From Caloramator sp. (GTDB taxonomy: Bacteria > Bacillota > Clostridia > Clostridiales > Caloramatoraceae): a stretch of 50,405 bases of DNA. Shown piece after piece: positions 1-50,405 of the stretch. Numbering within the stretch: the first letter of the stretch is position 1; the number at the start of each line of letters is the position of its first letter. The stretch spans positions 1 through 50,405 of the forward strand of contig JAOAAJ010000016.1 in NCBI GenBank assembly GCA_026418935.1, given 5' to 3'. A program made the position numbers and the translations under genes. The notes under the pieces are model-generated. The model made no database searches and was not told the origin of the DNA. It saw only the letters and a list, made by a program, of their open reading frames with translations.

Positions 1-818
1 GCCTTGTGGGCTCCTCCTGCTGGTTCTTTTATTATCCTACTTATAATTCCAAGCTCCTTTAGGTCAAAGGCTGTCATTTTCATAACGTCAGCGGCCTCCT
101 TTGCACGGGATGCATCCTTCCAAAGAATACTTGCAAATCCTTCTGGAGACAAAATGGAATAAACCGCATTTTCAAGCATCCAAATCTCGTCTGCTACAGA
201 TATTGCAAGAGCACCACCGCTTGAACCTTCTCCTATTACTATTGCTATTTTTAATGTTTCTATAGTTGACATCTCCATTAAATTTCTTGCTATTGCCTCT
301 GCCTGTCCTCTCTCCTCAGCACCTATTCCACAGTAGGCACCTGGGGTGTCAATAAATGTTATAATAGGCCTTTTGAATTTTTCTGCCTGCTTCATAAGTC
401 TAAGTGCCTTTCTGTATCCTTCAGGGTGAGGCATACCAAAGTTTCTATATAAATTTTCCTTTGTATTTCTCCCCTTTTGTTCACCTATTACAGTCACAGG
501 AATTCCATTTAAAGTAGCAATTCCACCAACAATAGCAGGATCATCTCCATAGAGCCTATCTCCGTGAAACTCTATAAAATCATCAAATATCATTTCTATA
601 TAGTCAAGGCTTGTTGGTCTGTCATTCATTCTTGCTAAAACCACTCTATCCCAAGGGGTAAGCCTGCTTGATAAATCGTTTCTAAGTTCAAGGAGCTTTA
701 TTTCCATCTTCTCTATCTCATTTGTTAAATCAATGTTGTTTTCCGTTGAGATTTTTCTTAATTCCTCAATCTTAATCTCAAGCTCCTCTATCTTTTTATC
801 TAAATCTAAAACAGACAT
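1..818 (-). CDS. accA: Acetyl-CoA carboxylase carboxyltransferase subunit alpha (3' end cut off)
   Basis: Alpha half of the carboxyltransferase, which with AccD moves CO2 from biotinyl-BCCP to acetyl-CoA to make malonyl-CoA in the cytoplasm. The visible 272 residues start [14 protein letters not shown], a charged N-terminal helix. The crotonase-like fold follows, with motifs [70 protein letters not shown] and [16 protein letters not shown]. The C-terminal part runs out of the window at base 1, so the gene is incomplete only because of the edge. The ATG overlaps the accD stop by one base (TAATG), so translation is probably coupled. It is the last visible gene of the fab/acc operon. Confidence 0.97.
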
Positions 819-1666
819 TACCTCACCCCCAAATGCATTCTTAAAATATTATTTAGCATACTCTTCATATCCCTTCTATCTACAACCCTATCAACAAATC
901 CGTGCTTTAATAAAAACTCTGCTGTTTGAAAGCCCTCTGGAAGTCTCTGCCTTATTGTCTGTTCAATAACTCTTGGACCTGCAAATCCAATTAGAGCACC
1001 AGGTTCTGCAAGTATTATATCACCAAGCATTGCAAAGCTTGCAGAAACTCCTCCTGTTGTAGGGTCTGTTAAATAGGATATGTATAAAAGTCCCTCTTTA
1101 TTGTGCTTTGCAAGTGCAGCACTTGTCTTTGCCATCTGCATTAGAGAAACTATTCCCTCCTGCATTCTTGCACCACCTGATGTCGTAAATATTATAAGTG
1201 GTATCCTTTTTTCTATTGATCTATACACAAGCCTTGTTATTTTCTCACCTACAGCATATCCCATACTTCCCATCAAAAATCTATTATCCATAACACCAAG
1301 TGCTACTTCTATTCCCTCTATCCTTCCAATTCCAGTTACAACAGCCTCATTTAATCCTGTCTCTTCCCTTAATCTACTTAGCTTTTCCTTATATCCTGGA
1401 AAGTTTAAAGGGTCCTCTCCTACAAGATCTTTATCAATCTCTTCAAAACTTCCTTCATCACAAAGCATCTCAATTCTTTGGGGTGCAGTAATTCTAAAAT
1501 GGTATCCACAACTTGTACATACATAAAGGGATGAGATTAAATCATCCTTATATATTATCTTTTTGCATTTATCACATTTTACCCATAGTCCATCTGGAAT
1601 ATCTATTTTTGCTGATAAATTATCATAGATTATTTCCTTTTTTCTATCAAACATATTATCTATCAT
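818..1666 (-). CDS. accD: Acetyl-CoA carboxylase carboxyltransferase subunit beta
   Basis: Beta subunit of the carboxyltransferase, partner of AccA. It is 282 residues, the usual length. The N-terminal four-cysteine zinc ribbon is intact at C31, C34, C50 and C53 (CDKC, then CTSC). The crotonase-like domain follows, with [19 protein letters not shown] and the [15 protein letters not shown] stretch. The start at 1666 has a GGGGGTG ribosome binding site that overlaps the accC stop codon. The stop shares a base with the accA start. It sits between accC and accA, as in other clostridial fab operons. Confidence 0.97.
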
Positions 1667-1677
1667 ACTGTCACCCC

Positions 1678-3018
1678 CTAAATATTAAAATTCTTCTTAA
1701 TGAAGGATGTATCTATATTTCCTTCTACAAAATCCTTATGATTTATTATCCTATTTAAAAACTCTATATTTGTATCAATTCCATCGATTATAAGTTCATA
1801 TAGGGCTCTATTCATCCTATTTATGGCCTCTTGTCTTGTTTCTCCATATACAATTAGCTTTCCTATCATTGAGTCATAATAGGGCGGTATTTTATATCCT
1901 TGATATATATGGCTATCAAACCTTACACCAAAACCTGATGGAACTATTAGCCTTTTTATCTCACCTGGTGAAGGCATAAAGTTTTTATCTGGATTTTCAG
2001 CATTAATTCTACATTCTATAGCATGTCCCTTTATTTTTATATCACCCTGCGAAAATCTTAATCTTTCTCCCATAGCTATTCTTATTTGTTCTTTAATTAA
2101 ATCTATACCCGTTACAAGCTCTGTAACAGGGTGCTCGACCTGTATTCTTGTATTCATCTCCATAAAGTAGAAATTACCGTGTACATCTAAAAGAAACTCA
2201 ATCGTTCCTGCATTTTTGTAATTTACAGCCTTTGCAGCAGATATAGCAGCTTCACCCATCCTTTTTCTTAGGCTCTCACTTAAAAGAGAACTTGGTGCCT
2301 CCTCTATAACCTTTTGATTTCTTCTTTGTATAGAGCAGTCCCTTTCACCTAAATGAACCACATTGCCATATTCATCTGCAAGTATTTGAAACTCTATGTG
2401 TCTTGGCTTTTCTATATATTTTTCAATATAAAGACTTCCATCTGAAAAAGCTGCCTCTGCCTCTTGTTTTGCTGAAGTATAGTTTTGAGTAAATTCCTCC
2501 TCTTTAAAAACAAGCCTCATTCCTCTTCCTCCACCTCCAGCAGAGGCCTTTATCATAACGGGGAAGCCTATCTTTTTTGCAATTTTAAGTGCTTCATCTA
2601 ATGAATTTACAGCACCATCAGAACCTGGAACTACTGGAACCCCTGCCTTTTTCATTGTCTCCTTTGCAACAGACTTATTTCCCATAAGGGATATTGCCTC
2701 AGGAGATGGTCCTATAAATTTAATTCCACACTCCTCACACATCTTTGCAAACTTGCTGTTTTCAGATAAAAATCCATACCCTGGATGTACTGCTTCACAA
2801 CCTGTCATAAGAGCTGCCGTTAATATGTTTTGCATATTTAAATAGCTGTCCTTTGATCTTGCAGGACCTATACATATTGCGTGGTCTGCAAGGTGTGCAT
2901 GTAGGCAATTAGTATCTGCCTCCGAATAAACTGCAATTGTTTCAATACCAAGCTCTCTACACGCCCTTATTATCCTTACAGCTATTTCACCTCTATTTGC
3001 AACAAGTATCCTTTTCAT
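1678..3018 (-). CDS. accC: Biotin carboxylase, acetyl-CoA carboxylase subunit
   Basis: ATP-grasp biotin carboxylase that carboxylates the biotin on AccB with bicarbonate and ATP. It is 446 residues, normal for the family. Visible parts are the N-terminal biotin carboxylase fold ([21 protein letters not shown]), the [10 protein letters not shown] motif, the glycine-rich ATP loop ([12 protein letters not shown]), the central [13 protein letters not shown] and [12 protein letters not shown] motifs, and the active site [18 protein letters not shown]. The C-terminal domain has the usual ECRINAE motif. It lies 14 bases downstream of fabZ and 11 bases upstream of accD, in the same transcription unit. 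Confidence 0.97.
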
Positions 3019-3032
3019 ACATAACCTCCAGC

Positions 3033-3455
3033 CTATGCTGTAATAAACATAATCTCTGCTTCACAGGCAATTTCATCTCCAACGTAGGCAACAGCCTTTC
3101 CAACTCCTGCCCTTGACTTTAGTTTAATCATCTCAACCTCAAGTTTTAATACATCTCCAGGAACTACCTTTCTTCTAAACTTTGCATTATTTATTCCTCC
3201 AAAGTATGCCATCTTCCCCTTATAATCCTCGTGGGACAAAACTGCAATGGCACCAACTTGAGCAAGTGCTTCAATTATTAAAACACCTGGCATTACTGGT
3301 TCCTGTTCAAAGTGACCTTGAAAAAAATACTCATTGAAGGTAACATTTTTATATCCAACTGCTCTTTTTCCAGGCTCTAAATCATCCACTCTATCCACAA
3401 GTAAAAATGGATATCTATGTGGAATTATATTTTTTATCTCATTTATTGTTAGCAC
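3033..3455 (-). CDS. fabZ: 3-hydroxyacyl-ACP dehydratase FabZ, GTG start
   Basis: Hot-dog fold dehydratase that removes water from 3-hydroxyacyl-ACP in each elongation cycle. The core signature is present: [14 protein letters not shown] with the catalytic His, then [25 protein letters not shown] with the catalytic Glu. A longer frame opens upstream, but its extra residues are unrelated to FabZ. I choose GTG at 3455 because it gives a 140-residue protein beginning (M)[16 protein letters not shown], as in other clostridial FabZ. A ribosome binding site (AGGATGGTGAG) lies inside the last codons of accB. ATG at 3467 (144 residues, overlapping accB) is possible but has no spaced Shine-Dalgarno. 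With the GTG start, accB and fabZ are one base apart, suggesting coupling. Confidence 0.93.
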
Positions 3456-3456
3456 A

Positions 3457-3924
3457 TCACTCACCATCCTTTTGAATTCTAAAGAGTGCTTGACCGTATT
3501 CCACCATTTCACCATTTTGTACACATACTGCTGCAATAGTACCATCTATTTCTGCTTCAATTTCATTCATTATCTTCATTGCCTCAATTATGCAGAGTAT
3601 ATCTCCCTTTTTAACTCTTTGACCAACTGTAACAAAGGGTGCAGAATCTGGTGACGGTGCACTATAAAAGGTACCAACCATAGGAGACTTTATAACAATC
3701 TCATCCCTCATCTCCTGTATCTTTACATTTTCTACCTTTTCATAGGACTTTTCTTCAACCTTATCTACTGAAATTGGTCTTTCTATCCTTGGAACTTCCT
3801 TTAGAACAACACCCTCACACTCTTTTTTCATAACTATTTTTGTCCCGCTCTCTTCAACCTCAAAATATGTTAAATTAGAATTGCTTACACATTCTATAAG
3901 TTCCTGAAGCTTCTTTACATCCAT
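3457..3924 (-). CDS. accB: Biotin carboxyl carrier protein of acetyl-CoA carboxylase
   Basis: BCCP carries the biotin that shuttles CO2 between AccC and AccA/AccD. It is 155 residues: an N-terminal helical part (1-35), a Glu/Lys/Val-rich flexible linker (about 36-75) and the C-terminal biotinyl domain (76-153). The biotinylated lysine is K117 in the EAMKIMNE motif. The preceding [13 protein letters not shown] 'thumb' motif is typical of acetyl-CoA carboxylase BCCP. The gene lies four bases after fabF and runs almost into fabZ. Confidence 0.97.
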
Positions 3925-3928
3925 AACA

Positions 3929-5161
3929 TCAACCTTCCCATTTCTTTAATAATATGCTGGCATTATGGCCACCAAAGCCAAGTGAGTTAGATAGTGCATA
4001 GTTTACCCTCATACTGCGTCCTATATGTGGTACATAATCCAAATCACATTCTTCGTCCTTTACATTTAAGTTTATTGTAGGATGTACAAAATCCTCCTCA
4101 AGAGACTTTACACATACAATTGCTTCAACTGCACCAGCTGCACCAAGTAGATGTCCTATCATTGACTTTGTTGAATTAACTACTAATTTATAGGCATGGT
4201 CTTTAAAAAGTCTCTTTATCGCTGTTGTTTCAATTTTATCGTTATATGGCGTACTTGTTCCGTGGGCATTTATATAATCTACACAAGTTGCATCAATACC
4301 TGCCTCTTTTATTGCCATCTCCATAGCACAAGCTGCACCTTCTCCTGATTCAACAGGTGCTGTAATGTGGTATGCATCACAGGTTGCACCATAACCTACA
4401 ACCTCTGCATATATTTTAGCTCCTCTTTTTAAAGCGTGCTCAAGGCTCTCAAGTATTAAAATTCCACTTCCCTCTCCCATTACAAATCCTTCTCTTTCTT
4501 TGTCAAATGGAATTGATGCTCTATTTTTGTCATCACTAAAACTTAATGCCTTAAGGGAGCTAAATCCTGCAAGAGCAAGGGGAGTTATTGCTGCCTCTGT
4601 TCCTCCTGTCATTGCAACATCAAGCATTCCTGACTTTATTAGTCTAAATGCTTCTCCTACTGCATTTGTTCCTGATGCACAAGCTGTAACTACAGTATTT
4701 GCTACTCCCTTTGCACCAAACTTAATTGCTATATTTCCTGCCGCAAGGTTGCTTATCATCATAGGAATAAAATATGGTGATACTCTACCAGGACCCTTTT
4801 CTAAAAGTGTACTATGTTCATTTTCAAGTGTCTTTATTCCACCAACACCTGAACCTAAAACTACTCCAAATCTATATCTATCCACACTATCAACATTAAG
4901 TCCTGAATCTAATACCGCCTCATTTGCTGCAATAAGGGCAAATTGTGTAAACCTATCCATTCTTCTTGCTTCTTTTTTGTCAATATAGTCTTCTATATTG
5001 ATGTCAACTTCTGCTGCAAGCTTTGCTTTAAAATTTTGATTATCAAAAGATTTTATAAAGTCTATAGCGTTTCTACCTTCCTTAAGCCCATTCCAAAAAT
5101 CCTTAACATTATTTCCAAGTGGAGTTACAGCTCCAAGTCCTGTTACAACAACCCTGTTCAT
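3929..5161 (-). CDS. fabF: 3-oxoacyl-ACP synthase II FabF
   Basis: Condensing enzyme of the elongation cycle: joins acyl-ACP with malonyl-ACP. I place the start at ATG 5161 ([16 protein letters not shown], 410 residues) because AGGAGGTGT lies seven bases upstream; the 12 residues of a longer frame are not FabF-like. The catalytic triad is complete: C161 in [10 protein letters not shown]300 in [11 protein letters not shown] and H337 in [16 protein letters not shown]. The GFGGHNASI motif is near the C-terminus. It follows fabG after 10 bases. No separate FabB is visible, and FabF often serves alone in Firmicutes. Confidence 0.97.
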
Positions 5162-5171
5162 ACTACACCTC

Positions 5172-5903
5172 CTACATAACCATTCCACCGTCAACATTTA
5201 TAACCTGTCCTGTTATATATGACGCCTTATCTGAAACTAAAAATGCCACTAAATTTGCAACATCCTCTACATTTCCAACTCTTTTTAAAGGTATTAAGTT
5301 TTTAATTCCCTCTTTTACCTTTTCACTTAAAACTTTTGTCATATCAGTATCTATATATCCTGGTGCAACAGCATTTACTGTAACACCCCTTGATGCAAGT
5401 TCCTTGGCTACTGATTTTGTAAGCCCTATGACACCAGATTTTGATGCTGCATAGTTTGCTTGACCTACATTTCCAATAAGTCCTATTACTGAAGATATGT
5501 TTACTATCCTTCCAGCCTCTGATTTCATTATGTAGGGTGAAGCGTGCTTTATCATATTAAAGGTTCCCTTTAGGTTAACATCTATAACAGAATCAAAATC
5601 CTCTTCCTTCATTCTTAAAATAAGTGTATCCTTTGTTACACCAGCATTGTTTACAAGTATATCTATTTTACCAAATTTATTTACTGCTTCATCTACAATT
5701 GATTTTGCTCCATTATAATCGCTTACATCTCCCTTAACAGTCAAAACCTCTACACCATACTTTTTTGCCTCTTCAACTGTCTCCTTAACATCCTCTTCAC
5801 TCTTTCTATAGTTTAAAACTAAATTTATTCCCATCTTGGCAAGCTCAATTGAAATTGCTCTTCCTATTCCACGGCTTGCACCAGTCACTATTGCCACCTT
5901 CAT
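5172..5903 (-). CDS. fabG: 3-oxoacyl-ACP reductase FabG
   Basis: NADPH-dependent short-chain dehydrogenase that reduces 3-oxoacyl-ACP. The start at ATG 5903 (MKVAIVTGASRGIG, 243 residues) is chosen because of GGAGGT just upstream; a frame 12 residues longer runs into fabD without a binding site. The Rossmann motif TGASRGIG (7-14), NNAG (85-88) and the catalytic S138, Y151 and K155 (YxxxK) are all present. The C-terminal GQVINVDGGM motif is intact. There is one base between the fabD stop and this ATG. Confidence 0.97.
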   Translation of the reverse strand: MKVAIVTGASRGIGRAISIELAKMGINLVLNYRKSEEDVKETVEEAKKYGVEVLTVKGDVSDYNGAKSIVDEAVNKFGKIDILVNNAGVTKDTLILRMKEEDFDSVIDVNLKGTFNMIKHASPYIMKSEAGRIVNISSVIGLIGNVGQANYAASKSGVIGLTKSVAKELASRGVTVNAVAPGYIDTDMTKVLSEKVKEGIKNLIPLKRVGNVEDVANLVAFLVSDKASYITGQVINVDGGMVM

Positions 5904-5904
5904 A

Positions 5905-6831
5905 TTACTTACCTCCAATATACTCAAGTGTTTTATCAAGTGATTTTAAATCTTCAACATTAAGGGTTGTTAATTTCCTATCTATCTTTTTAACAAAACC
6001 ACTTAAAACTTTAGATGGTCCAAGCTCTATAAAGGTATCATAACCATCTTCAATAAGCCTTTTTACTCCCTTTTCAAAGTATACTGGAGAAATCATCTGC
6101 AACTTTAAAATCTCTCTTACATCATCATCCTTTTTATAGTAATCTGCCTTTAGATTTGATACTACCTTCTTATTAGGAATATTGATTTCTATCTCTTTTA
6201 ATATGCTGTAAAACTCTTCGCTTGCATCCTCTAACATTTGTGTATGGAAGGCACCACTTACATTAAGCTTCACAGCCTTTGCTCCTAAACCTTCAGCTAT
6301 ATTCATAGCTTTAAGAACTGCCTCTTCTTCTCCTGCAATTACAACCTGCTTTGGACAGTTGTAGTTGGCAGGTTTTACAAATCCCGCGTCCTCTGCTTTT
6401 TTACATACATCTTCAATCATATCATCTTCAAGCCCTACTATTGCAGCCATTGCACCTTTTGCCTTTTCTGCATACCTTCCCATTATCTGTCCTCTTTTTC
6501 TAACAAGCTTTGCCCCATCCTCAATTGTAAAGCTATCTGCAAAACATAGAGCAGAATATTCTCCAAGGCTAAGACCAATTCCTGCATCTACTTCTATTCC
6601 CTTTGACTTTAAAACATTTAATGCTGCCATACTTACAGTAAATATTGCAATCTGTGCATATTCTGTTTTATTTAAATTACCCTCTTCTTCAAAACAAAGC
6701 TTTGATACATCTATATCAATACTTCTATTTACTCTATCAAATACATCCCTTGCTCCCTTTAATTCATAAAGTTCTCTTCCCATATTTAAATATTGACTTC
6801 CTTGTCCTGAGAACAAATAGGCTATCTTCAT
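5905..6831 (-). CDS. fabD: Malonyl-CoA:ACP transacylase FabD
   Basis: Loads malonate from CoA onto ACP for chain extension. It is 308 residues, the usual length. The start MKIAYLFSGQGSQYLNMG is the conserved FabD N-terminus. The nucleophile is S88 in GLSLGEYSAL, and the partner histidine is H196 in SGAFHTQML. The ELGPSKVLSGFVKK motif is near the C-terminus. Its ATG directly abuts the fabK stop (TAGATG), so it is probably translated by coupling. Confidence 0.97.
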   Translation of the reverse strand: MKIAYLFSGQGSQYLNMGRELYELKGARDVFDRVNRSIDIDVSKLCFEEEGNLNKTEYAQIAIFTVSMAALNVLKSKGIEVDAGIGLSLGEYSALCFADSFTIEDGAKLVRKRGQIMGRYAEKAKGAMAAIVGLEDDMIEDVCKKAEDAGFVKPANYNCPKQVVIAGEEEAVLKAMNIAEGLGAKAVKLNVSGAFHTQMLEDASEEFYSILKEIEINIPNKKVVSNLKADYYKKDDDVREILKLQMISPVYFEKGVKRLIEDGYDTFIELGPSKVLSGFVKKIDRKLTTLNVEDLKSLDKTLEYIGGK

Positions 6832-7776
6832 CTACTTCACCATCCCACCTAAAGCTTTATATAAACTTGATGCCTCATTTACTATCTCTTCAATTATTTC
6901 ACTACAAGTCTGTTCCCTTTTAACAAGACCTGATATTTGTCCTGCCATAACAGAACCAAAATCTATATCACCATCTACTGCAGCTCTTTTTAGAGAACCT
7001 GCTGCTTTTTGCTCAAAAACTTCAGCATCAAGACCCTGTTTTTCAATATTTAAAAGTTCTCTTGTAAATCTATTTCTCAAGGAACGAACTGGATGCCCTG
7101 TTGATAAGCCTGTGATAACTGTGTCAATATCCTTTGCTGATAAGACTCTCTGTTTGTAGTTTTGGTGAACATTACATTCCTTTGCAACTAAAAATCTTGT
7201 TCCCATTTGAACTCCAACGGCACCTAAAGAAAGGGCAGCTAAAAGTCCTCTTCCATCTGCAATACCTCCTGCTGCAACAACAGGTATTGAAACAGCCTCA
7301 ACAACCTGAGGTACAAGTGCCATAGTTGTAAGCTCTCCTATATGTCCTCCCGATTCGTGTCCCTCTGCTATTACTGCATCTACACCGCTTCTCTCCATTC
7401 TCTTTGCAAGTGCAACAGATGGTACAACTGGTATTACCTTTATGTTGTTTTCTTTCCACATTTCAATATACTTTCCTGGGTTTCCTGCACCTGTTGTAAC
7501 AACTGCCACCTTTTCTTCACATACTACCTTTGCTATCTCCTCTGCATAGGGACTTAAAAGCATTATATTTACACCAAAGGGCTTATCTGTTAATGTCTTT
7601 GCCTTTCTTATCTCTTCCCTTACTATTTCTGCAGGAGCATTTCCTGCTGCTATAATTCCAAGACCACCTGCATTTGAGACAGCAGCCGCAAGGCTACTGT
7701 CTGCAATCCAAGCCATTCCTCCTTGAATAATTGGATGCTCTATATTTAAAAGCTCACATAGCTTTGTCTTTATCAT
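6832..7776 (-). CDS. fabK: Enoyl-ACP reductase II FabK (FMN-dependent)
   Basis: FMN- and NAD(P)H-dependent enoyl reductase that completes each elongation cycle. It replaces the short-chain-dehydrogenase type FabI, which is absent from this operon. It is 314 residues and belongs to the nitronate monooxygenase-like TIM-barrel family. FabK-type motifs are HPIIQGGMAWIADSSLAAAVSNAGGLG at the N-terminus, AEGHESGGHIGE with the conserved His pair, and PVVAAGGIADGRG with GAVGVQMGTRF for FMN phosphate binding. Position between acpP and fabD in a fab operon separates it from true nitronate monooxygenases. The start overlaps the acpP stop by one base. Confidence 0.95.
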   Translation of the reverse strand: MIKTKLCELLNIEHPIIQGGMAWIADSSLAAAVSNAGGLGIIAAGNAPAEIVREEIRKAKTLTDKPFGVNIMLLSPYAEEIAKVVCEEKVAVVTTGAGNPGKYIEMWKENNIKVIPVVPSVALAKRMERSGVDAVIAEGHESGGHIGELTTMALVPQVVEAVSIPVVAAGGIADGRGLLAALSLGAVGVQMGTRFLVAKECNVHQNYKQRVLSAKDIDTVITGLSTGHPVRSLRNRFTRELLNIEKQGLDAEVFEQKAAGSLKRAAVDGDIDFGSVMAGQISGLVKREQTCSEIIEEIVNEASSLYKALGGMVK

Positions 7777-8006
7777 TATTCATCACCTATTCTTTCATTT
7801 ATGTAATTAACTACATCCTTTACTGTCTTGATATTTTCTGCATCTTCATTAGGGATTTCAACTCCAAACTCATCCTCAAGGCTTATTAAAATTTGGAAAA
7901 GGTCTAATGAATCTACACCTAAATCAACAAATGTTGTTTCCTCTGTTATTTCATTTGCATCTAAATTTAGTTGGTCTGCTATTATATTTCTTATATTTTC
8001 AAACAT
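7776..8006 (-). CDS. acpP: Acyl carrier protein
   Basis: Small acidic four-helix protein that carries growing acyl chains on 4'-phosphopantetheine. It is 76 residues. The attachment serine is S33 in the GVDSLDLFQIL motif. Helix II (LDLFQILISLEDEFGVEIP) is the usual partner-binding surface. It lies 13 bases after fabH, with a good AAGGAG site. It is encoded inside the operon, in the usual clostridial position between fabH and fabK. Confidence 0.97.
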   Translation of the reverse strand: MFENIRNIIADQLNLDANEITEETTFVDLGVDSLDLFQILISLEDEFGVEIPNEDAENIKTVKDVVNYINERIGDE

Positions 8007-8019
8007 TTTAAACTCCTCC

Positions 8020-8979
8020 TTATATGCTCCAGTTTATTATTAGGCCTCCAGAGGTTAATCCTCCTCCAAAGCCGACTAAAACAACCTTATCATCCTTTTT
8101 TAACATTCCCTTTTCATACATTTCGCAAAGAGCTATTCCTATGCTTGCAGATGAAGTATTACCATATTTATCTATGTTTACATAGAATTTTTCCCTTCCT
8201 ATTCCTGTCTTATCTGCTGCATAGTCAATAATTCTTATATTTGCCTGATGAGGCACAACATAGGCTATATCTTCCTTTTGTAAATTTGCATCCTTTAAAA
8301 GAATATCAATGCACTTTACTATTGCATTTGTTGCAAACTTGAAAACTTCCCTTCCATCCATCCTCACAACACTATCCCACGTGTTTTGTATTAAAATATT
8401 TTTCAAAGGAAGACCATTGCACTCAAGGTATTTTCCCTTTTCTCCATCTGATGAAAGGTACATACTTAATACTCCATCTTCTGATGCTTCTACAATGCAA
8501 GCAGAGGCACCATCTCCAAATAGGACACAGGTATTTCTATCCTTCCAATCAACTATCTTTGAAAGAGTTTCTGCACCAACTATAAGTGCATACCTATAAT
8601 TTAATGTTTTTAGCATAGCCTTTGCTGTAACAAGACCATATATAAGTCCTGTACAACCTGCATTTAGGTCAAAGCAAGCTGCATTTTTCGCACCTATGTT
8701 CTTTTGAATAACACAGGCTGTAGATGGAGTAAAATAATCAGGTGTTACTGTTGATACTATTATCAAATCAATCTTCTCTGGGTCTATTTTCGCCATTTCT
8801 ATTGCCCTCTGTGCGGCAATACTTCCAAGATCAGAGGTGTTTTGTCCAAGTGTTAGTCTTCTCTCCTTTATTCCTGTTCTTGTTACTATCCATTCATCGG
8901 ATGTATCTACATAATTAGAAAGTTCATCATTAGTTACAACTCTCTCTGGAACACAGCTTCCAATGCCAATTAGTTTCAC
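8020..8979 (-). CDS. fabH: 3-oxoacyl-ACP synthase III FabH
   Basis: Starts fatty acid synthesis by condensing a short acyl-CoA with malonyl-ACP; its primer choice helps set straight versus branched chains. It is 319 residues. The catalytic triad is complete: C109 in LNAGCTGLIYGL, H244 in VVPHQANIRI and N274 in KYGNTSSASI. The N-terminus with TSDEWIVTRTGIKER is typical. Its ATG abuts the stop of the upstream MarR-type regulator. The sequence does not show which primers it prefers. Confidence 0.97.
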   Translation of the reverse strand: MKLIGIGSCVPERVVTNDELSNYVDTSDEWIVTRTGIKERRLTLGQNTSDLGSIAAQRAIEMAKIDPEKIDLIIVSTVTPDYFTPSTACVIQKNIGAKNAACFDLNAGCTGLIYGLVTAKAMLKTLNYRYALIVGAETLSKIVDWKDRNTCVLFGDGASACIVEASEDGVLSMYLSSDGEKGKYLECNGLPLKNILIQNTWDSVVRMDGREVFKFATNAIVKCIDILLKDANLQKEDIAYVVPHQANIRIIDYAADKTGIGREKFYVNIDKYGNTSSASIGIALCEMYEKGMLKKDDKVVLVGFGGGLTSGGLIINWSI

Positions 8980-9441
8980 TTATTCTTCACCACCTATTTT
9001 CTTGAGCCTTTGCTTAAAAAAGTTGTTTAATTTTTCAAGGGAACTTACTAAAATCTTTTCTTCCTCGTCAGTTAGTCCCTCAATTACTTCGTTAATCATT
9101 GCACTGTGGAACTTTTCGTGCATTCTATAGGCAAGCTTTCCCTTGTTTGTTAGATGTACAAAAACTATTCTTCTATCCTCTTCTGAACGTTTTCTCTCTA
9201 CATATCCCTTTTTCTCAAGATTGTTTACTGCAACAGTTAAGGTTCCAACTGTTATGTTTAGCTTTTCTGCAACCTCTGACATAGTCTTGTCTCCATACAT
9301 ACCTATTGCCTCAATTGTATGGATTTCTGTAATTGATAAATCATTAAAATCCTTTGATTTTAATGCCTGCTGTTCAATCATAAGTATGTCATTGAATAGT
9401 TCCACCAAAAGTTCATTTAGAACAGAATATGTCTTTGACAC
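8980..9441 (-). CDS. fabT: MarR-family repressor of fatty acid synthesis (FabT-like)
   Basis: MarR-type winged helix regulator of 153 residues, first gene of the fab/acc operon. The DNA-binding region is about 45-105, with the helix-turn-helix MSEVAEKLNITVGTLTVAVNNLEKKGYVERKRSEEDRR and the wing RRIVFVHLTNKG. It starts at GTG (9441) behind GAGGTGG. By analogy with FabT of streptococci and lactococci it should repress its own operon, with long-chain acyl-ACP as co-repressor. That is inference from family and place. Direct support is the pair of TTTGATAATCAAA-type palindromes in its own promoter, the sequence type FabT proteins bind. Confidence 0.9.
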   Translation of the reverse strand: MSKTYSVLNELLVELFNDILMIEQQALKSKDFNDLSITEIHTIEAIGMYGDKTMSEVAEKLNITVGTLTVAVNNLEKKGYVERKRSEEDRRIVFVHLTNKGKLAYRMHEKFHSAMINEVIEGLTDEEEKILVSSLEKLNNFFKQRLKKIGGEE

Positions 9442-9457
9442 AGTACCACCTCAATAT

Positions 9458-9486
9458 TTTGATAATCAAATATTTTTATAATCAAA
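9458..9486 (-). promoter_or_regulatory. Two tandem FabT-like operator palindromes
   Basis: A perfect 13-base palindrome TTTGATAATCAAA lies at 9458-9470. A second copy with one change (TTTTATAATCAAA) lies at 9474-9486, so the centres are 16 bases apart. The pair covers the predicted transcription start and touches the -10 box, an arrangement suited to repression by the FabT-like protein encoded just downstream. The match to FabT boxes is from family knowledge. Confidence 0.75.
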
Positions 9487-9514
9487 GTATAATAAAATAA
9501 CTATATCCTGTCAA
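9486..9514 (-). promoter_or_regulatory. Sigma-A promoter of the fab/acc operon
   Basis: On the minus strand a perfect -35 TTGACA (9509-9514) is followed by a 17-base spacer and -10 TATACT (9486-9491). Transcription would start near 9479. It drives fabT and the eleven fatty acid genes downstream, with about 38 bases of leader before the GTG start. Confidence 0.85.
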
Positions 9515-9639
9515 GGTGGTAATCTAAATTTATTTCCAAAATATACATTTTTATTTTAAATGTTAAAGAGTTGAGTGTCAATAAAATGTATTGCTGTTAA
9601 TATTTTGTTTATAAAATTAACTTTGTTATTTTTTAGTCA

Positions 9640-9663
9640 AAATAAAAAGGGGCATTCTGCCCC
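9640..9663 (-). terminator. Rho-independent terminator after the 259-aa membrane protein gene
   Basis: GGGGCA (9649-9654), a three-base loop and TGCCCC (9658-9663) form a perfect GC-rich stem. On the minus strand it is followed by TTTTTATTTT. It lies five bases beyond the stop at 9669 and separates that operon from the fab promoter. Confidence 0.9.
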
Positions 9664-9668
9664 ATTTA

Positions 9669-10448
9669 TTATTCTATTATTGTACTGTCCTCCGATGCTT
9701 GAACTTCATTTGTATTAGCTTGGTATTCTATATTATCTTCAATATATTTATTTATAATATAAACAGTTACTAAAGTTGACAAATAGGAGTTAATAAGCGT
9801 TTGTATAATTTGAACATTTTTAAATATTAAACTTACTACTAAGCCTATAATAATATTAAATGCAAAAACCCCTAATATATTAAAGAAATTAGAAAGTCCA
9901 AATTTAAATGACTTTTTAAATGCCCCTGTAAAGCCTTCATTATCAACAACAATAATAGGAATCACAGATGTTACTAAAATAGCAACAAAAGCTAAAATTA
10001 AAACAAAAAGTAATAATCCAATTATAAAAATACCTGCTGAACCATTAGTTGAAATATATAAGCTGACTACAATAAATAAAGAAACAAAAATATAAATAAG
10101 TAGTGCACCTACTAATGCTAAAGATACAACCAGTATTCTTAAATAGTATTTTAATGCTTCCTTTGAATTTGCATTAAAATTTATTTCATCCTTTAATACT
10201 TTATCTTTAACCATTAAATTTGTCCAAGCTGTCAAATAGGGTGATATAAAAATTAATACAACTACCATAAATAAAGCAGCCATAATTTGTTTAGAATAGG
10301 CTTGAAGTATACTATTTATATCGAATCCATATTCGAGTCTGATATTGTTTTTAACAGGCAGTTTTAAATTAGATAAAAAGTTACAAAGAAACAAGGGAAG
10401 AACCATAAGTGGTTCTGTAAATATAAGTTTTAAGCTTTTCTTAAACAT
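9669..10448 (-). CDS. Multi-pass membrane protein of unknown function
   Basis: 259 residues with five or six hydrophobic segments (roughly 34-56, 95-130, 136-165, 186-207 and 215-232) and a polar C-terminal tail rich in Asn and Glu. No catalytic motif was recognised. The overall look (N-terminal amphipathic part, hydrophobic helices, VIPIIVVDNEGFTGAFKKSF-like loop) resembles the membrane-domain families found next to PspC or CPBP genes, but I cannot assign one. It starts at ATG 10448 behind AAGGGGG. It is the last gene of a three-gene unit with the CPBP-like and PspC genes, 32 bases after the former, and ends at a strong terminator. Confidence 0.8.
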   Translation of the reverse strand: MFKKSLKLIFTEPLMVLPLFLCNFLSNLKLPVKNNIRLEYGFDINSILQAYSKQIMAALFMVVVLIFISPYLTAWTNLMVKDKVLKDEINFNANSKEALKYYLRILVVSLALVGALLIYIFVSLFIVVSLYISTNGSAGIFIIGLLLFVLILAFVAILVTSVIPIIVVDNEGFTGAFKKSFKFGLSNFFNILGVFAFNIIIGLVVSLIFKNVQIIQTLINSYLSTLVTVYIINKYIEDNIEYQANTNEVQASEDSTIIE

Positions 10449-10480
10449 TAAAAATCCCCCTTTATAAAATAAGCTTACAT

Positions 10481-11029
10481 TTAATTAAATAGAGAGTAAT
10501 AAAACATTGAAAACAAAACTGTTGAAGCATTGTATATAAAATGTTGAAGCATAGTAAACATTATTCCCTTTATCATATTCTGTTCATTTCTAAATTTTAT
10601 ATAGGTAAGCTGAAATAATATTGATGGTAAAAATATTATGATTATATATGCTATTGAAAAATTATGTGAAAGTGCAAATATTGTAATTGTTATAACTGCA
10701 GGTATGATTGTATTCCATTTGGTTTTATTTCTTTTAAAGGCTCCTATTATTCCATACAATATCTCAAAGATGCCAAATTGAAAAATTACTGTTTCTAAAA
10801 CTGGTGATAATACTAAAACCAGCATCATTCCTAAAAATATACTTTCTTCTAAAACTGACTGTACACCGGTATTTATAAACACAGACATATCTACAATACC
10901 AAGCAAATCCAGAGCGTATATTATTGTCTCAACTAAAAAACCAGTTAGTATACCATATAATATTGTTAATTTTACCCCATCCTTTTTTACATCAATATTT
11001 TTATAGTAGGCAACAATATTACTATTCAT
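10481..11029 (-). CDS. CPBP-like intramembrane protein with degenerate motifs
   Basis: 182-residue membrane protein resembling the CPBP (CAAX protease/bacteriocin-processing) family. The start is ATG 11029 because an AGGGGG site lies six bases upstream; the longer GTG frame overlaps the PspC gene and has no site. Family motif 1 (EExxxR) appears only as LETVIFQ around E79, lacking the second Glu and the Arg. Motif 2 is kept as F118-x3-H122 (FALSH). Motif 3 is kept as H163-x3-N167. The change in motif 1 makes peptidase activity uncertain. It lies between a PspC-domain gene and a membrane protein gene, suggesting an envelope function. Confidence 0.7.
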   Translation of the reverse strand: MNSNIVAYYKNIDVKKDGVKLTILYGILTGFLVETIIYALDLLGIVDMSVFINTGVQSVLEESIFLGMMLVLVLSPVLETVIFQFGIFEILYGIIGAFKRNKTKWNTIIPAVITITIFALSHNFSIAYIIIIFLPSILFQLTYIKFRNEQNMIKGIMFTMLQHFIYNASTVLFSMFYYSLFN

Positions 11030-11040
11030 TTTAGTCCCCC

Positions 11041-11232
11041 TCACTCAATAGGTTCAAGTGGAATTACTATTGCACATATTATATATGCCAAAATACCTGA
11101 ACCTCCAAGAAATGTAGCAAAAACCCATCCTAATCTTACTAATGTAGGGTCAATCTCAAAATAATTGGCAATCCCACCACAAACTCCTGCTATCATCCTT
11201 TCTGTCCTCGACCTATAAAGCTTTTTATACAT
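11041..11232 (-). CDS. PspC-domain small membrane protein
   Basis: 63-residue stand-alone PspC domain: [25 protein letters not shown], then [17 protein letters not shown] and one hydrophobic helix ending AIVIPLEP. These are the hallmark PspC residues. In other bacteria such proteins take part in envelope stress responses. It starts behind AAGGAGTG at the head of a three-gene operon with the CPBP-like and multi-pass proteins. The role here is inferred from family only. Confidence 0.9.
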
Positions 11233-11607
11233 AACTTCACTCCTTTTTCATTTTCTAAAACATATATATTTTTATTTTTTCTATTTATGTATTTATTTTT
11301 ATATATTTACTATTTTCTACTAAATATGTTCCAATTTCAAGTGTTTTTTATTAAAATTTAATTATAAAAATATTTATTTATATATCTATTAAAAAGTATA
11401 TCTCACCAAATAAAGCGTTGTTATATATTTTTTAAATTAAACCTACTCTCTCTTTATCAATAAAGTTCTATCACATAAATTAAATAAACTAATGTTCCTT
11501 AATACAACCTAAAATAATTTCTATAGGTTAAAAAAGTACATAATATAAAAAGGGTGAAATGTTTATTACCCTAAAATGGATAATATCACATTTCACCTAA
11601 ATTGCAC
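11233..11607. other. AT-rich gap without a gene
   Basis: 375 bases, very A/T-rich. The part near 11233 holds the ribosome binding site and probably the unrecognised promoter of the PspC operon. The part near 11553-11597 holds the terminator of the radical SAM gene. No coding frame with a ribosome binding site and no RNA gene was seen. Confidence 0.6.
11543..11597 (-). terminator. Terminator of the radical SAM gene
   Basis: A 10-base inverted repeat, GGTGAAATGT (11553-11562) with ACATTTCACC (11588-11597), encloses a 25-base loop. On the minus strand it is followed by CTTTTTATATT. It lies just after the stop at 11608. The loop is long, so efficiency is uncertain. Confidence 0.7.
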
Positions 11608-12525
11608 TTATACAAGTCTACCCTGCCAAGTATTTCTTTCTATAAACCTTCTGTCTATTGCATTTAAAACTTCCCATTTTTTTAAGCTCCACATCGGTCC
11701 TATTAAAAGATTCCTTGGACTATCTCCCGTCATTCTATGAACCACCATATTTTCAGGAAGCCTCTCTATGCAATCAACAACTAAATCTACATATTCATCC
11801 ATCTCTAAAAATCTCAATTCCCCTCTTTCATAAAGCTCAACCATCTTTGTTCCCTTCATTAGATGTAATAGATGAAGCTTTATTCCTTGTGTATTTGTCT
11901 TTGCGACAAACTCAACTGTTTCCAGCATTCTTTTTCTATCTTCTTTAGGAAGTCCAAGTATTACGTGGGTTACTACATCAATATTTCTCTTTTTTAATTT
12001 TTCTACAGCATCAATATATGTCTCAAGTGGATAGCCTCTGTTTATTAGCTTTGCTGTATCATCGTGTATTGTTTGAAGTCCAAGTTCTACCCAAAGATAC
12101 TTTTTTTCATTTATTTCACTTAATAAGTCTAAAACATCATCTGGTAGACAATCTGGTCTTGTTGCTATTGCAAGTCCTACAACACCCTCTAAATTTAGTA
12201 CACTATAGTATTTTTCCCTTAACACCTCAACTGGTGCATAAGTGTTTGTGTAGGCTTGGAAATACGGAATATACTTTCCTTCCTTCCACTTTTTATTCAT
12301 CATATCTTTTATATCATTAAATTGTTTAACTAAATCCTCTCCACAACCTGCAAAATCTCCAGAACCCCTTGCACTGCAGAATATACATCCTCCACTTGAT
12401 ATTCTACCATCTCTATTTGGGCAAGAAAAATTAGCATCAAGGGATATTTTAAATACCTTTTCTCCAAATTTTTGTCTTAAAAAATAATTTAGGGAATAAT
12501 ATCTCTTATCTCCCCACATCTTCAT
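11608..12525 (-). CDS. Radical SAM protein, YhcC/TIGR01212 type
   Basis: 305-residue radical SAM protein of the YhcC family, whose substrate is unknown. The 4Fe-4S ligands are C35, C47 and C50 (SCPNRDG, then GGCIFCSARG), the spaced variant typical of this family. Other signatures are FQAYTNTYAP, GLAIATRPDCLPDDVLDLL, WVELGLQTIHD, THVILGLPKE and KLHLLHLMKGT. The start is ATG 12525 (MKMWGDKRYYSLN) because AGGTGG lies eight bases upstream; the GTG codons further out overlap that site. The gene stands alone between two terminators. Confidence 0.9.
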   Translation of the reverse strand: MKMWGDKRYYSLNYFLRQKFGEKVFKISLDANFSCPNRDGRISSGGCIFCSARGSGDFAGCGEDLVKQFNDIKDMMNKKWKEGKYIPYFQAYTNTYAPVEVLREKYYSVLNLEGVVGLAIATRPDCLPDDVLDLLSEINEKKYLWVELGLQTIHDDTAKLINRGYPLETYIDAVEKLKKRNIDVVTHVILGLPKEDRKRMLETVEFVAKTNTQGIKLHLLHLMKGTKMVELYERGELRFLEMDEYVDLVVDCIERLPENMVVHRMTGDSPRNLLIGPMWSLKKWEVLNAIDRRFIERNTWQGRLV

Positions 12526-12745
12526 TTGCTTCACCACCTGTATTTGAAAATAACTATATGTCTTTTCATATCATAATATTATTATTTGAAAATGTAAAGG
12601 TGATGCAACTTTTATTATATGTTTAACAAAAGCTTATAGTTTTTTTAATCAATCCATTATTTAATTTTATAATCATAAGTTCCACTTTGTTTACCAAATT
12701 CCTTACAATAATTTGTATTCATTATTTAAAATCTATAATAAATTT

Positions 12746-12782
12746 ATAAAATAAAAATCAGGCACATCAATTATGCCTGATT
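12746..12782 (-). terminator. Terminator of the HNH/TerB/YkgJ/Gly-rich operon
   Basis: AATCAGGCA (12756-12764) pairs with TGCCTGATT (12774-12782) over a nine-base loop. On the minus strand it is followed by TTTATTTTAT. It lies ten bases beyond the stop of the last operon gene and fixes the downstream edge of the four-gene unit. Confidence 0.9.
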
Positions 12783-12791
12783 AAAAAACGT

Positions 12792-13817
12792 TTATGCTAT
12801 TTTTTCCATTTCGATCTCATACTTAGTTATTTGTTTTATTAAATCATTTTTTAATGATTCATTCACTTCAACTTCGTCACTTATCTTACTTTGTTTTAAT
12901 ATCTGAATTTGTGTTAATTCCTTTAATGTCTTTATTGATAATGTAGTTCTAAATAAAATTTTTCTCTCATACATACTAAACAATCTATAATCTCCATTAT
13001 TTTCATTTACTATCATTTCTAATTTTTCTATATCCTCAAGAAATATATTTCGTATTTTTTCTATTTCTGTAATGAAAAACTGGACTATTTTAGCCGTCTC
13101 GTTCAATATGTTTTCTGCTCTTTCCATTTTTTCTATAGCTTTATTAGCTTCTCTTCTTACTTCATAAGCTTTTTCTAAACTTTGGGTTCCCTTACTATTC
13201 AATAATAATCCTCCTACAGCTAATGCAGGACCTGCTACAAGTCCACCTAATATTGCTGTACCACCAGCTATTCCAAGTCCCCCGGCTGCTAAAGAGCCTC
13301 CCCCAAAAAAAGCTAAAGTTGCATTTGTTGCTGCTGCACCTGATAATGCACTCAAAGCTGTTCCTGTTGATGCAGTACCTAAAAGCATTGCTCCACCCCA
13401 TGCTCCAATTCCAGCCAAAGCTCCTGCTCCTATAGAACCTGTAATACCTGCAAGAATATCTATTGCACCCAAATTAATATCTCTAAATTCTTTTAACTCT
13501 TTAGGTGTTAATGAAATAAGTTCATTATGTAGTACACCATCAACTTTTGACTTATTGTTTATTTTTTCATAAACTGTAATAAATCTTTTCAGATCTTTTA
13601 CCCATATATCCATTTTTAACTTACCTAATTTATCTAATTTTTTAGTGCATTTTTCTTGTTCTTCCTCCATTTTCTCTTTTGCTCTTTCATATCTATATGT
13701 TGCATTTTCAACAATCTCACTTGCTTCCTTTATCTTATTTGCACCACTAACTCCTGCCCCTATTCCTGTTGCTGCAGTTGCTGCTGCTATACCAATAAAC
13801 AATAAAGGGATTGGCAT
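12792..13817 (-). CDS. Glycine/alanine-rich membrane protein with coiled coils (function unknown)
   Basis: 341 residues, family not recognised. Residues 4-24 are a small hydrophobic Ala/Gly segment. Residues 28-90 form a highly charged coiled coil. Residues 117-206 are strikingly rich in Gly and Ala with glycine-zipper spacing (GSIGAGALAGIGAWGGA, then LAAGGLGIAGG), able to form two to four tightly packed membrane helices. Residues 210-341 are again long charged helices. This layout recalls pore-forming or membrane-remodelling proteins; that is inference. The ATG follows the previous stop by two bases, and its AGGAGG site lies inside the end of that gene, so it is translationally coupled. It is the last gene before the terminator. 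Confidence 0.85.
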   Translation of the reverse strand: MPIPLLFIGIAAATAATGIGAGVSGANKIKEASEIVENATYRYERAKEKMEEEQEKCTKKLDKLGKLKMDIWVKDLKRFITVYEKINNKSKVDGVLHNELISLTPKELKEFRDINLGAIDILAGITGSIGAGALAGIGAWGGAMLLGTASTGTALSALSGAAATNATLAFFGGGSLAAGGLGIAGGTAILGGLVAGPALAVGGLLLNSKGTQSLEKAYEVRREANKAIEKMERAENILNETAKIVQFFITEIEKIRNIFLEDIEKLEMIVNENNGDYRLFSMYERKILFRTTLSIKTLKELTQIQILKQSKISDEVEVNESLKNDLIKQITKYEIEMEKIA

Positions 13818-13819
13818 AT

Positions 13820-14071
13820 TTATTCCTCCTTTAATTTTTCACACACTAAATAATTTAATCTATAATACTCTTCTATATCCATATCATCCTTAAGATATAA
13901 TTCATAAAATAAATCTATATTACATTTAATTGGTCTTTTGTCATATATTGTACATTGTCTACTATCAATATCAAAATATTTGCAAATACCATCTCCTCTG
14001 TCTAAATCTTCATAAATTGAATTTAATTTTAGATTCATACAACATTTTCCACATTTATTACATTTAAACAT
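13820..14071 (-). CDS. YkgJ-like cysteine-cluster mini-protein
   Basis: 83 residues with the YkgJ-family cysteine pattern: C4, C7, C10 and C11 (CNKCGKCC), then C30, C40 and C50 in a GICKYF - QCTIYDKRPIKC arrangement. Proteins of this family are thought to bind zinc or an iron-sulfur cluster; the ligand here is not shown by sequence. It lies six bases after the TerB-like gene and two before the Gly-rich gene. Its own binding site is weak (GGA about ten bases away), so it probably depends on coupling. In the operon it could be a metal- or redox-sensing partner (inference). Confidence 0.85.
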   Translation of the reverse strand: MFKCNKCGKCCMNLKLNSIYEDLDRGDGICKYFDIDSRQCTIYDKRPIKCNIDLFYELYLKDDMDIEEYYRLNYLVCEKLKEE

Positions 14072-14077
14072 ACATTC

Positions 14078-14482
14078 TTATCCAACTATATCAAAAACTT
14101 TTTTATATACATTTTTTAACTCATCCAATACATTTGAAATGGATTTTATCATATCTGAATCTAACTTAAAATCATTTTTTATTTTTTCTATTAATTCTAT
14201 TTCTCTATCATCTTCATAATTATCAACCTTAACTAATGCAATAAGTTCAAACATTATTTTCTTTATATTACTTAAATTGCTTTTTTCCTTTAATTCATTA
14301 ACGACTTCTTCATAGCTTATACCTCTAATTTGATAATCTTCTTCATATAGCCCCATTTCAAATCTATACTCACTAATTAAATCCATTTCTTCTTTTTCAA
14401 TTTTTAAGTCAGATTTCATTACTAAATTACATAATTCAAGAAATAATTGTTGTTCTCGTTCTGATAAATACTTTAAAAACAT
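14078..14482 (-). CDS. TerB-like helical protein
   Basis: 134-residue all-helical acidic protein resembling the TerB (tellurite resistance B/co-chaperone) fold. Two similar helical units each carry an acidic loop: LCNLVMKSDLKIEKEEMDLI (16-35) and IALVKVDNYEDDREIELIEKI (about 86-106). These match the paired metal-binding loop pattern of TerB, though with substitutions. A strong AAGGAGG site precedes ATG 14482. It follows the HNH gene after 16 bases. TerB domains occur beside nucleases and membrane proteins in predicted stress or defence complexes (published Ter-system analyses), which fits this operon. Confidence 0.65.
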   Translation of the reverse strand: MFLKYLSEREQQLFLELCNLVMKSDLKIEKEEMDLISEYRFEMGLYEEDYQIRGISYEEVVNELKEKSNLSNIKKIMFELIALVKVDNYEDDREIELIEKIKNDFKLDSDMIKSISNVLDELKNVYKKVFDIVG

Positions 14483-14498
14483 TTGTAATTCCTCCTTT

Positions 14499-16100
14499 TT
14501 ATAGTTCTAAAACAAAATTTTTATCTAACATGCAATTATTAAATTCTTCAAAATTTTTAAATTGCATATTACATCCTAAACTTAATAGAAAATCAGTTAA
14601 TACAATTGTAATATCCTCTCCTCTTTCTATCCTATTATTTACTTGAATAAGTACATCTGTTTTTTGTCTTAATTCTATTAAATCTATATCCATAAGTTTA
14701 GAAATATAATCATCTAGTCTTTTATTTATTTCCTTAAAGTCTTTTATAATTTCATCATATAATGTATTATTCATAAACTTAATAATTTTTCTTATTAAAT
14801 CCGAATTATCTATAAAATATATAATACTAATACTCATAAGACCACTAACTAAAGTTCCTACAAAAATTGGTATTGTATCATTTAATACTTCTCCAATTAT
14901 TGGTATTAAAGTAACACCACTTGTAGATATTAACTTTTGAACAGCATCTGTAATAAGATTTCCTATTATTGCAGAAACCCCTAAAAAAATAATCTTACTC
15001 GCTGCACATACCTTTTCTTCAAATGGTAAATTATCTGGATTATATATTAAAATTTTTAATGCTTCTTTTATTGAAACTATTGCTTGTCTAATTATTCTAA
15101 CTACATTTTTTGCTGTTGTTAAAAACATATTAATTATAGTTGTAACAACAGAAGAAAATATTCCTGATATAACCCCATTCTTAAAGGCATCTAATATATA
15201 TCTAAATTTTTCTTTTATACTGATTGCAGCTTTTTCAATTATAATTTTTAATCTTTCCCAAAATACCTTTAAATCAAAATCATCTTTTAATTCCTTTACT
15301 AATTTAGGTATTTCATCAAATATAATAAATGTAAATTCTGTACATATTATACCTAATGCCTGTCTAATTCCCAATTTACTTCCTTGTAAAATTGAATCTT
15401 TACCTATTTCTTTTGAATAATGCTGCAACAACTTCCTTGCATTATGACTATCAATTTTCTTCTTAGATTGGTGATATAAGTACATTGCTTTTTCTTTATT
15501 AATTTTAAAGTATTCAGCATTAGTCATATTATTTTCTTTTCTTTTTGTATTTAAAAACTCTTCCATTGATTTTTCGCCTTTTGATAAGTTAATTGAAGCT
15601 TTTGTTAATGCCATATTTGAATCACTATTACCTATTTTTTTTATTTCTTCAACACTATTAAGCATTCTTGTTTTAGGGTCATCGTGCAACTCTTTTAATG
15701 AAACAATATGATCTAAATGTGTAGATCCATCTTTCTGTAATTTGTCTCCTGTATATTCACATTTCAGTTCTTTTTCTCTTTTATAAATTTCTTTTTTCTT
15801 TTTATTCATCTCATAAGCTGTAACATAATCATCTCTGTTATATTGTCTTTCACCTCGTTCTCTAAATTTTTCGTTTGCATAAATACCGTTTTCAAAATTA
15901 TGTACAGTTTGAACATTTCCACCATCTATATCCTTAAACAATAAAAAATCTAAACCAAAAGATGTAATTAAAGAATTAAAAACAACTTTTTTATATTCTT
16001 TTAATAGATGGTTAATAGCATTATCATTTTCTATCTCAGATTCAACAATAATTTCTTCATTATTAAATTCATAATATACACACTTTAAACTTTTTTCCAT
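14499..16100 (-). CDS. Membrane-associated HNH nuclease-like protein
   Basis: 533 residues, first gene of the operon, behind AGGTGG. The N-terminal 1-110 is not recognised. Residues 113-182 form an HNH-type site: STHLDHIVSL with H128, D130 and H131, then NMALTKASINLSKGEKSM with N171 and K174, matching the H-x-D-H ... N-x2-K-G plan. Only one Cys is nearby, so no structural zinc finger is evident. Residues 243-262, 309-335, 366-395 and 396-430 are hydrophobic or amphipathic helices, suggesting membrane anchoring. The C-terminal 440-533 is helical and charged. A nuclease tethered to the membrane is typical of phage-defence effectors, but activity and target are inference. A/T content is visibly higher than in the flanking housekeeping genes. 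Confidence 0.8.
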   Translation of the reverse strand: MEKSLKCVYYEFNNEEIIVESEIENDNAINHLLKEYKKVVFNSLITSFGLDFLLFKDIDGGNVQTVHNFENGIYANEKFRERGERQYNRDDYVTAYEMNKKKKEIYKREKELKCEYTGDKLQKDGSTHLDHIVSLKELHDDPKTRMLNSVEEIKKIGNSDSNMALTKASINLSKGEKSMEEFLNTKRKENNMTNAEYFKINKEKAMYLYHQSKKKIDSHNARKLLQHYSKEIGKDSILQGSKLGIRQALGIICTEFTFIIFDEIPKLVKELKDDFDLKVFWERLKIIIEKAAISIKEKFRYILDAFKNGVISGIFSSVVTTIINMFLTTAKNVVRIIRQAIVSIKEALKILIYNPDNLPFEEKVCAASKIIFLGVSAIIGNLITDAVQKLISTSGVTLIPIIGEVLNDTIPIFVGTLVSGLMSISIIYFIDNSDLIRKIIKFMNNTLYDEIIKDFKEINKRLDDYISKLMDIDLIELRQKTDVLIQVNNRIERGEDITIVLTDFLLSLGCNMQFKNFEEFNNCMLDKNFVLEL

Positions 16101-16503
16101 TCTACCACCTCAATATGTACAATGTATAAACTATTCATACTCTACACAACTTACATTTAATCTCTTAACTATTAATTTTAAAAACATAATAATTTTTTAG
16201 ACCAACATATTTTAGAGGAATTAATTAAAACAATTTCATTCTATAAACTATTGAAACTAATTACATAGAAAATATCAACTATTTAATATATTTGCTCTAT
16301 TTTTATAATATTCTACTTATTTTTCTAAATTCCTTCATAACTCTTCATATTTTTTGCAATTTTTTAATGGTTTAAACTATATATTTTTGTTTTTATTAGC
16401 ATTTGAAATTAATGTTTTGTTTTATTATAATCAATTTATGAAATTCTTTTTACAAATTAAATACTTATAAATATCTGTTAAAATAACTATTAAAGGTGAT
16501 GAA
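16101..16503. other. AT-rich divergent intergenic region
   Basis: 403 bases between the HNH operon (minus) and the ArAE-like gene (plus), extremely A/T-rich. It must hold both promoters, but no convincing -35/-10 pair stands out. A short odd-centred palindrome TACAATGTA lies at about 16118-16126, 18 bases upstream of the HNH start, and could be an operator. No frame with a ribosome binding site was seen. Confidence 0.5.
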
Positions 16504-16953
16504 ATGAATATTGGTCTTAGAAACTTAAAAACTGCACTATCAGTGTTTTTATCTATAATAATTTCAAATTTGTTTGGGCTTGATTACCCATTTTATGCTG
16601 CTATTGCATCACTTGTTTGTATGCAGTCTACCTTAGAAAAAACATATACAACAGGGAAAAACAGGCTTTTAGGTACAGTAGTTGGAGCAATTCTTGGCTT
16701 TATCTTTGCTTCTTTTTTCCCGACTAATGCTATTTTTTCAGCACTTGGAATAGTTACTTTAATTTATATTTGTAACAAGCTTAATTGGAATGATGCAATA
16801 TCAATGGCAGGGATTGTTTTCTTAGCAATTATGCTAAATATTAAGGATAATAAGCACGCCCTTATATATAGCTATAAAAGGCTTTTTGAAACGCTTATTG
16901 GAATCGTTGTTGCATTTTTTGTAAATTCTTTTATATTTCCACCAGAAAAATAA
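16504..16953 (+). CDS. ArAE/FUSC-like membrane protein (short form)
   Basis: 149-residue membrane protein with the N-terminal transmembrane module of the aromatic acid exporter (ArAE/FUSC) family: LRNLKTALSVFLSIIISNLFGLDYPFYAAIAS, QSTLEKTYTTGKNRLLGTVVGAILG and further hydrophobic helices. About five or six helices fill the protein. The long soluble C-terminal domain of full-size exporters is missing, as in many Firmicute homologues. AAAGGTGATGAA precedes the ATG. It lies 16 bases upstream of the Fur-family gene and is likely co-transcribed. Substrate unknown. Confidence 0.85.
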   Translation: MNIGLRNLKTALSVFLSIIISNLFGLDYPFYAAIASLVCMQSTLEKTYTTGKNRLLGTVVGAILGFIFASFFPTNAIFSALGIVTLIYICNKLNWNDAISMAGIVFLAIMLNIKDNKHALIYSYKRLFETLIGIVVAFFVNSFIFPPEK

Positions 16954-16969
16954 ATTGGAGTGTGTTAAT

Positions 16970-17407
16970 ATGAATGCATTACAACTTGAAGAAATTTTAA
17001 AATCAAATGGATATAAGATGACAAACCAAAGAAGAGCTATAATAGAGGTTTTATGTGAAAACATAGGTAAGTTTTTATCTGCTGAAGACATACTCAACCT
17101 TTCTAAAGACAAATGCCCTCAAACAAATTTTTCAACAGTATATAGAAATTTAGAAATTCTTGAGGAACTTGATTTAGTACATAAAACAAATATGGACGCA
17201 AATAGTACCTGTTTTTATGAAATAATTGATTTAGACAATCATCACCACCATATAATATGTACAAAATGTGGTAAAACAAAGGCAATAGACTTTTGTCCCC
17301 TTGAAATGTTTAAAGCTAATATAGAAGATGAAGATTTTGAACTTATAGATCATAAGCTTGAACTTTATGGAATATGTAGTGAATGTAAAAATAAGCCTAA
17401 GAAGTAA
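16970..17407 (+). CDS. Fur-family metal-dependent regulator
   Basis: 145-residue Fur-family repressor. The winged helix covers 5-85, with ILKSNGYKMTNQRRAIIEVL and the recognition helix FSTVYRNLEILEEL. H91-H94 (NHHHHIICTKC) form the metal-sensing region. C97, C100, C136 and C139 make the structural zinc site. Whether it senses iron, zinc or peroxide cannot be decided from the sequence. The start is ATG 16970 behind GGAGTG; the earlier TTG frame overlaps that site. The stop codon lies inside the terminator hairpin shared with the convergent exporter gene. Confidence 0.93.
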   Translation: MNALQLEEILKSNGYKMTNQRRAIIEVLCENIGKFLSAEDILNLSKDKCPQTNFSTVYRNLEILEELDLVHKTNMDANSTCFYEIIDLDNHHHHIICTKCGKTKAIDFCPLEMFKANIEDEDFELIDHKLELYGICSECKNKPKK

Positions 17408-17419
17408 CCTTAGGCTTAT
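17391..17419. terminator. Shared bidirectional terminator inside two convergent coding ends
   Basis: An 11-base perfect stem (17391-17401 with 17409-17419) and a seven-base loop have A-rich and T-rich flanks, giving U-tracts in both directions. The Fur stop (17405-17407) is in the loop and the opposite ThrE-type stop (17397-17399) is in the stem, so the two genes overlap by 11 bases within the hairpin. Confidence 0.9.
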
Positions 17420-17849
17420 TTTTATACTTTTCACTAACTTTATATGCAAATTGAAACACAGTAGATGCCAGCATTATTCCAAAGGCAATAGCACCTGCTG
17501 TTCCTATGGTTTCTATTCCTTTATTTGCAGCAAACACAAGTCTTCCTTCGACTATTGCTCTAACAGTTGTATAGGCTGTAATACCTGGAACAAGTGGATA
17601 GATTCCTGGAATTGAAAATACAAAGGCTGGAGTTTTTCGTTTTCTTGCCATAGCTTCACTATATAAACCACAGGCAAAGGCTGCAAGAAAGGTAGAAAAA
17701 ACAACCCTATCCGTCTGAATGAAAAATATTTTAAACACAATCCAAGAGATTCCTCCGCATAGTCCTGCCCAAATTAAATTTTTTCGTTCAATGTTAAAAA
17801 GTATCGCTCCTGCAAAACTTCCTATAAATGCTAAGATAAAATCCATCAT
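17397..17849 (-). CDS. Threonine/serine exporter-type membrane protein, small subunit (ThrE_2/DUF3815)
   Basis: 150 residues with four or five membrane helices (LAFIGSFAGAILFNI, LIWAGLCGGISWIVFKIFF, VVFSTFLAAFACGLYSEAMARKRKTPAFVFSIPGIYPLVPG, then AIAFGIMLASTVFQFAYK). The RKRKTPA-FSIPGIYPLVPG motif is characteristic of the smaller half of split ThrE exporters. It lies six bases downstream of the larger half. Together they probably export threonine, serine or other small substrates; the real substrate is not shown. Confidence 0.9.
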   Translation of the reverse strand: MMDFILAFIGSFAGAILFNIERKNLIWAGLCGGISWIVFKIFFIQTDRVVFSTFLAAFACGLYSEAMARKRKTPAFVFSIPGIYPLVPGITAYTTVRAIVEGRLVFAANKGIETIGTAGAIAFGIMLASTVFQFAYKVSEKYKNKPKVTS

Positions 17850-17855
17850 ATTACC

Positions 17856-18611
17856 TCACACCCAACTTAATTGTAGTATTAATGAAACACCAACACCAAG
17901 ACCTATTGCAATGGCAATAAAGGACGCCTCAATTAGCCTTGCAAAGCTTGATATAAAGTCTCCATATAGTGCATCCTTTATACCATTTGTAATTGCTACA
18001 CCTGGCACAAGCGTCATTATCGCACCTATTATTACCTTATCTATGTTTACATAGGGGATTAGCTTACCAACAATTATAGAAAGTACCCCTGCTATAAGTC
18101 CTGATAAAAAGAACTCTAAAAATTGAAAGAAACCAAACTTCTGAATGTTGTCTTTGATATAAAATATAAACATACTTATGACAAGGGCTACTAAGGAGTC
18201 TAAAAAGCTTCCTCCAAAAAGCTTTGCAAATCCAAAGGCTACAAAACCTGATGATATAATTTGAAGATTATAACTAAAATACGGCATATTTTTAATTCTA
18301 TTTAACTCCTCCATCGCCTCTTTATAGGAGGCCCTCTCATTTAAAAGCCTTCTTGAAAAAGTGTTTACCATCTCTACCCTATGGAGGTCAACACTTCTTT
18401 GCCTAATTCTCTTTACATTACTTAAAACATCACCATTTTTGTTTCTTACAGTTAACGAAAAACCCGTTGGCATAACAAAGCATTCGCAATGTACACCATA
18501 GCTATTACATATTCTTGTTACAGTATCCTCAACCCTATAAATCTCTGCACCACTTGATAGAAGTATCTCCCCTGCAAAGCTTGCTATATCCATAACTTCC
18601 TTTATATTCAC
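17856..18611 (-). CDS. Threonine/serine exporter-type membrane protein, large subunit (ThrE/DUF1212)
   Basis: 251 residues. The N-terminal soluble part (1-105) carries the DUF1212 signature: AGEILLSSGAEIYRVEDTVTRIC and FVMPTGFSLTV. Five membrane helices follow in the C-terminal half, with ALYGDFISSFARLIEASFIAIAIGLGVG. It starts at GTG 18611 behind AGGTGA. It forms a two-gene exporter with the gene six bases downstream. A likely -10 (TATAAT, 18635-18640) lies just upstream, with a poor -35. Confidence 0.9.
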   Translation of the reverse strand: MNIKEVMDIASFAGEILLSSGAEIYRVEDTVTRICNSYGVHCECFVMPTGFSLTVRNKNGDVLSNVKRIRQRSVDLHRVEMVNTFSRRLLNERASYKEAMEELNRIKNMPYFSYNLQIISSGFVAFGFAKLFGGSFLDSLVALVISMFIFYIKDNIQKFGFFQFLEFFLSGLIAGVLSIIVGKLIPYVNIDKVIIGAIMTLVPGVAITNGIKDALYGDFISSFARLIEASFIAIAIGLGVGVSLILQLSWV

Positions 18612-18704
18612 ACTATCACCTATCCTTAATCTAATTATAACAATTAATAATATAACACAAACTAATTAAAAGTTTTATAATTTAATGGTTAAATAAACTT
18701 AAAT

Positions 18705-18763
18705 AAATTGTAAACTACTGTAAAAATATTTTGACATTATTATTTACACTATGTTTACAATTT
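18705..18763. repeat. Imperfect 20-base inverted repeat
   Basis: Arms 18705-18724 and 18743-18763 match as inverted copies apart from one indel and one mismatch; the outer 11 bases (AAATTGTAAAC / GTTTACAATTT) are perfect. It lies upstream of the ThrE-type operon, in the gap before the GH31 terminator. It could be an operator or an RNA hairpin; nothing else explains it. Confidence 0.6.
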
Positions 18764-18872
18764 ATCAACAACATCTTAATATTGAATGTGTATTATTAGA
18801 TACGTAAAGTGAAGCTCAAATTTTCCCCCCATAATAGTTCCCCCTTTAATATAGAATTATAAATATGGTATA

Positions 18873-18893
18873 AGCCGGCTAAAAAAGCCGGCT
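18873..18893 (-). terminator. Hairpin after the GH31 gene
   Basis: Two copies of the self-complementary octamer AGCCGGCT (18873-18880 and 18886-18893) are five bases apart and form an eight-base GC-rich stem just after the stop at 18900. The T-run is in the loop rather than after the stem, so it is an imperfect Rho-independent terminator. Confidence 0.65.
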
Positions 18894-18899
18894 AATTTC

Positions 18900-21263
18900 C
18901 TATATAGAGAATTTAATTTGACAATCTTTAGGTTCTAAAGAGAGTACTGTATCTTTTTCACAAATTTCAAATTTAACTTCAACATCATTTACTGTAACCT
19001 TCTCTGCTATTATATTCTTTAATCTAATCTTTAATTTTTTATATCCCCTATCATATCCTTTGTGTTCAATACCTAAGTCTATGTTTATTACATTATCTTT
19101 TTGTGTCTGAGTTATCTTATAAAGATTATATTCACCATCTTTATAATTAAATGTTTCTCTATCATCTTCATAGTGTAGGTAGCTTCCATTACCTTTGTAT
19201 ATTTCAAATTCCACTTCATCTAATTCTCTCTCTCCAACGTAGTTCATCTCTTTGTAGGTTGGTATAATACTTCCAGCCTTTATGTATATTGGGCAAATAT
19301 CAATTGGAGCATCCTTTAGAACCACCCTATTTCCTTCTACTAACTCTCCCGTCCAATAATCATACCATACACCCTCTGGAAGATATACTGCTCTAAAGGT
19401 CTTTCCCTGCTCTAAAATTGGAGCAACTAAAATATTTTCACCAAACAGGAATTCATCATTTAATTCATAGGTGTTTTTATCCTCCATATAGTGCATAAAT
19501 AGAGGTCTCATTATTGGAAGCCCCTTTTCTTCTGCCTGATAGAATAAATCATATAAATATGGAAGGAGCTTATATCTTAATTTAATATATTTTCTATTTA
19601 TCTCCTCTGTTTTTTCATCAAAGGCCCAAGGTTCTTGGTCTCTTGTGTGTATGCAGGAGTGGTTTCTAAATAGTGGAGTAAAACATCCAACTTGTACCCA
19701 TCTTGATAGAAGCTCTGGTGTACAGTCAAATTGGAAACCTCCAACATCTGTTCCGCAGAAAACAAGACCAGATAATCCTAAATTTAAAAGCATAGGAACT
19801 GCCATTCTTAAGTGTTCAAAAAAGCTATGGTTATCCCCTGTCCAAACTGTTGAATATTTTTGTGTTCCTGCAAAGCACGCCCTTGTTATAACAAAAGGTC
19901 TTTTATTTGTATATCTCTTTAATCCCTCATAGGTTGCCTTTGACATAAGATGTCCGTATACGTTGTGGATTTCCCTATGGTCTGTTGGGAAACCATCGTT
20001 TTTAAACTGAACATCATCTGGAAGTGGTCCACGGAAGGAGGCAGGCTCATTCATATCGTTCCAAATACCAGCTACACCGCTATCAAGCATTACCTTTTGT
20101 TTTTCTGACCACCATCTTCTAACCCTCTCATCAGAAAAATCAGGATATAGTGATTCACCTGGCCAAACCTCATTTACATAAGGTACACCATCTTTATCCG
20201 TTGCAAAATATCCATTTTCTATTCCTTCATCATATACATAATAGCCTTTGTCCTTTTTAACCCCTGGGTCAATTATTGTTACAACCTTAAAGCCCATATC
20301 CTTTAATCTGTCGGTAAAGGCCTTTGGCTCCTTAAACTTTTCCTTATCCCAAGTAAACACCCTGTATCCATCCATATAATCAATATCAAGGTATATTACA
20401 TCACAAGGAATGTTTCTTTTTCTAAAGTTTTCTGCAATCTCGAAAACCCTGCTCTCTGGAGCATAACTCCATCTACACTGCTGATAGCCAAGTGTCCACA
20501 TTTGAGGTAGTGGTGTTCTTCCTGTTAAATATGTATATCCGTCAACAACATCTACTACTTTTGGACCATAGATAAAATAATAATCCAAATTACCATCATC
20601 TGCTGCAAAGTAGTAGTAGCTACTGTTTTCCTTTCCCATATCAAAATATGTCTTAAAGGTGTTGTCAAAGAATATTCCAAAGGCTTTATTGTCTCTTAAC
20701 GTAATAAAGAAAGGAATAGATTTATATAGCGTTGTATAGTTTTCAACGTGAGGTTTTGGATCATCTGTATTCCACATTTCATAGTAGTATCCTTTTTTGT
20801 TAAGGTGGCCTGTCTTTTCTCCAAATCCGTAAAAATATTCATCCCCAAGCATCTTTTTTATTACTTCTATTTTATGTGGTTTAAAATCTGCCTGTGTACT
20901 TATTCCTTCTCCCTCTGCAATTGAAGTATTCCCTCGTCTTATAAATGGGCTTCTTTCTCCATCATAATTTAGACATAATGGATTTCTCTGTTTGTCATAA
21001 AAATCAACCTTAAAGTTATCGTACACCACAGCAACAACATCATTAGTTTCTATCTCTACCCTATCTTCAAATCTTTTTTCTAAGATGCTCGCTTCTTTTA
21101 TTTTTAAATTCTCAATAGCCTTTGAGTTATGTTCCTTATATTTCATTGGAACAAAAACGTTTATTATTGTATCGCTTATTACCTCTATTATACCTTCTCC
21201 ATTTTCAAAGCTAAATATAAACTTATTATCTCTTCTTAAGTACTCCTTCATCTTTCCTAACAA
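18900..21263 (-). CDS. Alpha-glucosidase, glycoside hydrolase family 31
   Basis: Large GH31 enzyme (787 residues from the chosen start) that releases glucose from the non-reducing end of alpha-glucosides, probably in the cytoplasm since no signal peptide is present. Domains: N-terminal beta-sandwich (1-230), TIM barrel (about 240-590) and C-terminal beta domains. The nucleophile Asp is in GIWNDMNEPASF and the acid/base Asp in WTGDNHSF. PCDVIYLDIDYMDGYRVFTWD is also typical. Start: GTG at 21272 abuts its AAGGGAG sequence, so TTG at 21263, eight bases after it, is preferred; ATG 21251 is another option. No sugar transporter or regulator is adjacent. Confidence 0.93.
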   Translation of the reverse strand: MLGKMKEYLRRDNKFIFSFENGEGIIEVISDTIINVFVPMKYKEHNSKAIENLKIKEASILEKRFEDRVEIETNDVVAVVYDNFKVDFYDKQRNPLCLNYDGERSPFIRRGNTSIAEGEGISTQADFKPHKIEVIKKMLGDEYFYGFGEKTGHLNKKGYYYEMWNTDDPKPHVENYTTLYKSIPFFITLRDNKAFGIFFDNTFKTYFDMGKENSSYYYFAADDGNLDYYFIYGPKVVDVVDGYTYLTGRTPLPQMWTLGYQQCRWSYAPESRVFEIAENFRKRNIPCDVIYLDIDYMDGYRVFTWDKEKFKEPKAFTDRLKDMGFKVVTIIDPGVKKDKGYYVYDEGIENGYFATDKDGVPYVNEVWPGESLYPDFSDERVRRWWSEKQKVMLDSGVAGIWNDMNEPASFRGPLPDDVQFKNDGFPTDHREIHNVYGHLMSKATYEGLKRYTNKRPFVITRACFAGTQKYSTVWTGDNHSFFEHLRMAVPMLLNLGLSGLVFCGTDVGGFQFDCTPELLSRWVQVGCFTPLFRNHSCIHTRDQEPWAFDEKTEEINRKYIKLRYKLLPYLYDLFYQAEEKGLPIMRPLFMHYMEDKNTYELNDEFLFGENILVAPILEQGKTFRAVYLPEGVWYDYWTGELVEGNRVVLKDAPIDICPIYIKAGSIIPTYKEMNYVGERELDEVEFEIYKGNGSYLHYEDDRETFNYKDGEYNLYKITQTQKDNVINIDLGIEHKGYDRGYKKLKIRLKNIIAEKVTVNDVEVKFEICEKDTVLSLEPKDCQIKFSI

Positions 21264-21345
21264 ATTAATCACTCCCTTCCCTATAATTCTACAACAAAAT
21301 TAAACGATTAAGTAGAGTCAATTTGTATGACTTTTAAAAATAATT

Positions 21346-21381
21346 TAAACAAAAAAGGCTAAAGCATTTTCTGCTTTAACC
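21346..21381 (-). terminator. Terminator of the activase-like gene
   Basis: GGCTAAAGCA (21357-21366) and TGCTTTAACC (21372-21381) pair with one G-U over a five-base loop. On the minus strand TTTTTTGTTT follows. It lies 43 bases beyond the stop at 21425. Confidence 0.9.
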
Positions 21382-21424
21382 TTGTTAACACTATACAAGT
21401 AATAAGTTATAAGGATACCAGTTT

Positions 21425-24400
21425 TTATTTTTCCTCTGATACGCTTGCTTCTTGCAGTATGTTATTATCCATATATATTTGAGCTGATTCTAATACTCTT
21501 CTATGGGCTACAGACATCATAAGTTTTAATCTATTTACTTGATTTACTTCACTTGCTCCCGGGTCGTAATCTATTGCGACAATATTTACATCCTTGTATC
21601 TTTCCCTTAATGCCTTTGCAACTCCCTTACCTGTTACGTGATTTGGAAGACAGGCAAAGGGTTGAAGACAAGCAATGTTTGGTACTCCCATTTCAATGAG
21701 CTCAATCATCTCTGCTGTTAAAAGCCATCCTTCTCCTGTTTGATTTCCTAAATCTATTATTTCTTTTGCCTTATCTGCTAAATGGTAGATAGTTGTTGGT
21801 ACCTCAAATCTTGATGAATTCTCAAGTGCCCTTCTTATAACATCCCTATACATCTCAACTATCTTTATGGTTGCGTTTCCTAATATCTTTGCCTTTTTGC
21901 TTCCTGATAGGTATTTATGCTTATATTCTGCATCGTAGGCACTATACAAGAAGAAATCAACAAGGTCTGGAACTACAGCCTCTCCACCCTCTTCTTCTAT
22001 TAACTTTACTATATCGTTATTTGCTGTTGGATGGAACTTAACAAGTATTTCTCCAACTACACCAACTCTTGGCTTTCTCTTCTCTTCTATTTCAACTTCT
22101 TCAAAATCTGCAATCATTTCAGATACAACCCTTTTATATTCAAATATACTTCCACTTCTTACTACCCTTTTGCATCTATTTATCCATTTTTCATAAAGCT
22201 TATCACAACTTCCTTTATCCTTTTCATAAGGTCTTGTTCTATATAAAAGCCTCATTATTAAATCTCCAAGTACAAGTGCCATAACTCCCCTATGAAGCAT
22301 TGGAAGTGTTATCTTAAACCCTGGATTTTTTTCAAGCCCAACTGCATTTAATGATATAACAGGAATATGTGAGAGTCCTGAGTCTGAAAGTGCCTTTCTT
22401 AAAAATCCTATATAATTTGTTGCCCTACATCCTCCCCCTGTTTGTGAAATTATAACAGAGGTATTGTTAAGGTCATATTTTCCTGACTTTAGAGCACTCA
22501 TAAGTTGTCCAACTACAATAATTGAAGGGTAGCAGGCATCATTATTTACATACTTTAACCCCTCATCTATTGCATTTTTATCAACCGATGGAAGAACCTC
22601 AAGGTTATATCCTGCCCATCTAAAGGCCTCCTGTACTAACTCAAAATGAATAGGTGCCATCTGTGGTGCAAGTATTGTATGCTTTTTCTTCATATCCTTT
22701 GTAAAGGTAACCTTTTTACTATATGTTTTTATCCTATTTGGAACAAAGTTTAACTTATCCCTTTCTTCAACTGCAGCTTTAAGGGATCTTATTCTAATCT
22801 TTACCGCACCTAAGTTGTTTATTTCATCTATCTTAATTAAAGTATAAATCTTACCGTAGGCTTCAAGTAGTTCTTTAACTTGATCTGAAGTTATAGCATC
22901 AAGTCCACATCCAAAGGATGTAAGCTGAACAAGCTCTAAATTTTTGCTCTTTGCAACAAAGCTTGCAGCCCTATAAAGCCTTGAGTGGTATGCCCACTGA
23001 TCTACAACCCTTAAAGGTTCCTCTAATTTACCAAGATGGGCAATACTATCCTCTGTTAAAACACAAAATCCCTGTGATACTATAAGTCTATCTATACCGT
23101 GGTTTATTTCCTTATCTAAATGATAGGGACGTCCTGCAAGTACAATACCCTTCTTATTGTTCTTTTCAATATATTCTAAAACTTCCTGCCCTTTTCTCCT
23201 TATATCCTCTTTAAACCTGTTTAATTCCTTTTCTGCCTTATCTACAGCCCTATCTATTTCCTCAAATGGTATATTAAAGTCAGAAAGTTCCTCAAATAGT
23301 CTAATCTTTAGCTTTTCCTTATCATCAAAGGGTAGGAAAGGATTTAAAAATCTTATTCCTCTTTCATTTAGAATATCCATATTGTTTTTAATTACTTCAC
23401 TATAGGATGTTACAACAGGGCAGTTGTAGTGGTTGTGGGCGTCACTAAATTCCACCTTTTCATAGGGCAAAGATGGATAGAAAATAAAGTTTGCTCCCTT
23501 ATTAATAAGATTTACAATATGCCCGTGTACAATCTTTGCAGGATAGCATACGGTATCTGAAGGAATTGTATCCATTCCAAGTTCATATAGCCTTCTTGTT
23601 GAAGTATCTGATAGTATAACTTTAAATTTAAGCTCTGTAAAGAAGGTAAACCAGAAGGGATAATCTTCATAAATATTAAGAACTCTTGGTATTCCAACAC
23701 TTCCCCTTGTGCTTTCCTTATCGTCTAAAGGTTTGTAGCTAAATAACTTGTTATATTTATATTCATATAGGTTTGGAAGCTTTTCCTTTGTGTTTTCTAT
23801 TCCTGCACCTCTTTCACATCTATTACCTGTTACAACACTCTTATCGTTTATTTTTGTAATAGTAAGCAGACAATTGTTGGTACATAGTTTACATCTTTTT
23901 ATTTCATTTGTATAAGTTAAGCTGTTTATCTCATCTAACTTTAATATTTTTGATTTTTCTCCATCAGTATAGCTATCCTTTGCTATAAGTGCAGCTCCAA
24001 AGGCACCCATTATTCCTGATATATCTGGTCTTACAACATTAAGACCAGTTATCTTTTCAAAGGCTCTTAAAACTGCATCGTTATAGAAGGTTCCTCCCTG
24101 AACTACAACTTTCTTTCCAATATCCTTTGAATCCTTTAATTTAATAACTTTAAAAAGAGCATTTTTTATAACAGAATATGATAGACCTGCTGAAATATCT
24201 TCAATCGTTGCACCTTCCTTTTGTGCCTGCTTTACCTTTGAGTTCATAAATACTGTACATCTGCTTCCCAAATCTACTGGATGTTTTGCAAAAATTGCTG
24301 CCTTTGCAAAATCCTCTATCGACATTCCAAGCGACTTTGCAAATCCCTCAATAAAGGAACCACATCCTGATGAACAAGCTTCATTTAGCATAATGTTTTC

Positions 24401-25708
24401 AATAATTCCATCTTTAACAGTAAGGCACTTCATATCCTGTCCACCAATGTCTAATATAAAATCTACTCCATCTAAGAAATAATCTGCTGCTCTAAAATGT
24501 GCAACAGTTTCAACTTCTCCAACATCTATATTTAGTGCATTTTTAAGTAGTTGTTCTCCGTAACCTGTAACTGCTGATTTTGCAATATATGTTTTATCGT
24601 TTAAGTTTTTATATAAATCCTTTAGTGCATCTATAATTGAATTCAAAGGACTTCCTTGATTGCTTGAATAAAATGAATATAAGAGGTTTCCTTCTTTATC
24701 AATTAATGCTACCTTAGTTGTTGTTGAACCCGCATCTATTCCTAAAAAACATTCTCCTTCATAGCTTTCTAAATCTCTTCTTTTAACCTTATTCTTCTCA
24801 TGTCTATTTTTAAATTCTATATATTCCTCTTCATCCTTAAATAGAGGTTCAAGTACATCTTCATCAACTTCCATTACATCTGATGCTTCCTCTAATTTAT
24901 TTATAATATCACTCAATTTATATAAATTGCTATTATTACTTAAAAGTGCTGCTCCTATTGCTACAAATACCTGTGAATTTTGTGGTATGTAAACATCCTC
25001 TTCTTTTAAATTTAATGTTTCAATAAACCTTCTCCTAAGCTCTGATAAAAAGTATAAAGGTCCTCCTAAAAATGCAACTTTGCCTTTTATAGGTCTACCA
25101 CAAGCAAGTCCACTTATCGTTTGGTTTACAACCGCTTGAAAAATTGATGCAGCTATGTCCTCTTTTCTTGCACCCTCATTTAAAAGAGGTTGTACATCCG
25201 TTTTTGCAAAAACTCCACATCTTGAGGCAATAGGATATATTATCTCATAATCCTTTGCAAGTTCATTTAAGCCATCTGCATCAGTGTTTAAAAGGGTTGC
25301 CATTTGGTCTATAAATGCTCCTGTACCTCCTGCACAGGTTCCGTTCATTCTTTGCTCTATTCCATTTTTAAAATATGTAATCTTTGCATCTTCTCCACCA
25401 AGTTCAATAGCAACATCAACTTCTCTTACTAACTTTTCTACTGCATAGGTTAGAGCTACAACTTCCTGTTCAAAGGGTATATTTGTCCACTTTGAAATTG
25501 AAAGTCCGCCTGAGCCTGTAACCTTAACCTTTAAATCTAAGTCTCCAAACTCGTCTAAAAGTTCCTTTAATAAAGACTTAAGTGTTCCTTTAATATCTGA
25601 ATAATGCCTTTGATATCTTTTAAATAGAATTTCCCCATTTTTCCCAAGTAAAATTAGTTTTACTGTAGTGGAACCTACATCTATGCCACATCGTAAAACT
25701 TCTACCAT
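21425..25708 (-). CDS. Giant acyl-CoA dehydratase activase-like protein (double BcrA/HgdC ATPase plus DUF2229)
   Basis: 1427 residues. Residues 4-260 and 318-575 are two ASKHA ATPase modules of the BadF/BadG/BcrA/HgdC type ([13 protein letters not shown] and [14 protein letters not shown]). In module 1, C125 ([13 protein letters not shown]) and C164 ([10 protein letters not shown]) are 39 residues apart, the same spacing as the two cysteines that hold the inter-subunit 4Fe-4S cluster in 2-hydroxyglutaryl-CoA dehydratase activator. Module 2 has [11 protein letters not shown] and GSRCTVF. The rest is a DUF2229-like region with [17 protein letters not shown]-type and GGGCRATNY motifs. Family members drive ATP-dependent low-potential electron transfer, but this long form has no assigned substrate. 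No dehydratase genes are adjacent. Start ATG 25708 has AAGGAAGG. Confidence 0.9.
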
Positions 25709-26028
25709 AATTAAGACCTTCCTTCATAGTAAATTTTAAACACTATATTAATAATATAATTTTTTAATTTTATTCTACAACTAAAAAATTGTTTGCTAAA
25801 TGTAAATTTTTTATAATTACCCCACTAAAACACATCCATAGTACTAAAACCTTTTATTTTTTATTCTAATTAAATTTTAGTTTTAAAAATGTTTATTAAA
25901 CTCATATCCTAAAAAATACTTATATTCATCATTAAAAATTAATAAATAGAAATACTTTAAAGACTTGTTTTTAAAATACAATTGTTTATTAAAGATATGC
26001 AATGTCAATCCACTTGGAGTTTAAATAT
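25709..26028. other. AT-rich gap without a gene
   Basis: About 320 A/T-rich bases between the activase-like gene start and the palindromic terminator of the SEC-C gene. It should contain the activase promoter, but no clear -35/-10 pair was identified. Nothing else was recognised. Confidence 0.5.
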
Positions 26029-26056
26029 AAAATAAGGTGCATATGCACCTTATTTT
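26029..26056. terminator. Perfect 28-base palindrome, terminator of the SEC-C gene
   Basis: A perfect 12-base stem (26029-26040 with 26045-26056) with an ATAT loop starts with AAAA and ends with TTTT, so it can work in either direction. It overlaps the stop codon of the SEC-C gene at 26050-26052. Confidence 0.85.
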
Positions 26057-26547
26057 CCACAACACTTCTTATATTTCTTACCTGAACCACATGGACATGG
26101 GTCATTTCTACCAACCTTATTTTCATTTACAACTATTTTTGACTTGTTATATTCTTTTCTTATTTCCTTTCTTCTTTCAACTGTTAATATATCATCCCAT
26201 TCTGGAAGTTCATATAGCCAGTTTGCCTTTGCGTCAAGCATATTGTAGTATAGCTTTTCAAAGTCTATTTCAAGCTTAAGTTCTGTATCTTCTTCTAATT
26301 TTTCTTCATCTACAGGATTTACTAAGCTTGTGTTAATACCTGATACAAATGCAGCAAATGTAAGCTCATCTACGCCGTATTGATTAGCAAGATCCTTTAG
26401 TTTTCCTTCAACTACGTTCTTCTTATTTCCTAATATGTCCTTGTAGATTTCTTGTTCCTTTTTTAAATAGTCTGTCCAGAACTCTTCATAGTCTGGTGCA
26501 TTAACCTTTGAATCTGCAAGTTCTTCCCACTTTTTATATAAGCTCAT
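26050..26547 (-). CDS. SEC-C zinc-motif protein
   Basis: 165-residue soluble protein with a C-terminal SEC-C motif, [20 protein letters not shown] (C-x-C-x8-C-C), the zinc-binding tail also found on SecA. The helical N-terminal part (1-135) is acidic and not recognised beyond similarity to clostridial SEC-C proteins of unknown role. A strong AAAGGAG precedes the ATG. It lies 40 bases downstream of the giant GGDEF gene with no terminator between, so the two may be co-transcribed. Confidence 0.9.
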
Positions 26548-26587
26548 ACCTAACGCTCCTTTGTATTAAAGTTTTAACAACATTTGA

Positions 26588-29500
26588 TTATACCATAAGC
26601 AAGTATATTTGAGCAATAGTTGAGAGCATATTATAGTCCTGCTTTGTTAAAGACAAGTTTTTATTATCAAATACAATATGTAAAACATATTCAACATTTT
26701 CATTTTTTATTATAGGGATAAGTATATTTTCCTTAGTGATAAAAGAATTGTTCTGTTTTATTGTTTCAATAAATACCTTTAAGCTTTTATCTTCTATCAT
26801 CTTTGATAATGTATATTGAAATAAGTTATCTTGATTTAACTTATTTGAAACTTCAAATATATTTACAAATGAAGCTTCAACTATTTCCCTTATTTTATTC
26901 TTATATAATTCTACCTTCTGCTCTTTATTCAAATCCATTTTAACAATATTTATTAGTTTAGACATTCCATTAAGATAATTAAGATAATTAATATCCTTAA
27001 ATACGTTACCAGTAGAGATAAAGTTTACACTATTTTCTTGTATGTTATTTTCTGAATCCCAAACTGTACACTTATTTTTACCAGTATTTTTTGATATATA
27101 AAGTGCTTCATCTGCTTTATTTATAGATAAATTTATGTCTTCCTTAACGTTCTCACAAAAATATAGTCCTCCACTTACTGTTAATTTGCATTCTAAACCT
27201 TCTATCTTAATATTTTCTATTCTCTTTCTAACCTCTTCACAAAATGCCACTGATTCTTCCTTTGAAGTATCTGGCATAAAAAGTAAAAACTCTTCTCCAC
27301 CATATCTAAAGAGTATAAAATCTCTTTTTTTAATTGCTAATATAGTCTTTGAAAATTCTTGTAATACCTTATCTCCTACTAAATGACCATATTTATCATT
27401 AATGTATTTAAAATTATCCATATCAAACATCGCTATACTATAATTTTTATATTTATCCAATTCCTCAAAAATTTTATCCATATATTTTCTATTATAAGCA
27501 CCCGTTAGCTTATCGATATAAAAATTTTGACTTAAGTTGAGCTGATGTATATTGTATAATAATAAATTATTTAACATTTTACATTGATTCAATGAATCTG
27601 TATTTATATTGTTATAATATTTATCACTTTTTACAATTAAGAAAGCTTCAACAGTTTGTTTGTTTTTTATCTCAAGTACCATAGTTTTTATATTTTTATT
27701 TATATTGTAATTATAAGATTCAAAAATGCCTTCTTTTAAATTCTTTATAGATCCCTTATATTCTAATTTTTTGTTTGTACTTACTATAAATTTATTTAAC
27801 TTATCAACAATATACACTTCTTCTGATATAGTCATAACTTTTATATAATTAATTATCAGCTCTAAATTATTAAAGCAATCACTTGAAAAATCTTTGATAA
27901 CTTGCATTACATTTTCATATATTAAATTACCTCTACTTTTGTTTTCGTTTATCCAATGTTTATTTACAGTGTCTATACTTATATCATTCTGTTTATTATC
28001 TTCATATAAAACACTATTAAAATATTCTAATAAATTTATCTTTTTAATTTCTTCTAAATAAATACCATATCTTTCTAAATAATTCTCTTTATATGAAAAA
28101 TCTAATCCATAAAAAATATTATTTATAATATTTGCTGCCTGCATTATATCATTTATTGATGAAAATTTATAATTTAAATTGTTATTTAAGATGGACTTTA
28201 TATAATATAACTTCCACAGTATATGTTTATTCTTTATTTTACTAATAATTAATTCTATTTTATCTAAATCTAAAGAATAACCTAAGAAATATCTAATAAT
28301 TTCATTTTTTGCTATTGAATCTATGTTATTTTCTCTATCTAATTCAATACCTTCATATACCCTTTTTGCATAATTGTTTAAGCCTTTTTCGCACAATAGT
28401 AAACATAAATCTTTCCTAATATCTGGATTAAATTTTTCTATATTATTGATGTAATATTCGGGATTATATATATTTGCAAATAAATCTATCTCTTGATTAA
28501 TAGGTAATTTATCTTTATTTGTTCTTATATTGTTTATATAAATATTAAATTCCGTCTCATTATTGATTAAGTAATTAAATAAAGCCATTGACAAATTATA
28601 GGACCATACATAACTGCTGTGTACTTTATTTATTAATTTCTTTTGCTCTTCAATATATTTAATTGCTTTTTTTATATTTCCATTCCATAATTCTATAAAT
28701 GAAATACACCCCAAAAGTAAATTTTTTATGGCTACATTATTTACCCTATTTATGTATCTTATTGCCTCTATACAATATTTTTTACATTCATCAAATTTAA
28801 ATTGATAAAACAAACTGGATGCCATATTACAAATAGGCATAATCTCAAGGGAAATAACATTATTTCTTCTTGCAATTTCTAAAGCCCTATTTAAATACTT
28901 AAATCCTTTTACAAATTCTTCAAAATCATCAATCCATATTGTACCACAATTGTTTAATGAATGCACAATACCTCTAACATATCCACACTTGGTGAATAAT
29001 TTATATGCCTTTAAAAAGTTCTTTATTGATTCCTTTGAATTGCCAGAAAATTTATTTATTACTGCTAAAATTTGATGTGCTTCACCTTTTAAAATTAGTC
29101 CAACTTCTTCATCAATTAATAATTTATCACAAAGATGTTCTGCTGTTTCTAAGTCACCATCAAAAAGTGCATTATATATATTAAGCATCTCTAAACTATC
29201 TAATATTTTTTTATCTTTAATGTCATCTAATTTATATTCTTTTATTTCATTAAATGTCTTTTTAAAGTCCTCTATATTATTAGTTCTTACAAATAATTTT
29301 GCTTTTCTAACTATAGTTTCTATTTTCTTATCTATGTTGTTTTTATAATTAATTAATAAAGCGTTATAAATATCAAGTGCTTTATTAGTTTCACCAATTA
29401 GTTCATATATTTCTGTTATGGATTCATAAATTTTTAATCCTTCATCATAGGAAGTTAAGTTAATTAATTCATACTTTATTTCAATAAGTGCATTCCATTT

Positions 29501-30667
29501 TTTCTCTTTTAAATAAAAATCCTCAAGTTTATTTAAATATTCCAACTTTAAATTAATATTATTAATTTGGTTAGTTTGAAATAAAACTTCATCATTAAAA
29601 ACTAAAAAATATGTTTGATTTGTGTTAAGTAAATTTACTATTTTTATTCTTGTTGAACTTTTATATTCAGCATCTAATTGCTCTAATACAAAGTTTTTTA
29701 ACAATAAATATGGAACATTATAAATTAGCCCCTCATCTGTAATACTATAGCTTATTAGTCCAGATAGATATAATCTATTTATCATTTCTCCTATCTTAGT
29801 TATTGAATACCCTGTTAGTTCAGATAATATATTTAAATTTACACCATTTTTAAAAAAGCAAATAAATTTAATTAGATTTTTTTCTTCTGCCTCTAATTCA
29901 TTAAATGTTTTTATAGGCCATAACTCATTAAAATATACCTTTTCCTTGTTATTTTTTTCATAGTTTAAATATTGTAAAACTAAAAGAGGATTCCCATCTG
30001 TAATTTCAAGTATATTTTTAACTTTATTTTCATCATTACAATTAAATAGTTTCATATAAATGTCTATTAAAAACTTTGTATTTATTTTCTTTAAATTAAA
30101 CTCAACAAAATCATTTTTTTTAATTTTTTCAATAAAACTTATAAAATTATTATTAAGATGTTCAGAATATCCTATAATAAAATTAAATTCATCATTCACT
30201 CTATCCTTTAACAAAAAAGAAATCAAATCCCAAAAATATTCATCTTGGTCTTGTATATCGTCCACAATAATAGTTAATTTAGAATATATAGTAATATCTT
30301 TTATTATGTGTTTTATATAGTAAAATGAACTATATATTTCTTCTTTATTATTTTCATTAGCCTTTGTTGATAACAATTCCAAAATTTCTTTATTGAAAAT
30401 TGTATAATTTTTATTTAGTTTATAACTATTTAATAACTGGTGTATAAAGCTTAAATATAATTTTTCTTCCTTTGAATTTAAATAAATAACACATTCTTTT
30501 TTATTTTTTAATCCTTCTAAAACCCTATTTAATATAAAAGTTTTACCATATCCTCTTTTTCCATTAAGAAGTACATTTTTCTTTTTTTCTATTGAATCTA
30601 TTATCATTTCTTCCAACTTATATATTTCTTTATATAATGCTGATTCAAATAATAATTGATTAAGCAT
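26588..30667 (-). CDS. Giant P-loop ATPase - helical repeat - diguanylate cyclase (GGDEF) protein
   Basis: 1359 residues from ATG 30667, chosen because GGGGTG lies ten bases upstream; an earlier TTG overlaps it. N-terminus: P-loop ATPase of AAA/STAND type with Walker A NGKRGYGKT (35-43) and Walker B LTIIVDDIQDQ, then a winged-helix-like part. About residues 330-850 are TPR-like helical repeats, a plan like MalT/STAND regulators. A GAF-like region precedes the GGDEF domain: MFDMDNFKYINDKYGHLVGDKVL and RYGGEEF (about 1121-1127), a GGEEF active site. No clear RxxD inhibitory site is seen. The last 150 residues may be a second GAF-like domain. It probably makes cyclic di-GMP in response to a ligand or protein sensed by the ATPase/repeat part (inference). 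An extended -10 (TGATATAAT, 30722-30730) may be its promoter. Confidence 0.88.
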   Translation of the reverse strand: MLNQLLFESALYKEIYKLEEMIIDSIEKKKNVLLNGKRGYGKTFILNRVLEGLKNKKECVIYLNSKEEKLYLSFIHQLLNSYKLNKNYTIFNKEILELLSTKANENNKEEIYSSFYYIKHIIKDITIYSKLTIIVDDIQDQDEYFWDLISFLLKDRVNDEFNFIIGYSEHLNNNFISFIEKIKKNDFVEFNLKKINTKFLIDIYMKLFNCNDENKVKNILEITDGNPLLVLQYLNYEKNNKEKVYFNELWPIKTFNELEAEEKNLIKFICFFKNGVNLNILSELTGYSITKIGEMINRLYLSGLISYSITDEGLIYNVPYLLLKNFVLEQLDAEYKSSTRIKIVNLLNTNQTYFLVFNDEVLFQTNQINNINLKLEYLNKLEDFYLKEKKWNALIEIKYELINLTSYDEGLKIYESITEIYELIGETNKALDIYNALLINYKNNIDKKIETIVRKAKLFVRTNNIEDFKKTFNEIKEYKLDDIKDKKILDSLEMLNIYNALFDGDLETAEHLCDKLLIDEEVGLILKGEAHQILAVINKFSGNSKESIKNFLKAYKLFTKCGYVRGIVHSLNNCGTIWIDDFEEFVKGFKYLNRALEIARRNNVISLEIMPICNMASSLFYQFKFDECKKYCIEAIRYINRVNNVAIKNLLLGCISFIELWNGNIKKAIKYIEEQKKLINKVHSSYVWSYNLSMALFNYLINNETEFNIYINNIRTNKDKLPINQEIDLFANIYNPEYYINNIEKFNPDIRKDLCLLLCEKGLNNYAKRVYEGIELDRENNIDSIAKNEIIRYFLGYSLDLDKIELIISKIKNKHILWKLYYIKSILNNNLNYKFSSINDIMQAANIINNIFYGLDFSYKENYLERYGIYLEEIKKINLLEYFNSVLYEDNKQNDISIDTVNKHWINENKSRGNLIYENVMQVIKDFSSDCFNNLELIINYIKVMTISEEVYIVDKLNKFIVSTNKKLEYKGSIKNLKEGIFESYNYNINKNIKTMVLEIKNKQTVEAFLIVKSDKYYNNINTDSLNQCKMLNNLLLYNIHQLNLSQNFYIDKLTGAYNRKYMDKIFEELDKYKNYSIAMFDMDNFKYINDKYGHLVGDKVLQEFSKTILAIKKRDFILFRYGGEEFLLFMPDTSKEESVAFCEEVRKRIENIKIEGLECKLTVSGGLYFCENVKEDINLSINKADEALYISKNTGKNKCTVWDSENNIQENSVNFISTGNVFKDINYLNYLNGMSKLINIVKMDLNKEQKVELYKNKIREIVEASFVNIFEVSNKLNQDNLFQYTLSKMIEDKSLKVFIETIKQNNSFITKENILIPIIKNENVEYVLHIVFDNKNLSLTKQDYNMLSTIAQIYLLMV

Positions 30668-30817
30668 AGATTCAAAACACCCCAAACCTAAATTATTACT
30701 TATTTAATTATACCAAAATTAATTATATCATATTTATTAAGCATAACTGAAAAAATATATTTAAATTTATTATATTAGTAAAAAATCTTAAATATAAAAT
30801 TTTATAAAAATTGAATG

Positions 30818-30846
30818 TTGACTTTTTATAAATTTCATTTTATAAT
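30818..30846 (+). promoter_or_regulatory. Promoter of the asnA T-box transcript
   Basis: -35 TTGACT (30818-30823), 17-base spacer, -10 TATAAT (30841-30846). Start is expected near 30853, directly before the T-box leader. Confidence 0.85.
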
Positions 30847-30852
30847 TAGTAA

Positions 30853-31120
30853 AAAGCGATGACGGGAAGAGTAGATATAGGAGGTAGTCAAAGCGAGCTG
30901 GTGACGGTGGAAGACCAGTACGATGCCTGTATTGAAGAACATCCCTAAGCTCCCAACCGAAATCAAAAATGAGAGTAGACTTGGGCGGAATACTCTACCG
31001 TTAAAAGGAGTACAGTATCGAGTTTATCTCCGTACTGAAAGTGGGTTTAATGCCAATTTGGGTGGTACCGCGGAAGTTAACCTTTCGTCCCATTATAGGG
31101 ACGAAGGGTTTTTTATTTTG
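30853..31120 (+). promoter_or_regulatory. T-box riboswitch, asparagine-specific
   Basis: A complete T-box leader that senses uncharged tRNA-Asn. Stem I begins at GATGACGGGAAGAGTAG. The upper arm pairs near 30872-30880 with 30925-30932. In the specifier loop, GAAGAACA places the codon AAC (Asn) at 30938-30940 followed by A, the same position as GGC in glyQS leaders. The conserved T-box GGGTGGTACCGCGG is at 31060-31073. The terminator stem follows. The specifier agrees with the downstream gene, asparagine synthetase. Confidence 0.93.
31079..31120 (+). terminator. T-box intrinsic terminator
   Basis: A 13-base stem (31079-31091 with 31098-31110, one G-U) with a six-base loop and a T-rich tail. 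Its 5' arm follows the T-box sequence, so the antiterminator can compete with it when uncharged tRNA is bound. Confidence 0.9.
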
Positions 31121-31170
31121 TAAACCTGTAGCGCTACATATAAAATAATTTTTTAAAAGGAGGATTTGCT

Positions 31171-32178
31171 ATGGAATGGAAAGTATGCTATGATTATAAA
31201 CCTACACTTGATTTAAAGGAAACAGAAATTGCAATAAAAAGATTAAAGGACTATTTTGAACTTGTTCTTTCTCAAAAACTAAATTTAACAAGAGTTTCTG
31301 CTCCACTATTTGTACAAAAATCAACAGGTCTAAATGACTATTTAAATGGAGTTGAAAGAACAGTATCCTTTGATGCCTTTGATATAAAAGGTGAGTCCCT
31401 TGAGGTTGTTCAATCCCTTGCAAAATGGAAAAGGTATGCGCTTAAAAGATATGGATTTAAACCTGGAGAAGGTCTCTATACTGATATGAACGCCATAAGA
31501 CGCGATGAGGAACTTGATGCACTTCATTCTATATATGTTGATCAATGGGACTGGGAAAAAATCATATTAAAGGAACAAAGAAGTGTTCAAACTCTAAAGC
31601 AAATAGTTGAAGATATATATAGTGTGTTTAAACAAACAGAACTTTATGTTTATAGCTTGTATCCCCACATTACACCTATTCTGCCTAAAGAAATAACCTT
31701 TATTACAACACAGGAACTTGAGGATATGTATCCAGAACTTTCGCCAAAGGAGAGAGAATACGAAGCCTGTAAAAAATATGGAGCAATTTTCTTAATGCAA
31801 ATAGGAGATTATTTAAAATCAGGTATAAAGCACGATGGACGTTCTCCAGACTACGATGATTGGAAATTAAATGGTGATATAATATTCTACTATCCTGTTT
31901 TAGACTGTGCCTTTGAATTATCCTCTATGGGAATTAGAGTAGATAGAGATGCCCTACTTTATCAAATTGATAAATGTAATTGCAAAGAAAGATTAGAATT
32001 ACCTTTCCACAAAATGATTTTACAAGAAGAGCTTCCTTTTACAGTTGGTGGTGGAATTGGCCAATCAAGAATATGTATGTTTTTCTTAAGAAAGGCTCAT
32101 ATTGGAGAAGTTCAATCATCCGTTTGGCCTGAGCATATAATAAAACAGTGCAGTGAATTAGGGATTACTCTATTATAA
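31171..32178 (+). CDS. asnA: Aspartate-ammonia ligase (ammonia-dependent asparagine synthetase)
   Basis: AsnA makes asparagine from aspartate, ammonia and ATP in the cytoplasm. It is 335 residues, the usual length, with a fold related to class II aspartyl-tRNA synthetase. Visible signatures are [41 protein letters not shown]-like [67 protein letters not shown] and [23 protein letters not shown] lies upstream of the ATG. It is regulated by the asparagine T-box directly upstream and ends at a strong terminator. Confidence 0.97.
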
Positions 32179-32205
32179 AAGATAAGGGCTTTTGCCCTTA
32201 TCTTT
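32178..32205. terminator. Shared terminator between asnA and the LtaS-like gene
   Basis: A perfect 12-base stem (32178-32189 with 32194-32205) with a TTTT loop. It begins at the last base of asnA and contains the opposite gene's stop codon (32198-32200). Confidence 0.88.
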
Positions 32206-34009
32206 CTTTAAAATAATTTGAACTTATAACCTTATCCGAAATTTCAATACCCTTTAGTGCATGCTGTTTTATATCTTCTGGAGCATTCCCAACAACCTTT
32301 CCATTGTCTAAAACAGCAAAGTTTAAATTAGTATTAAGTAAAACTCTACCCATTGAAGTATCTTGATATTCTCTACTGTCTATTCCAAGTAGATAACATA
32401 TTGTTGGTAGAAGGTCTACTTGTCCACCAATTGTATCTATTGTTTTTGGCTTCATACCTTTATGATACACTATTAGAGGTATCTCCTTGTTATTATTAAG
32501 CCACCAATCCTCTTTTTGGCTTAAATTTTCTATGCTATTTTGATAATACTTATGAACACCTTCGTGGTCTCCAGATATTACAATAACTGTATTTTCTAAT
32601 ATGCCTTGTTTATCAAGTTCATCTATAAACATTCCTAAACACTTATCAGTATAATGTATGCTTTGAAAATATCCGCCTAAATACGAATCGTTAAGCTCTT
32701 TATTTAAATTTAAACTTCTATATTTTTCATCAATATTAAAGGGCATATGGCTTGTCAATGTAACAATAAAGGTGTAAAAGGGCTGACTTTGAGCTCTAAT
32801 TAAAGGTACTATCTGTTTTAAATAGGATTCATCACTTAATCCTAAACCTATCTTTTCATCAACATTAAAGCTTGTTTCATCTGTACACTTTTCAAATCCT
32901 ATTGAATATAATGCCCTCATCCAATTCCAATAGGGGCCTTTATCTGAATGTATTGCGTGGGTATAATAACCATATTTTTTTAGTATTTTGGGTAGAGAAT
33001 TATAAGTATTATCTGGATATCTAAAAAAAGTACTTCCTCTTCTAACTGGAAATATTGAAGTATTTACTATAAGGTCTCCATCTGAACTTATACCATTGTG
33101 AGTTTGTTCGTGATAATTATTAAAGTAGATACTATTTTTCAAAAGTCTATTTAAATTAGGAGTTATCTCTTTTCCATTTATGCTTTTATTTATAACAAAA
33201 TTCTCTAAAGATTCAACTTGTATATAAATTAAATTTTTATCTTTAAATAGACCCTTATATTCATTGTCCCTTTCTATCTTTTCTTTTTTATTAAACCATT
33301 CCTTTATATCAATCTTTTCTTGTTCAGAAAGTTCAATATGCCTACATTCTTTTATATAATTTATAATATCAAAAACGTGATATCCAATTGGCGACAAATT
33401 GGATATGGTGACCTTTGGTGAATATGTCATTTGATATATTGCTTGCTTTTTTGTATTAAATAAAATCTTTGCATCAACTGGTTCTATTATAAAAATAATT
33501 GAAAATAATAATGAAACTGTAAATGCTCTAACTTGTACACTTTTTTTGGATACATTTACCTTGTGTTTTTTATAAAAATAGTACAATATTAAAATATCTA
33601 AAAACAATAATAAATCATAAAACTTTATTAAAGATTTTATACTGTCTGATAAGTTATATAAATTTCCAGTCTGCATCATTGAATGTACTGATAAAAAACT
33701 CCCAAAACCTCTAAAATACCAAATATCTGTCAAAAATAACAGGGTTATTAAAAAGTTTATAAAAAACAAATAATAAACTTTAAACTTTCCTCTAAATAAA
33801 AAATAAAAGGACATCAAGATAATAATATATGAAAAATATAATAAATAGGATGGTATACAACCTATCGTATAAAAAAAGGCAAAACTCTTTGTATCAGTTA
33901 TTATATATGCTAAAATCGATATACTTTTAATAAATAATAAAAACACCGATAAAATAAATAGTTTATTGTTTAAATATATGCTTTTAAACCTTTCCTTTAA
34001 ATAATGCAT
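32198..34009 (-). CDS. LtaS-like membrane sulfatase/phosphoglycerol transferase
   Basis: 603 residues. Five membrane helices (about 17-36, 46-72, 80-97, 133-146 and 164-178) are followed by an extracellular alkaline-phosphatase-fold domain, the plan of lipoteichoic acid synthase. Metal and active-site motifs are IQVESLENF (E266), QTHNGISSDGD, TLTSHMPFN and SGDHEG. At the position where S. aureus LtaS has its nucleophilic Thr (GKTSD) this protein has Ser308 (GISSD). It likely polymerises or transfers a glycerol-phosphate-type group on the cell surface, but the product is uncertain. The start is ATG 34009 with GGAGG upstream. It lies 11 bases after the 57-aa membrane protein gene, at the end of the helicase operon. 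Confidence 0.9.
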   Translation of the reverse strand: MHYLKERFKSIYLNNKLFILSVFLLFIKSISILAYIITDTKSFAFFYTIGCIPSYLLYFSYIIILMSFYFLFRGKFKVYYLFFINFLITLLFLTDIWYFRGFGSFLSVHSMMQTGNLYNLSDSIKSLIKFYDLLLFLDILILYYFYKKHKVNVSKKSVQVRAFTVSLLFSIIFIIEPVDAKILFNTKKQAIYQMTYSPKVTISNLSPIGYHVFDIINYIKECRHIELSEQEKIDIKEWFNKKEKIERDNEYKGLFKDKNLIYIQVESLENFVINKSINGKEITPNLNRLLKNSIYFNNYHEQTHNGISSDGDLIVNTSIFPVRRGSTFFRYPDNTYNSLPKILKKYGYYTHAIHSDKGPYWNWMRALYSIGFEKCTDETSFNVDEKIGLGLSDESYLKQIVPLIRAQSQPFYTFIVTLTSHMPFNIDEKYRSLNLNKELNDSYLGGYFQSIHYTDKCLGMFIDELDKQGILENTVIVISGDHEGVHKYYQNSIENLSQKEDWWLNNNKEIPLIVYHKGMKPKTIDTIGGQVDLLPTICYLLGIDSREYQDTSMGRVLLNTNLNFAVLDNGKVVGNAPEDIKQHALKGIEISDKVISSNYFKER

Positions 34010-34020
34010 CAAATTCCTCC

Positions 34021-34194
34021 CTATTTAATCCAAAACTTTAAAAGAATAAAGAATACAACCCCCATTATAGCTGCAAATGCCAGTGCAATGGGTAGTAGCA
34101 CTTCAATTGCTGCAATTATCATTGCAAGTACATCCTTAAAATCAAGCCTAACTGGTTCATCATTTAAATCGTTATTATTTTTAAATTCTGCCAT
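34021..34194 (-). CDS. Small membrane protein, 57 aa
   Basis: 57 residues starting MAEFKNNNDLNDEPVRLDFK, a polar acidic N-terminus. One long hydrophobic segment follows (about 22-52, containing IEVLLPIALAFAAIMGVVFF), with KFWIK at the end, consistent with a single-span protein. ATG 34194 has AAGGGGG seven bases upstream. Gaps are 12 bases to the UvrD-like gene and 11 to the LtaS-like gene, so it belongs to that operon. The family is unknown; it might be a partner of the LtaS-like enzyme. Confidence 0.8.
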   Translation of the reverse strand: MAEFKNNNDLNDEPVRLDFKDVLAMIIAAIEVLLPIALAFAAIMGVVFFILLKFWIK

Positions 34195-34206
34195 AAAATT
34201 TCCCCC

Positions 34207-35766
34207 TTAAATAAATTCTCCTTGACAAAACAGTTTAAAAAATTCCTTCTCACCATAGGAATCAAACTTAACTTTTAATACATTATCATCCTCGTATATT
34301 ACTATTCCTTCTCCATATTTTTTGTGAGTAACCTTCTTCTCTGCGTTTTTCTTTTCTTTTTCTAATCTTAACATATCATAAATTTCATTTAAAGTATATT
34401 TTGAATTACTATCCTGTTCCAATAGAAGGTTTTTAGGAAGCATTGATATATACTGGCTTTTGTAGCCCTTAAATCCAAAATAAGATGGGCTTTTTATATA
34501 CGAAATCTCAAGAACCTCCTTTGCCCTTGTAACACCAACAAAGAAGAGCCTAAGCTCCTCTTCTTCAATCTCTCTTTTTGTTGATATTGGTATATTCCCT
34601 TCATTAACTCCTACTATAAAAACATACCTAAACTCTAATCCCTTTGAGGAATGAAGTGTAAGGAGCTTTACAGATTCTCTATCTATCCTATCCTGCTGTT
34701 CTTCTACTCCCTTTATAAATTCACACTCAACCTCTCGACCTAATACATCATATAGAAGCTCCCCCTGAACCTGTCTTCTAAATAACACAGCAATGTCTTT
34801 TAAGCATACTCCCTTTTCTTTTAACTCCTTTATTCTTCTTAAAATATAATTTGCTTCATTAAAGGCATCATAATGGCTTGTTATCCTAATTGGCTCCCCA
34901 TATTCCCTTTTGCAGTATATCTTCTCTCCAATTAAAGCTGCTGCTGCCTCTGTTATTGTTCTTGTTGACCTATAGTTTATAGGAAGCTCAAATATAGTTG
35001 TATTATATTTATCTATAAAATCCTTAAAAATATTTTGTGTACCTGTTCTAAAGGAGTATATTGTTTGATTTGGATCTCCTACAACAAATATACCTGCTCT
35101 TTTTCCTGCAATCTTTTCTATAAGCTTTAGCTGCATATAGTCTGTATCCTGAAACTCGTCTATTATTATGTATTCAATTCCTAAATCTTCATCTAAAAAG
35201 TCATAGCAGTTTACTATTAAATCCTCGTAGTCCATTAAATTTTTTTCTTTTTTAACCCTTCTATATTCTTCATAAAGTATTTTGATGTCATCTTCCTTTT
35301 TCATATTAGCATATAGTAGATTTCCATTTTTAAATTCCTCTATCCTCTTTTGTATCTTAGATTTGTATTTTATATTAAGCCTTCCCTCTTTAACTATGTC
35401 ATTTATTATCTCTGAAGCCTCTTCATAGGATATTATTTTAAATTCTTTAGTATATCCAAACCTATTTAAATCTATATTTTCTCTTAATATCCTATTGGCA
35501 ATGCTGTGGAAAGTTCCAATATATTTTACATCTTCATCAATATTATTTTTTAGTCTCTCCTTTAGTTCCTCTGCTGCTTTATTTGTGAAGGTAACGACCA
35601 TAATTTTATTTAGAGGAACTTTTTTTATAAGGTGAAGATACAATACCCTATAGACTATAACTGTTGTTTTACCACTTCCAACACTTGCCCTTAAGGCTAC
35701 ATACTTCTCATTTGTTTCAACTGCCCTTCTTTGAAAGCTATTTAATTTATCAAATAAACCCTGCAA
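34207..35766 (-). CDS. Compact UvrD/PcrA-type superfamily 1 helicase
   Basis: 519 residues, about 200 shorter than PcrA, yet all core motifs are present: Q motif LNSFQRRAV, Walker A ASVGSGKTT, Ia VVTFTNKAAEEL, II IIDEFQDTDYMQ, III VGDPNQTIYSFR, IV LPINYRST, V LLTLHSSKGLEF and VI FFVGVTRAKEVL. The shortening is in the accessory 1B/2B region. The C-terminus (VTHKKYGEGIVIYEDDNVLKVKFD) is a PcrA-like tudor-type module. It starts at TTG 35766 with GGTGAG just upstream, eight bases after the MrfA-like stop. It probably unwinds DNA 3' to 5' in repair together with its neighbour (inference). Confidence 0.9.
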   Translation of the reverse strand: MQGLFDKLNSFQRRAVETNEKYVALRASVGSGKTTVIVYRVLYLHLIKKVPLNKIMVVTFTNKAAEELKERLKNNIDEDVKYIGTFHSIANRILRENIDLNRFGYTKEFKIISYEEASEIINDIVKEGRLNIKYKSKIQKRIEEFKNGNLLYANMKKEDDIKILYEEYRRVKKEKNLMDYEDLIVNCYDFLDEDLGIEYIIIDEFQDTDYMQLKLIEKIAGKRAGIFVVGDPNQTIYSFRTGTQNIFKDFIDKYNTTIFELPINYRSTRTITEAAAALIGEKIYCKREYGEPIRITSHYDAFNEANYILRRIKELKEKGVCLKDIAVLFRRQVQGELLYDVLGREVECEFIKGVEEQQDRIDRESVKLLTLHSSKGLEFRYVFIVGVNEGNIPISTKREIEEEELRLFFVGVTRAKEVLEISYIKSPSYFGFKGYKSQYISMLPKNLLLEQDSNSKYTLNEIYDMLRLEKEKKNAEKKVTHKKYGEGIVIYEDDNVLKVKFDSYGEKEFFKLFCQGEFI

Positions 35767-35774
35767 ATTCTCAC

Positions 35775-38402
35775 CTACCTCATCAAATCATCATATCTTC
35801 TTATAATTTTATCTATTTTGCTTTCTGATTTTATTACATTTACATCTATAGAGAAGTTATCCTTAACCTCAACATATCTTTTTATTATATTTTCAATCTT
35901 TGCTTTATTTAAAGTATCCATAATCCATTCTTTAAAGAAGGCAGATGTAACATTTAAAACCAATAAATTTCCCTTAACTTCAACTTCATCCACTATATTA
36001 AAGAATCCTAAAAAGGCTTCACTTCTTAATTTTAAGAAATTTCTAAAATCATTCCATTTAAATTGAAGCTCTTCTAATTTAAAATATTTATTTTCTTCTA
36101 CAACAACCTCTTCTACTCTCTTTGTTATCTTTGGACTCTCCTTAGTCTCTTTCATCATACCCTCTAAAGCCCAAAGAACCATCTTTTTATCTAAGTGGTA
36201 GTCCCCTACACAGGCAGGACATCCATCCTTACATTTACAATTTTTAACCATATTAACGGCATCAACTAAAACATCCTTTGCATAGTCAAAGGCCTTCTCT
36301 GTAAAACCTAATCCACCTGGATATAAATCATATAAAATAACATAGGCCCTTTTTATTTCTCCATCCTTTTCAACTGTGTTGAACATAGTTGCCCCAATAT
36401 CCTCAGATGTTGCCATTGTCCTTATTCTTGCTGCAGTAAGAAGTGCGTGCTTTATTCCATTATAATAATTAAATTCTGTATATAGATTTAAAACATCATC
36501 AACATCCTCAGGGATTAAATACCAAAGCCCTTCAGTTTCAAGGGTTGTAAAAAGGTTATCCTTTATTGACTCAAAACCTAAGTTTTGCCTATTATGGAAC
36601 TGTATCATCTTATATGCCACAACTGCCTCCTTGATTAATACATCTCCGAAGGTTGCAGTAGTTCTTGCAAATTCAACATTTTTAAATTCATTTATTATAT
36701 TTACCATTGTATCTGTAAATGGTACAGTAAAATAATTAACTTCTATTGGAAAAACTGTCGCTATTCTATTTACTAAATCAAGCTTTTCCACCATATACTG
36801 CACTCCATCATGCATATAGATTGCCTTTTCATATACTTCGTGGAAGGCCTGATACTCATCCATCTCTGTCAACATCTCTCCATTTACTTTATTTATAACC
36901 TTATAAATATCCCTTGAAATGTTTCTTAAACTAAAATCTCCTGCAGGATGTTCTTTTCCTATCCAAGTAAATATTCCACCGTCATTTTTAAGCTCTCCTG
37001 CCTTTAAAAGAACAGGTATTATCTCTGCAATATCTGGAAATAGTTCTGCATCATCAAGTGCAAGTGGAAGTTCTGCTGCAGCTGCCCTTACATGGGCAAG
37101 CTGAATAAAAAGGTTATTCTTATCTAAAACTGCATTTTCTACACCTGTCTTTAATAAAAACTCGCTATTTACTGCAATATATTGGTCAATTGGTCCCACA
37201 TCAAGTATTAGTATTCCCACAGCTTCTTTACGCCTTCCAGCACGTCCTACCTGCTGCCAAAAGGATGCCTTAGTACCTGGAAATCCTGAACAAATAACAA
37301 TGTCAATATCACCTATATCTATTCCAAGCTCCAGTGCATTTGTTGCAATAACTCCATTTATATCTCCCTTGACAAGCCTTTTTTCTATATCCTTTCTTTC
37401 TTCCTTTTTATATCCTCCTCTATAGCCTGCTATCTTATCAGTTAAATCAAGTAGACTTGGAACATCTTCTACATTTGCTAACTTATCACGCGTCTCCTTT
37501 AATACAACCTCAACTTCACGCCTGCTCTTACAAAACGTGATAAACCTTCTTCCATTTTGAATCATATCTGGTATAATCTCTGCTGCCTCTTCTTCTGGCG
37601 TCTTACGATATTCTGAATCTCTGACATATGGAGGCTGCCAAATATAAATATGCTTTTTATGAGATGGTGACCCATCCTTCTTAACATGATAGAATTCTTT
37701 ACCTGTTAATGTTTCTGCAAGTTCCTTTGGATTTGCTATAGTTGCTGAACTAAAAAGATATTGAGGGTTTGATCTGTAGTATTTGCAAATTCTTTTTAAC
37801 CTTCTTATTATATTTGCCATATGCGAACCAAAGGCTCCTCTATAAACGTGAAGCTCATCAACAACAAAGAACTTCAACTTAGAAAAAACATGATTAAACC
37901 CAAATAAACTGTGGTTTGGTAAAAAAGCTGAATTTAGCATCTCAGGGTTTGTAAGAATTATGTTTGCTGTTTTTCTTATCCTTGTTCTTTCGTTAGGGGG
38001 TGTATCCCCATCATATATTCCTGCTGATATTCTATCTTCTCCAAAATACTCAATAAATGGTAGTATATTTCTAAATTGATCATTTGCAAGAGCCTTTGTA
38101 GGATATACAAATATAGCTCTTGTTTTATTGTCTTTAAGTATTTCATCTATTACTGGAAGTAAAAAGCTTAGAGTTTTGCCACTTGCAGTTTGAGTTGTTA
38201 TAATAACATTTTCACCCTGCTTTGAGTGTTCAAACATCTCCTTCTGATGTGAATAAAGTTTAGTAAACCCTCTTTTTATTAAAAATTCCTTTAATTCATC
38301 AGATAACTCCTTTGGAAAATCAACATAGCTTGCAGGTCTTTCATCTATACTAATTTGAGAAATAATTCTATTATTAAATAACTCTAACTCCTTTAGATAC
38401 AA
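35775..38402 (-). CDS. mrfA: MrfA/YprA-like DEAH-type helicase with DUF1998 zinc domain
   Basis: Superfamily 2 helicase of 875 residues, related to B. subtilis MrfA (YprA), a mitomycin-lesion repair helicase. RecA domain 1 has TTQTASGKTLSFLLP and the DELH box (VVDELHVYRGAFGSH). Domain 2 has ATNALELGIDIGDID and QVGRAGRR. The C-terminal DUF1998-type zinc cluster is CKCKDGCPACVGDYH. B. subtilis has the exonuclease partner MrfB next door; here the next gene is a UvrD-like helicase instead. Start: GTG 38411 abuts GAGAGG, so TTG 38402, eight bases after it, is preferred. A promoter (TTGAAT-17-TAAAAT, 38421-38449) lies upstream. Confidence 0.9.
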   Translation of the reverse strand: MYLKELELFNNRIISQISIDERPASYVDFPKELSDELKEFLIKRGFTKLYSHQKEMFEHSKQGENVIITTQTASGKTLSFLLPVIDEILKDNKTRAIFVYPTKALANDQFRNILPFIEYFGEDRISAGIYDGDTPPNERTRIRKTANIILTNPEMLNSAFLPNHSLFGFNHVFSKLKFFVVDELHVYRGAFGSHMANIIRRLKRICKYYRSNPQYLFSSATIANPKELAETLTGKEFYHVKKDGSPSHKKHIYIWQPPYVRDSEYRKTPEEEAAEIIPDMIQNGRRFITFCKSRREVEVVLKETRDKLANVEDVPSLLDLTDKIAGYRGGYKKEERKDIEKRLVKGDINGVIATNALELGIDIGDIDIVICSGFPGTKASFWQQVGRAGRRKEAVGILILDVGPIDQYIAVNSEFLLKTGVENAVLDKNNLFIQLAHVRAAAAELPLALDDAELFPDIAEIIPVLLKAGELKNDGGIFTWIGKEHPAGDFSLRNISRDIYKVINKVNGEMLTEMDEYQAFHEVYEKAIYMHDGVQYMVEKLDLVNRIATVFPIEVNYFTVPFTDTMVNIINEFKNVEFARTTATFGDVLIKEAVVAYKMIQFHNRQNLGFESIKDNLFTTLETEGLWYLIPEDVDDVLNLYTEFNYYNGIKHALLTAARIRTMATSEDIGATMFNTVEKDGEIKRAYVILYDLYPGGLGFTEKAFDYAKDVLVDAVNMVKNCKCKDGCPACVGDYHLDKKMVLWALEGMMKETKESPKITKRVEEVVVEENKYFKLEELQFKWNDFRNFLKLRSEAFLGFFNIVDEVEVKGNLLVLNVTSAFFKEWIMDTLNKAKIENIIKRYVEVKDNFSIDVNVIKSESKIDKIIRRYDDLMR

Positions 38403-38420
38403 TTTAATCACCTCTCTTTA

Positions 38421-38449
38421 ATTTTATACTTTTAAAAGTATTTATTCAA
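38421..38449 (-). promoter_or_regulatory. Probable promoter of the mrfA-led operon
   Basis: Minus strand -35 TTGAAT (38444-38449), 17-base spacer, -10 TAAAAT (38421-38426). It lies just before the helicase start. Confidence 0.55.
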
Positions 38450-38471
38450 ATGTATAATTGATATAGATGGT

Positions 38472-38510
38472 TGTTAAGATTATGTTAATCCCATATTATG
38501 TATTGGTTAA
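38472..38510 (-). promoter_or_regulatory. Pho-box-like phased repeats facing the mrfA operon
   Basis: Read on the minus strand, TTAACC (38505-38510), a weak ATAATA (38494-38499), TTAACA (38483-38488) and TTAACA (38472-38477) recur every 11 bases. This is the mirror of the set at 38524-38551. It matches the PhoP/PhoB direct-repeat pattern; regulation of the mrfA-to-LtaS operon by phosphate is inference. Confidence 0.5.
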
Positions 38511-38523
38511 ATATTTTCTTTTA

Positions 38524-38551
38524 TTAACATAAACTTAACACAGATTTAACA
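38524..38551 (+). promoter_or_regulatory. Pho-box: three TTAACA repeats at 11-bp spacing
   Basis: TTAACA occurs exactly at 38524, 38535 and 38546, each separated by five bases, the pattern bound by PhoP of Firmicutes. A -10 box TATAAT follows at 38561-38566 without a good -35, as expected for an activated promoter. The downstream gene is a Na/phosphate cotransporter. Confidence 0.75.
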
Positions 38552-38560
38552 TTGAATAAG

Positions 38561-38566
38561 TATAAT
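38561..38566 (+). promoter_or_regulatory. -10 box of the Na/Pi cotransporter gene
   Basis: TATAAT nine bases after the last Pho-box repeat. Transcription would start near 38573, giving a leader of about 100 bases. Confidence 0.6.
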
Positions 38567-38618
38567 TTTAATCGTCTGTTGAAAAATATCTATTAACTAA
38601 TTTTATTGTCGAAAAAGG

Positions 38619-38646
38619 ACGCGTAAAAATTTACCTATTTACGCGT
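38619..38646 (+). other. Leader hairpin upstream of the Na/Pi cotransporter gene
   Basis: ACGCGTAAA (38619-38627) pairs with TTTACGCGT (38638-38646) over a ten-base loop in the predicted leader, 29 bases before the ATG. There is only a short T-run after it, so a full terminator is doubtful. It may stabilise the mRNA or attenuate transcription. Confidence 0.5.
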
Positions 38647-38675
38647 TTTAATAATGTAAAAGATGGGGGTATATT

Positions 38676-40286
38676 ATGAACGCAAAAATGGTTTTTGAAC
38701 TGTTAGGTGGCCTTGGTCTTTTCGTCTATGGTATGCATTTGATGGGAGGAGGACTCCAAAAGGCTGCAGGAGAAAAACTAAAAAGAATACTTGAAGTTTT
38801 AACTACTAACAGAGTTCTTGCAATAACTGTAGGTACAGTTGTTACTGCAATTATCCAAAGTTCTTCTGCAACAACTGTTATGACAGTTGGTTTTGTTAAC
38901 GCTGGACTTATGAATCTATATCAAGCAGCAGGCGTTATAATGGGAGCAAACATTGGTACTACTATGACTGCACAGCTTATAGCTTTTAAACTTACTGATA
39001 TTGCTCCATTAATTCTTGCAATTGGTGCTGCAATGCTTATGTTTTCAAGCAAAAAGAAAACTAAGGATATTGGAGAAATAGTATTTGGTTTTGGTGTTCT
39101 ATTTGTTGGTATGAAGATGATGGAACATTCAATGAAACCTCTTGCTCAAATGGATGGATTTAGAAACTTAATCATAACTTTAGGAACTCATCCAATACTT
39201 GGAGTATTAGTTGGACTTGGAATGACAGCAGTAGTTCAAAGTAGTAGTGCTACAATAGGTATTCTTCAAGCTCTTGCTGGAATAAATGCACTACCTCTTA
39301 ATGTTGCTCTACCAATATTATTTGGTGACAACATTGGTACCTGTGTTACAGCAATGCTTGCAAGTATTGGAGCAAATAAAAATGCAAGAAGAGCATCCCT
39401 TATACACCTTTCATTTAATGTAATTGGTACAGTTATATTTATGTCAATATTACCTATAGTAGTTAAGCTAATTCCTATCCTTGGTGGAGATATAAAGAGA
39501 CAAATAGCAAATGCTCATACAATATTCAACTTAACAAACGTAATAATTCAAGCTCCATTTATACCTCTACTTGTTAAGTGGGTTAAATGGTTAGTTCCTG
39601 GAGAAGAAAAAGAAGCAACAACAATGACTTTAGAGCACTTAGACTCAAGACTTCTTGAAACTCCTTCTATAGCAGTAGGTCAAGTTATTAAAGAAATTTC
39701 AAGAATGGGACAAATTGCTTCAGAAAATTTAACAAGATCAATGGAAGCCTTCTTTAATGAGGATACAAAGCTTATAAATAAAGTATTTGAAGTAGAACAA
39801 GTTGTAAACTTTCTTGAAAGAGAAATAACATCCTTTATGGTAGCATTATCAAATACTTCTCTTTCAGAACACGATTCAGAGATTATAACTTCTCTATTCC
39901 ATGTTGTAAATGACATCGAAAGAATAGGTGACCACGCTGATAACATAGCAGAACTTGCACAATACAGAATTGATAATAAGTTAGTGTTTTCAGATGATGC
40001 AATAAAAGAACTTCACGAAATATATAATGTAGCAAAATACGCAGTAGATTCATCAATTGATGCTCTTAAGAATTTTGATTTTGGTTTAGCACAAAAGGTT
40101 CTTGAGGCTGAAGGTAAAATAGATATGATGGAAAAACAACTTAGAAATGAGCATATAGATAGATTAAACAAGGGCGTATGCTCAACTTCAAGTGGAACAA
40201 TATTCTTAGATTTAATTAGTAATATAGAGAGAATTGGTGATCACTCAAATAACATTGCACAAATGGTTCTTGATTTTAAGGAGTGA
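38676..40286 (+). CDS. Na+/phosphate cotransporter with C-terminal PhoU domain (NptA/YjbB type)
   Basis: 536 residues. The N-terminal 1-310 are two inverted Na/Pi-II repeats with the signature QSSSATT (61-67) and QSSSATI (187-193) motifs that bind sodium and phosphate, plus GANIGTTMTA and GDNIGTCVTA. The C-terminal 330-536 is a PhoU-like helical domain with two repeats containing VNDIERIGDHADNIAE and NIERIGDHSNNIAQ. It imports or exports phosphate across the membrane, with the PhoU part likely regulating. GGGGG precedes the ATG. The upstream Pho-box suggests induction in low phosphate. It slightly precedes and may be coupled to the 71-aa CxxC gene. Confidence 0.95.
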   Translation: MNAKMVFELLGGLGLFVYGMHLMGGGLQKAAGEKLKRILEVLTTNRVLAITVGTVVTAIIQSSSATTVMTVGFVNAGLMNLYQAAGVIMGANIGTTMTAQLIAFKLTDIAPLILAIGAAMLMFSSKKKTKDIGEIVFGFGVLFVGMKMMEHSMKPLAQMDGFRNLIITLGTHPILGVLVGLGMTAVVQSSSATIGILQALAGINALPLNVALPILFGDNIGTCVTAMLASIGANKNARRASLIHLSFNVIGTVIFMSILPIVVKLIPILGGDIKRQIANAHTIFNLTNVIIQAPFIPLLVKWVKWLVPGEEKEATTMTLEHLDSRLLETPSIAVGQVIKEISRMGQIASENLTRSMEAFFNEDTKLINKVFEVEQVVNFLEREITSFMVALSNTSLSEHDSEIITSLFHVVNDIERIGDHADNIAELAQYRIDNKLVFSDDAIKELHEIYNVAKYAVDSSIDALKNFDFGLAQKVLEAEGKIDMMEKQLRNEHIDRLNKGVCSTSSGTIFLDLISNIERIGDHSNNIAQMVLDFKE

Positions 40287-40291
40287 AAAAT

Positions 40292-40507
40292 ATGAGAAGA
40301 TATGAAGAACCTTACTATGGAAAAAGGTATTTATATGATATAGAAAAAAAGACTTTGCACGATTTAGTAAATGAAAAGCCGGAATGTAATATTGACAACA
40401 TAGATAAAGAAGCTATAGATATGTATAGTTCACTAAATGAAGCTTCACTACTATTAGACCATCCCTTCTATTATCCTTGTCCACACTGTATGAAGAAGGA
40501 TGAATAA
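40292..40507 (+). CDS. Small CxxC protein of unknown function, 71 aa
   Basis: 71 residues starting MRRYEEPYYGKRYLYDIEKKTLHDL and ending with a PCPHCMKKDE tail, a CxxC pair that could hold a metal. No membrane segment; acidic overall. ATG 40292 has AAGGAG at the end of the transporter gene (the earlier GTG overlaps that stop and the site). It lies five bases after the transporter stop, so the two are co-transcribed, and a strong terminator follows. The family is not recognised. A role with the phosphate transporter is a guess from position. Confidence 0.8.
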   Translation: MRRYEEPYYGKRYLYDIEKKTLHDLVNEKPECNIDNIDKEAIDMYSSLNEASLLLDHPFYYPCPHCMKKDE

Positions 40508-40514
40508 TTAATAT

Positions 40515-40566
40515 AAGGTGCCACACTTTGGGTGTTTTAAATAACCAATGTGCTTGGCACCTTTTT
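40515..40566 (+). terminator. Terminator after the 71-aa gene
   Basis: AAGGTGCCA (40515-40523) pairs with TGGCACCTT (40555-40563), with an inner CACTTTGG/CCAATGTG stem, followed by TTTTT. Confidence 0.92.
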
Positions 40567-40670
40567 AGATATTTTTTTACGATAAAATAACTTTATTATA
40601 CTTTTTTCTGTAATTTAAAAAATCATTTTGATATAATAATATTAATGAAATTATCATTGGGGGAATACTG

Positions 40671-42272
40671 ATGAAAACACAAATTTATAATTTATTAGGT
40701 GGCATAGGTTTACTTATTTTTTCACTTTCAATGCTTAGCCATTCATCACAAAATTATTTTAGCTCTTGGTTTCATAATAAATTTAGACATAAAAATACCA
40801 ATAGATTATATTCTCTGTTTGAAGGAATTATATTTTCATTTATAACTGAAAGTAGTACTATTTCAGCAACAACCTATTCAAGTATTCTTGAAGCAGGTTC
40901 TATTGATTTTGTTAATATTTTATATTTTATATCTGGTGTAAATATTGGTGCCTCATTAATTCCTATGATTATTCTTTTTAATTTCTCAATAATTCCTTAC
41001 CTTTTAGTGTTTATAGGTACATTTTTAATTATATTTGTTAATAAAAACACTAAGAAAAACATATATAATTTAGGTCAGGTTCTTTTAAGTATTGGACTTC
41101 TTTTAGTATCTTTAATATATATAAAATCAGGAACAATAGAAAATCAGCTAATTCACCTTATAAAAAATAATTATATCTCAAGCTTCTTTATAGGCATAAT
41201 AACTGCTCTTATTTTTAGAAGTAGCAATGCTGTAGTTATACTACTTATACCATTTGTACTAAACAACATAATAGGTTTTAATTCTGCTCTATTTACTGTA
41301 ATAGGTGCTAATATAGGTTCTTCACTTTACGTTTTAATTAAATCCTATAAACAGGAAAGACATATTATAATTACATCCTTCATACATTTGATAATTAATA
41401 TAATGGGTGCTTTTTCAATATATATTATTTATTTAATTCATCCGTTATTCTTTTATGCAACACCCTATATGTCCTTAAATATAATAATCTTGCATGTTTT
41501 AACTAATATACTTGGCTCATTAATATCAATATTACTTTCAAATTCAATAATAAAGGGACTTCTAAATAATATATATCCTCTTAAAACAAATAATACCACA
41601 AAAAGGTTCAAATATTTAAATCCTATTGTTACAAATACACCTTCTGTTGCAATTGAACAATGTATAAAAGAAATTAGTAGAATGGGAGAAATTGCTCTAA
41701 TTAATCTTGAAAAGTCCTTTGGTCTTATATTTGACTTTAGAAGAAATAGTATAAACCAAATACAAAAGGATGAGGATTTGCTTGATTATCTTGAGGATGC
41801 ATTAATGAATTTCTTAACTTCACTCTCAATGAAAAATCCAACTTATGGTGAATCTGAAGTAATTATGAGTCTCTATAATATGATTAATGACATGGAACGT
41901 GTTGGAGATCACGCTATAAATCTTTTAGACCTTGCTGAATATAAATTTAACCACTATATTAATTTTTCTGAAGAGGCATCTGTTGAGTTAAAGTACTTCT
42001 TTGAACTATGTCACACTTCATTTATTAAGTCTCTTGAGGCTTTAGAGGATAGAGACTTAGAGAAAATAAATGAAGTTATTGAACTTGAACAAAAGATTGA
42101 TGCAGTTGAAAAACAACTAAGAAAAGACCATATAGATAGGCTAAACAAATGTATATGTAATCCAAACAGTGGTATGATATTCCTTGATTGTTTAACAAAC
42201 CTTGAAAGAGTTGGAGACCATGCGTATAAAATAGCCCTAACTACAAGGGATATAATAAAGATATTACAGTAG
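40671..42272 (+). CDS. Degenerate Na/Pi cotransporter paralogue with intact PhoU domain
   Basis: 533 residues with the same two-part plan as the gene at 38676: membrane domain (1-310) and PhoU domain (325-533). The substrate motifs are lost. The first QSSSATT is replaced by ESSTISATT (60-68) and the second by RSSNAVV (183-189). GVNIGASLIP and GANIGSSLYV remain. The PhoU repeats are well kept (MINDMERVGDHAINLLD, LTNLERVGDHAYKIAL). The membrane part may therefore be a sensor or anchor rather than a transporter (inference). Own ATG behind GGGGGAA. It is separated from the first copy by a terminator and ends at a terminator shared with cwlD. A possible -10 TATAAT lies at 40632-40637. Confidence 0.9.
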   Translation: MKTQIYNLLGGIGLLIFSLSMLSHSSQNYFSSWFHNKFRHKNTNRLYSLFEGIIFSFITESSTISATTYSSILEAGSIDFVNILYFISGVNIGASLIPMIILFNFSIIPYLLVFIGTFLIIFVNKNTKKNIYNLGQVLLSIGLLLVSLIYIKSGTIENQLIHLIKNNYISSFFIGIITALIFRSSNAVVILLIPFVLNNIIGFNSALFTVIGANIGSSLYVLIKSYKQERHIIITSFIHLIINIMGAFSIYIIYLIHPLFFYATPYMSLNIIILHVLTNILGSLISILLSNSIIKGLLNNIYPLKTNNTTKRFKYLNPIVTNTPSVAIEQCIKEISRMGEIALINLEKSFGLIFDFRRNSINQIQKDEDLLDYLEDALMNFLTSLSMKNPTYGESEVIMSLYNMINDMERVGDHAINLLDLAEYKFNHYINFSEEASVELKYFFELCHTSFIKSLEALEDRDLEKINEVIELEQKIDAVEKQLRKDHIDRLNKCICNPNSGMIFLDCLTNLERVGDHAYKIALTTRDIIKILQ

Positions 42273-42281
42273 GAATAAATC

Positions 42282-42316
42282 AAATAGTCCTTAAAGTTTA
42301 ACTTTAAGGACTATTT
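42282..42316. terminator. Bidirectional terminator between the PhoU-domain gene and cwlD
   Basis: A perfect 15-base stem (42282-42296 with 42302-42316) with a five-base loop lies between two convergent genes. It begins with AAA and ends with TTT. Confidence 0.88.
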
Positions 42317-42325
42317 ATATTATGT

Positions 42326-43003
42326 TTATTTATTATTTCCCAGGTAATATGTCAAAATACCTTTAAATATAGCCCAAGCTATTTTATTTTGGTAGACTTC
42401 TGATTTAAGTAGCTGCTCTTCTTCATAGTTTGATAAAAATCCGCATTCTATTAAAATCGAAGGTATTTCATTATCTCTTATTACATATATATCATTTGTA
42501 CCTTTTGCTTCCCTCCTATTACCTCTATTTAGTGTTTTAATTAACTCCTGTTGCACGAGTTTAGCTATTTTTTCACTCTCTATATCATTTTTTGGGAAAA
42601 AAACTTGTGCACCGTAGTACTGACTTTCTGGGAAGAAGTTTAGATGTATACTAATAAATAGATTTGCCCTATATTTTTTTATAAACTGCTTTCTATTTCG
42701 TAAGTCTTCGTTCTTTTTATCACGTATTCTACCATATTCACTATATAGGCCCTCATCAATCTCTCTTATCATTATACAAGTATATCCTGCTTCCTCGAGA
42801 TAACCCTTAAGCTTTTGGGATATACTTAAGTTTATATCCTTTTCAATCGTTCCATCTCTTCCTATAGCACCAGGATCAATTCCGCCATGTCCTGCATCAA
42901 TTATTATAACTTTGTTTGTATTAAAGCCTAATACAGGCAGCTTAATATATAATATAAGGCTTAAGGTTATTATTAAAACAGCTACAACATATCTCTTTAT
43001 CAT
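42326..43003 (-). CDS. cwlD: N-acetylmuramoyl-L-alanine amidase CwlD
   Basis: 225-residue Amidase_3 zinc enzyme that cuts peptide side chains from muramic acid. CwlD does this in spore cortex to allow muramic-delta-lactam formation, so the host is probably a spore former. One N-terminal membrane helix (about 5-20, VVAVLIITLSLILYI) acts as signal anchor. Zinc and catalytic residues are in VIIDAGHGGIDPGA, GTIEKDINL, NLFISIHLNFF and SILIECGFLSN. The start is ATG 43003 because AAGGTGG lies five bases upstream; the GTG at 43012 overlaps that site. The gene is downstream of rpsI, a position also seen in bacilli. Confidence 0.9.
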   Translation of the reverse strand: MIKRYVVAVLIITLSLILYIKLPVLGFNTNKVIIIDAGHGGIDPGAIGRDGTIEKDINLSISQKLKGYLEEAGYTCIMIREIDEGLYSEYGRIRDKKNEDLRNRKQFIKKYRANLFISIHLNFFPESQYYGAQVFFPKNDIESEKIAKLVQQELIKTLNRGNRREAKGTNDIYVIRDNEIPSILIECGFLSNYEEEQLLKSEVYQNKIAWAIFKGILTYYLGNNK

Positions 43004-43069
43004 CTTAACCACCTTATTTTAGTTATTCAATAATTATTATATGCATAAGCAAAATAATAATAACAAAAG

Positions 43070-43105
43070 CAAAAAATAAAACAGGAACTGCAATGCAGTT
43101 CCTGT
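43070..43105 (-). terminator. Terminator of the rplM-rpsI unit
   Basis: ACAGGAACTG (43081-43090) pairs with CAGTTCCTGT (43096-43105). On the minus strand TTTTATTTTTT follows. It lies 15 bases beyond the rpsI stop. Confidence 0.93.
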
Positions 43106-43120
43106 ATATATAACAACAAA

Positions 43121-43513
43121 TTATCTCTTTGAGAATTGTGGTGCTCTTCTTGCCTTCTTTAGACCGTACTTCTTTCTTTCTACCATTCTTGGGTCTCTTG
43201 TTAGGAAACCTGCCTTCTTAAGAACTGGTCTTAAGTCAGCGTCAGCTTGAACAAGTGCTCTTGCTATGCCATGTCTTATAGCACCTGCTTGACCTGTAAA
43301 TCCACCACCGTGAACATTTACAAGTACATCGTACTTATCAAGTGTTCCTGTTAAAACAAGTGGTTGCTTTACTATAACCTTAAGAGTTTCAAGACCAAAG
43401 TAGTTGTCTATATCTCTTTTATTTATAACTATGTTTCCTTCTCCTGGAACTAATCTTACTCTTGCAACTGATGTCTTTCTTCTACCTGTTCCAAAGTATT
43501 GAACCTTTGCCAT
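43121..43513 (-). CDS. rpsI: 30S ribosomal protein S9
   Basis: 130 residues, normal length. It starts [21 protein letters not shown] and ends with the conserved basic tail [17 protein letters not shown], whose last residues reach the P-site t[22 protein letters not shown] is also typical. It lies 25 bases downstream of rplM, the universal partner. Confidence 0.98.
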
Positions 43514-43538
43514 CTTTCCTTCCTCCCTTCACACCACA

Positions 43539-43973
43539 TTAATACTTTAATTCAAGTACTTCTGGCTTTTGAGCGTGGTGGTTATGTTCTGCACCTCTAT
43601 ATACCTTAAGCTTCTTTGCCATCTTTCTTCCAAGTGGTCCCTTTGGTAACATTCTTCTAACTGCTTCTTCTATTGCTAATTCTGGCTTAGTTTCTAAAAG
43701 TCTTCTATATGGGATTTCCTTTAGTCCACCTGGATATAGTGAGTGGTGTCTGTAAAGCTTTTGATCTAGCTTCTTACCAGTTAGAGCAATCTTATCAGCA
43801 TTTATAACGATTACGAAGTCACCAGTATCTACGTTTGGAGTATAGATTGCCTTATGCTTTCCTCTTAATATAGCAGCTATTTGGCTTGCAAGTCTTCCTA
43901 AAGTCTTGTCAGTAGCATCAACAACATACCATTTTCTTTCAACTTCTTGAGCTTTTGCCATGTATGTTTTCAT
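43539..43973 (-). CDS. rplM: 50S ribosomal protein L13
   Basis: 144 residues with family motifs [30 protein letters not shown] and [11 protein letters not shown], ending [14 protein letters not shown] 43973 ([15 protein letters not shown]) has AGGAGGG six bases upstream. It is the first gene of the rplM-rpsI unit and is preceded by its own promoter and a leader hairpin that may mediate autoregulation. Confidence 0.98.
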
Positions 43974-44007
43974 CGTTTTCCCTCCTTGACTTATTAAATC
44001 TCTCTAT

Positions 44008-44042
44008 CGATAAAGATCCGGGGCCAGTGGATCTTAGTATCG
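44008..44042 (-). promoter_or_regulatory. L13-leader-like hairpin
   Basis: In the rplM leader, CGATA and AAGATCC pair with GGATCTT and TATCG around a nine-base GC-rich loop, with a two-base bulge. Firmicutes carry an L13 autoregulatory leader at this place; position and compact shape agree, but I matched it by eye only. Confidence 0.6.
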
Positions 44043-44060
44043 TAAATTACACCATTTTTT

Positions 44061-44089
44061 ATTTTAATACATCGAGCCGGGTGTGTCAA
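44061..44089 (-). promoter_or_regulatory. Promoter of rplM-rpsI
   Basis: Minus strand -35 TTGACA (44084-44089), 17-base spacer, -10 TAAAAT (44061-44066). It lies directly after the truA stop, giving a leader of about 80 bases. Confidence 0.8.
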
Positions 44090-44096
44090 GCTTATT

Positions 44097-44831
44097 TTAA
44101 TAATAAACTTTTTCCAAACACAAACCACAAGCTGGTGCTGTAAATCCTGCTAAACTTCTATTTTTGGCCTCTAAAATTTTAGGAATATCATTTGTACTTA
44201 TTCTACCCCTACCTACATCAATTAATGTACCTGTTATAATTCTTACCATATTATAAAGAAAACCATCTCCCTTAAAATCTAAACGGATTATATCTCCATC
44301 TTTAATAATGTCTATGCTATATATAGTTCTAACAGTCGTTTTAACTGAACTTCCCTCCGACTTAAAGGCAGCAAAATCGTGGGTACCAATTAAGTACTTT
44401 GCTGCACTTTTCATCTTCTCTAAATCAAGACTATATCTTATATGTGCTGCATATTTATTATAAAATGGAGATGGTTCTAACCTATTAAAAATCGTATAGC
44501 TATACCATTTTCCTTTGCTATTATACCTTGAATGAAACTCCCTATCTACCTCAGCAGATTGGATAATAGTAATATCTGATGGGAGTTTACTATTTATTGC
44601 ATCCTTTAATCGTTCAGGTTGTATTTTAGTATCAATTAAGAAATTTGCAACTTGTCCTCGTGCATGGACACCTGCATCTGTTCTTCCTGAACCTATTAAT
44701 TCTACATTTTGTTTAGTTACCTTATAAATAGCTCCTTCAATAACTTCTGATATTGAAAGTCCATTCTTTTGTTTTTGCCAACCTACATAGTTTGTTCCAT
44801 CATATTCAATTATTATTTTAATATTTTTCAT
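44097..44831 (-). CDS. truA: tRNA pseudouridine synthase A
   Basis: Modifies U38-U40 in the tRNA anticodon arm. It is 244 residues, normal length. The catalytic Asp is D52 in GSGRTDAGVHARGQV. EYDGTNYVGWQKQ at the N-terminus and FLYNMVRIITGTLIDVG near the C-terminus are conserved. It is two bases downstream of ecfT, in the usual place between the ECF transporter and rplM. Confidence 0.97.
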   Translation of the reverse strand: MKNIKIIIEYDGTNYVGWQKQKNGLSISEVIEGAIYKVTKQNVELIGSGRTDAGVHARGQVANFLIDTKIQPERLKDAINSKLPSDITIIQSAEVDREFHSRYNSKGKWYSYTIFNRLEPSPFYNKYAAHIRYSLDLEKMKSAAKYLIGTHDFAAFKSEGSSVKTTVRTIYSIDIIKDGDIIRLDFKGDGFLYNMVRIITGTLIDVGRGRISTNDIPKILEAKNRSLAGFTAPACGLCLEKVYY

Positions 44832-44833
44832 AC

Positions 44834-45631
44834 TTATCTCCTACTTAATATAGAGATAATAATAAAACCTACCATAACTATAATAGATATATAATCATTT
44901 TTCTCTATATTAAACTGCTTCATCCTTGTTCTACCTTCTCCACCCCTATAGCATCTTGCTTCCATCGCTAATGCGAGTTCATCAGCACGTCTAAAGGAAT
45001 TTATAAATAAAGGTACAAGTATTGGAATTAAGTTCTTTGCTCTATTTATAATATTACCTGATTCAAAGTCAGCACCTCTTGCCTTTTGTGCTTTTATTAT
45101 TTTATCAGTTTCATCTATTAATGTTGGTATAAATCTTAAAGCAATTGTCATCATCATAGCAAGCTCATGTGCTGGAACACCTATTTTTTTAAATGGATTG
45201 AGTAGAAGTTCAATTCCATCTGTTAAAGCTATAGGTGAGGTAGTCAAGGTTAAAACAGAGGTTCCGACAATTAAAAAAACTATTCTAATAATCATAAAAC
45301 CTGCAAGATACACGCCTTTATCTGTTATTGCAAATGGCCCAAATTTTGCATAAACTATTTCACCTGGAGTTAACAATACATTAAATACTGCTGTAAATAG
45401 CAACAACCATATAATAGGTTTCAAGCTTTTCATTATATATTTAAAAGGAATCTTAGCTATAAATATCACAAAAGCTGTAAAAATAGCTACATACAAATAT
45501 CCAATAAATTTATTTATTATAAATAAATTTATAACGTATAATGTTGATAAAATTATTTTTACTCTTGGATCTAATCTATGAATTACAGAGTCTCCAGGAA
45601 GATATTGACCTAATGTAATGTCCTTAATCAT
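44834..45631 (-). CDS. ecfT: Energy-coupling factor transporter transmembrane protein EcfT
   Basis: Membrane component linking the two ATPases to exchangeable vitamin-binding S proteins. It is 265 residues. It starts [24 protein letters not shown], followed by membrane helices. The cytoplasmic coupling helices carry [10 protein letters not shown] and [12 protein letters not shown], the paired A-R-G/A-R-C motifs that contact EcfA. It overlaps ecfA2 by four bases. No S component lies nearby, as expected for a group II ECF module that serves several substrates. Confidence 0.96.
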
Positions 45632-46488
45632 TTCTTTTCTCTCCTTAATGCCTTTAAAATAGCATCCTTAGCTTCTTTTACGGTTATAATATCCTCATTT
45701 AAGTTAAAGCCATTTTTATTTAAGCTTTGTACCAGATACTTTACCTGAGGTACAGCAAGTCCTATTGACTCTAATGTTTCAACATTCCTAAACACTTCCT
45801 TTGGAGTACCCTGAATAATATTTTTACCTCTATACATTACAATTAGTTTGTCTGCTAACTCTGCAACATCATCCATACTATGGGAAACCAGAATAATCGT
45901 CATTTTAGACTTTTTATGCAGATTCTTTATATTTTGTAAAATCTCGTCTCTTCCCTTTGGATCAAGTCCTGCTGTTGGTTCATCTAAAATTAAAACCTTT
46001 GGCTGCATTGCAATTACACCAGCAATTGCAACTCTTCTTTTTTGTCCACCACTTAAATCAAAGGGTGAAACATCCTTATATTTATCATAATCAATACCAA
46101 CTATATTAAGTGCCCATTTTACTCTATTATCAATTTCTTCTTCATCTAAACCTAAATTTTTAGGTCCATAGGAAACATCTTTGTAAACAGTTTCCTCAAA
46201 AAGTTGATGTTCAGGATACTGAAAAACTAAACCTACTAATTGTCTTATCTTTTTTAAATCAATACCCTTTGATGTAATACACTCATTATCAATGTATATT
46301 TCACCAGAGGTTGGCTTTAAAAGTCCATTTAAATGCTGAATTAGTGTTGATTTACCTGAACCAGTGTGACCTATTAGACCTATAAACTCTCCATCGTTTA
46401 TTTCAAGAGAAACATTATCTAAAGCTGTTTTTTCAAAGGGAGTGCCTACCATATATTTAAATGTTAAATTGTTTACCTTAATTGACAT
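45628..46488 (-). CDS. ecfA2: Energy-coupling factor ATPase EcfA2
   Basis: ABC-type ATPase of 286 residues. Walker A is [11 protein letters not shown]-loop [16 protein letters not shown], signature [13 protein letters not shown], Walker [14 protein letters not shown], and the switch His is in LVSHSMDDV. Its start lies 16 bases inside ecfA1. It pairs with EcfA1 and EcfT to power vitamin and micronutrient uptake. Confidence 0.96.
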
Positions 46489-47315
46489 AGCTCCTCCACC
46501 AACTCATCAATAGTTATTATATCTTGTCTTATATTTATTCCACTTTTCTTAAGTTCATAGGCAAGCTCTGTAACTTGAGGAACATCTAATCCTAACTTCT
46601 TTAGTAGCTCTACCTTTGAAAAAACTTCTCTTGGAGTTCCCTCTGCAACGATTTTTCCGTCATCCATAACTACAACTCTATCGGCATCTACTGCCTCTTC
46701 CATAAAATGAGTAATTAATATAATAGTAATTCCTTCTTCTTTATTTAACTTCTTTATTGTTTCTATTACTTCTTTTCTTCCTGATGGGTCAAGCATTGCG
46801 GTAGGTTCATCTAATATAATGCACTTAGGCTTCATTGCCAGAATTCCAGCAATAGCAACCCTCTGCTTTTGTCCACCTGATAATAAATGTGGTGCATGTT
46901 TCGAATATTCTTCCATTCTAACAGCCTTTAGTGCACTCTCAACTCTTTTTCTTATTTCGCTTGGCTCAACCCCCATATTTTCAGGTCCAAAGGCAACATC
47001 CTCCTCTACAATTGTTGCAACTATCTGATTATCAGGGTTTTGAAAAACCATACCAGCTGATTGCCTAATTTCCCAAAGCTTTTCAGTATCTTTTGTATTC
47101 ATTCCGTTAACTACTACGTCTCCTTCTTTGGGAAGATAGATTGCATTTATATGCTTTGAAAGAGTTGATTTGCCTGAACCATTATGCCCAATTACTACAA
47201 GAAACTCACCTTTTTTAACCTTTAAATTGACACCCCTTAGTGCCAAAAATTCTTCTGCTTGGTCGTGTTTTTTATATCCATAAAAAACATTACTAATCTC
47301 AACCATGTTTTCCAT
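46473..47315 (-). CDS. ecfA1: Energy-coupling factor ATPase EcfA1
   Basis: ABC-type ATPase of 280 residues from ATG 47315. The site AAGGTG is six bases upstream; a GTG at 47324 overlaps it. Walker [12 protein letters not shown]-loop [16 protein letters not shown], signature [13 protein letters not shown], Walker [14 protein letters not shown] and the switch His in LITHFMEEA are complete. It forms a heterodimer with EcfA2. The order ecfA1-ecfA2-ecfT after rplQ is standard in Firmicutes. Confidence 0.96.
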
Positions 47316-47344
47316 CTCAGGCACCTTCTAAACTTAATATAGAA

Positions 47345-47379
47345 AGGGATTAAGTATTTATATACTTAACTTAATCCCT
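47345..47379. terminator. Hairpin between rplQ and ecfA1
   Basis: AGGGATTAAG (47345-47354) pairs with CTTAATCCCT (47370-47379) and can extend inward. On the minus strand the tail is TTTCTATATT, a weak U-tract, so some read-through into the ECF genes is likely. Confidence 0.65.
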
Positions 47380-47387
47380 CTTTTTTA

Positions 47388-47735
47388 TTACACTAATTCA
47401 AGTATAACCATTTCTGCTGCGTCGCCTCTTCTTGGACCCATCTTTATTATTCTTGTGTATCCACCATTTCTTTCAGCGTACTTTGGTGCAACTTCTGAGA
47501 ATAGCTTAGCAACTACTTCTTCTTCAGTTATGAAAGCAAGAACTTGTCTTCTTGCATGTAGATCTCCTCTTTTTGCAAGAGTTATCATCTTTTCAGCAAG
47601 ACTTCTTACTTCTTTTGCTCTTGCTTCAGTTGTTATTATTCTACCGTCCTCTGACTTAAAAAAGCTTGTTACAAGATTTCTTAACATAGCTTTTCTTTGG
47701 TCAGTTGGACGTCCTAGCTTACGATATCCTGCCAC
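47388..47735 (-). CDS. rplQ: 50S ribosomal protein L17
   Basis: 115 residues, starting [21 protein letters not shown] with the family-defining basic N-terminus, followed by [17 protein letters not shown] and ending [15 protein letters not shown]. It lies 12 bases after rpoA, closing the alpha operon. Confidence 0.98.
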
Positions 47736-47747
47736 TGAAAATCCCTC

Positions 47748-48695
47748 CTATTCTTCGCTCTTTTTCAAGCTAAGTCCAAGTGCTTCAAGCTTTTGTTGAA
47801 CTTCTTCAAGTGATTTCTTTCCAAGGTTTCTTACCTTCATCATATCATCTTCTGTTTTGTTGATTAGTTCTTGAACTGTATTAATTCCCGCTCTCTTTAG
47901 GCAGTTATATGATCTTACTGATAAATCAAGCTCTTCTATTGTCATTTCAAGAACTTTATCCTTCTTTTCTTCTTCCTTTTCAACCATTATTTCTACTTTA
48001 TCTGCTAAATCTGTTAGTGAAAGGAATAACTTAAAGTGTTCTATTAATATCTTTGCTGATAAACTAACTGCTTCTTCTGGCTTAATTGTTCCGTTAGTCC
48101 ATAATTCAAGAGTTAGCTTATCATAGTCTGTTATTTGTCCTACACGTGTATTTTCAACAGTATAGTTTACTCTCTTAACAGGTGTATAGATTGAATCTAC
48201 TGGAATTAATCCTATAGGTTGACCTGGATGCTTATTCTTATCTGCTGAAACATAACCTCTTCCTTTACCGATAGTTACTTCAGCATATAATCTTCCAGCT
48301 TCACTTACTGTTGCAAGTACATGGTCTGAATTTACTATTTCAACATCCCCATCAACTTTTATATCCGCACCTGTAACTACTGCTGGCCCCTTTACATCAA
48401 TTACACCAGTTCTTGTTCCTTCGCCATCCATTCTAATAGCAAGACTCTTTAAGTTAAGTATTAACTCAACTACATCTTCCTTTACACCAGGTATAGTTGA
48501 GAACTCGTGTAAAACACCATCTATTTTAACAGAAGTTACTGCTGCACCTGGTAGTGATGACAGCAGAATCCTTCTCATAGCATTACCCAGGGTTGTTCCG
48601 TATCCTCTTTCAAGTGGTTCAATAACAAATTTTGCGTATGAACCATCTTCAGATCTTTCAACACATTCAACTCTTGGTCTTTCTATTTCTAACAT
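47748..48695 (-). CDS. rpoA: DNA-directed RNA polymerase subunit alpha
   Basis: 315 residues. The N-terminal dimerisation domain (1-230) has [28 protein letters not shown] Glu/Lys linker follows (about 231-245). The C-terminal domain (246-310) has [22 protein letters not shown] and [15 protein letters not shown], which contacts UP elements and activators. It is encoded between rpsD and rplQ, the conserved location. Confidence 0.98.
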
Positions 48696-48756
48696 TAATT
48701 TAACCCTCCTTTATTAAGAAGTATCAACTTGCGAGGGCAAATAATTCTACACTAAA

Positions 48757-49377
48757 TTACTTGCTGTAAAGCTCAACTATTAATGTTTCGTTAACTGGTA
48801 TATCAATGTCCTCTCTTTGTGGAAGTGATACTACTCTACCTACCATATTTTCCTTATCAACAGTTAACCACTTTGGAACATTAGTTTCAACTTGCATTAA
48901 AGCCTTTATCTTTTCACTTGATCTGCTCTTTTCTCTTACAGCTATTTCATCATTTACTCTAACTTGGTATGAAGGTATATTAACCTTCTTACCGTTTACA
49001 GTAAAGTGTCCGTGTCTTACTAATTGTCTTGCTTCTGCTCTTGAGCTTGCAAATCCAAGTCTGAAGATTACGTTGTCAAGTCTTAGCTCAAGAAGTCTTA
49101 GTAGGTTTTCACCTGTGATTCCCTTTAATCTATCAGCTTCTTCGTAGTACTTTCTGAATTGTGATTCAAGTACTCCGTATATTCTCTTAGCTTTTTGCTT
49201 TTCTCTTAATTGAACACCATAGTTTGTTAGCTTCTTCTTGTTGTGTCCATGTTGTCCTGGTGCATATGGTCTTCTTGCTAATGCACACTTTTCTGAGTAG
49301 CATCTATCTCCCTTAAGATATAGCTTAACTCCTTCTCTTCTACATAATTTACATGATGGTCCTGAATATCTTGCCAT
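48757..49377 (-). CDS. rpsD: 30S ribosomal protein S4 (zinc-binding form)
   Basis: 206 residues. It keeps the four-cysteine N-terminal zinc site (C9, C12, C26 and C31: PSCKLC, then RCYSEKC), so it is the zinc-containing paralogue type. The S4 RNA-binding domain [27 protein letters not shown] follows. It binds 16S rRNA early in assembly. In the alpha operon it lies 61 bases upstream of rpoA. Confidence 0.98.
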
Positions 49378-49395
49378 TCTTTACACCTCCAATCA

Positions 49396-49794
49396 TCAAA
49401 CTCTTCTTCTCTTAGGTGGTCTACAACCGTTGTGTGGAATTGGAGTTACATCCTTTATTAGGCTAACTTCAAGTCCAGCTGCTTGAAGAGCTCTTATAGC
49501 AGCTTCTCTACCTGCTCCAGGTCCCTTTACATATACTTCAACTGACTTCATACCATGTTCAATAGCAGTCTTTGCTGCAGTTTCTGCTGCCATTTGTGCT
49601 GCAAATGGAGTGCTCTTTCTTGAACCTCTGAATCCAAGTGCACCAGCACTTGACCAAGAAATAGCATTTCCTGCTGTATCAGTTATAGTAACTATTGTAT
49701 TATTAAATGTTGACTTGATGTGTGCCGCTCCACGGTCAACATGCTTACGCTCTCTTTTTCTTCTAACCTTCTTAGCCTTTGCTTGAGCCGCCAT
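49396..49794 (-). CDS. rpsK: 30S ribosomal protein S11
   Basis: 132 residues with [38 protein letters not shown] and the conserved C-terminus [18 protein letters not shown]. It is 17 bases downstream of rpsM and 18 upstream of rpsD. Confidence 0.98.
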
Positions 49795-49811
49795 TCACTG
49801 TCCCTCCTTTA

Positions 49812-50189
49812 TTACTTTCCTGCTTTCTTCTTATTAGCGATTGTTCTTCTTGGTCCTTTTCTTGTTCTTGCATTTGTCTTAGTTCTTTGACCTCTAACTG
49901 GTAGGCCTCTTCTATGTCTTAGTCCTCTGTAGCAACCTATTTCCATTAATCTCTTTATGTTAAGAGCAACTTCTCTTCTTAGGTCACCTTCAACAACAAA
50001 GTTCTTATCGATATATTCTCTTAGTTTGTTAACATCTTCTTCTGATAAATCCTTAACTCTTGTATCTGGATTTACTCCTGTAGCTTCAAGAATCTTGTTA
50101 GCACTTGGTCTACCTATACCATAGATGTATGTTAGTGCTATTTCTACTCTCTTCTCTCTTGGTAAATCTACACCAGCTATTCTTGCCAT
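49812..50189 (-). CDS. rpsM: 30S ribosomal protein S13
   Basis: 125 residues starting [26 protein letters not shown]. The helix-two-turn-helix and basic C-terminal tail ([25 protein letters not shown]) contact 16S rRNA and tRNA. An AGGAGGTG site precedes the ATG. It follows rpmJ after a 99-base gap containing a UUCG-type hairpin. Confidence 0.98.
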
Positions 50190-50246
50190 TGAGTTTTTAC
50201 ACCTCCTGTATTTTACTTAAAAACCACTAAAAAAACATTAATATAT

Positions 50247-50264
50247 AAATCACCGAAGCGATTT
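50247..50264 (-). other. UUCG-capped hairpin between rpmJ and rpsM
   Basis: On the minus strand AAATCGC, loop TTCG, then GTGATTT forms a seven-base stem (one G-U) with the very stable C(UUCG)G tetraloop. A T7 run lies about 11 bases further on, too far for a standard terminator. It may be an RNA-stability or processing element in the alpha operon. Confidence 0.5.
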
Positions 50265-50288
50265 AGCCTTCAGTGCAGCCGCGCAAAA

Positions 50289-50405
<117 letters not shown>

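Follow-up and report, generated by a model that had tools for sequence, protein, structure and literature searches.

In Bacillus subtilis, the consensus for the response regulator PhoP is TT(A/T/C)ACA-N4-6-TT(A/T/C)ACA (PMC12404567), and phosphorylated PhoP represses the tagA and tagD promoters (PMC13403408). Both nptA and pst are PhoPR-dependent in Staphylococcus aureus (PMC13170248). The consensus for WalR is TGTWAH-N5-TGTWAH (PMC9210968), and cross-talk between PhoR and WalR has been described in B. subtilis (PMC13403408). Here we analyze a short intergenic region within a stretch of 50,405 nucleotides from Caloramator sp. (contig JAOAAJ010000016.1, from here on the window), in which two opposed sets of TTAACA-like repeats separate a phosphate transporter gene from an operon headed by a helicase gene.

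Genes around the repeats

The window belongs to the Caloramator/Thermobrachium genus of Clostridia; its transporter is 96% identical to that of Caloramator proteoclasticus and 91% to that of Thermobrachium celere, and Caloramator sp. mosi_1 is also among the best named relatives. The transporter gene, on the plus strand (38676-40286), encodes an NptA-type Na/Pi cotransporter with a C-terminal PhoU domain (PF02690 and PF01895, with TIGR00704 over its cut-off) and is referred to below as nptA. A small ORF with a CPHC motif (40294-40506) lies between nptA and a terminator-like hairpin and is apparently part of the nptA operon. Further downstream there is a second paralogue of the Na/Pi cotransporter-PhoU type (40671-42272), the QSSSAT transport motifs of which have degenerated. 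It is kept in the genus, is fast-evolving (60-89% identity) and is possibly a sensor rather than a transporter; no Pho boxes were found before it.

On the minus strand, the gene order is mrfA, uvrD, a short ORF and an ltaS-like gene. The first of them (35775-38402) codes for an MrfA-like DEAD/DEAH helicase with an MZB domain. Its start is probably the TTG at 38402, as judged from the alignment with T. celere, which has an ATG at the matching codon and an in-frame TAG before it. The UvrD-like helicase gene (34207-35766) begins 8 bp after mrfA and is followed by an ORF of 57 aa (34021-34194) with a membrane segment predicted by eye and no Pfam match, which is also found after uvrD in T. celere. 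The last gene (32198-34009), 11 bp after this ORF, encodes an LtaS-like membrane phosphoglycerol transferase with a sulfatase fold, closest to LtaS-type structures. Elsewhere in the window, a ThrE-like exporter gene has 11-bp repeats of the TTTACA/TCAACA type upstream (18743-18781), which on its coding strand read TGTAAA-N5-TGTAAA, a WalR-like site.

Two opposed repeat arrays

The preliminary description of this DNA had reported TTAACA hexamers on both strands between the two operons, with TTAACC also on the minus strand, and all of them were confirmed in the sequence, far above chance. The plus-strand set (38524-38551) is a perfect triple of TTAACA at 38524, 38535 and 38546 with a period of 11 bp and is the predicted Pho box of the cotransporter gene. 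On the minus strand there are TTAACA at 38472 and 38483 and TTAACC at 38505. The 11-base register holds in both sets; the minus set, however, does not consist of three units as had been described. The slot at 38494-38499 is occupied by a degenerate unit (ATAATA) that had been missed, giving a four-unit array facing mrfA (38472-38510) that reads TTAACC-N5-ATAATA-N5-TTAACA-N5-TTAACA. The degenerate unit is not disqualifying, because ATAATA is also the middle unit in several pstS arrays of Clostridium relatives. Both arrays fit the B. subtilis PhoP consensus.

When the intergenic sequence was shuffled 10,000 times with its dinucleotides preserved, an 18/18 triple or a four-unit array with at least 21/24 matches never appeared on either strand. 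In genome-wide pattern searches, no exact triple other than the plus array turned up in the assembly (2.01 Mb). Loose triples (up to three mismatches) were barely enriched (147 versus 117 for the reversed control), so that only near-perfect arrays mean anything and a search with loose triples was useless as a regulon finder.

The promoter of the transporter gene

A TATAAT hexamer (38561-38566, plus strand), the predicted -10 of the nptA promoter, lies 9 bp after the last repeat. At the 17-bp spacing where a -35 would be expected there is ACACAG, i.e., no -35, and with TTAACA 9 bp from TATAAT the promoter therefore looks activator-dependent. The three perfect copies, with N5 spacers, provide more than the two TT(A/T/C)ACA direct repeats with N4-6 expected of a Pho box, and they occupy the activator position just 5' of a -10 without a -35. 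This arrangement is conserved. We aligned five members of the genus (the window, C. proteoclasticus, mosi_1, T. celere and SKW282), a small and closely related sample, in all of which the three hexamers and TATAAT are invariant and the 9-bp gap varies (0.52).

Plus-strand arrays were also found upstream of 20 of the 21 nptA orthologues tested (at least 62% identity), most of which have a different neighbour gene; these arrays scored above shuffles (200 per sequence; p at most 0.02, unadjusted). In a set of 47 sequences, the distances at which TAnnnT most commonly follows a box pair were 9 bp and 20 bp (9+11), with 13 cases each and 0-7 at any other distance. Used as a search pattern, a box followed by 9 bp and TAnnnT finds nptA in all five genus genomes, with other matches at control level, and misses pstS because of its longer internal gap.

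Just before the nptA ribosome-binding site, the centroid structure of the leader contains a hairpin (38617-38650, plus strand) with a 9-bp stem, ACGCGTAAA. The stem sequence is kept in three of the five genus members, including C. proteoclasticus and mosi_1, and not in T. celere. The hairpin does not fold more stably than shuffled sequences (z -0.36), and as a known RNA it was discarded, no Rfam family having reached its gathering score.

The regulator and the pst genes

The genome has one clear PhoP orthologue, on contig C8, with 64-69% identity to response regulators near pst in four Clostridium genomes; its other response regulators are at most 50% identical to these. The C8 regulator falls below the cut-off of the PhoB model, and beside it there is a PnpS-type kinase over the cut-off of the PnpS model. 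The pst operon (pstS, pstC, pstA, pstB and phoU) is on contig C22, and the pstS box (L153:4152-4189) also has its -10 at 9 bp. The upstream region of pstS contains TTAAC(C/T)-N5-TTAACA, then TTAACA-9 bp-TATAAA, in this genome (as TTAACC-N5-TTAACA), T. celere, C. proteoclasticus and mosi_1, the last with TGTAAA in place of TATAAA.

Directly upstream of pstS there is an EAL-CBS-GGDEF gene (c-di-GMP phosphodiesterase type) preceded by five TTAACA-like repeats (L153:2247-2312, about 11746-11811 of contig C22 in G000), which T. celere and Caloramator sp. mosi_1 have retained. Through them, phosphate starvation could possibly be tied to c-di-GMP.

Taken together, the motif, the 9-bp geometry of the -10, the same motif before pstS, the PhoP orthologue and the conservation make PhoP control of the phosphate transporter, as proposed in the preliminary description, well supported by sequence comparison. 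The nptA-facing set can be regarded as a standard PhoP-activated promoter, ordinary and widespread, to which PhoP is predicted to bind.

The array facing mrfA

The four 11-bp slots of the minus-strand array are kept in all five genus members, e.g., as TTAACC/ATAATA/TTAACA/TTAACA in the window and TTAACA/TTAAAA/TTTACT/TTAACA in T. celere. Mean identity across the five species is 0.84 at the box columns versus 0.41 at the spacers, register 0 being the best of 11 (permutation p < 1/20,000). The two perfect adjacent copies, accompanied by TTAACC and ATAATA, supply the minimum of two TT(A/T/C)ACA repeats. Outside the genus no such array was found upstream of mrfA, including in Fervidicella and in genome G008, where mrfA is divergent from nptA. 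Because of this absence elsewhere, we take the array to have been gained in, or retained only by, the Caloramator/Thermobrachium genus. Conservation of the repeats in relatives, put forward earlier as a check, is thus found for the nptA set throughout the genus and in nearly all orthologues tested, and for the mrfA set within the genus only.

None of the five species has TAnnnT at 9 bp after the last minus repeat, and the array is therefore not in the activator position. The candidate -10 of mrfA, a weak TATACA (38451-38456, minus strand), lies 15 bp after this last repeat, a TTAACA that resembles a -35. The same TATACA is present in C. proteoclasticus and mosi_1, and at 16 bp there are TATATA in T. 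celere and TAAAAT in SKW282. Since there is no -10 at 9 bp, the sequence is compatible with activation as well as with repression of mrfA. The earlier proposal that phosphate starvation switches both directions is thus well supported for nptA; for mrfA, the conservation in the genus makes it plausible, with the lack of activator geometry, the absence of the array outside the genus and the chance that it is a WalR site counting against it.

The LtaS-like gene

The preliminary description had also tied a surface-polymer enzyme, the LtaS-like protein, to the Pho regulon. This link is weak, because T. celere, which has mrfA, uvrD and the small ORF and lacks ltaS there, keeps the array, and because most ltaS relatives have no boxes. 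The protein itself scores 345 bits against a cut-off of 970 for the NCBIfam LtaS equivalog, and in the alignment with 2w8d it has Ser where the LtaS GKTSD motif has Thr. The idea that the gene is itself a Pho target was rejected: there are no boxes in the uvrD-ltaS gap and none above chance before the closer homologues tested (about 45-51%). The surface-polymer connection appears to be no more than incidental, even though ltaS, in species that have it here, would share whatever regulation acts on the common transcript. Two relatives from within the order (L220 and L221) have TTAACAGAATATTAACA and TTAACAGAATGTTAAAA repeats about 100 bp upstream of ltaS paralogues that are about 35% identical, and control of these paralogues by PhoP or WalR is possible.

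A proposed bidirectional control region and its alternatives

We consider it likely that these 80 bp form a control region to which PhoP binds and which acts in both directions. The repeats, their conservation and geometry, the pstS counterpart and the PhoP orthologue are observed directly; binding, the response to phosphate and its direction are what they lead us to predict. Under low phosphate, phosphorylated PhoP would bind head-to-tail on the plus-strand TTAACA repeats and replace the missing -35 contact, and very probably it would activate the nptA-type cotransporter from the TATAAT located 9 bp downstream. That the four-unit array lets PhoP also modulate the mrfA-uvrD-(membrane ORF)-ltaS-like operon seems to us evenly balanced. 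This array overlaps the candidate -35, with a non-canonical gap of 15-16 bp to the -10, an arrangement that might produce repression or modest activation; PhoP could repress mrfA by covering the -35 or activate it in a non-standard way.

Other explanations concern mainly the mrfA-facing array. It might serve nptA by giving PhoP an extra nucleation site, so that the transporter is activated or repressed more strongly. The array and the nptA box are 13 bp apart and the mrfA side lacks the 9-bp geometry, both of which would suit such a role. We nevertheless regard it as unlikely, as no such array accompanies the good plus-strand boxes of nptA orthologues from outside the genus and the minus array points the other way. 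It is very unlikely that the array is a relic or a chance repeat and that the nptA box alone works: the AT content of 78%, the lack of a clear promoter phased to the array and its absence outside the genus are all compatible with this, but no shuffle out of 10,000 matched the array, and in the five species conservation is twice as high in its box columns as in its spacers.

A WalR-type regulator that binds both sets, or only the mrfA-facing one, is distinctly improbable as an explanation, yet it deserves attention because the WalR half-site TGTTAA becomes TTAACA when reverse-complemented and the N5 spacing is shared, so that TGTTAA-N5-TGTTAA is present on the complementary strand of both sets. 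WalR-type targets include cell-envelope genes, of which an ltaS relative would be an example, repeat arrays lie ahead of some ltaS paralogues (about 35% identity, L219-L221), the PhoR/WalR cross-talk of B. subtilis (PMC13403408) points the same way, and another OmpR-type regulator/kinase pair on contig C115, followed by an HtrA-like protease, is a candidate WalR. Against it, T. celere has retained the array in front of an operon that lacks ltaS, and motif and geometry recur before pstS and nptA, both phosphate genes. These two contexts favour PhoP on the plus set, and WalR is a live rival for the minus set.

With PhoP as the preferred regulator, the locus may be a case of a regulon that is just acquiring a target: the transporter box is old and common to the wider family, and the opposed array, restricted to a single genus, looks selected there. 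Tentatively, and with slightly less than even confidence, we suggest that in this genus phosphate starvation has been wired to the mrfA-uvrD operon through a PhoP array that is a new acquisition and stands back to back with the transporter box. Besides the helicases, this operon encodes a small membrane protein and, in many cases, an LtaS-like enzyme. If the array works, phosphate stress would control helicases of the MrfA/UvrD type, a link that we did not find in the literature searched. The 9-bp rule for the distance from Pho box to -10 is a simple tool to predict Pho promoters across Clostridia.

Comparison with known systems

The locus resembles the PhoP boxes of the B. subtilis pstS, tuaA and phoD promoters in its TT(A/T/C)ACA direct repeats with spacers of about 5 bp, located upstream of phosphate genes and reading toward the gene. 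It differs from them in having an NptA-type Na/Pi cotransporter as target, in the tight spacing of 9 bp between box and -10, and in a second array back to back with the first. With tagA/tagD of B. subtilis it shares PhoP control of surface-polymer genes, as predicted here, and the divergent arrangement. Unlike in that case, a phosphate transporter is located on one side and a helicase-first operon on the other, with the ltaS-like gene last and dispensable to the pattern. What it has in common with S. aureus is an NptA-PhoU fusion transporter that depends, here by prediction, on PhoPR, alongside pst (PMC13170248); we know of no mrfA-facing array in that species. Finally, WalR (YycF) boxes show the same hexamer at the same spacing when the other strand is read (PMC9210968); here, in contrast, the targets include phosphate importers and the -10 geometry fits the reading direction of PhoP.
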